From Paenibacillus protaetiae (GTDB taxonomy: Bacteria; Bacillota; Bacilli; Paenibacillales; Paenibacillaceae), in contig NZ_CP035492.1 in the NCBI RefSeq assembly GCF_004135365.1, forward strand, positions 1,550,001 through 1,614,000: a DNA stretch of 64,000 nucleotides, written 5' to 3'. Position numbers and translations under genes: made by a program. The notes under the pieces were generated by a model, which had not been told where the DNA came from, did not search any database, and saw only the letters and a list, made by a program, of their open reading frames with translations. This document shows positions 1-64,000 of this stretch, in pieces. Within the stretch, counting starts at the first letter, position 1; the number at the start of each line of letters is the position of its first letter.

Positions 1-556
1 GCACAACCGCAACGATCATCAAAATAACCGGAACCGGGATGCCAAGCAGCTTCCCTTGGCCCAGCCACAGGAATGACTCGCTGAATGTGCCGGGCGCGGT
101 CGAGCCGTCCGGCATCGGCATATTGTTATAGATGTTGTAGCCTTTCGTATATGTGCGGTGAATGCCTGCTACGATGTACATGACGGCCAGCGTCGCCAGC
201 ATATCCGGGATACGGATCCGCACGATCAGCAGCGCATTCAGGAGGCCTACCAATACGCCGATCAGCAGCGCAACCGGAATCACGACATAGATCGGCAGCT
301 CGTACCAAACCATAAATGCAGCCGTTACAACGGTAGTCAGCGACACGGTCGAGCCAACGGACAAGTCAAAGCCGTCAACCGCAAGCGAAATCGTAACGCC
401 AATCGCCACAAACGTCACAATCGAGATGGAACGGAGAATATCCGTCAAATTGCTGTACGTAAAAAAGTATTCGTTCATCAAAGAGAAGAACAAAATAACA
501 ACGCCAATCACGATCAGAGAGCCGTATTTAAACACAAAATTTGTCGTTTTATTCAT
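1..556 (-). CDS. Sugar ABC transporter permease, RbsC-type (3' end outside window)
   Basis: Membrane permease of a ribose/galactose-class sugar importer. The reading frame is open from an ATG at 556 to the window edge, giving about 185 residues with no stop, so the C-terminal part is missing. Successive hydrophobic helices and the conserved segment DGFDLSVGS (about residues 67-75), typical of the RbsC/BPD_transp_2 family, are visible. The start overlaps the end of the ATPase gene by 8 bases, which suggests translational coupling in the order binding protein, ATPase, permease. The sugar cannot be told from sequence. Family call is firm; substrate is unknown. Confidence 0.85.
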   Translation of the reverse strand, partial: MNKTTNFVFKYGSLIVIGVVILFFSLMNEYFFTYSNLTDILRSISIVTFVAIGVTISLAVDGFDLSVGSTVSLTTVVTAAFMVWYELPIYVVIPVALLIGVLVGLLNALLIVRIRIPDMLATLAVMYIVAGIHRTYTKGYNIYNNMPMPDGSTAPGTFSESFLWLGQGKLLGIPVPVILMIVAVV

Positions 557-2057
557 GTTGTTCTCCTTTTCCGCCGCTCGCATGCAAAAGCAGTTCCTCT
601 TGCGTTGCCGCGCCGTGCTTGAATTCCGCAACAAGCGAACCGTCGCACATCACATAGATGCGGTCTGCAATGCCAAGCGCCTCGGCAAATTCGCATGTAA
701 AATAAACAATCGTTTTCCCTTGTTCGGCAAGCGATCCGATAATCCGGAAAATATCGCTTTTCGCGCCGATATCGACGCCTTTTGTCGGTTCATCAAACAG
801 ATAGACATGGGCATCGGTAGGCAGCCATTTGCCAATCGACACTTTCTGCTGGTTGCCGCCGGACAAATGCCCGGTAAGCTCGCCGGCGGAAGACGTCTTA
901 ATGCCCAGCCGGCTTATAATATCGGCAGCGTTTTGTTTCTCCTTCGGTTTCGAGACGACACCCAGCTTCGATATCAGCTGCAAAATCGGCAGGCTTAAGT
1001 TTTGCTGTACCGATTCCTCTACAAAAATGCCCTGCTTGCGGCGCTCTTCCGGCACAAGAACAATGCCGCCTTCAATAGCGTCAGCCGGATCGCCGGGCTT
1101 CAGCAGCTGGCCGTTCACCTTCACTGTCCCGCTGTCCGCCTTGTCCGCTCCAAACAGCAGACGGGACAGCTCCGTTTTGCCGGCGCCTACAAGCCCGACC
1201 ACTGCGACGATTTCGCCGCTTTTGGCTTCAAAGCTGACATTCCGCACCTGCTTGCCCCATGTTAGCCCGGATACTTCAAGCCGAGTTTCGCCAATCGGGA
1301 CATCCAGCTTTGGATACTCTTCTGAAAATACTTTGCCGAGCATCGCGCGGACCACTTCTTCCGCGTTCAGCTCCGGCGCCGGCTTTGTCCATACCCGTTC
1401 GCCGTCGCGCATAACCGTTACCGTATCGCACAGCTGGAACACTTCCGGCAGCCGGTGCGAAATAAATACAATGCCGATGCCTTCAGCCCGGAGCTGCCGG
1501 ATGACGCCAAACAGCTTCTCGGCTTCTTCAAGGCTGAGAGGCGCTGTCGGCTCGTCGAAAATAACGTATTTGGCTTCTTCGGTCAGCAGCCGTGCAATCA
1601 ATACAAGCTGCTTTTCCGCCAGTGTCAGCTCTCCGGCTTTTTTCTTGACCGGAATATCGGCGCCAAGCCGGTTAAGCGTAGCTTTCGCCTGCTCCTCCAA
1701 TTTGCCCCAGTTCAGCAGCCAGCTGCTTTTTCGGGATGAGATGCTATCCAGCATAACATTTTCCGCAACGCTCAAATAAGGCACAAGCGCCGTATCAACT
1801 TCTTGATAGACGCAGTGAATGCCTAGCTGCTTCGCATCCGCCGGGGAAGCGATGGATACCGTCTGCCCGTCGATTGAAATTTGGCCGCCGTCTTGCGTAT
1901 AAGCGCCGGACAAAATTTTCATAAGCGTGCTTTTGCCTGCTCCGTTAGCGCCCAGCAAAGCGTGCACTTCGCCGCTTCGTACGGTAAAGTCCACATCACG
2001 AAGGGCGGGCACGCCGGAGAAAGCTTTACGTATGCCGTTCATCACCAGTTGCTTCAT
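549..2057 (-). CDS. Sugar ABC transporter ATP-binding protein (tandem ATPase, RbsA/MglA type)
   Basis: Energises sugar import with the neighbouring permease. About 502 residues with two fused ATPase domains. Domain 1 has Walker A GANGAGKST near residue 31 and a degenerate signature (LTLAEKQ). Domain 2 has GLVGAGKTE and a canonical LSGGNQQKV signature with DEPTKGVD as Walker B. This asymmetry is usual for RbsA/MglA/XylG proteins. I chose the ATG at 2057 because AAGAGGTG lies about 11 bases upstream; an in-frame codon 33 bases further upstream lacks a good ribosome site. The gene overlaps the permease by 8 bases and follows the binding protein gene across a perfect stem-loop. Confidence 0.92.
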   Translation of the reverse strand: MKQLVMNGIRKAFSGVPALRDVDFTVRSGEVHALLGANGAGKSTLMKILSGAYTQDGGQISIDGQTVSIASPADAKQLGIHCVYQEVDTALVPYLSVAENVMLDSISSRKSSWLLNWGKLEEQAKATLNRLGADIPVKKKAGELTLAEKQLVLIARLLTEEAKYVIFDEPTAPLSLEEAEKLFGVIRQLRAEGIGIVFISHRLPEVFQLCDTVTVMRDGERVWTKPAPELNAEEVVRAMLGKVFSEEYPKLDVPIGETRLEVSGLTWGKQVRNVSFEAKSGEIVAVVGLVGAGKTELSRLLFGADKADSGTVKVNGQLLKPGDPADAIEGGIVLVPEERRKQGIFVEESVQQNLSLPILQLISKLGVVSKPKEKQNAADIISRLGIKTSSAGELTGHLSGGNQQKVSIGKWLPTDAHVYLFDEPTKGVDIGAKSDIFRIIGSLAEQGKTIVYFTCEFAEALGIADRIYVMCDGSLVAEFKHGAATQEELLLHASGGKGEQHE

Positions 2058-2092
2058 TATTGCATTCGCACCTCTTCCCTTGTAACGCATGA

Positions 2093-2121
2093 GGAAGCTT
2101 ATGCCTTGGGCATAAGCTTCC
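2093..2121 (-). promoter_or_regulatory. Perfect 12-bp stem-loop between binding-protein and ATPase genes
   Basis: GGAAGCTTATGC (2093-2104) and its exact complement (2110-2121) flank a 5-base loop. On the minus-strand transcript it follows the binding-protein stop codon and is not followed by a T run, so it is not a good intrinsic terminator. Known binding-protein operons such as malE-malF carry comparable intercistronic hairpins that protect the upstream message and lower expression of the membrane subunits. That role is an inference here. Confidence 0.6.
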
Positions 2122-2138
2122 GTGTACGCAGTTAACGA

Positions 2139-3266
2139 TTAGTTTTGCGCTTCCAGCTCTTTCATCCAGTCTTCATAGTTTTGCGTGCTGCTGCCCCAAC
2201 CGTCCACATATTGAGCAAGTTCGGTTGTGTTAATTTTTTTATCCGTTGGCAGCTGATCGCGGCTTACGTATACCGATTCCAGCGTAATCGTCTTGTCGAC
2301 TTGTTCGCCCTTCAGCATTTTGTAAAGGGTGCGGACCTGAACGCGTCCGATATCTTTTGGATCCGTTGCAGCCGAAGCAATCCATGGGCTGTTTGGATCT
2401 TGAATCATTTGCAGGTCTTCGTCGCTCATGTCGATACCGTATACTTTAATGTCCGTGCGTCCCGCTTCTTGAATCGCGCGTGCAGCGCCTTTTGCAAACT
2501 CATCCCAAGCTGCCCATACTGCCGTAATTTGGCCCGGCTTCGGATATTTCGTCAGAATAGCTTTCATTTGCGCTTGTGTATCGACTTGCGGATTGTTGGC
2601 GTTGCCGAAAGCCGCAACTTCTTTAATATCCGGATATTTGGCTTGGAATGCCTTGTAAGAGATTTGCCGGCGTTCCATCGGCGCAAAGCCGGCTACCCAT
2701 ACTTTTACGATGTTGCCTTTGCCGCCGGTATCTTTCGCAAGCTGCTCGAGCGTCAGATCCGCCATCTTCTGGTCGTCCTGCTGCAGCATCGTTACGCCGT
2801 CCACATTCAAATCGGAGTCGAAGGAAATGACTTTGATCCCTTTGGCAACCGCTTTTTTAGCGCCGGCTTCCAAAGCCGAAGCTTGTCCATGGTCAAGCAA
2901 AATGCCGTCATAACCTTGGTTAATGGCTGCATCCAGGTTGGATGCCATTTTGACAAGGTCGTTGTCGGATGCGAAAACTTGTACTTTACCGCCGAACTTC
3001 TCAACTTGCTCTTTAACGCCTTCTACGTATTGAGCCGAGAACGTACCGGTATTGAACTGCATCACGAGCGCGACTTTTTTTCCTTTCAGAGAAGCCAGGT
3101 CGCTGTCGCCGGATGGAGCTGCGCTTGCCGCGTCTTGCGATGGCGCTGCGCTTTCAGCCGCTCCGCTGTTTGCATTATTCGTCGTATTTTTGTTGCCGCA
3201 TGCCGCAATGATAACCAGAACGGCTGCCAGCAGCAGGCTGAGTGAAATTTTTGAAATTTTTTTCAT
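2139..3266 (-). CDS. Sugar ABC transporter substrate-binding lipoprotein (RbsB-like)
   Basis: Extracytoplasmic sugar-binding protein, 375 residues. The N-terminus is a lipoprotein signal: basic MKKISK, a hydrophobic stretch and a lipobox ending IAAC with the lipidated cysteine near residue 23. A Ser/Ala/Asn-rich linker (about 25-58) precedes a two-lobe periplasmic-binding-protein fold (Peripla_BP_4 type), beginning KGKKVALVMQ. It is first in the operon, ahead of the ATPase and permease, with a sigma-A-like promoter about 50 bases upstream. The substrate is not evident; no regulator or sugar-catabolic gene is inside the window to guide a guess. Confidence 0.9.
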   Translation of the reverse strand: MKKISKISLSLLLAAVLVIIAACGNKNTTNNANSGAAESAAPSQDAASAAPSGDSDLASLKGKKVALVMQFNTGTFSAQYVEGVKEQVEKFGGKVQVFASDNDLVKMASNLDAAINQGYDGILLDHGQASALEAGAKKAVAKGIKVISFDSDLNVDGVTMLQQDDQKMADLTLEQLAKDTGGKGNIVKVWVAGFAPMERRQISYKAFQAKYPDIKEVAAFGNANNPQVDTQAQMKAILTKYPKPGQITAVWAAWDEFAKGAARAIQEAGRTDIKVYGIDMSDEDLQMIQDPNSPWIASAATDPKDIGRVQVRTLYKMLKGEQVDKTITLESVYVSRDQLPTDKKINTTELAQYVDGWGSSTQNYEDWMKELEAQN

Positions 3267-3315
3267 CTAGTCTGTTCCTCCCCTTATTCCTTTGCTATAT
3301 ATAGATTTAAAAAAT

Positions 3316-3343
3316 ATAATACCAGCTTTTCCAACCATGTCAA
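3316..3343 (-). promoter_or_regulatory. Sigma-A-type promoter of the sugar ABC operon
   Basis: On the minus strand TTGACA (3338-3343) is separated by 16 bases from TATTAT (3316-3321). It sits about 50 bases upstream of the binding-protein ATG, in an AT-rich stretch. I saw no convincing CcpA operator beside it. Confidence 0.65.
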
Positions 3344-3475
3344 TCGGAATTATGTAAGTTTATAAGGAAATTTGTGAATTTTTAAGAAATTTCGTCGAAT
3401 AAAGTCGAATGACAATATGTGCAATTATAAATATCATTCGGTTTTATTGCAATACCGATCCATGATTTCGAACGC

Positions 3476-3513
3476 AAAAAAGTGCCGTTCCCGCATAACA
3501 GGAACGGCACTTT
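3476..3513 (-). terminator. Intrinsic terminator of spoIVA
   Basis: A perfect 13-bp stem (3479-3491 with 3501-3513), 9-base loop and a run of six T on the minus strand, 21 bases past the spoIVA stop codon. Confidence 0.9.
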
Positions 3514-3534
3514 GTATCCGGAGATGCACGCCGG

Positions 3535-5013
3535 TTATAGAATGATGGCAATAAGGCCGCCGGAACCTTCGTTAATAATCCGGCCCAGCGTTTCTTGCAG
3601 CTTATACCGCGCATTGTCCGGCATTTGAGCGATTTTGCCTTGGATGCCTTCTCTGACGATGGAATGAAGCGAACGGCCGAAGATGTCGGAATCCCAAATT
3701 TTGATCGGGTCGTTCTCGAAATCCTGCATCAGATAACGAACGAGCTCTTCGCTTTGTTTCTCCGTGCCGATAATCGGAGCGAATTCCGATTCCACATCTA
3801 CCCGAATCATATGGATCGAAGGGGCTGTCGCCTTCAGCCTTACGCCAAAGCGCGAGCCATGACGGATAAGCTCCGGCTCATCCAGCGCCATCTCCGCAAG
3901 CGTAGGCGCTGCGATGCCGTAACCGGTTGTTTTCACCATTTCGAGCGCTTCGGCGAAGCGGTCGTATTCGCGTTTGGCATGGGCAAATTCCTGCATCAGC
4001 TGAAGAAGATGATCTTTGCCGCGAATCTCAACGCCTACAACCTCCATCAAGATGCGGTCATACAGCTCATCCGGCGCATACAGATCAATTTCCGCTACGC
4101 CTTGCCCCATGTTCATGCCGCTGAGGCCGGCTTTATAAATAAAATCATAATCCATAAATTGATTGACGACACGGTCGACATCGCGCAGACGGCGAATATC
4201 TTTGACCGTATCGCGAACGGAGTTCTCGTAGTTGCTCCGGAGCCAGTGATTTTCGTTCAGCACCATAACCCAGCTTGGCAGGTTTACGTTCACTTCGTGT
4301 ACCGGGAACTCGTAAAGCACTTCGCGAAGGACGGAGATCACTTCCTCCTCGCCCATCGTGGCTGCGCTTAACGACATCACCGGAATATCGTATTTCTCTT
4401 GAAGCTCGGAGCGGAGCCTTTGGGTTTCTTCGCTGCGCGGGCGTGTAGAGTTGATGACAAGGACAAACGGCTTGCCGACTTCCTTCAGCTCGCCCACTAC
4501 TCTTTCTTCCGCTTCGATGTAGGAGCTTCGCGGAATTTCCGCGATCGTGCCGTCCGTCGTGACGACAACGCCAAGCGTAGAATGCTCTTGAATCACTTTG
4601 CGTGTTCCAATCTCAGCCGCCTCCTGGAACGGAATCGGCTCTTCAAACCATGGCGTCGAAATCATGCGAGGGCCATTTTCGTCCTCGTAGCCTTTTGCCC
4701 CTTCAACCGCGTACCCTACGCAATCCACCAGGCGGACGTTCACGTCCAGCCCGTCGGTAACCCGCAGTTGTACAGCTTGATTGGGTACAAATTTCGGTTC
4801 GGTCGTCATTATCGTTTTGCCAGCGGCGCTTTGCGGGAGCTCATCCACGGCACGGACGCGGTCGGCTTCATTCGAAATATTCGGAAGCACCACCGTCTCC
4901 ATAAACCGTTTAATAAAGGTTGATTTGCCTGTCCGGACCGCTCCGACGACACCGAGGTAAATATCCCCGCCGGTACGTTCGGCTATGTCCTTGAAAATGT
5001 CCACTTTCTCCAC
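3535..5013 (-). CDS. spoIVA: Stage IV sporulation protein A, spore coat morphogenetic ATPase
   Basis: SpoIVA polymerises on the outer forespore membrane in the mother cell and forms the basal layer of the coat; ATP hydrolysis drives the polymerisation. The N-terminal half is a P-loop domain with Walker A GAVRTGKST near residue 22. I chose a GTG start at 5013 because GGGAGGGG lies 7 bases upstream and the product then starts VEKVDIFKD and is 492 residues, the length known for B. subtilis SpoIVA. The extreme C-terminus (GGLIAIIL) is hydrophobic, as needed for attachment through SpoVM. A sigma-E-like promoter lies about 100 bases upstream. Confidence 0.97.
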   Translation of the reverse strand: MEKVDIFKDIAERTGGDIYLGVVGAVRTGKSTFIKRFMETVVLPNISNEADRVRAVDELPQSAAGKTIMTTEPKFVPNQAVQLRVTDGLDVNVRLVDCVGYAVEGAKGYEDENGPRMISTPWFEEPIPFQEAAEIGTRKVIQEHSTLGVVVTTDGTIAEIPRSSYIEAEERVVGELKEVGKPFVLVINSTRPRSEETQRLRSELQEKYDIPVMSLSAATMGEEEVISVLREVLYEFPVHEVNVNLPSWVMVLNENHWLRSNYENSVRDTVKDIRRLRDVDRVVNQFMDYDFIYKAGLSGMNMGQGVAEIDLYAPDELYDRILMEVVGVEIRGKDHLLQLMQEFAHAKREYDRFAEALEMVKTTGYGIAAPTLAEMALDEPELIRHGSRFGVRLKATAPSIHMIRVDVESEFAPIIGTEKQSEELVRYLMQDFENDPIKIWDSDIFGRSLHSIVREGIQGKIAQMPDNARYKLQETLGRIINEGSGGLIAIIL

Positions 5014-5112
5014 TGAATATCCCCTCCCAATTGAAATTCCGGTTCGCCGCCTTCCACCGGACAAGAGGGCAGGCCAGCGACGCAACTCGTACATGCTTTT
5101 TGGACTAGTAAT

Positions 5113-5141
5113 AGCATATGTGCCGTCTCCCCTTTTATGAC
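5113..5141 (-). promoter_or_regulatory. Candidate sigma-E promoter of spoIVA
   Basis: Minus strand GTCATAA (5135-5141), 14-base spacer, CATATGCT (5113-5120). This resembles the sigma-E pattern (KMATATT, 13-15 bases, CATACAMT). SpoIVA is a known sigma-E target, which supports the reading. It implies a 5' leader of roughly 95 bases. Confidence 0.5.
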
Positions 5142-5249
5142 GATTCTTTCTACGAAATCTTTTTGGATTAGCCGGCTTCATTCCCTTCCAAGATTGAGTT
5201 ATATGAGCAAAATAGGCTGGATATGCCGAACAAATGGTGCAAAACGCAA

Positions 5250-5287
5250 CAAAAAAACTCTCTCGCTTAAACTAAAAGCGAGAGAGT
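5250..5287 (-). terminator. Intrinsic terminator of the yphF lipoprotein gene
   Basis: A 12-bp perfect stem (5257-5268 with 5276-5287) followed on the minus strand by a run of seven T, immediately after the lipoprotein gene. It separates that gene from spoIVA. Confidence 0.9.
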
Positions 5288-5300
5288 GATAGAAAGGCTG

Positions 5301-6041
5301 CTAGCCCGCCAAAGCGACAGGCTCGCCGTTTACATAGCGGTAGGGAACCGATTTGACCGGGACATAAAGCGTATTATCGACCAGAAGCGCACGCAAATCC
5401 GTTTCCGGCTGGAACGAGGTTAGCCCGCTTTTTTGGATCGCCTGCATCAAATCAAACGCATAGTCGACGTAGGCGTTACCGTTATCGTCTATCATCGTTT
5501 CGATTTTTTGCCCGGAGTAAACGCTGCGCAGCGTTTTTTCTTTGGTATTCATCTGTTTATAATTAATGCGGTAGAAACCGGGATATACCTGCTCCCCTTT
5601 CGGGACGAGGCCTTGATGTTTGTCCATATATTCGCGGATGGTTTGGTTCAAATCATTTATATATTGCACGGTTATCAAATCCATCAGTTTGACGCGCGGA
5701 GCGGTTTCCTCATCAATGACTATAAAATAATAATGGCCGCCGTTCTCAAATGCAGCGGGAGGGATTTCGCTTAAAAAGCCTTTTTGCTTTAGTTGGCTAA
5801 AATCAATGGCGAACTTCTCATAGCGCGGTGTCTCCATCGTACTGTTTTTGATCGGAAGCAGGCCTGTTTCTTTATAATAATCATCGATTGCCGCCTGTAC
5901 GTTGCGGACAGCGTCTCTTGGCGGTGCCTGATTTTCTTTCAGCTGATTATTCGGGTACATGCAGCCGCCCAGCGATAGAGCGGCAGCCGCCAGCAGCAAG
6001 AGAGGCAGCAGGCGGCGAATCGTCCTGTTATAACATGTCAT
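5301..6041 (-). CDS. yphF: Uncharacterised lipoprotein, YphF position
   Basis: Function unknown. About 246 residues with a basic N-terminus, a leucine/alanine-rich hydrophobic stretch and a lipobox ending LGGC, so a membrane-anchored lipoprotein outside the cytoplasm. The remainder is soluble, rich in charged residues and contains no motif I recognise. GGAGGG lies upstream; either the ATG at 6041 or the TTG at 6044 could initiate. The symbol is assigned mainly by position: in B. subtilis, yphF lies between yphE and spoIVA and also encodes a lipoprotein-like product. Here three extra genes separate it from yphE. Confidence 0.65.
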   Translation of the reverse strand: MTCYNRTIRRLLPLLLLAAAALSLGGCMYPNNQLKENQAPPRDAVRNVQAAIDDYYKETGLLPIKNSTMETPRYEKFAIDFSQLKQKGFLSEIPPAAFENGGHYYFIVIDEETAPRVKLMDLITVQYINDLNQTIREYMDKHQGLVPKGEQVYPGFYRINYKQMNTKEKTLRSVYSGQKIETMIDDNGNAYVDYAFDLMQAIQKSGLTSFQPETDLRALLVDNTLYVPVKSVPYRYVNGEPVALAG

Positions 6042-6098
6042 CAATTGGGCTTGTCCCTCCGTATCCATCTGACTGTCCATCATCGTTGTGCCGTCCGG

Positions 6099-6443
6099 TC
6101 ACCAAAGCGAGTCATCCTCCCGCGCCTGGGCAAGCTTCTTTAATACCGCAGCGCGCAGCGGATCCAGCGGCACATTCACAACCGCATTCCCTTGTACCCT
6201 CGCCTGACAGGATAACCGTTCGCAGCTATCCGCTCCGGCAGCAAGCTTATTACGTTCCTGCTCCCCCATCGGCAGCAATCGGCTTCCCGGCTCAACCGTT
6301 ACTTTACACATAAAACAGGCAGCTTTGCCTCCGCAACGGGTCCGAATCGGCACATGAGCACGCCTGGCCGCATCTAATAACGTTGTGCCGGGACGCACCT
6401 TCACCGTAATGCCGGCTGGCATAAACGTCACTTCACAGTTCAA
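6099..6443 (-). CDS. [2Fe-2S] ferredoxin, Cx5Cx2C type
   Basis: Small electron carrier of about 114 residues. The cluster ligands are visible as RCGGKAACFMC (C-x5-C-x2-C) and a distant cysteine in LSCQAR, on a beta-grasp fold beginning VTFMPAGITVKV. The preferred start is TTG at 6443 with GCAGGTGG just upstream; the frame also stays open further upstream inside the preceding gene. It overlaps the end of the nucleotidyltransferase-like gene by 11 bases, so the two are probably co-translated. The redox partner is unknown. The x5 spacing is that of adrenodoxin-like ferredoxins, unlike the second ferredoxin at 7079-7375. Confidence 0.85.
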   Translation of the reverse strand: MNCEVTFMPAGITVKVRPGTTLLDAARRAHVPIRTRCGGKAACFMCKVTVEPGSRLLPMGEQERNKLAAGADSCERLSCQARVQGNAVVNVPLDPLRAAVLKKLAQAREDDSLW

Positions 6444-7038
6444 GCCAGCCACCTGCTTCCCGCTTCTCCAGCCAGCTGCGGACGACTGCAACAGTCTGTT
6501 CCGCAAAGCCGTTGCGGCGTTCAATCGCCTTCATCACTGCCCGTTCAGCAGCATCATCGCCGATGGCTTCCACAATCGCTTGAACTCTGTCCATCCTGCC
6601 GCGAAGCGCATTAAACCACAGTTCATGCGCCAGAGGTACAACCGGCACAACGACATCATCCGCAAGTTTAACTTCAAGCGCGTGCGGATATAACAAATCA
6701 TGAACTTCCGTCTTATAGACGCAGCCGTGCGCCGTCACCGAAAAACCGCCAACCAGCTCTACTTCCACTTCATGAATGATGCAGCAGCCAAGCATGGAAC
6801 GGTACATGGCGGTTACGCTAAGCTCCGGCTCGCTTACTCGCGTTTCCCGGCTAAGCCGTTCATATAACAGCCCGAAATCATCGTCATCCGCATATAAATC
6901 AACATCATTTGGCGGCTGGGAAAGCCGGATTCCCCGCAGCGCCAGCCCGGCGCTGCCCCCGACCACCCAGCTGCGGTCCCGGCCTAATGCCCGGGCAGCA
7001 GCGGTCAGCGCCTGGGCTATATTCGTATTTGGCAGCAT
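6433..7038 (-). CDS. Nucleotidyltransferase-like protein between two ferredoxins
   Basis: 201 residues. Residues 27-31 read GGSAG and are followed by NDVDLYADDDD (about 44-54), matching the glycine-serine and acidic metal-binding motif of the DNA-polymerase-beta / MNT nucleotidyltransferase superfamily. The rest (KLADDVVVPVVPLAHELWFNAL) resembles the helical part of AbiEii/MNT-like proteins. Such enzymes transfer a nucleotide to protein, RNA or a small molecule; the target here is unknown. No antitoxin-like partner is adjacent, which argues against a simple toxin-antitoxin pair. GAAGGAAG lies about 10 bases before the ATG. Its place between two ferredoxin genes is unusual. Confidence 0.65.
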   Translation of the reverse strand: MLPNTNIAQALTAAARALGRDRSWVVGGSAGLALRGIRLSQPPNDVDLYADDDDFGLLYERLSRETRVSEPELSVTAMYRSMLGCCIIHEVEVELVGGFSVTAHGCVYKTEVHDLLYPHALEVKLADDVVVPVVPLAHELWFNALRGRMDRVQAIVEAIGDDAAERAVMKAIERRNGFAEQTVAVVRSWLEKREAGGWLEL

Positions 7039-7078
7039 TTACGTACACTTCCTTCAATCGTTGCAGCAGCCGGCATCG

Positions 7079-7375
7079 TTAAAAATAAGGTTTATTTACG
7101 GCTACAATCCGCTGAGCGCCTTGCTTTACAACCGCTTGGCAGGCAAGCCTGTAGCCCTGTTCGAATTCTTCCGGCTCCAGCCGGTCCCACTCTTCATCTG
7201 TTATGCCGTCCAAATATTCGTTCCCTTCCGAAACGAAACAGCGGCATTTGGCGCAAGTGCCTTTCTTACACATGTGGCCCCAATCCACTTTATACTTAAT
7301 CGCATGCTTCAGAATCGACAAGCCGGGTTCCGGCTCTACGACCGCGAACTTGGTTCTTCCTCTCAATTCAATCAT
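7079..7375 (-). CDS. [2Fe-2S] ferredoxin, plant type Cx4Cx2C
   Basis: 98 residues. The cluster ligands are CKKGTCAKC (C-x4-C-x2-C) plus a distal cysteine in YRLACQAV, the plant-type ferredoxin arrangement, followed by a short C-terminal strand. AAGGAG lies 9 bases before the ATG. It starts 21 bases after the end of the small yphE-like gene and precedes the nucleotidyltransferase-like gene by 40 bases, so all are probably one transcript. No reductase or oxygenase that would use it is inside the window. Confidence 0.88.
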   Translation of the reverse strand: MIELRGRTKFAVVEPEPGLSILKHAIKYKVDWGHMCKKGTCAKCRCFVSEGNEYLDGITDEEWDRLEPEEFEQGYRLACQAVVKQGAQRIVAVNKPYF

Positions 7376-7396
7376 GCTGTGATCTCCTTATGTACG

Positions 7397-7576
7397 CTAT
7401 AAAATAGAGAAAAAGCCGTAAATAAAGCCAAAAACAAGCATAACAAAAGCAATAAACGATAAAATACCCTTCATGATCCCTCTAGTTTTGACACGGGCAA
7501 ACGTAATTAAAAAGGCTGCAACGGCCATCAAGCCGATGCCGATAAAAGAAACCCACATCTTTGTCATTCCATCCAT
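7397..7576 (-). CDS. yphE: Small two-helix membrane protein, DUF2768 / YphE
   Basis: 59 residues, easily missed by length cut-offs. Two hydrophobic helices (about 8-26 and 37-57) are separated by the basic turn ARVKTRG, so it is an integral membrane protein with a small cytoplasmic loop. It starts MDGMTKMWV at an ATG with AGGAGA 11 bases upstream; an in-frame ATG three codons later is a weaker alternative. Position (downstream of gpsA, on the same strand, towards spoIVA) and size match B. subtilis YphE of family DUF2768. Function is unknown. Confidence 0.75.
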   Translation of the reverse strand: MDGMTKMWVSFIGIGLMAVAAFLITFARVKTRGIMKGILSFIAFVMLVFGFIYGFFSIL

Positions 7577-7645
7577 CGAGGCGATCTTCTCCTAATCTGT
7601 GAAATTCTCCTATTGGCAAGGATCACCTTATTATAGCATCGTTAC

Positions 7646-7678
7646 AAAAAAAGGACAAAAGCAGCAAAGAATCTGCTT
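7646..7678 (-). terminator. Possible terminator after spoVIF
   Basis: AAGCAG (minus strand) pairs with CTGCTT across 8 bases and is followed a few bases later by a run of seven T. The stem is short, so this is tentative. Confidence 0.35.
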
Positions 7679-7737
7679 ATATCCCTATCGGTCGACAGGA
7701 AGCAGCAGGCTTCTTTTCGCTTTTGCCCGTGTACTTC

Positions 7738-8016
7738 TTATTTTTTGACCATCATTTTGATCAGCGATTCCAAATGATTCAAACCAACGCCGCTGGCGGT
7801 AACCGCCTTGACAATATCGTTAGTTGTAGATTCCGAGACCGGCACCTTTGCCATTTCCGCTACTTGTTTAATCAGCTTCCGGAGCTCCGCTTCATTTTTG
7901 AGCGTATCAGCCGTAACGCTGCTAGCCAGTTTTTTGACCGCATTCTCGGAGATATTTTTTCCGGTTTTTTTGTTGATGGCGCCTAGCACATCTTTGGACA
8001 AATCTTTGTTAGCCAC
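7738..8016 (-). CDS. spoVIF: Stage VI sporulation protein F
   Basis: SpoVIF is a small late mother-cell protein needed for full spore coat assembly and resistance. About 92 residues: VANKDLSKDVLGAINKKTG, a segment typical of the family, then a mostly helical, Lys/Ala-rich body ending MVKK. I chose a GTG start at 8016 because AGGAGGGG lies 5 bases upstream; a longer frame to 8061 has no ribosome site. It follows gpsA by 72 bases on the same strand. Confidence 0.8.
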   Translation of the reverse strand: MANKDLSKDVLGAINKKTGKNISENAVKKLASSVTADTLKNEAELRKLIKQVAEMAKVPVSESTTNDIVKAVTASGVGLNHLESLIKMMVKK

Positions 8017-8088
8017 TGCTTCCCCTCCTAATGATGCGTAAATAAGTTCTCCCAGCATCATATGAGGGAAACGGGCGATAGGTGCAGG

Positions 8089-9116
8089 CTATCCGATCGG
8101 CTCGATTTCATGCGTCCGCAGCCGGCCCATCAGGCGCGATACGGCCGTCCGGGGTTCCAACTGCTCGAACAGCACTTGATAAAGCTGCGCTGTGATCGGC
8201 ATTTCAACATCATATTGCTTCGCCAGTTCGAATGCCGCATTTGTTGTGCGTACGCCTTCAACGACCATGCCCATCCGCTCCAGCACCTGGTCAAGCGGAG
8301 CGCCGTCCGCCAGCATGGAGCCAGCCCGCCAGTTGCGGCTATGCTTGCTTGTACAGGTCACTACAAGATCCCCGACGCCGGCTAATCCGGCGAATGTCAG
8401 CGGATTAGCGCCCATCGCGCCGCCAAGGCGGCCGATTTCGGCAAGGCCTCTTGTAAGCAAAGCGGCTTTGGCGTTGTCGCCAAAACCTAACCCGTCGGAT
8501 AAGCCGGCGCCTAAAGCGATAATGTTTTTGATCGCGCCGGCTACTTCTACGCCAATGACATCCGGATTGGTGTACACGCGGAAATACGGATTCATAAAAG
8601 CATCCTGCGCCTGCTCCGCAACGGACAGCTCTTCAGCGGCTACAACCACGGTTGTCGGCTGCTTGCGGATAACTTCCTCCGCATGGCTTGGGCCAGACAA
8701 AGCGGCGATATGGCTAACCGGGCGGTTCAGCTCTTCTGCCAGCACGACCGTCATCCGTTTGAGCGTGCCTGTCTCAAAACCTTTCGTCGCATGCACGCAT
8801 AACGTAGCTTCATCCATATGGGGGCAGCCTGACGGGCAACATCACGCATCGCTGAGGAAGGCGAAACAAACAAAGCAAGCTCCGCGCCAGCCAGCGCATC
8901 CTCCATGCGGGTTGTCGCCTGAATGCCGTCCGCTAGACGGATCCCCGGCAAAAACTTCCCGTTCTCATGCTTCTCGTTGATTTCCTCCGCCTGCTGCGGA
9001 TTCCGCGTCCAAAGCTTCACTTCATAACCGTTGTCGGCAAGCACCGAAGCCAGCGCAGTTCCCCAGCTTCCAGCGACAAGCACGGCAGCGCGGCGTTCCT
9101 TCCCGTTTCTGTTCAA
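8089..9116 (-). pseudogene. gpsA: Glycerol-3-phosphate dehydrogenase GpsA, frameshifted as read
   Basis: GpsA reduces dihydroxyacetone phosphate to sn-glycerol 3-phosphate for phospholipid synthesis, just upstream of the acyltransferase PlsY. The N-terminal frame (start TTG at 9116) runs to RQAAP and the rest continues in another frame as HMDEATLCVHATKGFETG through NIIALGAGLSDGLGFGDNAKA to the stop at 8089. Adding one C to the run of five at 8820-8824 (G on the plus strand) restores a 342-codon protein, the usual length. The nucleotide-binding loop reads LVAGSWG instead of the usual LGAGSWG. Since gpsA is normally essential in this group, a sequencing error is more likely than a dead gene. 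Confidence 0.85.
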
Positions 9117-9122
9117 GCTGCC

Positions 9123-9722
9123 TCACATTCCTTTCTTGGCGCCAAGCTTGCTTTCCGTGCCGTGCACAAGCTTCACCAGATTGGTGCGATGGCGGACAAA
9201 CGCAAACACGCATAATACAAGACTGATCACCAATTCAGGAGCGCCAAATTGAATAATGCCAATCGCAATCGGAGTCAATAACGCAAACAGCAAAGAGCCG
9301 AGCGAAACATAACGTGTAAGGGCAATAACAGCAATGGCCACTACGCCGGCTATAAGTGCCGGAACAAACGCAAGCGTTGCGACAACGCCTACCGTCGTAG
9401 CAATGCCTTTGCCTCCTTTAAAGCGGAAATAGACCGGCCAGTTATGGCCGATAATCGAAGCTAAGCCGGCTACAGCAGGGATCCAGCTGTTGTCGCCAAG
9501 CCATTTGCCCAGCCATACAGCAATTACCCCTTTTGCAATGTCCAGCAAAAACACGAGAATGCCCGGGCCTTTGCCAAGCACGCGAAGCGTATTCGTTGCA
9601 CCGGCGTTGCCGCTTCCGTGCTGGCGAATATCAATCCCTTTTACCCATTTGGCAATCAAAATACTGAATGACACCGACCCCAGCAAATAACTGACGACAA
9701 CCGAGATAACCGATAACAGCAA
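9123..9722 (-). CDS. plsY: Glycerol-3-phosphate acyltransferase PlsY
   Basis: Integral membrane enzyme that moves an acyl group from acyl phosphate to glycerol 3-phosphate, making lysophosphatidate. 199 residues with several helices and the PlsY signatures YLLGSVSFS near the start, the glycine-rich HGSGNAGATN loop (about 35-44) and FRFKGGKG (about 99-106). It begins at a TTG (9722) with GGGGAGAG 4 bases upstream. It lies 12 bases from der and 6 bases from gpsA, so substrate synthesis and first acylation are co-transcribed. Confidence 0.96.
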   Translation of the reverse strand: MLLSVISVVVSYLLGSVSFSILIAKWVKGIDIRQHGSGNAGATNTLRVLGKGPGILVFLLDIAKGVIAVWLGKWLGDNSWIPAVAGLASIIGHNWPVYFRFKGGKGIATTVGVVATLAFVPALIAGVVAIAVIALTRYVSLGSLLFALLTPIAIGIIQFGAPELVISLVLCVFAFVRHRTNLVKLVHGTESKLGAKKGM

Positions 9723-9733
9723 TGTTCTCTCCC

Positions 9734-11056
9734 CTAATCTTCGTCGGACTTCCGTCTGGTGAACAGACGAATCGGCGTGCCTTCGAAATCAAAGGCCGCT
9801 CTGATTTTATTTTCCAGGTAACGTTCATACGAGAAGTGCATGATTTCCGGATCGTTTACAAAAATAACCATAGTAGGCGGTTTTGTCGCCACTTGGGTCA
9901 CGTAATTAATGCGAAGCCGTTTACCTTTATCTGTTGGAGGCGGATTAATCGCTACTGCATCCGAAACGACATCATTCAGCAGATGCGTTTGAATACGAAG
10001 CGAATGCTGCTCCGAAACATGGTTCACAACCGGCAGCAGCTTATGCAGCCGCGACTTCGTCAAGGCGGACAGGAATACGACCGGCGCATAACTCATAAAC
10101 AAAAAATGATCGCGGATCGTTTGCTCAAACCGCTGCATCGTTTTATCGTCTTTTTCCACAACATCCCATTTATTCACGACAAAAATAGAAGCTTTGCCCG
10201 CTTCATGCGCGTATCCGGCAATATGCTTGTCCTGCTCGATAATGCCTTCTTCGCCATTGATTAACACCAATACGACGTCTGCACGTTCAATCGCTTTCAA
10301 GGAACGCATTACGCTGTATTTTTCCGTTGTTTCATACACTTTGCCGCGCTTGCGCATACCGGCGGTATCAATAAGGACATAACGCTGCCCGTCCCGTTCA
10401 AAAGGCGTATCAATCGCATCGCGTGTTGTGCCTGCCACATCGCTGACGATAACGCGGTCTTCACCTAGCAGGGCATTCACGAGCGACGATTTGCCGACAT
10501 TCGGCCGGCCAATCAAAGCAACTTTAATAATATCCTCGTCGTATTCTTCATCATCCAGCTCCGGCAGCTTCTCCACTGCAGCATCCAGCAGATCGCCAAT
10601 ACCGGTACCATGAGAGCCGGAGATCGCAATCGGCTGTCCAAATCCTAATCCGTAAAATTCATAAACATCATCCATACGGTTCATGTTGTCGACTTTGTTT
10701 ACTGCAACAACTACCGGTTTGTGTGATCGGAACAACATTTGAGCCACTTCATCATCAGCATGCGTAAGCCCGGCTTTCGCATCGACCATAAAAATAATGA
10801 CGTCCGCTTCTTCGATAGCGAGCTCCGCCTGTGCGCGAACCAGCCTCAAAATATGGTCTTCGCCATCAATTTCAATACCGCCTGTGTCAATAATACTGAA
10901 TGATCTGCCGTTCCATTCACCGATTCCGTATATCCGGTCACGGGTAACGCCCGGTTTATCCTCTACAATCGCGAGCCGGTCGCCAATGACCCGATTGAAA
11001 ATAGTGGACTTCCCTACGTTCGGACGCCCGACGATAGCAATAACGGGTCTAGCCAT
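9734..11056 (-). CDS. der: Ribosome-assembly GTPase Der (EngA)
   Basis: Essential double GTPase for maturation of the 50S ribosomal subunit. 440 residues: first G domain with GRPNVGKST (about 9-17) and NKVD, second G domain with GRPNVGKSS (about 183-191), DTAGMR and NKWD, then the C-terminal KH-like domain (about 350-440). Length and motifs are standard. It lies between yphA and plsY, the same order as in B. subtilis. Confidence 0.98.
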
Positions 11057-11155
11057 AAATTTCCATTCACTCCTTCAAAAATACTCATGACTATCATCAT
11101 AACAAAAAAGCGCTCGCTTGGCTAATATTATCAAACATTGTTTGCAGCCGCCAGA

Positions 11156-11809
11156 CTAAGCTTCATCTGCATCCCCGCCGGCCTCGCCGCTTGTTTTCCA
11201 AGACAAATAAGGAAGTTTCCGGACAGCTTTCTTCAGCCAGCCCAAAACAGCCGTCACCGTTCGGGCTGCAGCCAGTGAAATTAATAATCCGTCCCACCAG
11301 GCCAGCGAGCCGATGGATGCTGTATAACCTAACGTGCTTAATGCCGCCCCTGTTATTTCCGACCAAATGGCGCTCCAGACAAGCAAAGCAAACTGATGCG
11401 CAAGCTTGCTTACAAAAGCCGAGGCAAGCAAACCGCCAAGAAGAGGCGCATCCCATACCGGGTGCACCCAATAAAAAACCGGATCAGCATAATAAATTTG
11501 CTTGACCGAACCCCATATAATACCGACAATAAATGCGCAAAGCATCAAATATCCGGTTTGCGTAACAGGCTTCTCGCTTCTGAATACCGCTGATGATAGC
11601 AGCAGCAGCGCAAACACGCCCCCATAATATTCGATGTGGATATGCCCGAGCATAAATGTCCCATACACAAGCTGAAGCAGACCGCATCCGACTCCAGCAG
11701 CCGCTGCCGCCCGACCCGAAACGCCTGGAAAAAAAACAGTGCCCCACCCTGTACTGAGCAATATACCCGCCGCAATTAGTATTAGCAGTGAAATAAACCC
11801 GGGATTCAT
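11156..11809 (-). CDS. yphA: YphA-like polytopic membrane protein
   Basis: Function unknown. About 217 residues with roughly six hydrophobic segments starting FISLLILIAAGILLS, and a short charged cytoplasmic tail. I chose the ATG at 11809 because GAGGTG lies 9 bases upstream; the frame stays open to 11872 without support. The symbol rests on position between rpsA (ypfD) and der, where B. subtilis has yphA, and on membrane topology. No enzymatic motif is visible. Confidence 0.65.
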   Translation of the reverse strand: MNPGFISLLILIAAGILLSTGWGTVFFPGVSGRAAAAAGVGCGLLQLVYGTFMLGHIHIEYYGGVFALLLLSSAVFRSEKPVTQTGYLMLCAFIVGIIWGSVKQIYYADPVFYWVHPVWDAPLLGGLLASAFVSKLAHQFALLVWSAIWSEITGAALSTLGYTASIGSLAWWDGLLISLAAARTVTAVLGWLKKAVRKLPYLSWKTSGEAGGDADEA

Positions 11810-11844
11810 TGGACGCATCACCTCATTCCTGCCTATTATGCGCC

Positions 11845-11891
11845 AAAAAAAAGAGGCTATTCCAAGATCCATAGAATCGAGGAACAGCCTC
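11845..11891 (-). terminator. Intrinsic terminator of rpsA
   Basis: An 11-bp stem with one mismatch (11853-11863 with 11881-11891) followed on the minus strand by eight T. It lies 38 bases past the rpsA stop codon. Confidence 0.88.
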
Positions 11892-11929
11892 CGGACAGCC
11901 TGCGGCGGTAAGCTGCAGCTGCTATGAAA

Positions 11930-13144
11930 TTATTTCAGCTTGCTCAATTTGTCGCCGAAACGTTCCGCCAGCGTAAAGCTCATGCTTTGATTGCTCAAGC
12001 TTACGTTAGGGTTGTTGATTTCTTCTTGCTTAGGTGCGCGCTCACGCTGCGGTTTTTCCGCTTTTGGAGCTTGCTCAGGAGCTTCTTCCGTTTCTTTGAT
12101 GCTGAGGCTTACGCGTTTCTCAGCCGGGTTGAAGTCCAAAATTTTCGCTTTCACTTCTTGGCCTTCTTTCAATACTTCGAAAGGAGTTGCGATGTGACGG
12201 TGAGCGATTTGAGAAATATGAACAAGGCCTTCAACGCCTGGAGCGATTTCAACGAATGCGCCGAATGCTACGAGGCGGCGTACAACACCGGTAACGATGT
12301 CGCCGATAGCGAATTGCGAACCGGCCGTTTCCCATGGGCCAGGCTGAGCCGCTTTAATGCTCAGGCTGATTTTGCCAGCAGCCGGATCCACTTTCAGCAC
12401 GCGTACGCGAACCGATTGGCCTTCGGATACTACGTCTTTTGGATGTGCAACATGCTGCCACGACAGTTCGGATACATGAACCAGGCCGTCGATGCCGCCG
12501 ATATCCACAAATGCTCCAAACGGAGTGAGGCGTTGTACCGTACCGTCCAGCTCTTGGCCGGCATACAGCGATTCCATAATGCGTTGTTTATTTTGTTCGA
12601 ATTCCGCATCCAGCACTTCTTTGGCGGACAAAATCACTTTATTGTTTTCGCGGTCGATCTCTTTCACTTTCACGCGAAGCGTACGGCCTTTGTAATCGCT
12701 GAAGTCTTCAACAAAATGGCGTTCAACCATCGAAGCCGGAATGAAGCCGCGTACGCCAACGTCTGCTACGAGGCCGCCTTTAACAACATCGGCAACCGCT
12801 ACTTCAAACACTTCGCCGCTTTCAAAACGGGCTTGCAGAGCATCCCATGCTTTTTCAGCGTCGATTTGGCGTTTCGACAATACGAGGCGCTCTTTCTCAT
12901 CGTCGATGCTAACCACTTTCACTTGCACTTCCTGACCGACTTGAACCGCTTCGGAAGCATTGTTCAATTGGACTGAAGAAAGCTCGCGAATTGGAATAAC
13001 GCCGTCATATTTATATCCAAGGCTTACGAAAGCTTGGTTATCTTCGATTTTGACGATTGTACCGGTTACGATATCGCCTTTCTTCAAAGATACGAGATTA
13101 TCCATAGCTTCTTGACTTTCCTGTACATTCAATTCTTCTGACAT
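11930..13144 (-). CDS. rpsA: 30S ribosomal protein S1 homologue (four S1 domains)
   Basis: RNA-binding protein of 404 residues, equivalent to YpfD of B. subtilis. Four S1/OB repeats are visible, beginning about residues 20 (KKGDIVTGTIVKIEDN), 106, 190 (AGQELDGTVQRLTPFGAFV) and 275 (IGDIVTGVVRRLVAFGAFV), followed by a charged Glu/Lys/Pro-rich tail. Proteobacterial S1 has six repeats; the four-repeat form is usual in Bacillales. GAGGAGG precedes the ATG. It lies after cmk and plsC as in many Firmicutes. Confidence 0.95.
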   Translation of the reverse strand: MSEELNVQESQEAMDNLVSLKKGDIVTGTIVKIEDNQAFVSLGYKYDGVIPIRELSSVQLNNASEAVQVGQEVQVKVVSIDDEKERLVLSKRQIDAEKAWDALQARFESGEVFEVAVADVVKGGLVADVGVRGFIPASMVERHFVEDFSDYKGRTLRVKVKEIDRENNKVILSAKEVLDAEFEQNKQRIMESLYAGQELDGTVQRLTPFGAFVDIGGIDGLVHVSELSWQHVAHPKDVVSEGQSVRVRVLKVDPAAGKISLSIKAAQPGPWETAGSQFAIGDIVTGVVRRLVAFGAFVEIAPGVEGLVHISQIAHRHIATPFEVLKEGQEVKAKILDFNPAEKRVSLSIKETEEAPEQAPKAEKPQRERAPKQEEINNPNVSLSNQSMSFTLAERFGDKLSKLK

Positions 13145-13213
13145 CCCAATTACCTCCTCAATTCATACCACAACTTTATTTAAATCCGATTGACTTGCTT
13201 GGTCAAGCGGCAT

Positions 13214-13810
13214 TTAAAACTTATTTGACGGCCCATTCTCGTTAACCAGTTCGCGGATGCGCCCCATTACAACTTCGGTAATAAGCTCAAGCGGGTCTGC
13301 CGCTTCCGGATTGGCCTCTACGACCGCTTTCGGGTCAATCGGCTCTCCATATACTACTTTTAAAGTTCGAAAAAGTTTATAATTTCCAATAATAGCAGCC
13401 GGAACGATTAATGCCCCGCTCCGATGAGCGATAAGAGCAAGCCCTTTTTTGCCGGAACCTCCGCTGTTGCGTGAGCCTTCCGGGAACATCGCCAGCGCCT
13501 TGCCTTCTTTCAGAAGCGCAATGGCGGCTTTAATGGCATCCTTGCTGACGCCGCCGCGGTTAACCGGGAATGCGCCAAGCCTGCGAATAAGCGGACCGAA
13601 TAAAGGAACTTTAAATAATTCCACCTTCGCCATAAAATGAAGCTTTCGCTTAATCGGAATGCCTACCGTTGGCGGGTCGAAATTGCTTACATGATTAGAG
13701 GCCACAATGATTGGGCCGCGGAGAGGGATATGTTCCACTCCCGACGATTTCAATCGAAACAGCGCTCCATACAGAACACGCAAAAAGAATTGACCTGCTA
13801 AGTATAACAT
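13214..13810 (-). CDS. plsC: 1-acyl-sn-glycerol-3-phosphate acyltransferase
   Basis: Transfers the second acyl chain to lysophosphatidate, giving phosphatidate at the membrane. 198 residues with the catalytic motif NHVSNFD (H-x4-D, about 38-44), the substrate-binding motif PEGSRNSGG (about 115-123) and an N-terminal hydrophobic anchor. It lies 4 bases after cmk. Together with gpsA and plsY it gives three steps of phosphatidate synthesis in one region. Confidence 0.93.
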   Translation of the reverse strand: MLYLAGQFFLRVLYGALFRLKSSGVEHIPLRGPIIVASNHVSNFDPPTVGIPIKRKLHFMAKVELFKVPLFGPLIRRLGAFPVNRGGVSKDAIKAAIALLKEGKALAMFPEGSRNSGGSGKKGLALIAHRSGALIVPAAIIGNYKLFRTLKVVYGEPIDPKAVVEANPEAADPLELITEVVMGRIRELVNENGPSNKF

Positions 13811-13814
13811 TAGT

Positions 13815-14513
13815 TTACTTCGCCTCCGCCAATTTGGTTCTGCTTAAATTCACAATCGCCGCTGCGACCTCGTCAATTGACATGGAGGTGCTGTCCAGGA
13901 CGATAGCGTCATCAGCGCATACAAGAGGCGATATGTCCCGCTCCGCATCAAGTTTATCGCGGCTCGCTATTTCCTTCTCCAGCTGTTCCAACGTTATGCC
14001 TTGGCTTAAGCCGATTTCGCGATATCTGCGCAGCGCCCGCTCTTGCACGGAAGCCGTCAAAAACACTTTCAGTTCTGCGTTCGGAAGCACGGATGTGCCG
14101 ATATCCCGGCCGTCCATTACGACGCCCTTGTCCTGCGCCAGCTTGCGCTGCATATCGGTCAGCACGCTGCGTACCGTTTCATTAGCCGCTACTTGCGACA
14201 CCGATAACGTCACTTCGCGGGAACGGATTAAATCCGTTACATCTTCGCCGTTCAAATAAACAAGCTGCCCATGCTCTCCGGGCCGAAGCACGATGTTTAA
14301 CGTCTTGGCATGCTCGGACAGCGCAGCCGAATTCTCAGGCTCTACGCGGTTTCTTAGCGCGCTTAGTGTCACAGCGCGATACATGGCACCCGTATCGATG
14401 TAAATATAACCTAGCTGTCCCGCAACTTTCCGCGCTACCGTACTTTTCCCCGCGCCTGCGGGTCCGTCGATGGCAATATTCATGCGGAAGACGTTGCCGT
14501 CTTGCTGCATCAC
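13815..14513 (-). CDS. cmk: Cytidylate kinase
   Basis: Phosphorylates CMP and dCMP. 232 residues with P-loop GPAGAGKST, DTGAMYRA of the CMP-binding region, and the conserved MDGRDIGT segment near the middle. GTG at 14513 with AAGGGGG about 10 bases upstream is the likeliest start; an internal ATG ten codons on (MNIAIDGPAG) would be the compact form but has no clear ribosome site. It is directly followed by plsC and rpsA. Confidence 0.96.
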   Translation of the reverse strand: MMQQDGNVFRMNIAIDGPAGAGKSTVARKVAGQLGYIYIDTGAMYRAVTLSALRNRVEPENSAALSEHAKTLNIVLRPGEHGQLVYLNGEDVTDLIRSREVTLSVSQVAANETVRSVLTDMQRKLAQDKGVVMDGRDIGTSVLPNAELKVFLTASVQERALRRYREIGLSQGITLEQLEKEIASRDKLDAERDISPLVCADDAIVLDSTSMSIDEVAAAIVNLSRTKLAEAK

Positions 14514-14682
14514 TAACTGTCAGCCCCCTTAGCTCCGATAAATTCTTGGCAGAATAATCGGTTGCCAAGAAAAAAGCAGGCTCTGCCTGCGAACGTGAAA
14601 ATTATACCACACTGTGGACATAGATGCAAAATTACGTAATGGATTAAAAGCGGGGAAAACCGCATAACCATGCCGTTTTATC

Positions 14683-14901
14683 TTATTGGAAGGAATCCCC
14701 TTCCCATCTTTCGACATGGGTCGCCCACTGTCTAAACGTGTCGTTTTGCAGCAGTATTTGTATCACGAATACAGCTGTCAAAAGCACGATAACCGCAATT
14801 CGCAGCCCGCCCGCAACCCGGTCAGAAAACGCAAGGAGCCGCTTGCGGCTCCCTGCTGGCTTGTTCGAAACGGTTTGTATTTTATTGCGATTCGAATCCA
14901 T
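14683..14901 (-). CDS. ypfB: Small membrane protein, YpfB-like (DUF5359)
   Basis: 72 residues: a polar basic N-terminus, one hydrophobic helix (about 35-55, IAVIVLLTAVFVIQILL) and a short polar end. ATG at 14901 follows AGGTGG by 7 bases. Between ypfA and cmk, the position of B. subtilis ypfB. Function unknown; the identity is positional plus single-helix topology. Confidence 0.6.
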   Translation of the reverse strand: MDSNRNKIQTVSNKPAGSRKRLLAFSDRVAGGLRIAVIVLLTAVFVIQILLQNDTFRQWATHVERWEGDSFQ

Positions 14902-14956
14902 CGGAATGCCACCTGCCCTTCTGCAAGCTAGCATTCCAAATTATAACAGTTATTAT

Positions 14957-15610
14957 TCACCGGTTGCGGAAATCGAATTGCCGCTCAAAGCAATACCGGA
15001 TAATCTTTTGGCGCTCATAATCGTTAATGGATACGAACTTGATCATGACCTGCTTCCGTGCTGCCGCCACTTCAACGATACGGACAATTTCAGCCGCAAA
15101 CGGCGCATGCTCAATCGTGCCGTTTTTATAATTCAACAACAGCCAGCACACGAGAAGTTGACCTGGATGCAGCTGCCATTTCGATTCACAAAGAAAAGAA
15201 ATACCGCCGCCGCCTACGTCGTCTGTTACAGCAACAAATTGCTCATGATCAGGGAGCTTGACCGCAATTTCCAGCTCAGCCGGCACCCGCAAAAAGTTTC
15301 TTCTTTGCACTTTTGTAATCCGGTCCGTATCGGGAGTACGGATTTTGACCAGCGGAATCGCATCCTGCTGGAATCCTAATACATGCGAACCAAAATAATG
15401 CTTGACTCCGGTTTCCGTTATGTAGTAAAACGACAGCTCGTCACCGAGAAACAGCTTCTTCATCCTGCCGGACTGCTCGTGAATCGGGGTCTCCATTAAA
15501 ATGAATTCATCGTTCCAATCCGCAATCCTTGCTTTGTACTCTTTGCCCGCTTCCTCTTCATCAGGCGTTGCAACATGAAGAAACAGCATTTGATTAATTT
15601 TTGGCAACAA
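14957..15610 (-). CDS. ypfA: PilZ-domain c-di-GMP-binding protein, YpfA/YcgR-like
   Basis: A flagellar-brake-type protein that binds cyclic di-GMP and slows motility in Bacillus. About 217 residues from a TTG at 15610 that lies 8 bases after GGGAGG; 217 matches the B. subtilis protein. The N-terminal YcgR-like domain (about 1-95) is followed by the PilZ domain: arginine motif QRRNFLR (about 103-109), then DDVGGGGIS in place of the usual D-x-S-x-x-G. The arginines that hold c-di-GMP are present. It lies between ypeB and ypfB as in B. subtilis. Confidence 0.85.
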   Translation of the reverse strand: MLPKINQMLFLHVATPDEEEAGKEYKARIADWNDEFILMETPIHEQSGRMKKLFLGDELSFYYITETGVKHYFGSHVLGFQQDAIPLVKIRTPDTDRITKVQRRNFLRVPAELEIAVKLPDHEQFVAVTDDVGGGGISFLCESKWQLHPGQLLVCWLLLNYKNGTIEHAPFAAEIVRIVEVAAARKQVMIKFVSINDYERQKIIRYCFERQFDFRNR

Positions 15611-15691
15611 ATAGGCTCCCTCCCATATAAACGTCATTATAGCACGTCGAATGGAGGGGAGCCATACTGTTATTTGGCGTATTTTGACATT

Positions 15692-17041
15692 CTAGATTGC
15701 GCTGTTCTGCAATGCCATTTCTTCGATAGCTTCTTCTGTGCCATTATCCGCATTGATGTAAATCCGGTACAAGCTGCCATTAATTTTGCCGGAAAACTCA
15801 TAGCAAAGCACTTCATCGCCCATTTCGCCTTGAATGAGCGCCATATTTTCCCGCGTAATTTTCATATTCGGATTAACGGCTTTTCTGGCTTCATCTTTGC
15901 TCAGTTTAGCTTGCGGCAAGTTCCGTTTATGATGCTCATACACATAATCGTTTGCATGCAGCCCAATCGTCTCGCCGTTATCCAGCGCAACTTTCACCGT
16001 CAATTTTTCGGGATAGATCAGCACGCCGTTCTGGGTGCCTACGTAAGTAAATGTGCCTGTATTATTGTATTCGTCGTACGCGATCGGCTTCATGCCATCA
16101 AAGTCATGTTTCTTCAAAAACGCGCCTGCCGACTTTTCCGCTTGTTTTATTTGAATCTGTTTGCTGCCTACATCCCTTGAATTCATAAACCAGATAAGCT
16201 GGCCGCCTTTTTGCGTAAAATCCATATGGATCGTACTGTCCTGCTTGCCTTTAGGCTCGATGCTGGCCGAGTAAGAGGCATATTCGGTGCCTTTTCCGTT
16301 CTCAACAACACGGATCTCATCCGCATTGGTGTTCAAAAACTTGGCGGCAAGCGATTTCACCTGTTCCGCCGTAACCATATTGCCGCTCAGCATATTGACC
16401 GTTCGTTTTTGATACATGCTGCTGACTGAAGGGCCCCAGTTAATTTCCGGGTATTCGCTTACTTTTTTGTCAACTGTCCTGAAGCCGTCGATAATAGAGT
16501 TGTCGCGGGCGGATTTTTCGGCGGCAACAGCAACCTCTACATCCATCCAGCGCAAGTTTTTGCTAAGTACTTTTTCCTGCATGCTTTGCAAGTCATTGGA
16601 AATTTGCTCCGAATTGGCATACAGCGTCTTCATCGTCTTAAACTCTTCATCCGTCAGCGGCTGCTTGCTCAGATCGCGGACTGCTGTTTTGTAAGAAAAG
16701 TTGGCGATTTTGGACAAAAACTCTTCTGCATCATTAAAAGGAAGCAGCGTCAGCGGGAGCTGATTGACTTCATTTTGCGCTTCGCTTGTCAGCCGCCACA
16801 CATTAATAAGCCCTTTGCGGTGATAGTTTTGGGAGGTGGAGTTGACAGCAAGCGTATTGCCAAGCTGGTTATGAAGCTGCTGCACATGGTAGGTCAGATC
16901 ATGGAAGGCGCGCTGGTATTGGTTTTCCGCTTTAATCAGTACTGAATTTTTATCCTGATGCTCCTGGTAGCCCCAATAGGCTGCGCCGATAAACAACACG
17001 GTAAAGACAGGAAACAGCACTGCGCTCAGTCGTTGGTACAT
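15692..17041 (-). CDS. ypeB: Germination protein YpeB
   Basis: YpeB is a forespore protein at the inner spore membrane, required with the cortex-lytic enzyme SleB for cortex hydrolysis. 449 residues: an N-terminal membrane anchor (about 8-24), a long helical N-terminal domain and C-terminal repeats of the PepSY/YPEB type. ATG at 17041 has AAAGGAGC 9 bases upstream, but that ribosome site lies inside a hairpin with the sequence just upstream. sleB, normally the gene immediately before ypeB, is not here; a 53-residue zinc-ribbon gene occupies that place. Confidence 0.93.
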   Translation of the reverse strand: MYQRLSAVLFPVFTVLFIGAAYWGYQEHQDKNSVLIKAENQYQRAFHDLTYHVQQLHNQLGNTLAVNSTSQNYHRKGLINVWRLTSEAQNEVNQLPLTLLPFNDAEEFLSKIANFSYKTAVRDLSKQPLTDEEFKTMKTLYANSEQISNDLQSMQEKVLSKNLRWMDVEVAVAAEKSARDNSIIDGFRTVDKKVSEYPEINWGPSVSSMYQKRTVNMLSGNMVTAEQVKSLAAKFLNTNADEIRVVENGKGTEYASYSASIEPKGKQDSTIHMDFTQKGGQLIWFMNSRDVGSKQIQIKQAEKSAGAFLKKHDFDGMKPIAYDEYNNTGTFTYVGTQNGVLIYPEKLTVKVALDNGETIGLHANDYVYEHHKRNLPQAKLSKDEARKAVNPNMKITRENMALIQGEMGDEVLCYEFSGKINGSLYRIYINADNGTEEAIEEMALQNSAI

Positions 17042-17047
17042 AACACA

Positions 17048-17103
17048 AAAGCTCCTTTCTTGTGCAAAACCTGGTGTTAGTTTGGTTTGCCAAAAGGAGC
17101 TTT
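17048..17103 (-). promoter_or_regulatory. Hairpin that would hide the ypeB ribosome-binding site
   Basis: On the minus-strand transcript AAAGCTCCTTT pairs perfectly with AAAGGAGCTTT (17093-17103 with 17048-17058), and an inner GCAAACC/GGTTTTGC extends it with one bulge. The 3' arm contains the AGGAG ribosome site of ypeB. No T run follows, so it is not an ordinary terminator. A role in limiting ypeB translation is an inference. Confidence 0.55.
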
Positions 17104-17133
17104 ATGCATCCGAATGCTATGAAGTTATCGTTT

Positions 17134-17295
17134 TTAAAGCGCGATATGCTCTTCAATCTCCAGGTCATTGCTGTTGTTGCATATGCACTGGCGGAAACCG
17201 GTATCAATCGTGCCTTTGTCCCTTCGCCCGCGCAGCACATACTTCTCGCCGCATACTTTGCATCTGATCGTAACCTTCACTCGGCTTGTCTCCAT
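17134..17295 (-). CDS. Small zinc-ribbon-like protein in the sleB position
   Basis: 53 residues starting METSRVKVTIRCKVCGEKY. CKVC and a later CIC form an incomplete zinc-knuckle-like set of cysteines (RQCICNNSND), with many basic residues. GGAGGT lies 4 bases before the ATG at 17295. It sits between prsW and ypeB, behind a sigma-G-like promoter, so a forespore role alongside YpeB is plausible. I do not recognise a named family, and four standard Cys ligands with the usual spacing are not all clear. Function unknown. Confidence 0.6.
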   Translation of the reverse strand: METSRVKVTIRCKVCGEKYVLRGRRDKGTIDTGFRQCICNNSNDLEIEEHIAL

Positions 17296-17339
17296 CATAA
17301 CCTCCATGCCCATCCTTTTTTTCAATCTTTTGTATCATC

Positions 17340-17369
17340 CAGTATGGGCATTTCGGTTAAAGCTTAATC
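17340..17369 (-). promoter_or_regulatory. Candidate sigma-G promoter for the small gene and ypeB
   Basis: Minus strand GATTA (17365-17369), 18-base spacer, CATACTG (17340-17346); the sigma-G pattern is roughly GHATR, 18 bases, CATNHTA. It overlaps the 3' end of prsW and lies about 45 bases before the small gene. Sigma-G control of ypeB is known in B. subtilis. Confidence 0.45.
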
Positions 17370-18052
17370 TCTTCTTCGGAGGCGAGGTAGCGGAACGGCG
17401 ATCTGGAAGTTGCTCTTTGCATTTTGCGGATTCCCCACACCCACAAAAAAGCCATGAACGGGATAATCGTCCACATCCAATTGCTGCTGTAGCTGACCAT
17501 CAAGTAGTCGTAAATGCCGTGCAGCAGCATCGGCAATAGAAGCGTAATCGCCAAATAACGCTGCACTTTGCGCTTCGGGGCAAATTTGGCTTTGCCCAAA
17601 TAATACCCCATCGCGACGCCAAACAGCGCATGGCCGGAAACCGGAAGCAGCGCCCTCATCAGCAGCGTACCGAACGTCGCCGGCGAAAACACGGCGTACA
17701 TGACGTTTTCCAGCGTTGCGAAACCTAGCGATATCGATGCGGCATATACAATCCCGTCATACGGTTCGTCAAATTCGGTATGGTTAAATATCAAATGATA
17801 CAGCACAAACCACTTGGCCAGTTCCTCAATGCCAGCCGATTGCACAAAAGCAAACAGTACCGGATTGTCGCCAAGCCACAGCTCTAACCCCCGCTGGATA
17901 ACTACGATCGGAATAACGATCAGCATGCCGAACACAAACATGCGGATCACCATGGAGATCGGTTCGGACTCGTACCGGTCTTTCAAATATAAATAGGTGA
18001 GCAGCGAAATGCCTGGTGCAACTGCAGCCGTCAATATGGAGAACAACAGCAT
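17357..18052 (-). CDS. prsW: PrsW-type intramembrane protease
   Basis: PrsW cuts the anti-sigma factor RsiW at site 1 in response to cell-envelope stress. 231 residues with about seven hydrophobic segments. The metalloprotease-like acidic motif GIEELAKW (about 80-87) and later histidines in SGHALFG are present. It is upstream of the ypeB segment, in the order known for B. subtilis (prsW, sleB, ypeB), except that sleB is missing. The cognate anti-sigma factor is not in the window. Confidence 0.9.
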   Translation of the reverse strand: MLLFSILTAAVAPGISLLTYLYLKDRYESEPISMVIRMFVFGMLIVIPIVVIQRGLELWLGDNPVLFAFVQSAGIEELAKWFVLYHLIFNHTEFDEPYDGIVYAASISLGFATLENVMYAVFSPATFGTLLMRALLPVSGHALFGVAMGYYLGKAKFAPKRKVQRYLAITLLLPMLLHGIYDYLMVSYSSNWMWTIIPFMAFLWVWGIRKMQRATSRSPFRYLASEEEIKL

Positions 18053-18183
18053 TTCGACTCACCTCCTGTGTGTATGAAATGCTTTTCATTTGCCATGTTG
18101 CTTACAAGTATACAATGCCTCAGCCGATAACGGAAATACTTCTCCCGTATGCAAACGCTATTATCCATACATTGCTAAGCAAG

Positions 18184-18222
18184 AAGAGCATCCGCTGACG
18201 AAAACCGCCTGCGGATGCTCTT
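18184..18222 (-). terminator. Intrinsic terminator of mecA
   Basis: A perfect 12-bp stem (18184-18195 with 18211-18222). On the minus strand it is followed by an imperfect T-rich stretch, 27 bases past the mecA stop codon. Confidence 0.7.
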
Positions 18223-18248
18223 TAGTCCCAGCTTTCTTGTGCCCGCGT

Positions 18249-18869
18249 TCAGCCGGAAAAATGCGTGCATATTTCTTGTATCGCTCCCGATGCAACAATC
18301 ACCTTGCCGTATTCTTCAAGCATGGCGTATGTCACCGATGTTGCTTCGCCAAATTCGGCTAGCACCGCGATAACCGCATTATGCCTCGATGTTTCCATAT
18401 TCGCAGGCTCTAAAGCCAATATATATTTCCCGTTGTACGAATAGAGCCGACCGTCTTCGGTAAGCGAAGCCGATTTCAGTTTCTTGCACACGTCGATAAC
18501 ATCCTCGAAGTCCCGAAAGGCGTACATGACAACATCGCTTTGCTCCATTGTCACTTCCATTTCGTATATATCCTCTTCGCTGTCGTCATCTTCCTCCAGA
18601 ATGTGATCTTCAGAACCGGCAGCAACTTTGCCGCGGGTTACGATGACGACCATTCCTTGTGCAGGAAGGGCAAATACTTCAACGGCGAGCGGTCCCCCGC
18701 TTGCGTCAAAGCCGAGTTCGGTGTATGCCTGATCCATCATTTCGCTAAACAGCTCATGTACTTTAGGAATTTCTCGCCACATATCATCCTTCTGGATCCC
18801 ACGTTCCAGCAGGTCGTCGTACGTCAGGAATATACGTATCTTGTCCTGACTCAGCCGCTCGATCTTCAT
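18249..18869 (-). CDS. mecA: Adaptor protein of the MecA/YpbH family
   Basis: MecA-type adaptors bring substrates such as ComK to the ClpC/ClpP protease. 206 residues: N-terminal substrate-binding domain beginning MKIERLSQDKIRIFLTYDDL, an acidic linker (EEDDDSEED, about 90-100) and the C-terminal Clp-binding domain. Position near prsW matches ypbH, the B. subtilis paralogue of mecA, so this may be the YpbH rather than the MecA orthologue. GGAGGA precedes the ATG. Confidence 0.92.
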   Translation of the reverse strand: MKIERLSQDKIRIFLTYDDLLERGIQKDDMWREIPKVHELFSEMMDQAYTELGFDASGGPLAVEVFALPAQGMVVIVTRGKVAAGSEDHILEEDDDSEEDIYEMEVTMEQSDVVMYAFRDFEDVIDVCKKLKSASLTEDGRLYSYNGKYILALEPANMETSRHNAVIAVLAEFGEATSVTYAMLEEYGKVIVASGAIQEICTHFSG

Positions 18870-18988
18870 GACAGGATCCTCCTCTGCAGCATCTGTTGTA
18901 ACAGCGTATGAAATTTTAGATAAGATGTGAACAAAATATGCTATGTAACTATGTTACCATGTTCGTCCTTTAAATGCACTATCACCCT

Positions 18989-19044
18989 AAAAAAAGAATC
19001 GTACAATCAGCCCGCTTTTTCTTACAGGCGATTGTACGATTCTT
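18989..19044 (-). terminator. Strong intrinsic terminator of the 108-residue gene
   Basis: A perfect 15-bp stem (18994-19008 with 19030-19044), 21-base loop, then TTCTTTTTTT on the minus strand. It closes the transcript ending at 19061. Confidence 0.88.
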
Positions 19045-19060
19045 GATCCGTCCGGCGTAT

Positions 19061-19387
19061 TTAATGCGGGCCGGAAGCCGCCTCTTCCTTAATACGCGAT
19101 ACCTCCTGCTTTACCGAAGGGTCACTTTCAATAAGCGCCTCCAGTTTACCCCATTCTTCGCCGGAGTGAGCTTTGGTATCGCTTGACGGCTTTGGGACTT
19201 GCTTGGCCGCCTCGTGCATCGATCGGTTCATCATGCCGGATACCGCAAAGCCCGTTAATTTAGAGCCGATGCCCGTCACTGCGTGTGAAAGACGGGCAGC
19301 CGCATCCGGCCTTTTGCGCGCAAACACCATAGCTGCTGCTGCGCCTACGAGACCGCCTACAATAAACCCGCTGCGTAGCTTGAACAT
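19061..19387 (-). CDS. Uncharacterised small membrane-anchored protein
   Basis: 108 residues. The N-terminus has one Gly/Ala-rich hydrophobic helix (about 7-23, GFIVGGLVGAAAAMVF) followed by a basic RKR, so probably a single anchor with a cytoplasmic tail. The remainder is polar and helical (HEAAKQVPK, QEVSRIKEEAA). The glycine-rich helix and charged tail resemble YtxH-type proteins in layout, but I cannot claim homology. It has its own terminator and is 104 bases from its upstream neighbour. Confidence 0.6.
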   Translation of the reverse strand: MFKLRSGFIVGGLVGAAAAMVFARKRPDAAARLSHAVTGIGSKLTGFAVSGMMNRSMHEAAKQVPKPSSDTKAHSGEEWGKLEALIESDPSVKQEVSRIKEEAASGPH

Positions 19388-19491
19388 ATTCGGAAGCCTC
19401 CTTCAAATGAGACTCAAGTTATGCGCATGAGCTCATTTATAGAATGCCTGCCTCTCCGTCCCTCCATGCCGCATAATTATTGGAAAGGCGC

Positions 19492-19728
19492 TTACTCCGT
19501 ATAGTTAATCCCGTACCAGAACAACCCGGCAACCAGGCAAACAAACAGGACAAACAGCAGATTGTAATACCACTTGCTCAGCTTTTGCGAGCTTGAAGGA
19601 TGTTTCTTGCTTCTGGGGGGCAGAGCATGATCCGTCATCGAGTCTGTGCTTGCGGCCGTTTGTCCGGGCGCTTGTTCATGCTGAGAATGCTTCTGCCTCG
19701 ATTTACCGAATTTTTCTACCCTGCTCAT
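19492..19728 (-). CDS. Uncharacterised tail-anchored small protein
   Basis: 78 residues. A polar N-terminal region rich in Lys, Gln and Ser is followed by one C-terminal helix (about 55-73, LLFVLFVCLVAGLFWYG), so a tail-anchored membrane protein. Its start overlaps the stop of the CPBP protease gene by 4 bases (ATGA), which suggests coupled translation and a shared task. It also contains an intact run of six C. Function unknown. Confidence 0.65.
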   Translation of the reverse strand: MSRVEKFGKSRQKHSQHEQAPGQTAASTDSMTDHALPPRSKKHPSSSQKLSKWYYNLLFVLFVCLVAGLFWYGINYTE

Positions 19729-20318
19729 GGCTCCCTCCTGTATCGGATAATTAGTCCCATAATCAAATCAACAATAAAATGCGTAACGATTGGGGCCCAA
19801 ATCGTCCCCGTCTGAATGTAAATCCAGCCCAGCCCATAGCTGATGGAAAATACAAGCCCCGTTGGAATCCAATGCCGCAAGTACCGGACATGGATTGCAG
19901 CAAAGATAATGCTTGTCCAATACGGGCCAAATGAATGCTGAACTGCACCGCGGAACAGCAGCTCCTCACAGATCGATACAACCAAACAAATAAGCACGAT
20001 ATGCCAAATCGGCCTTCTGCGGAACAGCATTTCGTTAATGCCGCCGTCATCCGACGCTTCTTCCGGCACCCATTTGGCGAGCAGCAGGTCCGCAGCTACT
20101 ACAGCCGCTGCCAAACCGGCGCCCCATGCGGCAAATTCCCAATTGCCCGGCAGCTTAAAAAGATGAAAAATATTTTGGCGCTGAAATAACAGCCAGATCA
20201 GACCGATAATAAGAGTAAGCGCCTGAGTCATATACAAATTAATGAGAAGCAGCCGGTCGTTAAGCTGATCGGAGGTTACCTGCTTCAATCGGATTTTTCG
20301 AAATTCGAACTTTTTCAT
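19725..20318 (-). CDS. CPBP-family intramembrane metalloprotease (YpbD position)
   Basis: 197 residues and about six hydrophobic helices. The CPBP/Abi motifs are present: CEELLFRG (motif 1, catalytic glutamates, about 113-120), FAAIH (motif 2) and THFIVD (motif 3). Bacterial members are CAAX-protease relatives whose substrates are mostly unknown. It lies near prsW and mecA as ypbD does in B. subtilis. Coupled to the 78-residue tail-anchored gene downstream. Confidence 0.85.
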   Translation of the reverse strand: MKKFEFRKIRLKQVTSDQLNDRLLLINLYMTQALTLIIGLIWLLFQRQNIFHLFKLPGNWEFAAWGAGLAAAVVAADLLLAKWVPEEASDDGGINEMLFRRRPIWHIVLICLVVSICEELLFRGAVQHSFGPYWTSIIFAAIHVRYLRHWIPTGLVFSISYGLGWIYIQTGTIWAPIVTHFIVDLIMGLIIRYRREP

Positions 20319-20400
20319 AGATTCCCGCCTGTCTTTGAAGGTTCATATGGTCTTTGCGCTTTACGGTAATCATTTTATGTTATAAAAAAGGGGTTATTTT

Positions 20401-21300
20401 ATGGAAAAAAGACATCGCCGCTCTACTATGCTGTTCAGCCTTTTATTTTTGCTTATGCTTGTCATAGCCGTTGGCTCTTTTATTTTCGGCGTCAAAATCG
20501 GCGTAAACAAAACGGAGGACAGATACAAGTCTGACCAAGAAGCGGCGGCTGTATTAAAAACAGCGGCGCCAGCAAGTCAGCAGGATCTTGTTTCTTTCTA
20601 TAATACCGTATTTTTGCCTTATAGTGAATTTCAGACGAAATGGCTCGAATCCGAGCGGGCTTTGTCGCAAGGCAAACTGACAAAATCCGAGTCTGCATTC
20701 ACCAAGCTGGCCAAACTCGCCAAACAACAATATGTAGAGGCCGGAACGGTAAATATGCAGAACATTCAGCTGCTAGGCAGCGCGCAAACGAGCTATCTGC
20801 GCAGTTTAAAGCTGTTTGGACAAGCAGCAGAGGAAGCTGCGGCTCATGCTAAAAAGCTGAAAAACGCCGATTTGAGCGCAAGTATCGCGGCAGACGTCAA
20901 CTACAAGACCGCCATTAAGCAGCAGCTCGCCGCACAGCAGCTTTTTTATGACGGCATGCTGCAGTGGAATGCGTCCGTCGACAGCAGCATCCCGGCACAT
21001 TACAGCTATAACCCGAATATGAAGCTGGCGGCCTGGAATAAACTTCCTTTAATTGTAAAAAATAAATTAATGGCCGATCAGCTTAAATCAGTTAATGCCC
21101 TAACGGAATTTTACCCGCAGGACTTGGCAAGCCGCATTGATGCCTTGGTTAAAGGCGGCCAAGCGGCCAAGCTGAAGCTGGTTACGCTGAGCGATGCCAT
21201 TCATTTGCTCTCCGATACGAATGCAGTACGGAGCGGCGACTACGATTCCAGCAAAACGAAGCTTTACGCAGGAGAACAGCTTCCGGTGCCGTTCTCCTAA
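20401..21300 (+). CDS. Uncharacterised membrane-anchored extracytoplasmic protein
   Basis: 299 residues. A basic start (MEKRHRRS) and one helix (about 10-30) anchor it; the rest is soluble, rich in Ala, Lys, Leu and Gln and predicted mainly helical, for example the Ala/Lys stretch at about 135-160. AAGGGG lies 7 bases before the ATG. It is one of the few plus-strand genes, divergent from the CPBP protease and convergent with the rhodanese gene. I recognise no family. The helical body resembles sensor or scaffold ectodomains only in general composition. Confidence 0.65.
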   Translation: MEKRHRRSTMLFSLLFLLMLVIAVGSFIFGVKIGVNKTEDRYKSDQEAAAVLKTAAPASQQDLVSFYNTVFLPYSEFQTKWLESERALSQGKLTKSESAFTKLAKLAKQQYVEAGTVNMQNIQLLGSAQTSYLRSLKLFGQAAEEAAAHAKKLKNADLSASIAADVNYKTAIKQQLAAQQLFYDGMLQWNASVDSSIPAHYSYNPNMKLAAWNKLPLIVKNKLMADQLKSVNALTEFYPQDLASRIDALVKGGQAAKLKLVTLSDAIHLLSDTNAVRSGDYDSSKTKLYAGEQLPVPFS

Positions 21301-21305
21301 ATCGC

Positions 21306-21632
21306 CTAATCGTATTGAAAACCTTGGAGCATGGCATACGCCGCCATACCGCCAGTTACGTTATGCAGCCCGGTGATGCCCTGCTCCGCTAAATAATCGC
21401 ATACGGCTGCGCTTCTCACCCCATGAGCGCAAATAATATAAACCGGCTTGTCTTCCGGCAGCCTGCCGATTGCATGCGGAATACTGTTCATCGGAATATG
21501 AGTGGATGACGGGATATGATAATATTGCCATTCCGCTAGTTCTCTTACGTCAATAATTTGCTGCGGTTCCACTTCCTCGGCTTCCAGCAGGCGAAGCAGC
21601 CCGGAGGCGTCCAAATCTATCCAATTGCTCAT
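21306..21632 (-). CDS. Rhodanese-like sulfurtransferase domain protein
   Basis: 108 residues forming one rhodanese domain. The active-site loop reads CAHGVRS (about 68-74) with the catalytic cysteine, and IIDVREXXEW-like IDVRELAEW lies near residue 24. Such single-domain proteins carry persulfide sulfur or act as thiol carriers; the partner is unknown. It ends 5 bases from the convergent 299-residue gene. ATG has a GGAGAG ribosome site. Confidence 0.88.
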   Translation of the reverse strand: MSNWIDLDASGLLRLLEAEEVEPQQIIDVRELAEWQYYHIPSSTHIPMNSIPHAIGRLPEDKPVYIICAHGVRSAAVCDYLAEQGITGLHNVTGGMAAYAMLQGFQYD

Positions 21633-21735
21633 ACAAGTCTCTCCTTATTCTCCATACCGTGTCAAATTACGGCTCTATCCTTCAGTTTACTGTACGAATT
21701 CTAACGAAATTTTCACAATTGGGCAAGTTTCAGCA

Positions 21736-21763
21736 TTGCATTCCAACGCTGCCTTGCTATAAA
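21736..21763 (+). promoter_or_regulatory. Probable sigma-A promoter of serA
   Basis: TTGCAT (21736-21741), 16-base spacer, TATAAA (21758-21763). Transcription would begin near 21770, giving a leader of about 275 bases before serA. Confidence 0.5.
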
Positions 21764-21770
21764 ATGATAT

Positions 21771-22044
21771 AGTCTAAATGGAGAACTTGTTCTCGTGCTT
21801 GATTTAATGGATGTGTTTGAGTACTAAATTTTTTGTAAGAGGCGGTATCAAATTTCTGTAACAACGGAAAGTTTCTTATCCGTTTCGTCTTGTTGTTTGC
21901 AGGCAATGAGTTACATTAAAGTGTTAAAGTGGTGATTAGAACTCCATGCGGAGTTTTTTTCTATAATTTACTCAGTCAACATTCGTTATGAATCCTTTAA
22001 TTATCAGTTTCATAGCGACACCACCATTAGGAGGCATTCTGAAC
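21771..22044 (+). promoter_or_regulatory. Structured leader of serA containing an early terminator
   Basis: The leader holds a GAGAAC-GTTCTC hairpin near its 5' end, a second hairpin AACGGA / TCCGTT (21863-21868 with 21879-21884) and a terminator-like hairpin AACTCC ATGC GGAGTT with seven T (21940-21960). The serA ribosome site AGGAGG follows about 70 bases later. The layout suggests transcription attenuation, but I found neither a T-box consensus nor any other known riboswitch core. This is also the only content of the 412-base gap before serA besides the promoter. Confidence 0.45.
21940..21960 (+). terminator. Terminator-like hairpin in the serA leader
   Basis: Six-bp stem (21940-21945 with 21950-21955), ATGC loop, seven T. 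It lies upstream of serA on the same strand, so it would act as an attenuator rather than as an operon end. Confidence 0.6.
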
Positions 22045-23634
22045 ATGTTTAAAGTGCTAGTATCGGATCCAATCAGTGATCTCGGCATCCAGCAGCTTGT
22101 CGATGCACAAGATGTTATCGTCGAGAAAAAAACAGGGCTTAGCGAAGATGAGCTTGTCGCAATTATCGGAGATTACGACGCGCTGCTCGTTCGCAGCCAA
22201 ACGCGGGTAACCGCACGCATTATGGAAGCGGCTTCCAAACTGAAAGTTGTTGGCCGCGCAGGCGTAGGTGTCGACAATATCGACCTGAATGCCGCTACGA
22301 CACAAGGCATTATCGTTATTAATGCTCCAGACGGCAACACGATTACCACTTGCGAGCATACGTTTGCCATGATGATGGCTGTCGCACGCCACATCCCGCA
22401 AGCATATTTGAAAACGGTCGGCGGAGAATGGGACCGTAAAACATTCCTCGGCGTAGAGCTTCGCAATAAAGTGCTTGGCGTTCTCGGCATGGGTCGTATC
22501 GGAAGCGAAGTTGCCAAGCGCGCAAAAGCATTCGGCATGCAAATTCTTGGCTACGACCCGTTCTTGACGGAAGAACGTGCTGACAAGCTTGGCATCAAGC
22601 TGGCAACCGTGGATGAAATTGTCCGCAACGCTGATTTTATGACGGTTCATACGCCGCTTACACCGGAAACCCGCCATATGATCGGAAGAGCGCAATTCGA
22701 AGTGATGAAACCAGGCATGCGTATCGTTAACTGCGCACGCGGCGGAATTATTGATGAAATGGCATTGGTAGAAGCGGTTAACAGCGGCATTGTAGCCGGC
22801 GCTGCATTTGACGTATTCGAATCGGAGCCGCCTGCAGCCGATCATCCGTTCCTTTCCAATCCTAAAATTATCGTAACGCCTCACCTTGGCGCTTCGACAG
22901 TTGAAGCACAAGAAAACGTGGCGATCGACGTTTCGGAGCAAGTGCTGCACATTTTGCGCGACGAGCCGTTTATGAACGCAGTAAACATGCCTCCTATTCC
23001 GGCAAATCTGCAAAGCAAGCTTCAACCTTATTTCGAGCTTGGCGAAAAGCTTGGCAGCTTTATTGCACAAGCGACGGACGGCGCGGTGCAGGAGATCGTG
23101 GTTGGCTACTCCGGCGAGCTTGCTGAGCTGGATACACAGCCGATTACCCGTTATATCGTAAAAGGCGTGCTGTCGCATCACCTTGGCGCTGAGCAAGTGA
23201 ATGTCGTTAACTCGATGCATCTGGCCAAAGTGCGCGATTTGAACATCGTCACCAACAAATCGCATGCAGCTAAAGACTTTACGAACCTGGTTACCGTTTC
23301 GCTTCGCACGAAACAAGAAGAACGTTCGGTATCCGGCACATTGCTGACGGGCTACGGCCCGCGTATTGTAAGCATCGACAAATTCTCGGTTGACGTTACA
23401 CCGGAAGGCAATCTGATCCTGATTGCGCATAACGACAAACCGGGTATTATCGGTAATGTCGGTACGCTGCTGGGCAGCAACGACGTGAACATTGCAACGA
23501 TGCAGGTTGGCCGTCAGCTCGTAGGCGGTTCCGCTATTATGGTGCTTCGCGTCGACAAGAGCGCGCCAAAAGACGTACTGCAAAAAATTACAAGCTTGCC
23601 TGATCTGAACAACGCGAAAGAAATTACGCTGTAA
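22045..23634 (+). CDS. serA: D-3-phosphoglycerate dehydrogenase
   Basis: First enzyme of serine synthesis, oxidising 3-phosphoglycerate to 3-phosphohydroxypyruvate with NAD. 529 residues from an ATG at 22045 with AGGAGG 10 bases upstream (the open frame to 21988 has no ribosome site). Substrate- and NAD-binding domains carry GMGRIG (about 152) and the catalytic His in PHLGAST (about 278); an intervening domain and a C-terminal ACT domain (about 455-529, LILIAHNDKPGIIGNVG) follow, the site where serine inhibits in related enzymes. Long-form SerA is typical of Bacillales. Confidence 0.97.
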   Translation: MFKVLVSDPISDLGIQQLVDAQDVIVEKKTGLSEDELVAIIGDYDALLVRSQTRVTARIMEAASKLKVVGRAGVGVDNIDLNAATTQGIIVINAPDGNTITTCEHTFAMMMAVARHIPQAYLKTVGGEWDRKTFLGVELRNKVLGVLGMGRIGSEVAKRAKAFGMQILGYDPFLTEERADKLGIKLATVDEIVRNADFMTVHTPLTPETRHMIGRAQFEVMKPGMRIVNCARGGIIDEMALVEAVNSGIVAGAAFDVFESEPPAADHPFLSNPKIIVTPHLGASTVEAQENVAIDVSEQVLHILRDEPFMNAVNMPPIPANLQSKLQPYFELGEKLGSFIAQATDGAVQEIVVGYSGELAELDTQPITRYIVKGVLSHHLGAEQVNVVNSMHLAKVRDLNIVTNKSHAAKDFTNLVTVSLRTKQEERSVSGTLLTGYGPRIVSIDKFSVDVTPEGNLILIAHNDKPGIIGNVGTLLGSNDVNIATMQVGRQLVGGSAIMVLRVDKSAPKDVLQKITSLPDLNNAKEITL

Positions 23635-23651
23635 TCCGATCAAGCTGATAC

Positions 23652-23690
23652 AAAATCCCCTCTATGCTAGACATAGAGGGGATTTTTTTT
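23652..23690 (+). terminator. Strong (bidirectional) terminator after serA
   Basis: A perfect stem of about 15 bp around a 5-base loop, followed by eight T on the plus strand and four T on the minus strand. It lies between the convergent serA and the gene at 23696, so it can serve both. Confidence 0.92.
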
Positions 23691-23695
23691 GCCGG

Positions 23696-24157
23696 TTATG
23701 GTGCTGTCAAATCCATGGAAAGCTGCTCAGCTTCATCCCGGTCAGCCGCAGGACCAGCCAGATACACTTGCATGCCGTATTGGTTATCCAAATCTTTAAG
23801 GCTAATCCATGCTTTATCCGCCTGTTCGTCCGCCCATACAAAACCAATTGATTGTACGGTTTGATCTGAGCCGGAGACGGTGACATTACCAAACAAAGAA
23901 TGGCCGTCTTGACGCAAAGTAACCGGATAAGACTTGTCATTGACGGTCAATGTCCCTTTAAAACGGTAATTTCCCTGCAAGTTATGATTTCTTGTGCCGC
24001 TCAAATGAAATGACATCTTCTCCACCAAATGCGAATCAACGCCATACAAAACACCGTCCATTTGCTTGTCCACTTTCAACGGCTTCAGCCAGCCGTAACC
24101 TGCATAAACGAGTACAACGATAACGACCGCTGCAATTGCCGCAATCCATTTTTTCAA
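23696..24157 (-). CDS. Uncharacterised secreted or membrane-anchored protein
   Basis: 153 residues. MKKWIAAIAAVVIVVLVYAGYGWL is a signal anchor; the remainder is a beta-strand-rich soluble domain (GNYRFKGTLTVNDKSYPVTL) lying outside the cytoplasm. It starts at a TTG (24157) whose upstream ribosome site is weak (GGTGATGG), and it overlaps the end of a possible 26-residue hydrophobic reading frame. No family recognised. Placed between serA and the resDE genes. Confidence 0.6.
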   Translation of the reverse strand: MKKWIAAIAAVVIVVLVYAGYGWLKPLKVDKQMDGVLYGVDSHLVEKMSFHLSGTRNHNLQGNYRFKGTLTVNDKSYPVTLRQDGHSLFGNVTVSGSDQTVQSIGFVWADEQADKAWISLKDLDNQYGMQVYLAGPAADRDEAEQLSMDLTAP

Positions 24158-24234
24158 AATGCCATCACCGCCCAGATGTAAAAAAGATTATGTGCCGATA
24201 GCATAAACGCACCAGCTAACAAAAAGGTTACCAT
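24154..24234 (-). CDS. Possible 26-residue hydrophobic peptide
   Basis: ATG-initiated frame reading MVTFLLAGAFMLSAHNLF and eight further mostly hydrophobic residues. Its TGA overlaps the TTG start of the next gene, a layout used for translational coupling. No good ribosome site precedes it, so it may be chance. Confidence 0.25.
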   Translation of the reverse strand: MVTFLLAGAFMLSAHNLFYIWAVMAF

Positions 24235-24354
24235 AAACGTTAACTTGCAGCATCTTTTTTGCCGTTTCCTATTTATTCCGCTTTATTTCGAGTGATTACA
24301 GCAATAATAACGCCCAATGTTTCACGAGCAACAAGATTACTCTTCTTTTTTCAA

Positions 24355-24384
24355 CAAAATAATGCCCCGATTAATTCGGGGCAT
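24355..24384 (-). terminator. Intrinsic terminator overlapping the resE stop codon
   Basis: A 9-bp stem (24362-24370 with 24376-24384) with the resE TAA in the loop, then ATTATTTTG on the minus strand. The last resE codons form the 5' arm. Confidence 0.7.
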
Positions 24385-25849
24385 GGACGGACGAGGCAGC
24401 TTCGACAGGCAGCAGCAGCGTAAACGTTGTACCGGCACCAACAGTGCTTTCAACTTGAATACGGCCTCTATGCAGTTGAACAAGGTTTTGCACAATCGCC
24501 AGCCCGAGGCCGGTACCGCCGCCTGTTGCCTCGCGTTTGCGGGCTTTATCCGCTTTATAAAAACGTTCGAAAACATACGGAACGTCTTCGCTTGGGATCC
24601 CTTTTCCTTCATCTATCACTTTAATTTGAATAAACCGGCTGCTGTTTTGCACGATTGGCTGTGCAGCGATCGTAATCGACTTGCCCGGCGGCGTATATCG
24701 AAAAGCATTGTCCAGCAAATTCGTTAAAATTTGCTCAATCCGGTCAATATCCGCTTCTTCGACGGTAAGCGGCTCCGGTGACAAGTTAACGCGAAGCTCT
24801 ACTTCGCGGTCTTTCGCATATACAAGAAATTTCCGGTGCACGCGGACGATAACGGACTGCAAGTCGACGGATTGCAAATGAAGTTCGGTATGCCCCGCTT
24901 CCATACGGGTTAAATCGAGTAAATCCGCTACCAGTCGCCCCATCCGAAGCGATTCGTCATAAATGATCTGCACCAGCTCATTACGCTCCTCCGGCGTTGT
25001 AGGAATATCATCCAGCAGCGCCTCGCTGTAGCCTTGCAGCATTGACAACGGCGTCCGAATTTCATGCGAAATGTTCGCCAGCAGATCGCGGCGCATCTTA
25101 TCCAGCATATGCTCCTCGGTCACATCACGGATCACCGCCACAGCGCCTCTTGTTACGCCTTCCGAACGAAGCGGCGCCATCATTAATGACCAGACGCTGT
25201 TCTGCACCTGCAGCTTTTCGAATATTTCCTTGCCTTCCTCTATGACCGTATCGAATGAATCGCGTAAAGGAGCCGGAACCTCCTGTAGATTGGGCTCGCC
25301 GTCTTCTTCTTTCCGCCAAGTTTTGTCCACTTCCGCCCAGCGGCCGATCAACTTCTCGCCGGGCGGGTTGGTCAATATAATTTGCCCATCCGCGTCAAAG
25401 GACATGACCGCGTCGCCCATGCTGCGCAATATACGGGACAGCTGCTCTTTCTCATGGCTTAAATCATGAATAAGGCGGTCCAGCTCATCGGTCATCCGGT
25501 TAAAGGTTTTGCCCAGTTCGCCGATCTCATCGCTGGAGCGGATTTCAACCCGCATTTTGTAGTTGCCCTGCGAGATCGAATCGGCGGCTTTTTTGAGCTG
25601 CAGCAGCGGCTGCTGGATTTTGGTCGATAAGAAAAAAGCAAGCAGCGTGGACAATAAAAATCCGATAATGCCCACCACGACATAAAGCAGCTGTACCTGC
25701 TTTGGCTCGCTGAATGCCACATCAATATACCGAAGCAGGAATACGCCCAATATGAGAAGCACAAACGCAACGAGCAGAATGATGGTCGCCCACAGTTTGC
25801 CGACGACGCTGTTCCAGATGAGGCGGAACAATTTTCGCCACAGCTTCAT
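24371..25849 (-). CDS. resE: Sensor histidine kinase ResE
   Basis: Membrane kinase that phosphorylates ResD and controls respiration genes under low oxygen or nitric oxide. 492 residues: helix 1 (20-39), a loop of only about 13 residues, helix 2 (53-75), HAMP (about 76-128), PAS (about 135-240), phosphoacceptor His262 in ANISHEIRTP, and an ATPase domain ending with GTGLGLAIV. B. subtilis ResE is about 589 residues with a large extracytoplasmic domain; here that domain is essentially missing. Directly follows resD by one base. Confidence 0.9.
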   Translation of the reverse strand: MKLWRKLFRLIWNSVVGKLWATIILLVAFVLLILGVFLLRYIDVAFSEPKQVQLLYVVVGIIGFLLSTLLAFFLSTKIQQPLLQLKKAADSISQGNYKMRVEIRSSDEIGELGKTFNRMTDELDRLIHDLSHEKEQLSRILRSMGDAVMSFDADGQIILTNPPGEKLIGRWAEVDKTWRKEEDGEPNLQEVPAPLRDSFDTVIEEGKEIFEKLQVQNSVWSLMMAPLRSEGVTRGAVAVIRDVTEEHMLDKMRRDLLANISHEIRTPLSMLQGYSEALLDDIPTTPEERNELVQIIYDESLRMGRLVADLLDLTRMEAGHTELHLQSVDLQSVIVRVHRKFLVYAKDREVELRVNLSPEPLTVEEADIDRIEQILTNLLDNAFRYTPPGKSITIAAQPIVQNSSRFIQIKVIDEGKGIPSEDVPYVFERFYKADKARKREATGGGTGLGLAIVQNLVQLHRGRIQVESTVGAGTTFTLLLPVEAASSVHAPN

Positions 25850-25850
25850 T

Positions 25851-26567
25851 TTATTTCGGCACCTCTAGCTTATATCCGATACCCCATACGGTTGTAATCA
25901 TCGCCGCCGCTTCGGAGGATACTTTATTCAGCTTTTCGCGCAGCCGTTTGACATGGGTATCGACCGTGCGCAAATCGCCAAAAAACTCGTAGTTCCACAC
26001 ATCCTTCAGCAGTTCCTCGCGGGAGAAAACTTTATCCGGGGATACGGCCAAATAATGCAGCAGCTCATATTCTTTTGGCGTCAAGCTTACTTCCTGCCCG
26101 CCTGCGGTTACACGGTGCGCATCATGCTCTATAATGAGATGCGGGAACACAATATTGTTGCTTGAATTGGCTTCTTTAGACAAATAAGCCGTTGCCGACG
26201 AGCGGCGCAAAATCGCTTTTACACGGTAAATGACTTCGCGCGGGCTGAACGGCTTTACGACATAATCGTCGGCACCAACCTCAAACCCTTGCACACGGTT
26301 CATTTCTTCGCCTTTCGCCGTCAGCATAATGACCGGCGTTGCTTTTACCTGGCGCAACCTGGAGCACACCTCCACGCCGTCAATTCCCGGCAGCATGACA
26401 TCGAGCAAAATGAGCTCGTAGTCTTCGCTTGTCGCCATGCGCAAAGCGGTCTCGCCGTCTTCCGCCTCGTCGATCAAGTAACCTTCCTTCTCCAAATACA
26501 TTTTAAGCAGCCGGCGAATTCTTTCTTCGTCGTCTACTACTAGAATACGGCTGTCAAATTCCGACAA
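25851..26567 (-). CDS. resD: Response regulator ResD
   Basis: OmpR/PhoB-type transcription factor, phosphorylated by ResE. 238 residues from a TTG at 26567 with AAGGAG 8 bases upstream. Receiver domain with acidic pair DD (12-13) and phosphoacceptor Asp56 in LLDVMLP, conserved Lys in VVKPFSPRE, then a winged-helix DNA-binding domain (about 135-238, LTPKEYELLHYLA). It lies between resC and resE in the standard res order. Confidence 0.95.
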   Translation of the reverse strand: MSEFDSRILVVDDEERIRRLLKMYLEKEGYLIDEAEDGETALRMATSEDYELILLDVMLPGIDGVEVCSRLRQVKATPVIMLTAKGEEMNRVQGFEVGADDYVVKPFSPREVIYRVKAILRRSSATAYLSKEANSSNNIVFPHLIIEHDAHRVTAGGQEVSLTPKEYELLHYLAVSPDKVFSREELLKDVWNYEFFGDLRTVDTHVKRLREKLNKVSSEAAAMITTVWGIGYKLEVPK

Positions 26568-26630
26568 AGCCCTCACTCCTTTCACGAACCATCTTTATTG
26601 CGATGATCCTGAACGATCTATCTATCTTTA

Positions 26631-27887
26631 TTATACACCTGCATAGGAATGTAATCCTGCTATTACAAGGTTTACGCCAACGAGCGTAAACAAGACGATA
26701 ACGAATCCGATCACTGCAAGCCAAGCCGACTTCTTCCCGTGCCAGCCCCGGGATAACCGGAAATGCAAATACGCGCTGTAATACAGCCAAGTGATTAGCG
26801 CCCACACTTCCTTGGGATCCCAGCCCCAGAAACGTCCCCAAGCCTTGTTCGCCCAAATCATCGCAAAAATAAGCGCGCCAAGCGTGAAGACAGGGAATCC
26901 GATGGCAATCGCGCGGTAACTGATTTCATCGAGATCCTCAGCATCAATTCCTTCCGTTAACGGATGAACTACCGCAGACAGCCGTTTGCGGAACAACAGC
27001 CGCAGCAGCCCATACAAGAGGGTGCCAGTTATAAGCGACCAGATGACCGTGTTCAGCTTCCGTCCAGCGTTCACCCCGTTCATCCACGAAGGCGCTTCGA
27101 ACAAGCCGTCCTTCATCCCGAGAAAAGCGTCCACCTTGACCGCTTGGCTGTTATACGGTTTCGCAATCGGCGGCAGCGTATAGTCGACGGTCTCATTAGC
27201 TGACTGCTCAACGCCTTGGCTGTCGATTTTCACTTTTTCCTGTACAAACTGCGCTTCATACCCAGCGCCTTTGAATACAAAGACCGCAAGAATAAAACCT
27301 ACAACCAAAATAATCGAATAATAACAAAATTCGAGCCAAAACTGCTCCCGTTTCGCTTTTTTGTCCGTCCCTTTAAAATCTACCACGCGGGTCAAGTAAA
27401 CCATGCCGGCTGCAAAACCAACTGCAAAAAACGCTTCGCCAAGCGCAGCTGTTGTGACATGCACCTTCAGCCAGTTCGATTGCAGCGCCGGAATAAGCGG
27501 CTGCACGTCGGATGGAAACACGGACGCATAAGCGATAATAATGACAACGAGCGGCAGGGTAAACATGCCAAGAAGATTTTTTCGATAAATGGCATACACG
27601 ATTGTAAAAGCAATCATAATAGCCATAGCGAGAAAAGTCATAAATTCATACATATTGCTGGTCGGGATTTGCTTGCTGCCGATCCACCGGGTAAAAAAGA
27701 ACAGCAAATGCCCTAGCAAAGCGGCGCAGGAGACGATAAACGAAATTCTGCCCCATTTTTTCTCATGGGCTTCCGGATCGCGGTTATTGCCCCATCTCTT
27801 CCCGGCGATTGCAATAACGAAAAACAAGAACGCAAAACAATACAGAAAAAAGGCGACAAAAAATACGTTGCTGCTGAAATGTACCAT
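26631..27887 (-). CDS. resC: Cytochrome c biogenesis protein ResC (CcsA family)
   Basis: With ResB it moves haem across the membrane and ligates it to apocytochrome c. 418 residues with about eight helices. The haem-handling tryptophan-rich motif WGRFWGWDPKEVWA (about 355-368) is present, with conserved histidines nearby. The start codon overlaps the resB stop by one base (TAATG), so the two are translationally coupled. Confidence 0.93.
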   Translation of the reverse strand: MVHFSSNVFFVAFFLYCFAFLFFVIAIAGKRWGNNRDPEAHEKKWGRISFIVSCAALLGHLLFFFTRWIGSKQIPTSNMYEFMTFLAMAIMIAFTIVYAIYRKNLLGMFTLPLVVIIIAYASVFPSDVQPLIPALQSNWLKVHVTTAALGEAFFAVGFAAGMVYLTRVVDFKGTDKKAKREQFWLEFCYYSIILVVGFILAVFVFKGAGYEAQFVQEKVKIDSQGVEQSANETVDYTLPPIAKPYNSQAVKVDAFLGMKDGLFEAPSWMNGVNAGRKLNTVIWSLITGTLLYGLLRLLFRKRLSAVVHPLTEGIDAEDLDEISYRAIAIGFPVFTLGALIFAMIWANKAWGRFWGWDPKEVWALITWLYYSAYLHFRLSRGWHGKKSAWLAVIGFVIVLFTLVGVNLVIAGLHSYAGV

Positions 27888-29557
27888 TACGCTTTATTCC
27901 CTCCGTTGTCCAGCGTTTTCGGATCGACCTCGATGCCTGCTTTTCTTAAAGCACTTGCGACGTCCGAACGCATGCCATACCAGTTTTTATTCGTGTGCGC
28001 GCCAAGCGACAGTTCGCTGCCGTCTATTCGAAGCCATATCCGGCGGTGATGCCAATAAGCGCCCATCAGCAGGCCGATCATGGAAATCACTGCACCGATC
28101 CATATAAAATTCATAGCCCGGTCAATACGCACGTTCAAATAGGTAGCCGATTCGGAATAATGGACATTTTCCATCCCGTCGACATGAATCTCGATTTGAT
28201 TAGCCAAATCTCCATTGATTTGATCCTGTCCAAACTTTACTTTGTCCTTTTCCATCGGGAAGTACATATAAGGCACTCCGTCTTGGGCGAGGCCGGGGCC
28301 TTTTACAATAAATACAAAGGCAGGTGCGTTCGGATCGCGTCCAAGCGTCGTCGGGTTGCCTTTGTCATCAAGCGCAAAGTCCATAAAGTTGGCATAAAGC
28401 TTTAACGTATACGGACCGACGGTATAATCCAGCGGAGCGTCCTTCATCGGCAAGTCAAACGGCCCATAGCTTTGGCCGGTATGCTTGTCCGTAATAACAG
28501 GACTGACGGATTTTAGCCGCGGCGTCAAATCGTAATCGTACTGGTACAGCTTGAGGCCTTTATATTTCAGCGGGCTGTTCACTTTAATATCATGCTGGTA
28601 AACTTCCTGCAGCACCGGCTTTTTTACCGGATCGTCGCACTGGCTTGTACATTTGTACAAAATCGCTTTTGTCTCGTACAGTTTCGCGCGCGCCTTGCCT
28701 CTCAGCTCCTCGGGGAGCTCATCGTCCTTGTAGTATACAACGGTAAATTTATCGTTCTTCACAAAATAATCGGTGCCTTCAATCGCAACGGTTTCGCCGT
28801 CCGGCACAGACACATATGCGTCCATCTGCCAGCCTGGCAGGCTGCGCGCCAATATCGAAAGCAAAAACACGATGAGGCCAATATGGTTAATGTACGGCCC
28901 CCAGCGGCTAAACCTGTTTTTCTCGGCAAGCAGCGCCGTGCCGTCAATATGTACGCGGTAACGCTTTCGTTTCAGCGCATTCGCAAACGACTGGATCCAT
29001 TCGCCCGAATCAGCCTCGATCGTTCCCGTATATACGGTCTTCTGGCGGCGGATAAACTGCAGATGTTTGCGAATCTGCTGCTTGCTGAGCGCTTTGTAAA
29101 GCGGCAGCACCCGGTCCAGACTGCAGACGACAAGCGAAGTGCCTATCATTACAAGCAGACCGATAAACCACCAGGAATCATATGTATGCGATAAACCAAG
29201 CGCGTAATAGATTTGCCCCGTTACGCCGTAGGTGTCCTTGTAATAGGACGCAAAATCGGCGTTGCTGCTGACAAATGTATTTTCCTGCGGATAAATGGTT
29301 CCAAGCGAAGCAGCGACAAGTGTAATCAGAATGAGATAGATAGCAATTTTAACCGACGAGAAAAAATTCCATACCCGGTCAATCACGCCCGGATTGCTTT
29401 TTTGGGAACGTCTCGCCGCCCCGTCGTATCTCATTTCGAGAGGCTCGCTGGAATGTTCTTCTTCGTTAAGCAGCGGCTTGCCGCAGCTTTCGCACAGCAC
29501 TGTCCCGACATGGTTCTGATGCCCGCACTCGCATTTCGTATTATGGATGAGCGACAA
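27887..29557 (-). CDS. resB: Cytochrome c biogenesis protein ResB
   Basis: Partner of ResC in system II cytochrome c maturation. 556 residues with an N-terminal zinc-ribbon-like part (CECGHQN...LCESCGKP, four cysteines, about 9-28), helices near 70-95, 120-145 and 220-240, a large extracytoplasmic domain and a last helix near 490-515. Start TTG at 29557 lies 10 bases after GGGAGG. Order resA-resB-resC-resD-resE is intact. Confidence 0.93.
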   Translation of the reverse strand: MSLIHNTKCECGHQNHVGTVLCESCGKPLLNEEEHSSEPLEMRYDGAARRSQKSNPGVIDRVWNFFSSVKIAIYLILITLVAASLGTIYPQENTFVSSNADFASYYKDTYGVTGQIYYALGLSHTYDSWWFIGLLVMIGTSLVVCSLDRVLPLYKALSKQQIRKHLQFIRRQKTVYTGTIEADSGEWIQSFANALKRKRYRVHIDGTALLAEKNRFSRWGPYINHIGLIVFLLSILARSLPGWQMDAYVSVPDGETVAIEGTDYFVKNDKFTVVYYKDDELPEELRGKARAKLYETKAILYKCTSQCDDPVKKPVLQEVYQHDIKVNSPLKYKGLKLYQYDYDLTPRLKSVSPVITDKHTGQSYGPFDLPMKDAPLDYTVGPYTLKLYANFMDFALDDKGNPTTLGRDPNAPAFVFIVKGPGLAQDGVPYMYFPMEKDKVKFGQDQINGDLANQIEIHVDGMENVHYSESATYLNVRIDRAMNFIWIGAVISMIGLLMGAYWHHRRIWLRIDGSELSLGAHTNKNWYGMRSDVASALRKAGIEVDPKTLDNGGNKA

Positions 29558-29600
29558 TTCTCGGAAACCTCCCAGACCAAACTCGCTTTGCTAGAAGCGG

Positions 29601-30131
29601 CTACAAGGAAAGCAAACGTTCAACACGCTCGTCAATGTCGGATTGTGACATGCCGCCAACCATGATGTCCATAATGGAGCCGTCAGGCTTCACAAAAAAG
29701 GTTGTCGGGTATGAGCGGAGCCCGTAGCTGTGTTCTGTCTTTCGATTAACGTCGCGCAGGATCGGATAATGCAAATCAAACTGGCGGACAAAGTTGTTGA
29801 CCGTCAGCGTGTCCTCGCTTAAATTAATCGCCAAAATGACAAGCCCTTTATCTTTCCATTTCTGGTACTGCTGCTCGAACTCCGGCATCTCCTGTACGCA
29901 TGGCGGACAAAAAGAGCCCCAGAAATTGATGACAATCGGCTTGCCTTTGTAATCAGAAAGTGCATGAACGTTCCCTTGCAGGTCAACCAGCTTGAAATCG
30001 GCGGGCTTGCCCCCCACTTTCGGAATCTGCCCGTCGCCGGCGGCAAACAGCGTCGTTCCTATCGCGTAGCCACCGATGATGAGCACAGCAAGCAAAATAA
30101 CAATTTGAACCGGCTTTCGCGAAGCTTTCAT
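29601..30131 (-). CDS. resA: Thiol-disulfide oxidoreductase ResA
   Basis: Membrane-anchored thioredoxin-like protein that reduces the haem-binding cysteines of apocytochrome c. 176 residues: an N-terminal anchor (about 8-26) and an extracytoplasmic thioredoxin fold with the active site FCPPC (about 80-84) and cis-proline in SYPTTF. B. subtilis ResA has CEPC at this site; the proline variant here could shift its redox potential. First gene of the res operon, downstream of rluB. Confidence 0.93.
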   Translation of the reverse strand: MKASRKPVQIVILLAVLIIGGYAIGTTLFAAGDGQIPKVGGKPADFKLVDLQGNVHALSDYKGKPIVINFWGSFCPPCVQEMPEFEQQYQKWKDKGLVILAINLSEDTLTVNNFVRQFDLHYPILRDVNRKTEHSYGLRSYPTTFFVKPDGSIMDIMVGGMSQSDIDERVERLLSL

Positions 30132-30249
30132 TGTTCCTGTTCCACCACCCTGAGGGTATTGTCTGTTGTAGGCAGTCTAGGATGTCTGGTCTTGGCTGAT
30201 AATCCCATTATAACGAAAATTCGACGGCAAATGCCGCCGATGATTTTTG

Positions 30250-30990
30250 CTATTTATGAATATTATGTGACTTCATCGCGATATCGCGAAGCTCTTTAAT
30301 TTCTTCCTCATTCAGATGACGATATTTGCCGCGCGGCAGCGGACTTAGCGGAAGTTCGCCGAAGCGAACCCGCTTCAGCCTGATAACCGGATGGTGGATC
30401 GCATCGAACATCCGGCGCACCTGGCGGTTCCGGCCTTCATAAATAGTAATGCTGATTGTCGCTTGGTTTTTTTCAGTATCAATGTCGTGATATTCGACCT
30501 CTGCCGGAGCAGTCATGCCGTCCTCCAGCTTGATGCCTTTTTGCAGCTTCTCGAGCGAAGTGCCATGCGGAACGCCCCGTACGGTAGCCAAATACGTTTT
30601 GGGCACGTGATGGCTAGGGTGCGTCAGCAAATTGGCAAATTCGCCGTCGTTGGTCAGCAGAAGCAAACCTTCCGTATCGTAATCCAGCCGGCCGACCGGG
30701 TATACCCGCTCCTTGATTCCGGGCAAAAAATCAGTCACCACTTTGCGCCCCTGCGGATCGGTTGCGCTTGTGATGACGCCTTTTGGTTTATTCAGCATTA
30801 AATAGAGCTTCTTCTCGCCGCGGATTCGTTTGCCGTTTACCGTAATGACATCGGCAGCAGGATCGGCTTTAGCGCCAAGCTCGGTTACTTTTTCGCCGTT
30901 AACTTCAACCAGTCCGGCTTGAATCATTTCTTCGCATTTGCGCCGGGATGCTACACCCGCTTGCGCTAATATTTTTTGTAATCGTTCCAA
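30250..30990 (-). CDS. rluB: 23S rRNA pseudouridine synthase B
   Basis: Makes pseudouridine in helix 89 of 23S rRNA. About 246 residues: S4 RNA-binding domain (MERLQKILAQAGVASRRK...), then the catalytic domain with GRLDYDTEGLLLL (catalytic Asp, about 102-114). I chose a TTG start at 30990, giving a start equivalent to B. subtilis MERLQK and with GAGGTG 6 bases upstream; an in-frame GTG three codons earlier is possible. It lies after spmB, as in B. subtilis. Confidence 0.93.
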   Translation of the reverse strand: MERLQKILAQAGVASRRKCEEMIQAGLVEVNGEKVTELGAKADPAADVITVNGKRIRGEKKLYLMLNKPKGVITSATDPQGRKVVTDFLPGIKERVYPVGRLDYDTEGLLLLTNDGEFANLLTHPSHHVPKTYLATVRGVPHGTSLEKLQKGIKLEDGMTAPAEVEYHDIDTEKNQATISITIYEGRNRQVRRMFDAIHHPVIRLKRVRFGELPLSPLPRGKYRHLNEEEIKELRDIAMKSHNIHK

Positions 30991-31044
30991 TGGGTTCACC
31001 TCAACCTCCATCATAACGATATGAAGGCAAAAGCACAAGCGGCG

Positions 31045-31578
31045 TTACCCGAATAGAATCATACAAATGACAATTGCCGCAACAAACCCGACTAAATCGG
31101 AAAAAAGCCCTACTTTCAACGCATAACGGGTCCGTTTAATGCCAACGGCTCCAAAATATACGGTCAGCACATACAGCGTCGTATCGGTGCTGCCCTGGAT
31201 GGTGGAGGCGATCCGCCCGATCATCGAATCGGGTCCGTAATTTTGGATCAAATCCGCCGTAAAAGCTAACGAACCTGCTCCTGTGAGCGGTCGCAATATG
31301 CCCAGCGGCAAAATTTCAGTTGGAACGCCTATCGCATCAAAAACCGGCTTAACTGCGCCCAGCATTAAATCCATTGCGCCGGAAGCCCGGAACATGCTGA
31401 TGGCCACCATCATGCCAACCAGCGGCGGAATGATGTTAATGGCGGTGCCAAAGCCGTCTTTGGCACCTTCTATAAACGTTTCGTATACGGGTACTTTGCG
31501 AAATGCGGCATATAACGGGACAAATACGATAATGGCAGGAATAATCCAAGCGGATACCTGCATGAACCAATCATACAA
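31045..31578 (-). CDS. spmB: Spore maturation protein B
   Basis: Needed with SpmA for full dehydration of the spore core; nucleoside-transporter-like gate domain protein. 177 residues from a TTG at 31578 with GAGGTG 6 bases upstream, inside the end of spmA (overlap 8 bases). Four or five helices, with motif SGAMDLMLGAVKPVFDAIG and polar segment GPDSMIGRIASTIQGSTDTT typical of the family. Confidence 0.92.
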   Translation of the reverse strand: MYDWFMQVSAWIIPAIIVFVPLYAAFRKVPVYETFIEGAKDGFGTAINIIPPLVGMMVAISMFRASGAMDLMLGAVKPVFDAIGVPTEILPLGILRPLTGAGSLAFTADLIQNYGPDSMIGRIASTIQGSTDTTLYVLTVYFGAVGIKRTRYALKVGLFSDLVGFVAAIVICMILFG

Positions 31579-32419
31579 CAGACTCACCTCTGTCTGTCGT
31601 ATTTCCGGTGCCGGCGGCCGGAGGCGTACTGCCGGGTGCGTTGCCGGAAGCCTGCCCGAAGATCGAAGATGGCTGCGCGCGGTTTGCATAGACTGATGCG
31701 GCAGGCGGCTGCATCCGGACGTTGCCAGCCGGCGGAGGCGGATGGAGGTTTCCGGCTGCGGAAGGCGAATCCGCCGGGCTGCTGCTCGTGCGAGGCGCTG
31801 CAGCCCGGAATACGCTTCCTCCGCCGGAGATCGGATTGGCCGGAGGCTGCCGCTTCCGATACCACCTATCGGCCGCTATCGCGGCTCCTGTCGCAATAAT
31901 CGTCGCCAGTATTGTCGTGCCTACGATTTCAGCCGGATTGGCAGAACCATATTTCATACGGATCGCAATAAGCGTTGTAGGCACAATCGTAATGCTCGAT
32001 GTATTTAAGGCCAGCAGCGTACACATGGCCGGCGTAGCCGTCTCCTTGTCCGGATTCAGCTTCTGCAGCTCCTGCATCGCTTTAATGCCCATTGGCGTAG
32101 CCGCGTTGCCAAGCCCAAACAGGTTGGCGCTCAGATTGCTCATAATATAGCCCAGCGCGGGATGGCCGGCCGGTACATCGGGAAACAGCTTGCGCACTGC
32201 CGGGCCAAGCAGCTTGGCCAGCTTTTTGAGCAGACCGGCATCCTCGGCAATGCGCATCAGCCCCAGCCATAACACCATGATGCTGATGAGGCCAAAGCTG
32301 ATCGTGACGCCGGATTCCGCGCCTTGAAACGCCGCTTTCGTCACGTCTTCCACTTTCCCGTTATATACAGCTGCAGCAACGCTTGCCACCATAAAAAACA
32401 ACCAGATCCAATTGACCAT
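31571..32419 (-). CDS. spmA: Spore maturation protein A with an unusual Pro-rich tail
   Basis: Partner of SpmB in spore core dehydration. 282 residues; B. subtilis SpmA is about 196. The first 190 match a standard SpmA (helices, LFGLGNAATPMGIKAMQEL, TSSITIVPTTLIAIR). The remaining 90 or so residues form a low-complexity tail rich in Pro, Ala, Ser and Gly with no predicted structure, ending TDRGESVV and reading into the spmB start. The ATG at 32419 follows GGGGGAGG by 9 bases. The tail has no recognisable motif. Confidence 0.9.
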   Translation of the reverse strand: MVNWIWLFFMVASVAAAVYNGKVEDVTKAAFQGAESGVTISFGLISIMVLWLGLMRIAEDAGLLKKLAKLLGPAVRKLFPDVPAGHPALGYIMSNLSANLFGLGNAATPMGIKAMQELQKLNPDKETATPAMCTLLALNTSSITIVPTTLIAIRMKYGSANPAEIVGTTILATIIATGAAIAADRWYRKRQPPANPISGGGSVFRAAAPRTSSSPADSPSAAGNLHPPPPAGNVRMQPPAASVYANRAQPSSIFGQASGNAPGSTPPAAGTGNTTDRGESVV

Positions 32420-32472
32420 CAACAACCGCCTCCCCCAAGCGATTTATTGCTTATGTTTCTCCCATTCCTTCC

Positions 32473-33663
32473 CTATCGAAACAGGGACGAAAGAACATCC
32501 CGGAGATCGGACCAAACGCCTTTATCTCCGGCAGCTTTTTTATAATCAGACCAAGCCTCGTCAGACATCGGTTTTTTCTCCGGAAGCTTCAGCCTTTTGC
32601 TGCCAATATCAACAAGCGGGACAGCTCCGATTTTGGAATCGTTCAAATACCACTCCAGCCGGCCTTTTTCCCCTAATACCGCTTGGACCGAAACCGGGTC
32701 ATGCATTATAACGCGAGCTTGTACCTTTGATTTTTCCGAGTCAGTCATCGGATATTGAAACGCTTGTCCGGCAGCCAAGGCATAACCAGGAACAGGTTCT
32801 CCTTTGGCAGCAAGAGGCGTCAGCTTATAATTCGCAAATCCCCAGTCCAGCAGCTTCATATGGTCATTCCAGTCATCCCCGTCATTAATCGTTACCGCTG
32901 CAAGCTGCTGGCCGCCGCGGGTCGCCGAGCTGACAAGACAGCGCAAAGCCTGCTTCGTGTAACCTGTCTTAACGCCGTCCGCGCCTTCATAAAGGCGGAG
33001 CATTTTATTTTTGTTCGTCCATTTGTAATCCCATGGATCATTGGGATTCGGGGCTGTCTTTACGCTGGTTGATACAATTTTGGCGAACACAGGGTTTTTC
33101 AGCGAATACGCAGCAAGCTTGGCCAAATCATTGGCAGACGAATAATGGCCTTCGGCATCCAGCCCGTGCGGATTCATAAAATGCGTATGGCTAAGCCCCA
33201 AATAAGCTGCTTTTTCATTCATAAGCGCAACGAAACCTTCTTCGCTGCCGCCGACGTGTTCGGCGATTGCCGTTGCCGCATCATTGCCCGAACGCAGCAT
33301 CAAGCCATACAACATGTCAAGCAGCTTCATCTGCTCGCCCGGCTTCAAGTAAATCGAAGAGCCTTCCTTGCCTGCAGCACGATTGCTTGTTTTGACAACG
33401 CTGGACAGTTTGCTGTGCTCAATCGCTACAATAGCCGTCATAATTTTCGTCAGGCTTGCGATTTTTAACGCTTCATCGCCGTTGCTGCTGTACAGCAGCC
33501 TGCCCGATGCCACATCAATTAAAGCGGAAGCTTTGGCATGTGTGTAGACGTTCGGAGGTTGTTCTCCCGCCGATTGTTCCGCGCTTGCGATGCATGTCGG
33601 CATGCACAGCGCTGCAGCAACCATCATGCTTACACTAAGCTGTAAAAGCCGGTTTCCAAACAT
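32473..33663 (-). CDS. dacB: D-alanyl-D-alanine carboxypeptidase DacB, spore cortex type
   Basis: Trims peptide side chains of spore cortex peptidoglycan, acting outside the mother-cell membrane. 396 residues with a cleaved signal (about 1-28, ending IASA), catalytic motifs SLTK (about 70-73), SGN (about 124-126) and KTG (in GVKTGYT, about 234), and a C-terminal domain. It precedes spmA by 53 bases; dacB-spmA-spmB is one operon in B. subtilis. A sigma-E-like promoter lies upstream. Confidence 0.95.
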   Translation of the reverse strand: MFGNRLLQLSVSMMVAAALCMPTCIASAEQSAGEQPPNVYTHAKASALIDVASGRLLYSSNGDEALKIASLTKIMTAIVAIEHSKLSSVVKTSNRAAGKEGSSIYLKPGEQMKLLDMLYGLMLRSGNDAATAIAEHVGGSEEGFVALMNEKAAYLGLSHTHFMNPHGLDAEGHYSSANDLAKLAAYSLKNPVFAKIVSTSVKTAPNPNDPWDYKWTNKNKMLRLYEGADGVKTGYTKQALRCLVSSATRGGQQLAAVTINDGDDWNDHMKLLDWGFANYKLTPLAAKGEPVPGYALAAGQAFQYPMTDSEKSKVQARVIMHDPVSVQAVLGEKGRLEWYLNDSKIGAVPLVDIGSKRLKLPEKKPMSDEAWSDYKKAAGDKGVWSDLRDVLSSLFR

Positions 33664-33694
33664 TGGTCTTAAGTTGCCCCTTTCAAGTGTGCAT

Positions 33695-33723
33695 TTCGTA
33701 TCACGGCTTTATATAGTTTATGC
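33695..33723 (-). promoter_or_regulatory. Candidate sigma-E promoter of dacB-spmA-spmB
   Basis: Minus strand GCATAAA (33717-33723), 14-base spacer, GATACGAA (33695-33702). Imperfect match to the sigma-E pattern; mother-cell control of dacB is known from B. subtilis. Confidence 0.4.
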
Positions 33724-33783
33724 TTATTCTCCCCGGGTTAGACGCTTGTTCCAAAACATCTCCGCTCCGTGCCGTCCCGTGCC

Positions 33784-33835
33784 AAAAGAACAACAGCCTT
33801 ATCCCTCTGCGGAAGAAGGAATAAGGCTGTTGTTC
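33784..33835 (-). terminator. Intrinsic terminator of ytfJ
   Basis: A perfect 15-bp stem (33788-33802 with 33821-33835), 18-base loop, then TTTT on the minus strand, 17 bases after the ytfJ stop codon. Confidence 0.8.
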
Positions 33836-33852
33836 ATATCCTGTGCGATTGT

Positions 33853-34311
33853 TTAAATATAACGGTCATGTTCAACCGAGCCATGCTCCAGCGAATCAGA
33901 GTGATTGTGATTTTGGCGAATCATGGATTGGATTTTATCAAATACATGCGGCGCCGAGTCAATTACACGCTCCATCAGATGCGTTTGATTATCAAGCGGC
34001 ACCACTTTAACGCCTTGCGAGCCTACAACAAGAAAAGCAATTGGCGTAATTGAAACACCGCCGCCGCTGCCCCCGCCAAAAGGAGCCGCCGAATCGTGGC
34101 TGCCATCGGATCCATGCATATGGCTGGCGCTGCCGTCGAACCGGATATCGCTGCCGCCCGCCACGAAGCCGAATCCAACTTTGCTGATCGGCATAATTAC
34201 ACTGCCGTCCGGCGTCTGCACCGGGTCACCCACTATCGTATTAACATCCACCATTTCCTTAATATTTTCCATCGCAGTCTGCATCAAGCCTTGAATCGGA
34301 TGCTCGGACAT
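33853..34311 (-). CDS. ytfJ: GerW-family sporulation protein YtfJ
   Basis: YtfJ/GerW proteins are forespore-made and needed for normal germination of spores in some Bacillus species. 152 residues with the family start MSEHPIQGLMQTAMENIKEMVDVNTIVGDP split over about 30 positions, a Gly-rich centre (GGGSGGGVSITPIAFLVV, about 80-97), and a polar tail unusually rich in His and Asp. AGAGGAGGAA lies before the ATG. It follows the DUF2953 gene as ytfJ follows ytfI in B. subtilis. Confidence 0.9.
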   Translation of the reverse strand: MSEHPIQGLMQTAMENIKEMVDVNTIVGDPVQTPDGSVIMPISKVGFGFVAGGSDIRFDGSASHMHGSDGSHDSAAPFGGGSGGGVSITPIAFLVVGSQGVKVVPLDNQTHLMERVIDSAPHVFDKIQSMIRQNHNHSDSLEHGSVEHDRYI

Positions 34312-34433
34312 TGCTATTCCTCCTCTATGCGAATCGGATTATCCTTACGCTTGTAGTATTGTGCTCACTGCGGGGAGAGAGTATGTACCGGATACCGAAA
34401 GTTAAAATTGTGCCTGGCGGCATCATTTGCCGA

Positions 34434-35081
34434 TCATGTCGGCGAAAGCCTGAGCAGCCGCTGAATTTCTTTAAACGTTGTTTTCGTTTTGCGGAGGCGG
34501 CCAAGCAGCTGCATCGTAATGACAAAGCCGTCCCACAATGAAAGCGTTGCTTTGCATGTCCATTCCGTCCGCAGGCAAGGCTGCTGGGTATATATCGGCT
34601 GCACAACCATGACCGGCTCCGCCTTCAGCCGGACCAGCTGTGACAGCAATCCTAGTAACGCTGTTTTTACGGACCATACAGCGCCGGTCGCCATTGCCGT
34701 CCACATCGCGTCCCCCGTTCCGACGTCCGTCTTCCAATTCCACTCGACCAGCTTCACTCTGGCCAGCGCCTTGCGCATCCAGCGTTCCAGATTGCGGAAC
34801 AAATGGACGATCCTCTGCATCCGGTCAATCGCGGTCATGACTTTGTCTTTATCAATCTCGGTGTCGGTTTCTCCGTCCATATGGGCCGCTGTAATATCAA
34901 AAGCCGATTGCTGCTGCAGCTGCAGCACACGGCCGTTAAAATCAAGAAACGGAATTCGTTTCCGGTAATTCACAATCCCATACAGCGCCCGGACCTTAAA
35001 TATCCATTCGTCTGCAAAATCTTGCCGGTTTAAATACCCTTCGATAACAATCGGCGACAACATCACTATTAAAATGAGCAA
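34434..35081 (-). CDS. ytfI: DUF2953 membrane protein, YtfI
   Basis: Function unknown; paired with ytfJ in Bacillales. About 215 residues: an N-terminal helix (LLILIVMLSPIVIEGYL) typical of DUF2953, a charged middle with DRMQRIVHLFRNLERWMRKAL and a later hydrophobic segment TGAVWSVKTALLGLL. TTG at 35081 follows GGGGAGG by about 9 bases and is preferred; the frame also extends 27 bases upstream to another TTG with weaker support. Start uncertain. Confidence 0.75.
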   Translation of the reverse strand: MLILIVMLSPIVIEGYLNRQDFADEWIFKVRALYGIVNYRKRIPFLDFNGRVLQLQQQSAFDITAAHMDGETDTEIDKDKVMTAIDRMQRIVHLFRNLERWMRKALARVKLVEWNWKTDVGTGDAMWTAMATGAVWSVKTALLGLLSQLVRLKAEPVMVVQPIYTQQPCLRTEWTCKATLSLWDGFVITMQLLGRLRKTKTTFKEIQRLLRLSPT

Positions 35082-35198
35082 AAAAAAGAAGCCTCCCCTA
35101 TCGCCCAACCGTATGAGGCCGGAATCATTCCTTCCTCCTCCATTTCCTAATGCTGGTTGGCTATAGTATGGCTTGGCCGCTTAAACTCATGCATACGT

Positions 35199-35837
35199 TT
35201 AAACCGATTCCTCTTCTTCTGGCTGAGGCTGTGCCATCGGCGCGAATTCATCCAGCGTGAGCTGGCGCTCATCAAGCCGCTCGAACAGCATTTGCGTCTG
35301 CTCCTCCAGCGCATCTTCAATGCTGACATGTCCCGGATCCGGCAGCGCCTTCAAGCTGGCGAGCCCGAAATAATCGAGGAACGCTTTTGTTGTTCCATAT
35401 AGGATAGGCCGCCCGATTGCTTCCGCCCGTCCGACCTCTTCGATCAGATCCTTGGATACAAGCGATGCGATCGCACGGTCGCTTTTGACGCCGCGAATCT
35501 CTTCGATATCGATACGGGTTATCGGCTGTCTGTACGCCACGATCGACAATGTCTCAAGCGCGGCTTGAGACAGATGCGAACGAGTTGGCGAATAAGCCAT
35601 TTTCTCAAAATACGGCGCATGCTCCGGATGGGTTGTCAGCCGGTAAGCGCCTGCCACCTCCGCCAGCTGGATGCCGCGGCCTTCCCTTTCCAAATCGCGG
35701 TGCAAATCGTAAGCCAAATCGGTTATCAGCTCGGAATCCAGCTCCAGAATATCGGCGAGCTGCCGCTTCGTTAAGCCTTCGTCCCCTGCCATAAACAATA
35801 AGCCTTCAATAATCGATTTCAGCTTCGAGTAATCCAC
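35199..35837 (-). CDS. scpB: Segregation and condensation protein B
   Basis: Kleisin-interacting winged-helix subunit of the SMC condensin complex. About 212 residues from a GTG at 35837 (start VDYSKLKSIIEGLLFMAG); two winged-helix domains with AGDEGLTKRQLADIL and the conserved QAALETLSIVAYRQPITR (about 93-110), then an acidic tail ending in Glu residues. The start lies inside scpA (32-base overlap), so translation is probably coupled. Confidence 0.94.
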   Translation of the reverse strand: MDYSKLKSIIEGLLFMAGDEGLTKRQLADILELDSELITDLAYDLHRDLEREGRGIQLAEVAGAYRLTTHPEHAPYFEKMAYSPTRSHLSQAALETLSIVAYRQPITRIDIEEIRGVKSDRAIASLVSKDLIEEVGRAEAIGRPILYGTTKAFLDYFGLASLKALPDPGHVSIEDALEEQTQMLFERLDERQLTLDEFAPMAQPQPEEEESV

Positions 35838-36594
35838 TTTCCGCCATTTCTCCTCTCCAATGAATGACAATATCTTCGAACAAGGTATGCTGAAAGCATC
35901 TAATATGCTTCATTTTCATCAGTTCCAGAATCGCCAGGAATGTTACGACGATCTCATGCTTGTTCATATTTTCACGAATTAAACGCGAAAAACGAACGGT
36001 TTCGTATTGCTTCAATACTTCCACAATGTCGCGGATGCGGTCTTTGACCGATATTTCATCCCGCTGGACGGTGGCTACGATACTTCTTCGCGCTGCTCTG
36101 CGTAATGCTTTCTGAAAGGCTGCTATCAAGTCGCTGAGATGAATGCCTTCCACCGGATTAACCGGCACTTCTTTCATATAAGGCGTCAAATCATCCGGCT
36201 CTCGCATATACACAAGGCTTCTGTTCATTTCCTTTTCTTTCAGCTGGGCCGCGATTTGCTTATATTTGCGGTATTCGATCAGCTTCTGGATCAGCTCGTC
36301 CCTTGGATCAAGCCCGTTATCCTCATCCATCCATTCGTCAATAAATTCATCTTCGAATACCGGCGGCTTCGGCAGCAGCTGCTTGCTTTTGATAGCAAGC
36401 AAAGTGGCCGCCATCACGAGAAATTCGCTTGTCACATCAAGCTCCAGCTCTTTCATGGCGTCCAAATATTCCATGTATTGATCGGTAATTTCACTTATAG
36501 AAATATCCTGTATATCGATTTCCGATTTATCAATTAAATGGAGCAATAAATCAAGCGGCCCTTCAAAAGTATCCAGCTTGTAAAGCACCGTCAC
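35806..36594 (-). CDS. scpA: Segregation and condensation protein A (kleisin)
   Basis: Kleisin subunit bridging the SMC heads. About 262 residues. GTG at 36594 lies 7 bases after GGAGG; the sequence then reads VTVLYKLDTFEGPLDLLLHLI, the standard ScpA opening. N-terminal SMC-neck-binding helices, a linker (about 90-170) and a C-terminal winged helix (VVTFLAILELMK) follow. scpA-scpB overlap as in B. subtilis. Confidence 0.95.
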   Translation of the reverse strand: MTVLYKLDTFEGPLDLLLHLIDKSEIDIQDISISEITDQYMEYLDAMKELELDVTSEFLVMAATLLAIKSKQLLPKPPVFEDEFIDEWMDEDNGLDPRDELIQKLIEYRKYKQIAAQLKEKEMNRSLVYMREPDDLTPYMKEVPVNPVEGIHLSDLIAAFQKALRRAARRSIVATVQRDEISVKDRIRDIVEVLKQYETVRFSRLIRENMNKHEIVVTFLAILELMKMKHIRCFQHTLFEDIVIHWRGEMAESGLLEAEIDY

Positions 36595-36660
36595 CCTTAT
36601 TCCTCCTGCCTGTCTCAACAACTCTATTCCATAATATTACCCGATACAAGTGCACATGGT

Positions 36661-36691
36661 AAAGCCCCAGACCCGGATTGGGTTGGGGGCT
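36661..36691 (-). terminator. Probable terminator of the rib operon
   Basis: A stem of about 11 bp with one mismatch (36663-36674 with 36680-36691) and a 5-base loop; only TTT follows on the minus strand. It lies 55 bases past the ribH stop codon. Confidence 0.5.
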
Positions 36692-36746
36692 CTGCGATGA
36701 ATGGAGCTGTAACGGACCGTCCGGTCAATCGCCTGGCAACCTGCCG

Positions 36747-37217
36747 TTAGGCTTGCAGCTGTCTCGTAAGGTTAGCCATCTCAATAGCGGAAACGGCAGC
36801 TTCATATCCTTTGTTGCCTGCTTTTGTGCCGGCGCGTTCAATTGCTTGCTCGATAGAATCAACCGTCAGTACGCCGAAAATAGTCGGCACGCCGGATTTC
36901 AGCGAAATCGCCGCAACGCCTTTCGCGACTTCGTTGCACACATAGTCAAAGTGAGGCGTTGACCCCCGGATAACAGCCCCCAGCGTAATGACCGCGTCAT
37001 ACTTGCCGCTTTCGGCCATTTTTTGCGCGATGAACGGAATTTCGAAAGCGCCTGGAACCCAAGCCACTTCCACATCGGAATCTTCTGCGCCATGGCGTTT
37101 GAAGCCGTCCAGCGCGCCATTCAGCAGTTTCGTCGAAATAAATTCGTTGAAACGGCCAACGACAACACCATATTTTAAACCTGACGATACTAAATGTCCT
37201 TCATATACATGCGGCAT
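36747..37217 (-). CDS. ribH: Lumazine synthase
   Basis: Joins 3,4-dihydroxybutanone 4-phosphate with the pyrimidine precursor to give 6,7-dimethyl-8-ribityllumazine; forms a 60-subunit shell. 156 residues with GRFNEFI, PGAFEIP (about 56-62), the catalytic His in GSTPHFDYV (about 88), and [18 protein letters not shown] lies upstream. Last gene of the riboflavin operon. Confidence 0.97.
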
Positions 37218-37248
37218 ACAAATAATCCTCCTAAGTATAAATCAGTTT

Positions 37249-38451
37249 TTATTGGTCAAAACGGAGCATATGGCCAAGTTTGGCCTGCTTCGTCCGCAAA
37301 TAACGGTCATTATCTTTATTGCTTTTCATTTGAATCGGCACGCGCTCTGTTACTTCAAGGCCGTAGCCTTCCAGCCCTTTTATTTTGCGCGGATTGTTTG
37401 TTAAGAGACGCATCTTCGTAATGCCCAAATCTTTTAAAATTTGCGCCCCGATGCCATATTCACGCAAATCCGCCGGAAACCCGAGCTTCAGGTTAGCATC
37501 CACCGTATCCAGGCCCTGCTCCTGCAGCTCGTAAGCTTTCAGCTTATTGATGAGGCCGATGCCTCTTCCTTCCTGCCGCATATAAAGCAGGACGCCTTGG
37601 CCCGCTTCCGCAATCTGGCTTAACGCCGCGGCAAGCTGCGGACCGCAGTCGCAGCGGTGGGAGTGGAATACATCGCCGGTCAAGCATTCGGAGTGGACAC
37701 GGACCAGCACCGGCTCATCCTGCTGCCATTCGCCTTTGACAAGCGCCACATGTTCCTTGCCGTCAATCTCGTTCGTATAAGCTACCGCCCGGAAATCGCC
37801 GAAATCGGTCGGCAAGTTGACATCAACGGCGCGCTGCACCAGTTTCTCGCTGGCATTGCGGTATTGAATCAGCTCTTGAATAGTGATGAGCACCAGATTA
37901 TGTTTTTGCTTGAATTCGATCAGGTCCGGCAACCGGGCCATCGTGCCGTCTTCTTTTATAATTTCACAAATAACGCCTGCCGGCGCCGAGCCGGCCATCC
38001 GCGCCAGATCAACCGCCGCTTCCGTATGTCCTGCGCGCCGCAGTACGCCGCCGTCTTTTGCAATAAGCGGAAAAATATGCCCCGGCCGGCGGAAATCCGA
38101 TGCGCGCGTCTGATCCTGGATAAACGCCTGAACCGTCTGGGAACGCTCAAACGCGGATATGCCGGTTGTCGTTGTCGCATGGTCAACCGAGATCGTAAAC
38201 GCCGTTCCGTGGTAATCCGTATTCCGGTTTACCATCGGCGGCAAGTCAAGCTGCGCTGCTCGTTCCTGCGTAATCGGCACGCATACAAGACCACGCGCTT
38301 CCGTAATCATGAAGTTAATGACTTCAGGGGTCGCATGCTCCGCCAGGGCGATCAAGTCCCCTTCATTCTCGCGGTCTTCGTCGTCGACCACAATAATGGG
38401 CTTGCCTGCCTTCAAATCGGCAATGGCTTCCTCAATCGTGTTAAAAGCCAT
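37249..38451 (-). CDS. ribBA: Bifunctional DHBP synthase / GTP cyclohydrolase II
   Basis: Both entry reactions of riboflavin synthesis on one chain (RibA in B. subtilis). 400 residues: DHBP synthase domain (about 1-202) with [19 protein letters not shown] and the flexible loop; GTP cyclohydrolase II domain (about 205-400) with zinc ligands in [14 protein letters not shown] and [18 protein letters not shown] precedes the ATG. Position between ribE and ribH is standard. Confidence 0.97.
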
Positions 38452-38485
38452 TTAAATCCCCTCCTCATCCGATTGTGCTGCTTTA

Positions 38486-39151
38486 TTATAAAAATCCGTT
38501 ATCCGCCAAAAAATCCGCCGTCAACCGCTTAGCCCCGGCCGGTTTGGAATGGGCCGGCTCTCTGTAATGAAGGAGATGGTCGACATACTTGCCAATAACA
38601 TCACATTCGATGTTGACGATATCCCCTTGCGATTTATGCTGCAAAGCCGTCTCCGCCAGCGTATGAGGGATAATCGAAACTTGGAATGTATCCATGCTTG
38701 TATCCACTACCGTTAAGCTGACGCCGTCAATCGTAATCGAGCCTTTCGGAATAATGTACCGGAGCGATTCCGGTTCCGATGCGCGTAATGTAAACACAAC
38801 CGCATTCGCTTCCGACTGCCGGTTTAAAATTTCGGCCATGCCGTCGCAATGCCCTTGGACGATATGGCCGCCAAACCGGCCGTTCGCCTGCATGGCGCGT
38901 TCGAGATTTAACGGCTGCCCCGGGCGCAGCTGCTGCAGATTGGAACGCCTGAACGTCTCGGGCATCACATCAGCTGCAAAAGATGTCTGGTCATAAGCGA
39001 TAACGGTCAGACATACGCCGTTCACCGCGATGCTGTCGCCGAGTGCAATGCCTTCAAGCACTTTGGACGCTGTGATAGTGAGAACCATCGCTTCTCCTTG
39101 CCTGAACACTTTTTTCAAACGGCCAATTTCCTCAATGAGTCCGGTAAACAA
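38486..39151 (-). CDS. ribE: Riboflavin synthase alpha chain
   Basis: Converts two dimethyl-ribityllumazines to riboflavin. About 221 residues from a TTG at 39151 preceded by GAGGAGGTG, giving the family start (M)FTGLIEEIG. Two duplicated beta-barrel halves are visible (GDSIAVNGVCLTV and KGSITIDGVSLTV; HIVQGHCDG and VDHLLHY). C-terminal tail somewhat longer than B. subtilis (215). It follows ribD. Confidence 0.96.
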   Translation of the reverse strand: MFTGLIEEIGRLKKVFRQGEAMVLTITASKVLEGIALGDSIAVNGVCLTVIAYDQTSFAADVMPETFRRSNLQQLRPGQPLNLERAMQANGRFGGHIVQGHCDGMAEILNRQSEANAVVFTLRASEPESLRYIIPKGSITIDGVSLTVVDTSMDTFQVSIIPHTLAETALQHKSQGDIVNIECDVIGKYVDHLLHYREPAHSKPAGAKRLTADFLADNGFL

Positions 39152-39174
39152 GACGCCCGCACCTCCTCTTTTGC

Positions 39175-40284
39175 CTATTGTTCCCCATATTGAGGATAAC
39201 CGGTCACGCAAATATCGGCTCCCGCCAGCTCCACATGAACGTCTGTGAGCTGAATCGCATCAGCCATTTTCGCAAAGCCGTCAAACGTAAAAGTGCCGGG
39301 AGCATCGGAGCCGCCGATAATTTTGGCCGCATAGTACAAAATCACTTTATCGATCAGGCCAGCTGCCAGCATGGCCCCGTTGAGACGGCCGCCGCCTTCG
39401 AGCAATATCGAGCCGATCTCCAGCTCGCCAAGCTTAAGCATCGCCAGCTTTAAATCGACATGCGGGCCAGCCCCGCAAGCGATAACCTCCACGCCGGCCT
39501 GCTCTAAATCCGTTCGCTTAGACTCGTCCGCGCCTTCTGTCGCAAGCACCAGCGTACGGGCAGAACGGTCGGTTACAACTCTTGCCGCAAGCGGCAAACG
39601 CAGCTTCGAATCCACAATTATCCGTACCGGATCGATAGCATCGACAGCGGCGCGGGTCGTCAGCTGCGGATCGTCAGCAAGCACCGTTTCAATGCCAACC
39701 ATAATCGCTTCATGCTGATGGCGGAGCGTGTGCACCTGTTCGCGGGCGGCAGCTCCGGTGACCCAGCGGCTGTCCCCTGTCCGGGAAGCGATTTTGCCAT
39801 CCAGCGTGCTGGCCGTCTTGAGCGTAACGAACGGGAGTCTTGTCGTAATGTATTTGTTAAATTTCTCATTCATCGCATTCGACTTATCGCCCAGCAGGCC
39901 GACCGTAACGTCGATACCCGCTTCGCGCAGCCGTTTAATGCCTCTTCCGGCGACCTGCGGATTAGGATCCTCTGTCGCGACAACGACCCGAGACGCCTTC
40001 GCCTCGATAATTCTCTCGCAGCATGGCGGCGTTTTGCCGTGATGGCTGCAAGGCTCAAGCGTTACATATACCGTTGCGCCCTCCGCTTCATCGCCGGCCA
40101 TCTTCAGCGCATGCACTTCAGCATGGCCGGTCCCGCGCTTCAAGTGGGTGCCTACGCCGATGATCCGGCCGTCTTTGACAACGACGCAGCCGACAACCGG
40201 GTTGATGCCGGTTTGCCCTTGCGCTTTGCGCGCCAGCTCAAGAGCAAGCTGCATATAATATTCATCGTTTAAAATATCTATCAA
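39175..40284 (-). CDS. ribD: Bifunctional diaminohydroxyphosphoribosylaminopyrimidine deaminase / reductase
   Basis: Second and third steps of riboflavin synthesis. About 369 residues from a TTG at 40284 with GGGGG 9 bases upstream. N-terminal deaminase with zinc-binding HAEVHAL and PCSHHGKTPPCC (about 52-86), C-terminal reductase with SLDGKIA-type STLDGKIAS. First gene of the operon; its ribosome site can pair with the sequence just upstream, and an FMN riboswitch lies about 265 bases upstream of the start. Confidence 0.96.
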   Translation of the reverse strand: MIDILNDEYYMQLALELARKAQGQTGINPVVGCVVVKDGRIIGVGTHLKRGTGHAEVHALKMAGDEAEGATVYVTLEPCSHHGKTPPCCERIIEAKASRVVVATEDPNPQVAGRGIKRLREAGIDVTVGLLGDKSNAMNEKFNKYITTRLPFVTLKTASTLDGKIASRTGDSRWVTGAAAREQVHTLRHQHEAIMVGIETVLADDPQLTTRAAVDAIDPVRIIVDSKLRLPLAARVVTDRSARTLVLATEGADESKRTDLEQAGVEVIACGAGPHVDLKLAMLKLGELEIGSILLEGGGRLNGAMLAAGLIDKVILYYAAKIIGGSDAPGTFTFDGFAKMADAIQLTDVHVELAGADICVTGYPQYGEQ

Positions 40285-40293
40285 CGCAAATAA

Positions 40294-40324
40294 CCCCCGT
40301 AGGCAATCGCTTGGCCAACGGGGG
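40294..40324 (-). promoter_or_regulatory. Hairpin sequestering the ribD ribosome-binding site
   Basis: On the minus-strand transcript CCCCCGT (from 40318-40324) pairs with ACGGGGG (from 40294-40300), with GGC/GCC pairing inside after one mismatch. The 3' arm contains the GGGGG ribosome site of ribD. Placed between the FMN riboswitch and the start codon. Confidence 0.55.
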
Positions 40325-40549
40325 AAATAGATGAAAAATGAAAAGCGTCCCGGCGCACTTCCGCACAAGGCAATTGACAGTTTCACAACCATCAAAAAAA
40401 CAGGCCATGCGGAGCCGGCTAAACAACGCGCAGCGCTATAAGCTGCCGCCCGTTTATTGAGCCTCTGTGCGTAAACATCTTCAAATAAGCCGGCTGCTAC
40501 GTTTGTGTGAATTCCTTCACAACAACAGCGGACATGATGCTAACCGAAA

Positions 40550-40760
40550 AGCTTCCCCTTCTCCCATCCAGACTATACTGTCGGTCCCGGATTTGCACCA
40601 GGTCCACCGTTCCGCTTCAGTCAAATGCATCAATCTGCTCTTCGCTGCAGCTCGGAACGGGTCACGGACTGACGAATAATGCTGCGATTTGGTGTTCCAA
40701 TCCCGCAGCTTTATCCGATCACCGCCGGTTGGGACTTTCACCCGACCCCGAAGGTAAGCT
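40550..40760 (-). promoter_or_regulatory. FMN riboswitch (RFN element)
   Basis: Flavin mononucleotide-sensing leader of the rib operon. On the minus strand the conserved blocks appear in order: CTTCGGGGTCGGGTG, AAAGTCCCAACCGGCGGTGA, GTCCGTGACCCG, ACGGTGGACCTGGTG, CAAATCCGGGACCGACAG and TAGTCTGGATGGGAGAAGG. Closing P1 arms lie near 40550 and 40760. High FMN would reduce rib expression. Between it and ribD are a T7 run near 40394-40400 with a poor stem, and the sequestering hairpin. These fill most of the 738-base gap 40285-41022. Confidence 0.95.
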
Positions 40761-40830
40761 GATTATTCATTTGGAATAATTAATGTGCATAATTAACTGC
40801 ATCCGGTATAAACACATTAACATTGATGAA

Positions 40831-40859
40831 ATGTTACCACTGAAAAAATAAAAATGCAA
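40831..40859 (-). promoter_or_regulatory. Candidate sigma-A promoter of the rib operon
   Basis: Minus strand TTGCAT (40854-40859), 17-base spacer ending TGG, TAACAT (40831-40836). An extended -10-like TGn precedes the -10. It is about 70 bases upstream of the riboswitch. Confidence 0.4.
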
Positions 40860-40948
40860 GGCTTTCTCGCGGCACTATTTTTGTAAGGGTTTCCACAATA
40901 AAAGGAAAACCGATTGATTTCGACATGAACAGACAGGCCGCTTCATCA

Positions 40949-40995
40949 CAAAAAACCGCTCAAACCAAGGAATCCCCATCGGTTTGAGCGGTTTT
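40949..40995 (-). terminator. Intrinsic terminator of ppiB
   Basis: A perfect 15-bp stem (40952-40966 with 40981-40995), 14-base loop and six T on the minus strand, 27 bases past the ppiB stop codon. Confidence 0.92.
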
Positions 40996-41022
40996 CAGTT
41001 CGTTCAGCTAGGGATGGAAGGA

Positions 41023-41454
41023 TTAAACTTCGACAACCTCTACCTTTTCCATTTTGGTGCCGTTTTTGAACGTATCGACATGCTCCATGCCTTTTGCCAC
41101 TTTGCCAAATACCGTGTGCTGGCCGTCCAGGTGCGGCTGCGGCTGGTAGCAGATATAGAACTGGCTGCCGCCTGTGTTGCGTCCCGCATGGGCCATTGCA
41201 AGCGTACCGCGCTCATGTTTGTTCGGGTTGATCTCGCAGTTGATCGTGTAGCCAGGGCCGCCGGTGCCAGTGCCGTGAGGGCAGCCGCCTTGCGCTACAA
41301 AGCCGGGAATAACGCGATGGAACGTAAGTCCGTTATAGAAACCGCTGTTTGCCAGCTTCTCGAAGTTTGCTACCGTGTTAGGCGCATCAGCGTCAAACAG
41401 GTCCAGAACAACTTCCCCGCCGTCTGCGAGCGTAATTTTTGCTTGTTTTGCCAT
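41023..41454 (-). CDS. ppiB: Cyclophilin-type peptidyl-prolyl isomerase
   Basis: Cytoplasmic prolyl isomerase assisting folding. 143 residues forming one cyclophilin domain: [13 protein letters not shown] (catalytic Arg, about 47-59), [11 protein letters not shown] and HTVFGKV. No signal peptide. Flanked by its own terminator and by the lysA terminator, so likely transcribed alone. ppiB lies near rib genes in B. subtilis too. Confidence 0.95.
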
Positions 41455-41490
41455 AATCGCATCTACCTTTCTTTTGCCAAATTTACAGCA

Positions 41491-41535
41491 GAAAAGCCAG
41501 CCACGGCTTTCGCATGAGACAGCCTGGCTGACTTT
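41491..41535 (-). terminator. Probable terminator of lysA
   Basis: An 11-bp stem with one mismatch (41493-41503 with 41525-41535), a 21-base loop and TTTT on the minus strand, 38 bases past the lysA stop codon. Confidence 0.65.
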
Positions 41536-41572
41536 CTTGTCCGATTAACCTATACGTTACCAAAAAACACCC

Positions 41573-42904
41573 TTACTTCGCAACTCCGGATTTGCTCAGG
41601 CGAGCCGGGATCACATCGTTGCAAATAATGTTGTCCAGCGATTCGCGGTTTACGACGAGATCGGCTTCGCCGTTTTGTACAAATACAACAGCCGGACGGC
41701 GGATGCGGTTATAGTTGCTCGCCATCGCATAGTTGTAAGCGCCAGTGCAGAATACGGCAAGCAGATCGCCCGAATTTGCTTTCGGCAGGTCCAGATCCCA
41801 GATCAGCATATCGCCGCTTTCGCAGCATTTGCCGGCAATGGATACCGTCTCTTCTTTCGGTTCGTTGGCGCGGTTAGCGAGCACCGCTTCGTATTTCGAC
41901 TGGTAAAGCGCAGGGCGCGGGTTATCAGTCATGCCGCCGTCAACGGCAACATATTTGCGCACGCCCGGAATGTCTTTGCTTGTACCAATTGTATACAGCG
42001 TTGTACCTGCATCGCCAACCATGCTGCGGCCCGGTTCAACCCAAATTTCAGGCAGCGGATATTCCGCAGCGTTGAAATTCGTAATAATCGCGCCCGTAAT
42101 GGCTTGAACATATTCTGCGATCGGAAGCGGCTTGTCGCCTTCCACATAACGGATGCCGAAGCCGCCGCCCAGGTTGATCACTTTGAACGTGAGACCCAGC
42201 TCCGAGCGAACCGATACCGCAAATGCGGCCACTTTGTCGACAGCCATACGGAAGCCTTCCACTTCGAAAATTTGCGAGCCGATATGGGAATGTACACCCA
42301 AAATAACAAGGTTGCTCAGGCCCATAGCCGTTTCGATTGCTTGTCTAGCCGCTCCATTGCCGATATCGAAGCCAAACTTCGAATCCTGCTGGCCGGTCGA
42401 AATATAGTCATGTGTATGGGCTTCCACGCCAGGCGTTACGCGGAGCAGAATGTTTACTTTTTTGCCTTTGTCGCCTGCCAGCGCGTTCAGCAGCTGCAGC
42501 TCCACAAAGTTGTCTACAACAAAGCAGCCGATGCCTGCATCAAGAGCCATATTGATTTCGTCCGGCGTTTTGTTGTTGCCATGGAAATGGATGCGCTCGA
42601 CAGGGAATCCTGCTTGCAGCGCGGTGTACAGCTCGCCGTCGGATACGACATCCAAGGAAAGCCCTTCTTGCTCAGCGATGGCGCACATCGCCATAACGCT
42701 GAACGCTTTGCTTGCATAAGCGACCTGGAAGTTCAGGCCGGATGCCTTGAACGCTTGGACATATTCACGCGCACGCTGGCGTACAAGCGCTTCATCCACA
42801 ATGTACAGCGGCGTGCCGAATTTTTGAGCCAGGTCGGTTACATCGTTGCCGCCGATTTCGAGATGGCCTTTATCATTTATTTTACTCGTTCCATGCAAAA
42901 ACAT
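41573..42904 (-). CDS. lysA: Diaminopimelate decarboxylase
   Basis: Last step of lysine synthesis, PLP-dependent. 443 residues from an ATG at 42904 preceded by GAGGAGAG (the open frame to 43051 has no ribosome site). PLP lysine in VAYASKAFS (about 59-67), GIGCFVVDN, HSHIGSQIF, GGGFGI (about 240) and CESGDML near the C-terminus. It follows spoVAF, as in B. subtilis; the last gene of that cluster. Confidence 0.97.
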   Translation of the reverse strand: MFLHGTSKINDKGHLEIGGNDVTDLAQKFGTPLYIVDEALVRQRAREYVQAFKASGLNFQVAYASKAFSVMAMCAIAEQEGLSLDVVSDGELYTALQAGFPVERIHFHGNNKTPDEINMALDAGIGCFVVDNFVELQLLNALAGDKGKKVNILLRVTPGVEAHTHDYISTGQQDSKFGFDIGNGAARQAIETAMGLSNLVILGVHSHIGSQIFEVEGFRMAVDKVAAFAVSVRSELGLTFKVINLGGGFGIRYVEGDKPLPIAEYVQAITGAIITNFNAAEYPLPEIWVEPGRSMVGDAGTTLYTIGTSKDIPGVRKYVAVDGGMTDNPRPALYQSKYEAVLANRANEPKEETVSIAGKCCESGDMLIWDLDLPKANSGDLLAVFCTGAYNYAMASNYNRIRRPAVVFVQNGEADLVVNRESLDNIICNDVIPARLSKSGVAK

Positions 42905-43051
42905 GATCTCTCTCCTCGTTTCCACTGCTCTTGCTCCATCCAATCGGCATTCGCAGTTCCGATAAAATATTATTTGCACCAATAGCATCAGTATATAATA
43001 TTCTATCCGCGAGAGATATGGATAAATTAACAACACATTTGCAATTTTCAC

Positions 43052-44791
43052 TCATTCTGGTTTGGGCATTTTTTCTCTTCGCTGCGGACGGAGCAAGTTT
43101 GGACGGAACCGGTTTTGCAGCACCGGCGGCCTCAAAATGATATTCATTAAAGCCCGCAGGTCAAACGGGATAAACGGCCACATATACGGACGGTTAAAGG
43201 AACGTTCCGTGCACAGCAGTATAAGCACCGCTGTAGTCGCAATGACCAGCCCCGGAACTTTAAACGCCGACACCGCAATGATTAAGAGGAGCCGTACGAT
43301 CCGGTTGGCTAATCCCAACTCATAGCTTGGCGTAGCGAACATCCCAATGGCGGCAACCGCCATATATAAGATAACCTCGTTAATAAACACGCCTGTCTGA
43401 ACGGCGATGTCGCCGATCAGGATCGCTGCAACGAGGGACATCGCCGTCGCAAGCGGCGTTGGCGTATGGACGGCCGCCATCCGCATCAGGTCAACCCCGA
43501 CCTCCGCCAGCAGAAACTGGACGACCAGCGGCAATTTCCCGGTTTTCTCCGGACCCAGAAAATCAAGCGCGCTTGGCTTATATTCCGGATGCATGACGAA
43601 CAAAATCCACAGCGGCAGCAAAAACAACGAAGCAAAAATCCCGGCAAAACGCACCCAGCGGAGATACGTGCCGATAAACGGCGTCTGGCGGTTCTCTTCG
43701 GCATGCTGAATCAAATCAAAAAAGGTTGTCGGCAATATCATGACGCTAGGCGACGTATCGACCAGCACAACCACCGCGCCCTCCAGCATATGCGCCGAAA
43801 CGACATCGGGCCTCTCGGAATAACGGACGTTCGGGAACGGGTTCCAGCCCCGCTTCACCGTCGCTTCCTCCAGCTGCTTATCCGCAAGCGGCAAGCCGTC
43901 AAGCTTGACGGCTTTTATTTTGTCCTTGATCGCCTCCAGCAGCTCTTTGTCCACCAAATCGTTGATGTAGGCGATACAAATATCCGTCTGCGTCCGCGCT
44001 CCGACACGAACTAGCTCATACCGCAGCTGCGGATCGCGCAGACGTCTGCGGATAAGCGAAACGTTGGTCATCAGCGTTTCTGTAAAGCCGTCCCGGCTCC
44101 CGCGGACAACGCGTTCGATGGACGGCTCCTCCGGGCCGCGTCCCGGAAAGTTTTTGGCATCAATGTCGATCGCAAAAGGCTCCTCGTCAATAAACAACGC
44201 TGTATTGCCGGACAGGACGCTCGTTAAAATTTTGTTCCAGTCTTCCTGCTTAACCGCCTGTGAAGATGGCAAATATTCATTGAAAAACATTTTGAACGCA
44301 TCGCCGGACAGATGATCCGGATTCAAAAACGTAAGCCGGTTAATGAGATTGCTGAGCAGCAGGCTGTTTGCAAGCCCGTTCATAAAGAAAAATGCGACGC
44401 GTTTATCACCGAAACTCATTTCCCTGACGACGATATCAAAGCTGGTACCGTAGCCGACCTCGTTTTTCAGCCGTTCCAGCACTTCATCCAGGTCTTGTGG
44501 AATCGGACTGAATTTTTTTTCGTTATCCGACTGCTCCTTTTGGCGGGAATCGCCGGCGGCATGCTTAGACTTCCGTTCAGCCCGTTTGTCCGGACGTTCA
44601 TCCTGCTCATCCATCATAGGCAGGAAGCTTCTGTCTTCATCCTTCTGATCCCCGTCTTCATGGTCTTTATTCCGATCCTGATCCCGTCCGTACCTGCCGG
44701 ATTCCTCGGCCAGCTGCTGCTCGGGAATGCCGATGAAGCTGTGGGGAATTTCTTCACTGCCTTTATCGCCAGTTTCCAAATGTTTCGACAT
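43052..44791 (-). CDS. spoVAF: Spore germination protein SpoVAF with long acidic N-terminus
   Basis: GerA-A-type membrane protein in the inner spore membrane; in B. subtilis SpoVAF with SpoVAEa forms a channel that amplifies germination signals. 579 residues versus about 490 for relatives. The extra part is a polar, strongly charged N-terminal region (about 1-95, many Asp, Glu, Lys, Gln). The GerA domain (about 100-380) and five helices (about 395-545) are standard. GAGGTG lies 6 bases before the ATG. It sits between spoVAB and lysA; spoVAEa is not here. Confidence 0.9.
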   Translation of the reverse strand: MSKHLETGDKGSEEIPHSFIGIPEQQLAEESGRYGRDQDRNKDHEDGDQKDEDRSFLPMMDEQDERPDKRAERKSKHAAGDSRQKEQSDNEKKFSPIPQDLDEVLERLKNEVGYGTSFDIVVREMSFGDKRVAFFFMNGLANSLLLSNLINRLTFLNPDHLSGDAFKMFFNEYLPSSQAVKQEDWNKILTSVLSGNTALFIDEEPFAIDIDAKNFPGRGPEEPSIERVVRGSRDGFTETLMTNVSLIRRRLRDPQLRYELVRVGARTQTDICIAYINDLVDKELLEAIKDKIKAVKLDGLPLADKQLEEATVKRGWNPFPNVRYSERPDVVSAHMLEGAVVVLVDTSPSVMILPTTFFDLIQHAEENRQTPFIGTYLRWVRFAGIFASLFLLPLWILFVMHPEYKPSALDFLGPEKTGKLPLVVQFLLAEVGVDLMRMAAVHTPTPLATAMSLVAAILIGDIAVQTGVFINEVILYMAVAAIGMFATPSYELGLANRIVRLLLIIAVSAFKVPGLVIATTAVLILLCTERSFNRPYMWPFIPFDLRALMNIILRPPVLQNRFRPNLLRPQRREKMPKPE

Positions 44792-44823
44792 GTCTTCCAC
44801 CTCGTCTATTCAAAAGTTGCTGC

Positions 44824-45252
44824 TTACCATTGAAACCAAAGCCAATCAAACAAGGAACCTGCCGTCTTGCCAATGACCATCGCCATAACAAGCCCTACCG
44901 TATACTTCTGCAAATGAAGGCGTTTGGCGAGTATCGGCAGCACGTTCATCACTTCTGTCAAAGCTGCGGCCAGCATGCCGACGAACAGGCCGTCGAACAG
45001 GCCGGGCAGCACCAGCGTCCATTGTCCCGGCAGCATCGTCCGCCATCCGAAAAAATCGGCCAGCGTCCAATAAAGCGAGCCGCAAATAACGGCCGTTTCA
45101 AACCATAGCGATGATTTGTAAGCTGACGCGAGCTGCGCCAGCCGCGGAATCAGGTCAAATACAATCAGAAGCGCAACCGTACCGCTGCCAACCGCCAGCC
45201 CGCCGGACAAGCCAAGGATGGCTACAAACAGATTGACCAGAGCGTCAGCCAT
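44824..45252 (-). CDS. spoVAB: Stage V sporulation protein AB
   Basis: Membrane component of the SpoVA dipicolinic-acid channel. 142 residues from an ATG at 45252 after GAGGAGGG (the longer open frame to 45420 lies inside spoVAA and is a shadow). Four to five helices (LFVAILGLSGGLAVGSGT at the start) and length match B. subtilis SpoVAB (141). It overlaps the end of spoVAA by 8 bases. Confidence 0.93.
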   Translation of the reverse strand: MADALVNLFVAILGLSGGLAVGSGTVALLIVFDLIPRLAQLASAYKSSLWFETAVICGSLYWTLADFFGWRTMLPGQWTLVLPGLFDGLFVGMLAAALTEVMNVLPILAKRLHLQKYTVGLVMAMVIGKTAGSLFDWLWFQW

Positions 45253-45886
45253 CGCCCTCCTCTCCCCCGCGCTGTTTTTTCCCCATTTCTTCCGCAATGA
45301 CGTAAGCATTGACATTTTCCTGATACGTATACAGCTCGACCTCGAGCGGATTGGGTTCTTCGTTAAATTTTTTGCGGAACAAATGATTGAAGAAAACCGC
45401 CATGCCGAGGCCGATGCCAATCGAATACGGGATTTGGAACCATAGCGGGTGCTCCTCCTTTTTTCCGGTCAGCAGCTCCACAATGCGGACCTGCACTTCC
45501 TGCATATTGACATCCACATGAAAGTTCATAATGGCAAGGCCTGCACCAAAAAACAGGAGCAGCCATACGGCAATCAGGACTGTTATGCGGGGTTTGGCCG
45601 GTTTTTTCGAAATCATAATGAGCACTTGCGGTTCGCCAAATGTCTCAATCGACAAGTCAGGCGCCGTTTCCCGGATCGCCTTTACGATTTGCAGAATGTC
45701 AAGGACCACCCGGTTGCCGTCACCGGCGTGGTGTCTGTAAACTTGCATCTCGTTCAGCATTTGCTCCGTCTCGCTGTCGCTGGCCAGCATGCGGGCGATC
45801 TGGCCAAGCGTTACGGTTCTTTCCGGGCGGATCGTTATTTTTTTCTTCAGACGCAGATAGAGGACTTGCCCACTCCCATTGTCCAT
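45245..45886 (-). CDS. spoVAA: Stage V sporulation protein AA
   Basis: Forespore membrane component of the SpoVA complex used for dipicolinic-acid uptake and release. 213 residues: soluble N-terminal domain (about 1-95) and two helices (about 100-120 and 155-175). AAGGAT/GATGAGAG lies before the ATG. The preceding promoter carries an exact CATACTA box. In B. subtilis spoVAA heads spoVAA-AB-AC-AD-AEb-AEa-AF; only AA, AB and AF are present here. Confidence 0.93.
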   Translation of the reverse strand: MDNGSGQVLYLRLKKKITIRPERTVTLGQIARMLASDSETEQMLNEMQVYRHHAGDGNRVVLDILQIVKAIRETAPDLSIETFGEPQVLIMISKKPAKPRITVLIAVWLLLFFGAGLAIMNFHVDVNMQEVQVRIVELLTGKKEEHPLWFQIPYSIGIGLGMAVFFNHLFRKKFNEEPNPLEVELYTYQENVNAYVIAEEMGKKQRGGEEGDG

Positions 45887-45917
45887 CTCTCATCATCCTT
45901 TTCGCCATATTCCTGTT

Positions 45918-45948
45918 TAGTATGAGAAAAGGAAGCGCTGGATACTCA
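45918..45948 (-). promoter_or_regulatory. Sigma-G promoter of the spoVA genes
   Basis: Minus strand TGAGTA (45943-45948), 18-base spacer, CATACTA (45918-45924). The sigma-G consensus is often given as TGAATA, 17-18 bases, CATACTA. It lies about 30 bases before spoVAA, whose control by sigma-G is known in B. subtilis. Confidence 0.7.
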
Positions 45949-45957
45949 TGCAAATCC

Positions 45958-46000
45958 GGAAAAAAGAAAAACCAGACCGCGTCACTGCGCGATCTGGTCT
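45958..46000 (-). terminator. Intrinsic terminator overlapping the sigF stop codon
   Basis: Stem ACCAGA-c-CGCG / CGCG-a-TCTGGT (45971-45981 with 45988-45998); the sigF TGA lies in the loop, and TTTTTCTTTTTT follows on the minus strand. It separates the spoIIA operon from spoVAA. Confidence 0.85.
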
Positions 46001-46737
46001 TTTATGGACTGCAATATTTTTTTCTCCAGCCGGGAAACCTGCACCTGCGAGATGCCAAGGCGGCTTGCGACCTCGGACTGCGTCTTGTCCCGGTAATACC
46101 GCAAATAGACGATCAGCCGCTCTCTTTCGCTTAAGCCTTCGATCGCTTCCACGAGCGCGAGCTTATCGAACCAGCGTTCCTGCGAATCATCGGCAATCTG
46201 ATCCATCAGCGTAATCGGGTCGCCGTCATTCTCAAACACCGTCTCATGGATCGAAGTTGGCGGTTTATTCGCTTCCTGCGCGAAGACAACATCTTCAGGC
46301 GTAATGCCAAGCCGGTCAGCTACTTCCTTGATTGTCGGAAGCCGGCCAAGCGTCTTGGACAGCTCATCTTTCATTTTGCGCACCTTATTGGCGGTTTCTT
46401 TCAGCGAGCGGCTGACTTTAAGTGTGCCGTCATCGCGCAAGAACCGCTGAATCTCACCGATAATCATCGGCACGGCATACGTCGAAAATTTGACATCGTA
46501 AGAAAGGTCAAATTTGTCCACTGATTTCAGCAGGCCGATACAACCGATTTGGAATAAGTCTTCCGGCTCGTAACCGCGGTTAATAAACCGCTGCACTACC
46601 GACCAGACCAGCCTGATATTGCACTGGACCAGCGTATCGCGGGCAAGGGTGTCGCCGGATTGGCTTAAGGCGATCAACCGCTTCACTTCCGCGTCATCCA
46701 AGTACGGCTGAGCCGTTTGCTTTAAGTTCACATCCAT
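45982..46737 (-). CDS. sigF: Forespore sigma factor SigF (SpoIIAC)
   Basis: First forespore-specific sigma factor. 251 residues: region 2 (about 30-100, GYEPEDLFQIGCIGLLKSV, KFSTYAVPMIIGEI), region 3 and region 4 with helix-turn-helix EVASRLGISQVQVSRLEKK (about 220-238). Held inactive by SpoIIAB encoded next door. Its last codons form the 5' arm of the terminator. Confidence 0.97.
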   Translation of the reverse strand: MDVNLKQTAQPYLDDAEVKRLIALSQSGDTLARDTLVQCNIRLVWSVVQRFINRGYEPEDLFQIGCIGLLKSVDKFDLSYDVKFSTYAVPMIIGEIQRFLRDDGTLKVSRSLKETANKVRKMKDELSKTLGRLPTIKEVADRLGITPEDVVFAQEANKPPTSIHETVFENDGDPITLMDQIADDSQERWFDKLALVEAIEGLSERERLIVYLRYYRDKTQSEVASRLGISQVQVSRLEKKILQSIKDQIAQ

Positions 46738-46752
46738 AGGCTCACCCCTACG

Positions 46753-47199
46753 CTAATTGTAGAGCGCTTTTTTCGATTCGATTCGTTTCATCATCTCGAG
46801 CCTTGTGCCGCCGTTCAGCTCGCTTACGACTTCGAACCGGTCCATAAAGTTTTCCATAATCGTAAAGCCCATACCCGAGCGCTCCAGCTCCGGCTTGGAC
46901 GTATAAAGAGGCTGACGGGCAAGATCCAGATCCTCAATCCCTTTGCCTTTGTCAATAATCGTAAGCGATACCGTATCGCCTTCGATGAAAGCTTCCACCG
47001 TTACAATGCCTTCCGGGTTGCTGTCATAGCCGTGAATGATCGCATTCGTGACCGCTTCCGATACCGCTGTTTTCAAATCGTTCAGCTCATCCATGTTCGG
47101 ATCAAGCTGGGAAACAAACGCCGCCACCGCGATGCGCGCAAACGCCTCGTTTTCGGAACGAGCGCTGAAGGAAAGCACCATCTCATTGCGTCCCTTCAT
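46753..47199 (-). CDS. spoIIAB: Anti-sigma F factor and kinase SpoIIAB
   Basis: Binds SigF and phosphorylates SpoIIAA; GHKL-fold ATPase. 148 residues with the N-box [13 protein letters not shown] (about 43-55), G1 IDKGKGIED and G2 SGMGFTIM. Overlaps spoIIAA by 4 bases (ATGA) and precedes sigF by 15 bases. Confidence 0.97.
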
Positions 47200-47549
47200 G
47201 ACACCACCTCCAAGCTGGAAATTGCCGCTCTTTCATTATCATAAGCGGTCAGAATTTTGAATAAACCGGACATTTCAAGCAGGCGGTGGACACTTGCATT
47301 AACCCCGCAGACGACCATTTTGCCGCCTTTGCTTTTCACCTGCTTGTAACGGCCCAATATAACGCCGAGGCCCGAACTGTCCATAAACTGCAAGTTTTCC
47401 AGGTTTAAGATGATGTGGCTGCTCGCCCCTCTCATGATCGCTTCCTCCATTTTGTAACGGACGACATCCGCCGTATGATGGTCAAGCTCTCCATGAAGGC
47501 GAACGATAAGCGCATTGCGGTAATGCTCCAATTCGACCTGCAGACTCAT
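47196..47549 (-). CDS. spoIIAA: Anti-anti-sigma factor SpoIIAA
   Basis: STAS-domain protein that frees SigF by capturing SpoIIAB when unphosphorylated. 117 residues; phosphorylated serine in [12 protein letters not shown] (Ser58 by count), the same position as in B. subtilis. First gene of the spoIIA operon, downstream of dacF, behind a sigma-H-like promoter. Confidence 0.97.
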
Positions 47550-47598
47550 ATCAGCTGTTCATCTCCTTCGCGCAATCTAGGTTCTGGATTGAACTAGC

Positions 47599-47627
47599 AT
47601 TTCTCCTTCGCAGGCGGCTTTTCCTGC
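47599..47627 (-). promoter_or_regulatory. Candidate sigma-H promoter of spoIIA
   Basis: Minus strand GCAGGAAAA (47619-47627), 12-base spacer, GGAGAAAT (47599-47606); the sigma-H pattern is RnAGGAwWW, 11-12 bases, RnnGAAT. Upstream, three TTGTC(G/A) copies at intervals of about 23-26 bases resemble degenerate Spo0A boxes. B. subtilis spoIIA uses sigma-H plus Spo0A. Confidence 0.45.
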
Positions 47628-47711
47628 CCCCGACAAAACTAGAAGCAGACAGCTAAGAGATGACAAAATGAACGCCTGCAGACGACAATCTCTGCCTATT
47701 TCCGCCGATGC

Positions 47712-48908
47712 TTACTTAAACAATCCGCCAATCGAGCGTTTCATCATTCCCCACAGGCTGGCTTTGCCGACCGCCTCAGGCGCTTCGAGCGGGAATTCCT
47801 TCAGCAGCTGATTGCCCTGATAAACCGCAAGCGTACCGATTTGCTGGCCTTTCGCGATTGGCGCTTTCATTGAAGGGTTCATCTTCAGCTCGTGGCGGAT
47901 ATTTTTCAAGTCCGCTCCTTTGCGCAGCAATACGCTGTACGGCTGGCTGGCTACAATCGGCATCGATTGGACGGCGCCTTTCTCAATCTTCAAATTGCCG
48001 ATCGTATCGCCGGATTTAAAGATCGGGTAATTCATGTATTGCGCAAACGCGTAGTCGAACATTTGCGTCACTTCCGCGTTTCTCGTTTTCGTATTCGGTT
48101 CGCCCATGACGACAGCGATAATACGGAACCCGTCCCGTTTGGCCGTTGCGGTCAAACAATATTTCGCTTCCGTCGTAAAGCCTGTTTTCAAGCCGTCTGC
48201 ACCGCTGTAAAAACGGACCAGCTTATTTGTGTTCACCAGCCAGAACGGCTTCGCCGACGTTTTGCGCAAATGATCCTGGTACAGCCCCGTATAAGACGTA
48301 ATCTCCGGATATTTCAGCAGTTCGCGGCTGATGACGGCGATGTCATGCGCGGAGGTGTAGTGGTCGGCTGTAGGAAGGCCGTTACAATTGGAAAAATGCG
48401 TATCCTTCAAGCCAAGCTCCTGCGCTTTTGCATTCATGGACGCAACAAATTGCTGCTCGGTGCCAGCAAGCTTCTCCGCCATCGCCACCGAAGCGTCGTT
48501 GCCCGATGCAAGGGCGATGCCACGCAGCATCTCATCAACGGTCATCTCTTCACCCGGCTCCAAAAAGATTTGCGAGCCGCCCATTGATGCCGCGTATTCG
48601 CTTGTCGTCACTTTATCCGTCAGCTTGATCGTGCCGTTATGCAAAGCCTCCATAATAAGAAGCATCGTCATAACTTTCGTAATGCTGGCCGGAGGCAGCT
48701 TGTCATGGCTGTTTTTTTCGAAAATAACCGTACCGGTATCCGCGTCCATCATAATCGCCGAACGGGCAGATCCTGCAAGCGCCGGCGCTGCGGACGGCGT
48801 ATTGCCGGATGTGGGATTAGGTGCGGCTTTGGCCTCCTCCGCAAAAGCTGTGGCAGGTAACTGAAGCGCGATTACAGCGGCTGTTAGTAATAGCTTGAGC
48901 AATTTCAT
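47712..48908 (-). CDS. dacF: D-alanyl-D-alanine carboxypeptidase DacF, forespore type
   Basis: Penicillin-binding protein 5 family; makes forespore-side changes in cortex cross-linking with DacB. 398 residues: signal peptide (about 1-23, ending AFA), catalytic SITK (about 75), SGN (about 128-130), KTG in LKTGFT, C-terminal domain and a short membrane tail. Lies immediately before spoIIAA as in B. subtilis, 162 bases apart. Confidence 0.95.
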   Translation of the reverse strand: MKLLKLLLTAAVIALQLPATAFAEEAKAAPNPTSGNTPSAAPALAGSARSAIMMDADTGTVIFEKNSHDKLPPASITKVMTMLLIMEALHNGTIKLTDKVTTSEYAASMGGSQIFLEPGEEMTVDEMLRGIALASGNDASVAMAEKLAGTEQQFVASMNAKAQELGLKDTHFSNCNGLPTADHYTSAHDIAVISRELLKYPEITSYTGLYQDHLRKTSAKPFWLVNTNKLVRFYSGADGLKTGFTTEAKYCLTATAKRDGFRIIAVVMGEPNTKTRNAEVTQMFDYAFAQYMNYPIFKSGDTIGNLKIEKGAVQSMPIVASQPYSVLLRKGADLKNIRHELKMNPSMKAPIAKGQQIGTLAVYQGNQLLKEFPLEAPEAVGKASLWGMMKRSIGGLFK

Positions 48909-49029
48909 GGGTCAGATGTCCTCCTATGTCTAGTTCGGCTCTCTTTGATGCGATAGAAGAGGCCGGAAATCGGCTATAGTTCTTTCTCATTGTCGACCTG
49001 ATTGAAGGAAAATATTCCAAGCCGGGGCA

Positions 49030-49076
49030 GAAAAAAAGAAGCGCCTTCCGTATTACATATGACGGAAGGCGCTTCT
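49030..49076 (-). terminator. Strong intrinsic terminator of the nucleoside operon
   Basis: A perfect 15-bp stem (49037-49051 with 49062-49076), 10-base loop, then seven T on the minus strand, 18 bases after the pdp stop codon. Confidence 0.92.
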
Positions 49077-49093
49077 GCGCTGGAGCAGCAGTA

Positions 49094-50434
49094 TCAGGTT
49101 TCTTCTGTAAAACGCTGAATGCCGGCGCTCGTTACAATCGAAAGCAGCAGCGGGCGCAGCTTCGGCGCTTCGCTTTGCAGCGTATAGGCCGCCTTGACTT
49201 TGGCGGCTACTTCGTCGTTGCTGCTGTTTAATGCATGAACATGCATAACAGCCAGCGTATCGCCGGCTTGTACGGCATCGCCTACTTTTTTGCTGAGCAT
49301 CAGCCCGACACGATGGTCGATTGCATCGTCCTTGGTTGCTCTGCCCGCACCAAGCAGCATCGCTGCGATCCCCAACTGCTCGGCTTGAATGGCCGCGACA
49401 TAACCGCTTTCCGAAGCGATGACCGGAACTGTATGCGGCGCTTGCGGCAGCTTCTCCGGATTATCCGCTACACTTTCGTCGCCGCCTTGCGCCGCCACAA
49501 ACGATTTGAATTTGGCCAGCGCTTCGCCGCTGGACAGTTTCTGCCGCAGCAGCGCCTCCGCTTCTTCGAAGCTGGCAGCTTGTCCGCCAAGCACAACCAT
49601 ATAAGCGCCAAGCGTCAAGCAAAGCTTCGTCAAGTCCGCCGGCCCTTCGCCTTTCAGCGTTGCGATCGCTTCTTTCACTTCAAGCGCGTTCCCGATCGCA
49701 TAACCAAGCGGCTGGTCCATATCGCTAATAACCGCTGCCGTCTGGCGGCCGACTTCGCTCCCGATCTTCACCATCGCTTCGGCCAGCTGCTCGGACTGCA
49801 AGACGGTTTTCATAAACGCGCCGCTGCCCGTCTTGACATCCAGCACAATGGCGTCCGCTCCCGCAGCGATTTTTTTGCTCATGACAGAGCTTGCAATAAG
49901 CGGAATCGATTCCACCGTAGCGGTCACATCGCGCAGCGCATACAGCTTTTTGTCGGCTGGCGCGAGATTGCCGCTTTGGCCGATGACCGACAAGCCGATG
50001 GCGTTGACCTGGGAAATAAAAGCTTCGCGGGACAGCTCCGTCCGGAAACCAGCAATCGACTCCAGCTTGTCGATCGTACCGCCGGTATGCCCTAGTCCTC
50101 TTCCTGACATCTTCGCAACGGGAACGCCCGCAGACGCTACAAGCGGCGCCACGATTAGCGTTGTTTTGTCGCCTACGCCGCCCGTACTGTGCTTATCCAC
50201 TTTAATGCCGCCGATAGCCGATAAATCCACCTGGTCGCCCGACTGCGCCATCGCTAATGTTAAAGCGGCCGTCTCTGCAGGCGTCATTCCGCGAAAAAGG
50301 ACCGCCATCGCAAATGCCGACATCTGATAATCCGGAATGCCGCCGTTGCTATAGCCGTCCACTAAAAAGACAAGTTCATCTGCGGACAGCTCGCGGCCGT
50401 CGCGCTTTTTTTGTATAATGTCTACCGCCCTCAT
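49094..50434 (-). CDS. pdp: Pyrimidine-nucleoside phosphorylase
   Basis: Phosphorolysis of uridine, thymidine and deoxyuridine. 446 residues with [10 protein letters not shown] (about 80-89), [11 protein letters not shown] and the C-terminal PYNP_C domain. GGGGGA precedes the ATG. Co-oriented with pupG and deoB: together they split nucleosides and convert the sugar phosphate for glycolysis. Confidence 0.96.
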
Positions 50435-50454
50435 GTCATCCCCCGGTCATTTGT

Positions 50455-50622
50455 TCATTTGGACCGTGAAAGAGCCAGCTCTTCTTGCGCTCTTACGATC
50501 AGCAAGTCAAGCGATTGGCTCAGCAGCAGCACTTCACGGTTCAGAAAATCTTCTTTTACCAGCGCTGTTTCGACCATTTGAACCCTTAAGTTTTCCATTT
50601 CCAACAGCAAATGCTTGTCCAT
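50455..50622 (-). CDS. Spo0E-like aspartyl-phosphate phosphatase
   Basis: 55 residues, a helical hairpin. The motif VLLLSQSLDLLIVRAQ (about 30-45) matches the SQxLDxLI signature of Spo0E-like phosphatases, which dephosphorylate Spo0A and delay sporulation. GGAG lies 10 bases before the ATG at 50622. It sits inside the nucleoside-salvage genes between pupG and pdp, which is unexpected. Its Spo0E membership is recalled from the motif only. Confidence 0.6.
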   Translation of the reverse strand: MDKHLLLEMENLRVQMVETALVKEDFLNREVLLLSQSLDLLIVRAQEELALSRSK

Positions 50623-50734
50623 CTCTATTCCACTCCGCATCTTTCAGTAATCATGGACATTATACGACTGTTTAGGAAAAAAATACTGTCACAATGAGTC
50701 GAGCGCAATATTACAATTTTGTTACAAAAAAGGT

Positions 50735-51562
50735 CTAAAGATATGGAATAACCCCTTTTACGAGACTAAGGAATTGGGTCTTGACGCGGTCTGTAGTTTC
50801 CATAACTTCATCATGCGACAGCGGCTGGTCCAAAATACCCGCTGCCATATTGCTGATACAAGAGATGCCCAGCACTTCCATGCCGGAATGCCTAGCTGCG
50901 ATGACTTCCACAACGGTCGACATTCCGACAGCATCGGCGCCTAACGTACGCAGCATGCGTATTTCGGCCGGGGTTTCGTAGTTCGGGCCAAGCAAGCTGG
51001 CATATACGCCTTCCTGCACGGAAATGCCCAAGCTTGCGGCAACCTCTTTAGCCGCAGCGCGCAGCCTTTTGCTGTACGCCTCCGACATATCCGGGAACCG
51101 GACGCCAAGCCGGTTATCGTTTGGTCCGGCCAGCGGGCTTTTGCCCGTTAAATTCAAATGGTCGGAAATAAGCATCAGATCGCCCGGCTGAAAGGATGTG
51201 TTTACGCCGCCAGCGGCATTCGTCACGAGCAGAGATCCGATGCCAATCGCATTCATCACCCGCACCGGGAATGCCGTCAGCGCTGCTTCATACCCTTCAT
51301 ACATATGGAAACGGCCGCGCATAAGCGCTGCCGGACGGCCGTTCAGCGTGCCGACCATCAGTTCGCCGGCATGCCCTTCCACCGTCGATACCGGAAAATG
51401 CGGAATATCGTGATACGGGATCGATACCGCGTCCTCCAAATGATCGCCAAGAATACCAAGCCCTGATCCTAAAATAAGCCCGACTTCCGGCTGTATCGTT
51501 ATTTGCTCACGTATGTACTGCGCAGCCTCCTGAATATGGCTGTAACCTGTTTGTCCCGTCAT
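50735..51562 (-). CDS. pupG: Purine nucleoside phosphorylase
   Basis: Phosphorolysis of guanosine, inosine and deoxy forms (trimeric class). 275 residues with GLILGSGLG (about 24-32), MVGTLNGRP, RFHMYEGY and the purine-site TNAAGGVN (about 113-120). AAGGAG precedes the ATG. Follows deoB as in B. subtilis. Confidence 0.96.
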   Translation of the reverse strand: MTGQTGYSHIQEAAQYIREQITIQPEVGLILGSGLGILGDHLEDAVSIPYHDIPHFPVSTVEGHAGELMVGTLNGRPAALMRGRFHMYEGYEAALTAFPVRVMNAIGIGSLLVTNAAGGVNTSFQPGDLMLISDHLNLTGKSPLAGPNDNRLGVRFPDMSEAYSKRLRAAAKEVAASLGISVQEGVYASLLGPNYETPAEIRMLRTLGADAVGMSTVVEVIAARHSGMEVLGISCISNMAAGILDQPLSHDEVMETTDRVKTQFLSLVKGVIPYL

Positions 51563-51638
51563 GCCAATGCTCCTTTATGCTCAAAATAGTCAAATGATTT
51601 TAGCTGCCAAAGGGCAATGGATGCCCTTCATCCGGATC

Positions 51639-52826
51639 TTATCTAAAAGCATCAAGCTCCGACAAAAAGCTGCTGCCGTTAGGCGGCGCCGCAACGCCAA
51701 AATTGTGCGCAATCGTTGCGCCCAGATCGGCATAGGTCGAACGGACCGCCAGCTGACCCGGCCGTTTAAAAGCAGGGCTGTACAGCAGCAGCGGCACATA
51801 TTCGCGGGTATGGTCGGTTCCGGGATGTACCGGGTCATTGCCGTGGTCGGCCGTAATGACCAGCAGATCCCGCTCCCCGGTCAGCCGCATCAGCTCCGGA
51901 ACGGCACGGTCAAATTCCTCCAGCGCGGAAGCGTACCCTTCGGGATCCCGCCGATGGCCGTATAAGGAATCAAAGTCAACCAGATTCGTGAACAACAAGC
52001 CGCGGAAAGGCTGTTTCAGCGCTTGCGCAGTTTTAGCAATGCCATCCGCGTTGCTTACGGTAGCCGTTGCCGAAGTAATGCCTTCGCCGTCGAAAATATC
52101 ATTAATTTTGCCGATCGCAATCGTATCATAACCGCCGCTCTTCAAGGCATCGAGCACGGTTGGCGCCGGCGGCTTCAGCGCGTAGTCATGGCGGTTTGGC
52201 GTCCGCTTGAACGCGCCCGGCTGCCCGGCGTAAGGACGGGCGATAACACGCCCGACGGCGTACCGGTCATCCAGCGTCAGCTCGCGGGCGATCCGGCAAG
52301 CTTCGTACAGCTCCTCCAGTGGGATCGTCCCTTCATGCGCAGCGATTTGAAATACGCTGTCCGCGGACGTATATACGATCCATGCGCCTGTCCGCAATTG
52401 CTCTTCGCCAAGCTCGTCCAATATGTCAGTGCCGCTGGCCGCTTTGTTGCCGATCACTTTACGGCCGGTTTGCTCCTCGAATTGCTGAATCAGCTCCGGC
52501 GGAAAACCGTCCGGGAATGTCCGGAACGGCACCTTGATGTCCAGCCCCATCAGCTCCCAATGGCCGGTCATCGTATCTTTGCCTGCCGATACCTCGGCCA
52601 TCTTCGTATAGACAGCTTCCGGCTGCCCGTCCGGTGCGGACCAGCTTCCAAGACGGGCGATCCGGTCCAGCCCCAATCGGCGCAAATTCGGAAGTGTTAT
52701 GCCGGGAACCCGCTCTACAATATGGCCAAGCGTATGGGAACCGGCATCCCCAAATGATGCGGCATCAGGAAGCTCCCCGATACCAACGCTGTCCAATACA
52801 ATAACGGTTATACGATCAAACGCCAT
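51639..52826 (-). CDS. deoB: Phosphopentomutase
   Basis: Interconverts ribose 1- and 5-phosphate (and deoxy forms), feeding salvaged sugars into central metabolism; also called Drm. 395 residues from an ATG at 52826, 7 bases after AAGGAT (an ATG three codons upstream is too close to it). Metal and phosphate sites: [20 protein letters not shown] and ITADHGNDP (about 330). Alkaline-phosphatase superfamily. Confidence 0.96.
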
Positions 52827-52861
52827 TGCTGCCATCCTTTCAGGCTCCCCCTGCAGCCCGG

Positions 52862-53757
52862 TTAGGCGCGGGGATGCGTATGGTTGTAAATATCTTTTAT
52901 TCTGGTTTTGGTCAATTTGCTGTAGCGCTGGGTCGTTGAAATATCCGCATGCCCAAGCAGCTCCTGCACCGAGCGGAGATCGGCCCCGTTCGCAAGCAGA
53001 TGGGCGGCAAAAGAATGCCGCAGCGTATGGGGGTAATCTCCCCGCTGATGCCGGCTTCCCTGGCGTATTTTTTGATCATTTTCCAGAAGCCTTGCCTCGT
53101 CATTCTTGTGCCCAAATGGTTCAAAAACAACGCATGCTCGTCCGGTTCATCTTTCGCCAGCTGCTTCCGGCCGCCTTCGGCAAACAAATAGTCCTGCAGC
53201 GCCGCTTCCGCCATTTTGCCAAAAGGAATGATACGTTCCTTTCCTCCGCTGCTAATACAGCAAATGATGCCCAGCTGCAAATTGACGCTGTCCACGTTCA
53301 GCATGATAAGCTCCGTAACCCGGATGCCGGTAGCATACAGCAGCTCCAGCATCGCTTTATCCCGTCTGCCGGCCGGCGACGAAGGTTCCGGCGCGTCCAG
53401 CAGCGCGCCAGCCGCTTCAACGGACAATACGCTGGGCGGCTTCGCCTCCAGCTTGGGCGATTCAACGGCGACGGTCGGATCTTGCAGCACAATCCCTTTC
53501 AGCGCCAAATAATGAAAAAAACCGCGGATCGAGACGATATGGCGTGTTAAAGTAGACGGTTTGCGCCCGCTTTCTTTTAGCATAAGCAAATATCGGGACA
53601 AATGATGGCGCTCGACAGCCGCGGCTTCTGTAATGCCTTGTTCCGCTAAATAAGCGGCAAAAGCGCTCAAATCCCGCTCATACGACTGCAGCGTATTGAC
53701 AGCCCGCGCTTTTTCATCGGCTAAATAATGTATAAAAGAATGAAGGTGATCGTTCAT
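52862..53757 (-). pseudogene. xerD: Site-specific tyrosine recombinase XerD, frameshifted as read
   Basis: Resolves chromosome dimers at dif together with XerC (called RipX in B. subtilis). N-terminal frame from ATG at 53757 runs to GISGEITP. The rest, [15 protein letters not shown], then [16 protein letters not shown] to HTHPRA and the stop at 52862, is in another frame. One extra C in the run at 53029-53033 restores a 298-codon protein. Catalytic residues are then complete: Arg in ATGIRVTE, Lys in GKERIIP, HxxR, His in GHADI, nucleophile Tyr in RYSK. A sequencing error is the likeliest cause. Confidence 0.87.
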
Positions 53758-53835
53758 GGTCTTCCTCTCATGAGCTTGGTGACAAAACAATTCAACATTC
53801 GACTTCTAAATCCTGCTTAGCCGGCAACAAACTGT

Positions 53836-54072
53836 TTACTCGCCGTACCAAAAAAACCATCTTAACCGATCCAGCGGATTGTTGTCGCCGGGAATCTCCG
53901 GGTCGCTCCGGAATACTTTCGCCGCATGCCCTCTCGGCTCCTGATAAGGATGGACAGGCGAAATGGCATCAATCAGCAGCCGGTAACCGCCCGTAGCGAC
54001 CAGAAACAATATCGCAAATGCGATCAAAAATAAAATGCGCGCCAACCATCTCCGCACCGAAACAATCATCAT
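53836..54072 (-). CDS. yqzK: Small membrane protein YqzK (DUF4227)
   Basis: About 78 residues: one helix near the N-terminus (about 10-28, ILFLIAFAILFLVATGG) and a polar C-terminal part ending LRWFFWYGE. ATG at 54072 follows GGAGG by 7 bases. Between fur and xerD, the position of yqzK in B. subtilis. Function unknown. Confidence 0.75.
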   Translation of the reverse strand: MMIVSVRRWLARILFLIAFAILFLVATGGYRLLIDAISPVHPYQEPRGHAAKVFRSDPEIPGDNNPLDRLRWFFWYGE

Positions 54073-54223
54073 TCCACCGCCTCCGCACTTCGCTCCATAC
54101 AACGTATGTGGGGCAAGCCGGGAATATGCAGACGGTTGTCCAAATGTAAAACGGCCTCAATGCCATTGCGTGACATCGAAGCCGCCTGTATGAGGATCGT
54201 CAACCGGACGATGAACCTTTAGG

Positions 54224-54661
54224 TTATGGTTTGCAGCGATGGCAAATGCCTTGAAAATCAAGGCGATGATCGTCAACCGCAAATCCGTATTCCTTCTCCA
54301 GCCGCTCTTCCAGCGGAAGCAGCCAATCTTCCTTGATTTCGTCAACCGAACCGCATTCCGTACAAATTAAATGATGATGATGGTGCTTGGAATTGTCGGC
54401 CCGCAAATCGTAACGGGCAACCCCGTCGCCAAAATTCAGTTTCTCAACAACATGCAATTCATGGAGCAGCTCAAGCGTACGATATACCGTTGCCAAGCCA
54501 ATCTCCGGCGCTTTTTCCTTAACGAGCAAAAATACATCTTCCGCGCTTAAATGGTCGTCTTCATTAGCCAGCAGCACGAATACGGTTGCTTCCCGCTGCG
54601 GTGTCAACTTATAGCCCTGGGCTTGCAGCTGCTGTTTGATTTTATCAATCCGGGCTTCCAT
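54224..54661 (-). CDS. fur: Ferric uptake regulator
   Basis: Iron-responsive repressor. 145 residues: winged helix (about 10-85, YKLTPQREATVFVLL), dimerisation domain with a His-rich metal site (HHHHHLICTECGSVDE, two structural cysteines in CTEC) and a second CHRC at the C-terminus. Its paired zinc-ligand cysteines fit a Fur/PerR/Zur-type protein; position next to xerD and spoIIM matches fur of B. subtilis, so Fur is most likely. A sigma-A-like promoter precedes it. Confidence 0.92.
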   Translation of the reverse strand: MEARIDKIKQQLQAQGYKLTPQREATVFVLLANEDDHLSAEDVFLLVKEKAPEIGLATVYRTLELLHELHVVEKLNFGDGVARYDLRADNSKHHHHHLICTECGSVDEIKEDWLLPLEERLEKEYGFAVDDHRLDFQGICHRCKP

Positions 54662-54691
54662 CGTTTCCCCCCGCCGTCTTTACATACAACG

Positions 54692-54721
54692 ATTATAGGG
54701 GGAATGTTTCCGCAAAGTCAA
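54692..54721 (-). promoter_or_regulatory. Sigma-A-type promoter of fur
   Basis: Minus strand TTGACT (54716-54721), 18-base spacer, TATAAT (54692-54697). Start codon lies about 30 bases downstream. The intergenic C run following the promoter is intact at six. Confidence 0.6.
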
Positions 54722-54731
54722 ACCTGCCCGG

Positions 54732-55382
54732 TTATGCCGGCTGCAGCATTGGCGCAACCCAGCCCATCATGACAGGCGATACGTAAGCCTCCACCAGTGC
54801 GGCGGCGGCAAGCAGGAGCAACATAAATAACGTCGTGGATGTTAAGGACAAGACTTGCGGCGCAAGCGGCCCGTTTTGCTTCAGCAGCCGGTTGTTAACG
54901 ACATACAGCGAAAAGGATAATGAAGCGGCGCTTGCCATGAGAATCGCCGGCACAGCAATGATATTCGGCGGAGCGACGGATACAAGCGAAAATAATGCGC
55001 CTCTCCACGAATGCGTGCTGACCAATGTGCCGACCGCAAAACCAACCAGCGCGCCTTTCATAAAATCAAGCGCCAATATAAACGGTATGCCCACGACTGT
55101 TATGCCAAGCACCCATACGAGCAACAGCCATTTCGCATTAAACAGCAGCTGGCTCCAGAAGGAGGCCGTCCCGTCCTGCACGCCGCTTGCGCCGGTATAA
55201 ATGCCGCCGATGAAGCGCGACAGATCCGCAGCCAAATCCTGCTGCTGCTCCAGCGTCAGCGCATTCACCATCAGGCCGCCGAATACTGTGCCCACAACAA
55301 ATAAAATCGAAACGAACAAATATAACGTAAAGTGGCTTTGAACAGGCTTGTCTGCCGGGAACGGCTGCGGCTGGATCGACAA
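54732..55382 (-). CDS. spoIIM: Stage II sporulation protein M
   Basis: Part of the SpoIID-SpoIIM-SpoIIP engulfment machine in the mother-cell membrane. 216 residues from a TTG at 55382 with GGAGG upstream; B. subtilis SpoIIM is about 214. Five helices, the first at about 20-40 (LYLFVSILFVVGTVFGGLM); conserved SHSW-like STHSWRGALFS. Preceded by a good sigma-E promoter. Confidence 0.95.
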   Translation of the reverse strand: MSIQPQPFPADKPVQSHFTLYLFVSILFVVGTVFGGLMVNALTLEQQQDLAADLSRFIGGIYTGASGVQDGTASFWSQLLFNAKWLLLVWVLGITVVGIPFILALDFMKGALVGFAVGTLVSTHSWRGALFSLVSVAPPNIIAVPAILMASAASLSFSLYVVNNRLLKQNGPLAPQVLSLTSTTLFMLLLLAAAALVEAYVSPVMMGWVAPMLQPA

Positions 55383-55427
55383 GGCTTCCCCCTCCTTGAT
55401 GTTGGTAGGACAAACAGTCCTCCATAC

Positions 55428-55456
55428 ATCGTATGCTCGCAAAACCGGGCATATGC
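55428..55456 (-). promoter_or_regulatory. Sigma-E promoter of spoIIM
   Basis: Minus strand GCATATG (55450-55456), 14-base spacer, CATACGAT (55428-55435), close to the sigma-E consensus. It lies about 45 bases before spoIIM; sigma-E control is known for spoIIM. Confidence 0.6.
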
Positions 55457-55480
55457 GGGGTGGCAGGCTGCAGGCAGCTT

Positions 55481-56047
55481 TTATACGATTTGTCCGGTCA
55501 GCTTATACAGCTTCCAGGCGTATAGTGCCATAATCGTTTTGGCATCACTGATTTTACCTTCCGCCAAATAGACTTCGGCTTCCTCCAGCGTAATCGCCTT
55601 CACCTGCAAAAACTCATCTTCATCCGGATTGGATTGTCCGGGCACAACCCGCTCGGCAAAATACAAATACAGCTTCTCGTCCGCAAAGCCGGGTGATGTA
55701 TAAAACGCGCTGACGAGTTGAAGATGTTCAGCCCGGTAGCCGGTTTCTTCCTCCAGCTCGCGGGCGGCGGCAGCTTCCGGATCTTCTCCCGGATCCAGCT
55801 TGCCGGCCGGAATTTCAACTTGAAACTTCTCAAGCGGTTTGCGGAATTGCTCAACGACAAGCAGCTTGCCGTCCAGCAGCGCCATGACAGCAGCGGCTCC
55901 CGGATGTTTGACAATTTCGCGTGTAGCGGTTTTGCCTTCCGGAAGCTCTACAGTATCCACCTGCAGCGATATGACTTTCCCTTGAAAAACCGGTTCCGTA
56001 TGTATAGTGCGTTCCACCCAAGCATCTATGGAATCTGATGGTTTCAT
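55481..56047 (-). CDS. nudF: ADP-ribose pyrophosphatase (Nudix)
   Basis: Hydrolyses ADP-ribose to AMP and ribose 5-phosphate. 188 residues from an ATG at 56047 after GAGAGGAG. The Nudix box reads GKLDPGEDPEAAAARELEEE and then TGY (about 87-109), matching G-x5-E-x7-RE-x2-EE-x-G. Position next to mciZ and spoIIM matches nudF (YqkG) of B. subtilis. Confidence 0.93.
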   Translation of the reverse strand: MKPSDSIDAWVERTIHTEPVFQGKVISLQVDTVELPEGKTATREIVKHPGAAAVMALLDGKLLVVEQFRKPLEKFQVEIPAGKLDPGEDPEAAAARELEEETGYRAEHLQLVSAFYTSPGFADEKLYLYFAERVVPGQSNPDEDEFLQVKAITLEEAEVYLAEGKISDAKTIMALYAWKLYKLTGQIV

Positions 56048-56110
56048 AACGTTCTCCTCTCTGTACGCAGCTGAATGGAATGACCACATCAAATGTGATC
56101 ATAGAAACAG

Positions 56111-56141
56111 GTATAACTTGTCCCCTTCCACGCATAACTAT
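56111..56141 (+). promoter_or_regulatory. Weak candidate sigma-E promoter of mciZ
   Basis: GTATAAC (56111-56117), 15-base spacer, CATAACTAT (56133-56141). Only a loose match. mciZ is known to be mother-cell specific. Confidence 0.3.
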
Positions 56142-56187
56142 CGTTATCAGCCTAATATCTCGCTATGAGCAAAAAAGGGGCATTATA

Positions 56188-56373
56188 ATGAAAATGTATA
56201 TAGCAGACCATCAAATCCGCCTCATCGGAAAAGCATGGGAAGTCCGGCATCAGCTTCGCCGCCTTGTATCCGAGTCCGGTTCGATGCCTGTTTTTCCGCA
56301 AGGGAAGGAAACACTCCAGACAGACAGCAACAGCTCCCGCTCCGGCAGCCATCAAAGGCAGGGCTCCCGCTAA
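56188..56373 (+). CDS. mciZ: MciZ-like inhibitor of FtsZ
   Basis: MciZ is made in the mother cell and caps FtsZ filaments so no second septum forms during sporulation. B. subtilis MciZ is 40 residues and carries VGKAWEIR; here residues 14-18 read GKAWE followed by VRHQLRRL. The product is 61 residues from an ATG at 56188 with AAAAGGGG 7 bases upstream; the C-terminal 25 residues (Ser/Gln-rich) are extra. It is divergent from nudF, next to which mciZ also lies in B. subtilis. Easily missed because of its size. Confidence 0.7.
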   Translation: MKMYIADHQIRLIGKAWEVRHQLRRLVSESGSMPVFPQGKETLQTDSNSSRSGSHQRQGSR

Positions 56374-56477
56374 AACAGAGCGCAGCCTAAAGCCGTAATC
56401 GCCATTAAAGCCGGCGCTGCTTCTGACACTCTTTGTGTGACAAGAGGGAGAAAGTTGCGCCGGCTTCCGTATGCCTG

Positions 56478-57605
56478 TTATTGCACAGCCGCTTGCTTAA
56501 TAATCGCCAGAACCAATTCTGCCAGCTTAGCAAGATCGGCCGCTTTAATTTGTTCTTTTGTCGTGTGAATATTTTCGTAGCCAACGGACAGGTTGACTGT
56601 CGGAACGCCGAAGCCGTTAAAGATGTTTGCGTCACTGCCGCCGCCCGAACGGAACGTGCGCGGCGTCAGGCCAATCGACGTGATGGCCCGCTTCGCAAAT
56701 TGCACCACCCTGTCGGAGTCCTCGTATTGATAAGCCGGATAAGCGGTTCTCGCATGCACCTCGCCGCGGGCGCCAAACCGGTCCGCCGCCTCTTTCACCG
56801 CTTGCCGCATCGCTTCCACCTGGCTGTCCAGCTTATGCTGCACAAGACTGCGAGCTTCGGCTACGATTTTGACATAATCGCAGACAACGTTGGTTGCGCC
56901 GCCGCCTTCGATTTTCCCGATATTGGCCGTCGTTTCCTCATCTACGCGCCCCAGCGGCATAGCCGCAATTGCCGCCGCCGCCACTTCAAATGCGCTGATG
57001 CCGTCCTGCGGATTCACACCGGCATGAGCCGATTTCCCGAAAATTTCAATATCCACTTTCGCTTGCGTTGGCGCTGCAACCGCAATATCGCCAATGGAAC
57101 CATTGGAATCAATCGCGTAGCCAAACGCGGCGTCCAGCTTGGAAACATCAAGCGCCTGCGCGCCTACAAGGCCGGATTCTTCGCCAACGGTAATGACGAG
57201 TTGAATTTGTCCGTGTGGAATCGACTGTTCCTGCAGGACGCGGATCGCTTCCAGCATCGCCGCAATGCCCGCTTTGTCATCCGCTCCCAGAATGGTTGTA
57301 CCGTCGCTGCGAATATAACCGTCCTCGTCAAGCTGCGGTTTAATGCCGTTGCCCGGCGCCACGGTATCCATATGCGATGTAAAAAATATTTTTTCTGCTT
57401 GCACGCCTTCGGAAGCCGGGAACGTCACAATCAAATTGCCCGCGCCATGCCCGGTTATGGAAGCGGCATCGTCTTCTGCCCAAGTCAGTCCCAGCCCCGC
57501 GAACTTTTGTTTCAGAACGGCGCTGATCGCTTGCTCCTGTTTGGTTTGGCTGTCGACCTGGACAAGCTCCATAAATTCGGCGATAAGCCGCTTTTGATTA
57601 ATCAT
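56478..57605 (-). CDS. M20-family peptidase, PepT-like tripeptidase
   Basis: Zinc aminopeptidase of the PepT/M20 class. 375 residues from an ATG at 57605 following GGAGG by 8 bases. Metal ligands and catalysis: FFTSHMDTVAPG (about 76), GADDKAGIAA, GEESGLVGA (about 142), then SAHAGVNPQDG and SGGGSDANIF. It resembles B. subtilis YqjE. A 10-bp hairpin (AAGCCGGCGC / GCGCCGGCTT, 56411-56474) follows the gene without a clear T run. Confidence 0.88.
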   Translation of the reverse strand: MINQKRLIAEFMELVQVDSQTKQEQAISAVLKQKFAGLGLTWAEDDAASITGHGAGNLIVTFPASEGVQAEKIFFTSHMDTVAPGNGIKPQLDEDGYIRSDGTTILGADDKAGIAAMLEAIRVLQEQSIPHGQIQLVITVGEESGLVGAQALDVSKLDAAFGYAIDSNGSIGDIAVAAPTQAKVDIEIFGKSAHAGVNPQDGISAFEVAAAAIAAMPLGRVDEETTANIGKIEGGGATNVVCDYVKIVAEARSLVQHKLDSQVEAMRQAVKEAADRFGARGEVHARTAYPAYQYEDSDRVVQFAKRAITSIGLTPRTFRSGGGSDANIFNGFGVPTVNLSVGYENIHTTKEQIKAADLAKLAELVLAIIKQAAVQ

Positions 57606-57681
57606 GAACATTTCCTCCTGGTTTGACAATCGTTTATAATAGGGACAACTAACCTACACCGAAAAGAAAGGAGCGTTATGG

Positions 57682-57777
57682 ATGCGCCCCGAGAAGCTGA
57701 TTCGTATTGTCTCCATCATCATTGTGGCGGCAATCGTTGTTACTACCCTTATTTCCGGCATCGGCATGTTATTCTAA
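57682..57777 (+). CDS. Prli42-like 31-residue membrane protein
   Basis: Reads MRPEKLIRIVSIIIVAAIVV then TTLISGIGMLF: short basic N-terminus and one helix, 31 residues in all. AAGGAG lies 8 bases before the ATG. Prli42 of Listeria, a 31-residue membrane anchor for the stressosome, has the same length, basic start and a comparable T-x-L-x-x-G ending, and orthologues are known through the Firmicutes. Assignment is by length and pattern. The gene overlaps the convergent end of lipB by 9 bases and is divergent from the peptidase gene. Confidence 0.6.
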   Translation: MRPEKLIRIVSIIIVAAIVVTTLISGIGMLF

Positions 57778-58473
57778 AATCGGCACTTCAAAGTTAAATC
57801 TCCGGCAAAAATGCGGCAGCAATTCCCGGGCTGCTTCCTCGACGGTTTTGTCCATTCCGGTCAAATCGTTAAAGGAGGTTACGCCGTATTGCTGGATGCC
57901 GCAAGGAATAATGCCGCTAAATCCTTCCGAACCGATTCCTTTTTTAATATTGAGCGCAAAGCCGTGGCTGGTGACGAAACCTCTTCTCGTTCTGGCCCGG
58001 TTGAACTTAACTCCGATGGCGGCGATTTTCTCGTCGCCGACCCATACGCCGGTATATTCCGGCTTCCGCCCGCCTTCGATGCCGTAATCGGCCAGCCAAT
58101 CGATAATCGCCTGCTCTACCGTCCGTAAATACGCGTGCAGGTCCAAGCTTGCCGCATCCAAATAAATAAGCGGGTAGCCTACAAGCTGGCCCGGCCCGTG
58201 ATATGTAATATCCCCGCCCCGGTCAATCTCGTATACGGCTATCCCTTGTTCCTTCAGCTCGGCTTCATCCATGAGCAGATGTTCCGGATGCCGGTCTGTG
58301 CCAAGCGTATATGTCGGCGGATGCTGAAGAAGGAGAAGCGTCTCGGGACGCTTCTCCTGATCAATTTCCTTTACATACGCTTTTTGCAAATCCCACGCTT
58401 CCGCGTAGTCCAGCATCGGAATATACCGGGCTTCCAAACGTTTGGTGCTTGCTGCACTTTCCGTCTCAGCCAT
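57769..58473 (-). CDS. lipB: Octanoyl-[acyl-carrier-protein] transferase LipB
   Basis: Transfers octanoate to lipoyl domains, first step of lipoate synthesis. 234 residues: RGGDITYHGPGQLVGYPL (about 84-101), the catalytic lysine region VGDEKIAAIGVKF and catalytic cysteine in IIPCGI (about 190). LipB was long thought absent from B. subtilis, which uses LipM/LipL, so its presence next to bkd is a difference. Directly downstream of bkdB, whose lipoyl domain would be a substrate. Confidence 0.93.
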   Translation of the reverse strand: MAETESAASTKRLEARYIPMLDYAEAWDLQKAYVKEIDQEKRPETLLLLQHPPTYTLGTDRHPEHLLMDEAELKEQGIAVYEIDRGGDITYHGPGQLVGYPLIYLDAASLDLHAYLRTVEQAIIDWLADYGIEGGRKPEYTGVWVGDEKIAAIGVKFNRARTRRGFVTSHGFALNIKKGIGSEGFSGIIPCGIQQYGVTSFNDLTGMDKTVEEAARELLPHFCRRFNFEVPILE

Positions 58474-58513
58474 GATGTTTTCCTCTTTTCCTATACTTTG
58501 ATACAGCTATATA

Positions 58514-59815
58514 TTAATACAGCTTGGTTTCCATATTAAAGCTTTCGAGATTGTCTTTGACGCGCTGCAGGAAACGGCCGCAAATGACGCCGTCCAATAT
58601 GCGATGGTCAAGCGACAGACACAAATTCGCCATCGAGCGGACCGCAATCATATCGTTAATGACAACCGGGCGTTTCACAATTGATTCGAACGTCAAGATC
58701 GCCGCTTGCGGATAGTTGATAATCGGATAAGACAAGATCGAACCAAACGAACCGGTATTGTTCACGGTGAACGTTCCGCCTTGCATGTCGGACAAGGTCA
58801 GCTTGCCTTCACGCGTTTTTCTCGCCAGATCGTCAATGTCGCGGGCAAGGCCGGCAATCGTTTTATGATCCGCGTTTTTAATAACCGGCGTCAGGACGGA
58901 ATCGTCCGTGCCGACGGCCAGCGACAAGTTAATGTCCCGCTTCACGATAATTTTATCAACTGCCCACATGGAATTCATGATCGGATAGTCCTTGATGGCG
59001 TTCACGACCGCTTTCAGAAGGAAAGCCAGGTACGTCAGGTTAACGCCTTCGCGCTTTATGAATTCATCCTTCACCTTGTTGCGGAGCATCACAAGGTTCG
59101 TGACATCCACTTCAATCATCGTCCACGCATGCGGAATTTCGGATACGCTCTGGCGCATATTGCGCGCAATCGTATTGCGGATCGGCGTGACATCAATATA
59201 GTCTTCGCCGCGGCCGGCAATGGAGGAACGCTCCACCTCGATGCTTGGAATACGCGGCGTTTCCGACAGATGCAGGCCGGACGAGCGGACCGGCTCCTTC
59301 GGAATGGCTACCGTTGGATCCGCTGCCGGTTTCGAGCCGGTACGCTGATGAGCGCCGGACTCGACATATGCAAGCACATCTTTGCGGGTAATCCGGCCGC
59401 CAAGTCCGGTGCCCGGCACGTCGGCCAGTCGGACGCCATGCTCGGCTGCCAGCTTCTGTACCGCCGGGGAATAACGATGGCGCATCGATTGATCCGTATC
59501 TTCGGCAACCGCCGAAACGGCAACCTGTTCCTGCGAAGCAGAAGCAGCGCTGCTTCTGCTTCCCGCTGCCGCTTCCGTCTCTACGATGCAGATCGGCGTG
59601 CCAACAGGGACGGTCTCACCAGCCGGAACTAAAATTTCCTTCAGTGTCCCCTTCACAGTGGAAGGCAGCTCGGCGCTTACTTTATCGGTCAGCACTTCAC
59701 AGATCGGCTCATACATATCGATGGTGTCGCCAGGCTTCTTCAGCCACGTATCAATCGTTGCCGATACAAGCGATTCCGCAAGCTGCGGCACGACGATTTC
59801 GGTTAAAGCTTTCAT
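58514..59815 (-). CDS. bkdB: Branched-chain 2-oxoacid dehydrogenase E2 (dihydrolipoyl acyltransferase)
   Basis: Core of the branched-chain oxoacid dehydrogenase complex; passes acyl groups to CoA for iso/anteiso fatty-acid primers. 433 residues: lipoyl domain with lipoylated lysine in EVLTDKVSAEL (about 45), E1/E3-binding domain (about 115-150, SPAVQKLAAEHGVRL), Pro/Ala-rich linkers, catalytic domain ending with LDHRILDG (catalytic His). Order lpdV-bkdAA-bkdAB-bkdB is that of B. subtilis. Confidence 0.93.
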   Translation of the reverse strand: MKALTEIVVPQLAESLVSATIDTWLKKPGDTIDMYEPICEVLTDKVSAELPSTVKGTLKEILVPAGETVPVGTPICIVETEAAAGSRSSAASASQEQVAVSAVAEDTDQSMRHRYSPAVQKLAAEHGVRLADVPGTGLGGRITRKDVLAYVESGAHQRTGSKPAADPTVAIPKEPVRSSGLHLSETPRIPSIEVERSSIAGRGEDYIDVTPIRNTIARNMRQSVSEIPHAWTMIEVDVTNLVMLRNKVKDEFIKREGVNLTYLAFLLKAVVNAIKDYPIMNSMWAVDKIIVKRDINLSLAVGTDDSVLTPVIKNADHKTIAGLARDIDDLARKTREGKLTLSDMQGGTFTVNNTGSFGSILSYPIINYPQAAILTFESIVKRPVVINDMIAVRSMANLCLSLDHRILDGVICGRFLQRVKDNLESFNMETKLY

Positions 59816-59834
59816 TCATTCCTCTCCCTTCGGC

Positions 59835-60818
59835 CTAATAGAGAGCCAGCTGCCTCATGGCGTCCATTACTTTATCTTTATTCAGCATAAAAAACTTCTC
59901 GCCCGGCGGGTTAATTGGCATCGCCGGCACATCCGGTCCGCAAAGCCGCATAATCGGCGCATCCAGTTCATACAGCAGCTCTTCGGCAATAATGGCCGCC
60001 ACTTCAGCGCCAACGCCGCCCGTTTTGTTGTCTTCATGGACGATCAGCACTTTGCCGGTGCGGCGAACCGCTTCCAGAATGGCTTCCTTATCCAGCGGCT
60101 GCAACGTACGCAAATCGAGAATATGCGCGCTGATCCCTTCTTTGGCCAGTTCGGCGGCAGCCTGCTCGATAAACAGAAGCGGCATACTGTAGCCGATCAC
60201 CGTAATGTCGTCTCCTTCACGGAGTACATTCGCTTTGCCGATCGGCACGATATAATCATCTTCCGGCACTTCGCCCGTGACGAGCTTATAACCTTTTTTG
60301 TTCTCGAAATAAAGAACCGGATCCGGGTCTCGGACGGCTGCCTTCAGCAGGCCTTTGGCGTCATACGGACGGTATGGCGCTACGATTTTCAGCCCTGGCG
60401 TGCCAAAAAACACCGACTCCGGGCATTGTGAGTGGTATAAGCCGCCAAAGATGCCGCCGCCAATCGGTGCGCGGATCACAACGGGACAGCTCCAGTCATT
60501 ATTGGAGCGGTAACGGATTTTGGCCGCTTCGCTGATGATTTGGTTTGTAGCCGGGAACATAAAATCCGAATATTGCATTTCGGCAATCGGCTTCATCCCG
60601 TACATGGCTGCTCCAATCGCCACACCGGCAATCGCCGACTCCGCGAGCGGCGTATCCAGAGCGCGATATTCACCAAACTGCTCCATCAGCCCTTTGGTAG
60701 TCGTAAACACGCCGCCTTTAACGCCAACATCTTCGCCTAGAACAAAAACGTCCTCGTCCCGTTCCATCTCTTCCCGCATTGCAGAGCGGATCGCTTCGAT
60801 ATATTCCATTACTGCCAT
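59835..60818 (-). CDS. bkdAB: Branched-chain 2-oxoacid dehydrogenase E1 beta
   Basis: Beta subunit of the thiamine-diphosphate-dependent decarboxylase. 327 residues with GEDVGVKGGVF, RTPLAE-type DTPLAESAIAG (about 55-65), catalytic region RAPIGGGIFGGLYHSQ and C-terminal transketolase domain. Starts one base into the end of bkdAA (TAATG), so translationally coupled. Confidence 0.95.
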   Translation of the reverse strand: MAVMEYIEAIRSAMREEMERDEDVFVLGEDVGVKGGVFTTTKGLMEQFGEYRALDTPLAESAIAGVAIGAAMYGMKPIAEMQYSDFMFPATNQIISEAAKIRYRSNNDWSCPVVIRAPIGGGIFGGLYHSQCPESVFFGTPGLKIVAPYRPYDAKGLLKAAVRDPDPVLYFENKKGYKLVTGEVPEDDYIVPIGKANVLREGDDITVIGYSMPLLFIEQAAAELAKEGISAHILDLRTLQPLDKEAILEAVRRTGKVLIVHEDNKTGGVGAEVAAIIAEELLYELDAPIMRLCGPDVPAMPINPPGEKFFMLNKDKVMDAMRQLALY

Positions 60819-61852
60819 TATCGTTTCCCTCCTTGCGGAGCATCATCAGCGTATACATGGTAAAGCGTCGACTCCGGTTCCGGGAACGGCGCATGATCCG
60901 CGTAAGTGGTCGCTTCGTCGACAGCCGCGCGCAGTTCGGCCAGCAGCTGGTTGTCAAGCTCCTCGTTCCATAAGCCGCACTCTTCCAAATAATTACGATA
61001 CTTCACAATGCCGTCCTTGGCGCGATGCTCATCCACTTCTTCTTTCGTCCGGTAAGCCATATCGTTGTCGGAAGTGGAATGCGGCGATACGCGGTATACC
61101 ATGGCTTCAATCAAGGTTGGCCCTTCGCCGGCAATCGCACGTTCACGGGCTTCCTTCACGGCGCGGAACACTTCCAGCGCATCGTTGCCGTCTACCTGGT
61201 AACCCGGGAAGCCGTAACCAAGCGCACGGTCGGCTACGCGGCCGCCAAGCTGCTTGCTTACCGGTACCGAAATGGCGTACTGATTATTTTCGCACATCAG
61301 AATAACCGGCAGCTTATGTACGCCAGCAAAGTTGCAGCCTTCATGGAAGTCGCCTTGGTTGCTTGAGCCTTCGCCAAAAGTCACGAAGCTGACCAGCTTC
61401 TGCTGCTTCATCTTGGCCGCAAGCGCGATTCCAACAGCGTGAGGCACCTGGGTTGTCACCGGGCTGGAGCCCGTTACAATCCGAAGCTTCTTATGGCCGA
61501 AGTGACCCGGCATCTGCCGTCCGCCGCTGTTTGGATCCTCCGCTTTTGCAAAAACCGAAAGCATCAGCTCTTTTAACGTCATGCCAACCGACAGCGTAAA
61601 CGCGTAATCCCGGTAATACGGCAGAAAATAGTCGTTATCCTTATCCAGTGCGAATGCAGCCGCTACCTGAGCGACCTCTTGGCCAACTCCGGAAACATGG
61701 AAATTGATTTTGCCCGCGCGCTGCAGCAGCAGCACACGCTCATCAAATTTGCGTCCCATTTGCATAATTTTGTACATTTCAATTGCTTTTTCATCAGAAA
61801 GACCTAATTCAGTATGCGGGAATACCCGCTTGGTGGAATTGATAGGGGTCAT
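60818..61852 (-). CDS. bkdAA: Branched-chain 2-oxoacid dehydrogenase E1 alpha
   Basis: Alpha subunit of E1. 344 residues from an ATG at 61852 with AAGGAGG 9 bases upstream. Thiamine-diphosphate motif FGEGSSNQGDFHEGCNFAG with NNQYAIS (about 165-205), conserved phosphorylation-loop-like YRVSPHSTSDND. Between lpdV and bkdAB. Confidence 0.95.
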   Translation of the reverse strand: MTPINSTKRVFPHTELGLSDEKAIEMYKIMQMGRKFDERVLLLQRAGKINFHVSGVGQEVAQVAAAFALDKDNDYFLPYYRDYAFTLSVGMTLKELMLSVFAKAEDPNSGGRQMPGHFGHKKLRIVTGSSPVTTQVPHAVGIALAAKMKQQKLVSFVTFGEGSSNQGDFHEGCNFAGVHKLPVILMCENNQYAISVPVSKQLGGRVADRALGYGFPGYQVDGNDALEVFRAVKEARERAIAGEGPTLIEAMVYRVSPHSTSDNDMAYRTKEEVDEHRAKDGIVKYRNYLEECGLWNEELDNQLLAELRAAVDEATTYADHAPFPEPESTLYHVYADDAPQGGKR

Positions 61853-61961
61853 TAGGAACAGCCTCCTTTTAACCAAGTATTAAAACCAGGTACTAATACT
61901 TGCTCACACCTATTATACCCGCTTTTTGCTAAAAGGGAAACCTTCTCCCGGATTCCCGCTT

Positions 61962-63392
61962 CTAGAACGCTAACGACTTGCCATCAACCGCCAGCATCGC
62001 TTCGCCAAGCGCCTCCGACAGCGTTGGATGCGGGTGAATCGTCTGCCCGACCTCCCATGGGGTAGCATCCAGCACCGAGGCAAGCGCACCTTCCGCGATC
62101 ATGTCGGTCGCATGACCGCCAATGATATGAATTCCCAGCAAATCGTTGGTTTCACGGTCGGCGATGACTTTTACGAATCCTTCCGGATGGCCGGTAATGA
62201 CCGCTTTGCCAATAGCCTGAAACGGAATTTTGCCTGTCTTAATATCATAGCCTTTGGAAAGTGCCGCTTCTTCCGTTAAACCGTAGGAAGCGATTTCCGG
62301 GCGCGAATAAATGCAGCGCGGAATCAGATGATGCGGCACCTGTGAAGGCCGGCCGCCCAGCAAATGGTCAACAGCATTGATGCCTTCATGCGCTGCAGCA
62401 TGAGCCAGCTGAACGCCGCCAATTACGTCGCCAATCGCATAAATATGCGGTTCATTCGTTTGCCCGTATTCATTCACCTGAATAAACCCGCCGGAAGTGC
62501 GGATATCCGTATTCTCAAGGCCGATGCCTTCAATGTTGGCCATGCGCCCAACCGACAACAGCATTTGCGCAGCCGTCAGCTGGACGCGACCTTCCGGTAA
62601 GGTTGCGCTAATTTCAACTTCTCCCTCATCGCCAGTTCGATATGTATCTGTATGCAGCTGGGCGCTGGTCACAATCCGTACGCCGCGTTTGCGCAGCGAT
62701 TTCGCAATCTCGGCCGAAACCTCGGTATCTTCGCCGGGCAATAGCCGCGTGCCGGCTTCAACAATCGTTACTTCCACGCCAAAATCATGCAGCAGCGACG
62801 CCCATTCCACGCCGATTACACCGCCGCCTATGATTAGCATGGAGGAAGGCAGCTTATCCAGCTTAAGCGCATCATCACTTGTTAAAATATGCTTGCCGTC
62901 CGGCGTCAGCCCTGGGAGCGAACGCGGCCTGGAGCCTGTTGCAATAATAAGATTAGCGGACACGACCGATTCCATCTCACCGTCCGGCAGTTCAACCGCC
63001 AGCGACCCGCTGCGCGGCGAAAAAATCGACGGCCCGATAATTCGGCCCCTGCCGTTAATGATTTGAATGCCATGTTTTTTCATAAGGCTTTGCAGCCCGC
63101 GGTACAGCTGGTCTACGGTTTTTTCCTTCCGCTGCTGCACGCCGCCGAAATTTAACGAAGCCGCCCCTTCGGCGATGTCGATGCCGTAAGCGGAAGCGTT
63201 CAACAGCGTTGCATACACCTCTGCGCTGCGCAAAAGCGATTTGCTTGGAATGCAGCCCCGGTGCAAGCAAGTTCCTCCGAGCTTGTCCATCTCCACGATA
63301 GCGACGCTTTTGCCCGCTTGAGCGGCACGGATTGCCGCCGTATACCCTCCCGGACCGCCTCCTAATACGGCTACATCTACTTCAATTGCCAT
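61962..63392 (-). CDS. lpdV: Dihydrolipoamide dehydrogenase (E3) of the bkd complex
   Basis: Reoxidises dihydrolipoyl groups with NAD. 476 residues from an ATG at 63392 (GGAGGG 7 bases upstream). FAD loop GGGPGGYTAAIRAAQ, redox cysteines in GGTCLHRGCIPSK (about 41-53), NAD domain GGGVIGVEWA and C-terminal His in HPHPTLSE. No bkdR, ptb, bcd or buk gene precedes it here; B. subtilis has those upstream. Separated from bkdAA by 109 bases. Confidence 0.94.
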   Translation of the reverse strand: MAIEVDVAVLGGGPGGYTAAIRAAQAGKSVAIVEMDKLGGTCLHRGCIPSKSLLRSAEVYATLLNASAYGIDIAEGAASLNFGGVQQRKEKTVDQLYRGLQSLMKKHGIQIINGRGRIIGPSIFSPRSGSLAVELPDGEMESVVSANLIIATGSRPRSLPGLTPDGKHILTSDDALKLDKLPSSMLIIGGGVIGVEWASLLHDFGVEVTIVEAGTRLLPGEDTEVSAEIAKSLRKRGVRIVTSAQLHTDTYRTGDEGEVEISATLPEGRVQLTAAQMLLSVGRMANIEGIGLENTDIRTSGGFIQVNEYGQTNEPHIYAIGDVIGGVQLAHAAAHEGINAVDHLLGGRPSQVPHHLIPRCIYSRPEIASYGLTEEAALSKGYDIKTGKIPFQAIGKAVITGHPEGFVKVIADRETNDLLGIHIIGGHATDMIAEGALASVLDATPWEVGQTIHPHPTLSEALGEAMLAVDGKSLAF

Positions 63393-63589
63393 GCTATGTC
63401 CCTCCAATAATAATAAGTCCAGTTATAATGACCATCTATCCTTATAGAACTCGGATACCCTCATCTCTTGTCTATCCCATTGTAACCTGTTTGCATACGT
63501 GTGGACAAACGCTATTCCGAAATAGACAGTGCGCCGCGGAAAAGGTATGATAGAAGAAATGTAAAATTCAGGACAAGGGGCAAAGACAG

Positions 63590-63883
63590 ATGAAACTTGT
63601 TGTGGCAAGGTTTATTGCGATCCTGATATTAGCCATTCCCGGTTTAATTGCATGCATTGGATTTTTGAAAATGAAAGATGCTGTATTTTTCTATTTTTCC
63701 GACTTTGGCAATGATGCGGTAACGCCTCATTTTGCTTGGCTCAAGTTCATCCTTGGCTTCCTTATGTTTGGCGGCGGCGCCGGTTTTATTAGCGGATGGG
63801 TCTTTTTCCGCGACCGGAAGCGCAACTATGTCGCAACACGGTTCCGCGAAAAACGTCCTCGGCCTCCGAAGCCGCAAATGTAA
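63590..63883 (+). CDS. yqzF: DUF2627 two-helix membrane protein (YqzF position)
   Basis: 97 residues: helices about 6-24 and 51-72, and a basic Arg/Pro/Lys-rich C-terminal tail. AAGGGG precedes the ATG. Divergent from lpdV, where B. subtilis has yqzF (family DUF2627) next to the bkd region. Function unknown. Followed by its own terminator. Confidence 0.75.
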   Translation: MKLVVARFIAILILAIPGLIACIGFLKMKDAVFFYFSDFGNDAVTPHFAWLKFILGFLMFGGGAGFISGWVFFRDRKRNYVATRFREKRPRPPKPQM

Positions 63884-63947
63884 CAGATATGCGTGACAGC
63901 CGCCGTTATGGATCTGCGCCTCCAATCGTTATTTAACCATTGGAATG

Positions 63948-63978
63948 CAGCCGTTCATGAAACGAGCGGCTGTTTTTT
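63948..63978 (+). terminator. Intrinsic terminator of the DUF2627 gene
   Basis: Stem CAGCCG / CGGCTG (63948-63953 with 63967-63972) extended by TC/GA, followed by six T on the plus strand. Confidence 0.75.
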
Positions 63979-63990
63979 ATTGCTTCGGCA

Positions 63991-64000
63991 TAAGGAGGAA
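63991..64000 (+). promoter_or_regulatory. Ribosome-binding site of a gene beyond the window
   Basis: TAAGGAGGAA at the very end of the window is an excellent plus-strand ribosome site, so another plus-strand gene probably starts within about ten bases after position 64000. Confidence 0.5.

Follow-up and report, generated by a model that had tools for sequence, protein, structure and literature searches.

A conserved operon of two ferredoxins and a nucleotidyltransferase-like protein in the gpsA-spoIVA region of Paenibacillus protaetiae and its relatives

Between the homologues of yphE and yphF in Paenibacillus protaetiae, three genes on the minus strand (7375-6099 of the window, the whole analysed stretch of 64,000 nucleotides) encode two [2Fe-2S] ferredoxins, FdxA and FdxB, on either side of a nucleotidyltransferase-like protein, NT. 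They form part of a conserved operon that is built from known kinds of protein and has no description in the papers searched, in which nothing relevant was found on a ferredoxin with spoIVA, on TM1012, or on a nucleotidyltransferase with a ferredoxin in Paenibacillus. We consider it fairly probable that the operon is a vertically inherited sigma-A unit, that its ferredoxins are older and its nucleotidyltransferase a later and active member, and that co-expression, not redox control, is what links them. The gpsA-spoIVA region thereby gains a conserved operon that has apparently not been studied, and the locus defines a family of nucleotidyltransferases spanning the order, whose member in the window has no Pfam match, even at an E-value of 1.

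Layout, transcription and conservation

A preliminary description of this DNA had recognized two ferredoxins of different ligand spacing around a protein with a GGS...DVD motif, and had proposed that the trio is an insertion between yphE and yphF that is read as one transcript. The ferredoxins, their ligands and the motif are as it had them (Table 1). We take the yphE homologue to be a DUF2768 protein by analogy with the B. subtilis locus (see PMC13068155) and not from a Pfam scan.

Table 1. Features of the operon in the P. protaetiae window
Feature	Position	Strand	Details	Basis
Probable sigma-A promoter	7630..7658	-	TTGTCC, 17 nt, extended -10 TGCTATAAT; 5' of yphE	scan
yphE homologue (presumed DUF2768 small membrane protein)	7397..7576	-	first gene of the predicted transcript	translation; same place in relatives
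FdxA, 98-aa plant-type [2Fe-2S] ferredoxin	7079..7375	-	C-x4-C-x2-C-x34-C	PF00111, 41 bits
NT, 201-aa TM1012-like nucleotidyltransferase	6433..7038	-	GGS, D45xD47, E94	profile, model, conservation
FdxB, 114-aa adrenodoxin-type [2Fe-2S] ferredoxin	6099..6443	-	C-x5-C-x2-C-x32-C	PF00111, 47.6 bits
yphF homologue (predicted lipoprotein)	5301..6083	-	last gene of the predicted transcript; kept between FdxB and SpoIVA	
Intrinsic terminator ending the transcript	5257..5287	-	12-bp stem, then T run	

The genes are closely packed, with 40 nt between FdxA and NT and 15 nt between FdxB and yphF in the window. The 141-aa FdxB reading frame listed from 6524 is over-extended, and from its probable start, TTG 6443, the gene shares 11 nt with NT. 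Such an overlap between NT and fdxB is seen in 62 of 94 loci, by 4 nt in 33 of these; NT probably shares a transcript with FdxB and is often coupled to it in translation. In 68 of 75 relatives an extended -10 precedes the yphE homologue, where single-base shuffles average 4.6; the number of promoter-like sites in the window alone is no greater than expected by chance. The recurrent extended -10, together with the terminator after yphF, suggests from sequence that yphE to yphF constitute one vegetative transcript, as the preliminary description had supposed from the short gaps and overlaps, and the unit yphE-fdxA-NT-fdxB-yphF would be transcribed by sigma-A in vegetative cells. A sporulation-sigma promoter ahead of yphE was considered and rejected, sporulation-sigma-type motifs in this region of the 75 relatives being as common as in the shuffles or rarer.

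Gene order was compared in 29 close loci and then in 80 loci from named genomes (Paenibacillus, Cohnella, Thermobacillus and others), the latter sample having been drawn with the NT profile, so that it shows the companions of NT and not its frequency. The recurrent order is Der-PlsY-GpsA-SpoVIF-YphE-FdxA-NT-FdxB-YphF-SpoIVA. FdxA-NT-FdxB is present in 73 of these 80 NT-bearing Paenibacillaceae loci, 67 of them with all flanking genes, five without a detected YphE and one at a contig end, and NT is thus not a gene that usually stands alone. The trio also occurs in representatives of f2, f6, f7 and f9, families of the taxonomic order to which Paenibacillus belongs. The recurrent order and the invariant ligand and catalytic residues far exceed chance. 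The flanking genes are conserved in order just as much as the trio, so that stable order alone does not prove a joint function of the three. The locus is probably a stable, vertically inherited unit of this taxonomic order within the syntenic gpsA-spoIVA region. A mobile insertion of the trio was rejected, because the genes sit at orthologous places across several families of the order and have no plasmid or phage matches.

Fold and active site of NT

A profile of 28 NT orthologues has a single significant solved relative, TM1012 (E 5e-10), a putative nucleotidyltransferase of Thermotoga maritima (2fcl, 2ewr and 4hx0). The AlphaFold model of NT, with a pLDDT of 95, aligns with 2fcl at Z 18.6 in VIA-align, with which Foldseek agrees, and the two share their fold over 155 residues (rmsd 2.4, 20% identity), with the G-S...DxD and vExxG motifs in register. 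TM1012 differs in being about 40 residues shorter and in carrying TGS where NT has GGS, and it is itself only a putative enzyme. Further fold matches are MenT1 (Z 15.3), MenT3 (Z 11.7) and ANT(2'')-Ia (Z 10.7), and the model has the core fold of the nucleotidyltransferase superfamily (pol beta-type or MNT fold).

The superfamily motif of G-S, DxD and a third acid is complete. G27-G28-S29, D45, D47 and E94 are invariant in 97 sequences, residue 46 being valine in the window protein, and the catalytic acids, whose loss in relatives would have told against the earlier assignment, are retained throughout. E94 is the putative third catalytic acid by its position. The C-terminal motif H-E-x2-F-N-x2-R-x-R-x-D-R is likewise invariant in these sequences, among which no cysteine is conserved. 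Given the TM1012-like fold and the invariant GGS, DxD and Glu94, NT is probably an active nucleotidyltransferase, a reading based on conservation and a predicted model, and probably a housekeeping one. It may be a metal-dependent enzyme that passes an NMP to a cytosolic acceptor, in which D45 and D47 would bind the metal, E94 would serve as the third acid and GGS would bind the triphosphate. The gene is under purifying selection (median dN/dS of 0.17 in 11 close pairs), and the possibility of a pseudogene was rejected on this evidence and on the invariant motif. At one locus (L198, genome G176, 4219-4729) NT is broken into two frames beside an intact FdxB.

The fold is also shared with the aminoglycoside-2''-adenylyltransferases, represented by ANT(2'')-Ia and PF10706. 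That family matches 26 of the 28 NT orthologues weakly, with a best E-value of 8e-5, and the window protein does not match it at an E-value of 1. NT is chromosomal and order-wide, in contrast to ANT(2'')-Ia, which is an acquired resistance gene.

The ferredoxins and the age of the parts

Both ferredoxins score above the PF00111 (Fer2) gathering cut-off of 21 bits. The cluster ligands are C36-x4-C41-x2-C44...C79 in FdxA and C37-x5-C43-x2-C46...C79 in FdxB; the four cysteines are invariant in 97 sequences of the former and 98 of the latter. The profile of FdxB finds 1i7h (2e-11) and 3zyy (1e-8). Its C-x5-C-x2-C spacing is shared with Isc/adrenodoxin-type ferredoxins and with the N-terminal [2Fe-2S] domain of RACo-type corrinoid activators (3zyy), but FdxB is a stand-alone protein of 114 aa with its own conserved tail, and it is linked to spoIVA and not to isc or corrinoid genes. 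FdxB and FdxA may pass single electrons to reductases or oxygenases whose genes lie elsewhere.

FdxB-like matches in other classes of the phylum (L219-L224) are nearly all N-terminal in open frames of about 600-690 aa, which is consistent with RACo-type corrinoid activators; G558 (L219) instead has a stand-alone frame of 119 aa.

The flanking genes of the window are those of the yphE-yphF-spoIVA region in B. subtilis and Parageobacillus (PMC13068155), both of which lack the ferredoxins and NT between yphE and yphF. Against B. subtilis all three genes therefore appear inserted, as the preliminary description had it, but that account holds for NT and not for the ferredoxins. Among the sampled genomes of other Bacilli families, 48 have FdxB, and in 36 of these its gene immediately precedes spoIVA on the same strand. 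In family f32, 14 genomes have FdxA and FdxB adjoining at the locus, with gaps of 20-55 bp between the matches and without NT, and a genome of another family has only FdxA there. No strong orthologue of NT was found outside the order of Paenibacillus. Since many other Bacilli have FdxB at this place, NT alone has the look of an insertion on the available sequences, and the trio seems inserted only when B. subtilis is the reference. FdxB, and in part of the Bacilli FdxA as well, would be the older occupants of the locus; NT would have come to lie between them in the order's ancestor, and the simplest account of presence and position would have Bacillus-type genomes lose, or never possess, the ferredoxins. 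B. subtilis is a misleading reference here, as it has no copy of the ferredoxin that lies next to spoIVA in many spore-forming Bacilli.

Functional links and neighbouring genes

The linkage to spoIVA raises the question of whether the ferredoxins, and perhaps NT, serve spore formation together with YphF and SpoIVA. All 48 FdxB carriers outside Paenibacillaceae possess SpoIVA, compared with 131 of 183 genomes (p 1e-8, uncorrected for kinship). In B. subtilis, yphF lies between spoIVA and yphE and is sporulation-related (PMC13068155), and yphF mutants reportedly form defective spores, as cited in that article. The restriction of FdxB to SpoIVA carriers hints at a spore-related role, which a vegetative promoter alone leaves unexplained. 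A sporulation module nevertheless appears unlikely to us: the motif before yphE is sigma-A-like, YphF was detected in exponentially growing Parageobacillus cells (PMC13068155), 83 of the 131 SpoIVA-bearing genomes outside the family have no FdxB, and the linkage to spoIVA may be syntenic inertia.

Whether the ferredoxins and NT belong together was assessed in 197 Paenibacillaceae genomes. FdxB is present in 192, NT in 153 (one weak match set aside) and FdxA at the locus in 116, counts in which a few divergent copies may be missed, as absence was called by single-sequence search for NT and by a strict cut-off for the ferredoxins. Two FdxA matches elsewhere in the genome were set aside; they are FdxA-like ferredoxins of genomes that lack FdxA at the locus (G104:C1:1542060-1542344 and G128:C2:500971-501255). 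The presence of FdxA and that of NT are independent (both in 93 genomes, FdxA only in 23, NT only in 60, neither in 21; Fisher p 0.38, related genomes being taken as independent). Sixty genomes thus have NT and no FdxA at the locus, whole genera retain NT-FdxB but not FdxA, two Thermobacillus-type genomes have FdxA-NT without FdxB, and 22 genomes have both ferredoxins without NT; in NT-less genomes (G008, G016, G021, G022, G039 and others) FdxA stands beside FdxB with match gaps of 24-51 bp. No fusion of NT to a ferredoxin was found in 99 loci, several of them chosen for unusually long open frames, and the distant paralogues of NT have no ferredoxin neighbour in 12 of 12 loci. A functional module of ferredoxins and a nucleotidyltransferase is not borne out by these observations. 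The paralogues (L186-L197, each at about 4800-5600, L190 at 2100-2600) comprise second copies within a single genus of the order and others dispersed among further families of the phylum, and they also lack a spoIVA neighbour.

NT and FdxB are adjacent nearly everywhere and often overlap, which is also what would be expected of partners. Their co-occurrence carries little information, because FdxB is nearly universal in the family. They could be a pair, not described before and coupled in translation, whose nucleotidyltransferase is specific to the order and either modifies a ferredoxin confined to spore formers or is controlled by it. We rate this as quite unlikely; if true, it would connect electron transfer with nucleotidylation in a new way. 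The more specific proposal that NT adjusts electron transfer by nucleotidylating FdxB (or FdxA), in the manner of GlnE or GlnD acting on protein targets, has a slim chance of being correct. A neighbouring protein target would explain the stable, overlapping pair, but the hydroxyl residues of FdxB all fall below 97% identity in 98 sequences, and FdxB is kept at the locus in many Bacilli that have no NT.

Redox-gated nucleotidylation, which had been offered as a speculative idea and in which reduced FdxA or FdxB would dock on NT and switch the transferase on or off, is highly improbable. The habitual adjacency and overlap of NT and FdxB would suit it and no other observation speaks for it, and against it stand the lack of a conserved cysteine in NT, the independence of NT from FdxA, the genomes with NT and no FdxB or with both ferredoxins and no NT, and the ferredoxin-free paralogues. 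We see equally little prospect for NT as a one-time toxin of MenT type that has lost its antitoxin and been domesticated as an RNA nucleotidyltransferase for tRNA ends: MenT1 is the second-best fold match after TM1012, but this fold is common to many small-molecule transferases (ANT(2'')-Ia, LnuA), and NT is a single-copy, vertically inherited gene without plasmid or phage relatives. Unlike the MenT1 and MenT3 toxins and MenAT or AbiE-type systems, it has no antitoxin gene beside it; it lies at a conserved chromosomal position where its neighbours in nearly all loci are the ferredoxins, YphE and YphF. Returning to the reading that we favour, the link between NT and the ferredoxins would be one of co-expression and not of redox control of catalysis.

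Two further observations concern neighbouring genes. In the window, gpsA (8089-9116, minus strand) is interrupted by a frameshift near 8820-8826, where five C follow one another, and both halves match a single intact GpsA from a relative; because gpsA is usually essential, the frameshift is possibly a base-calling or assembly error. The spoIVA reading frame (3535-5181, minus strand) is listed with 548 aa. Alignments with its homologues mostly begin near residue 50, which makes the GTG that gives VEKVDIF at residue 57 the probable start.
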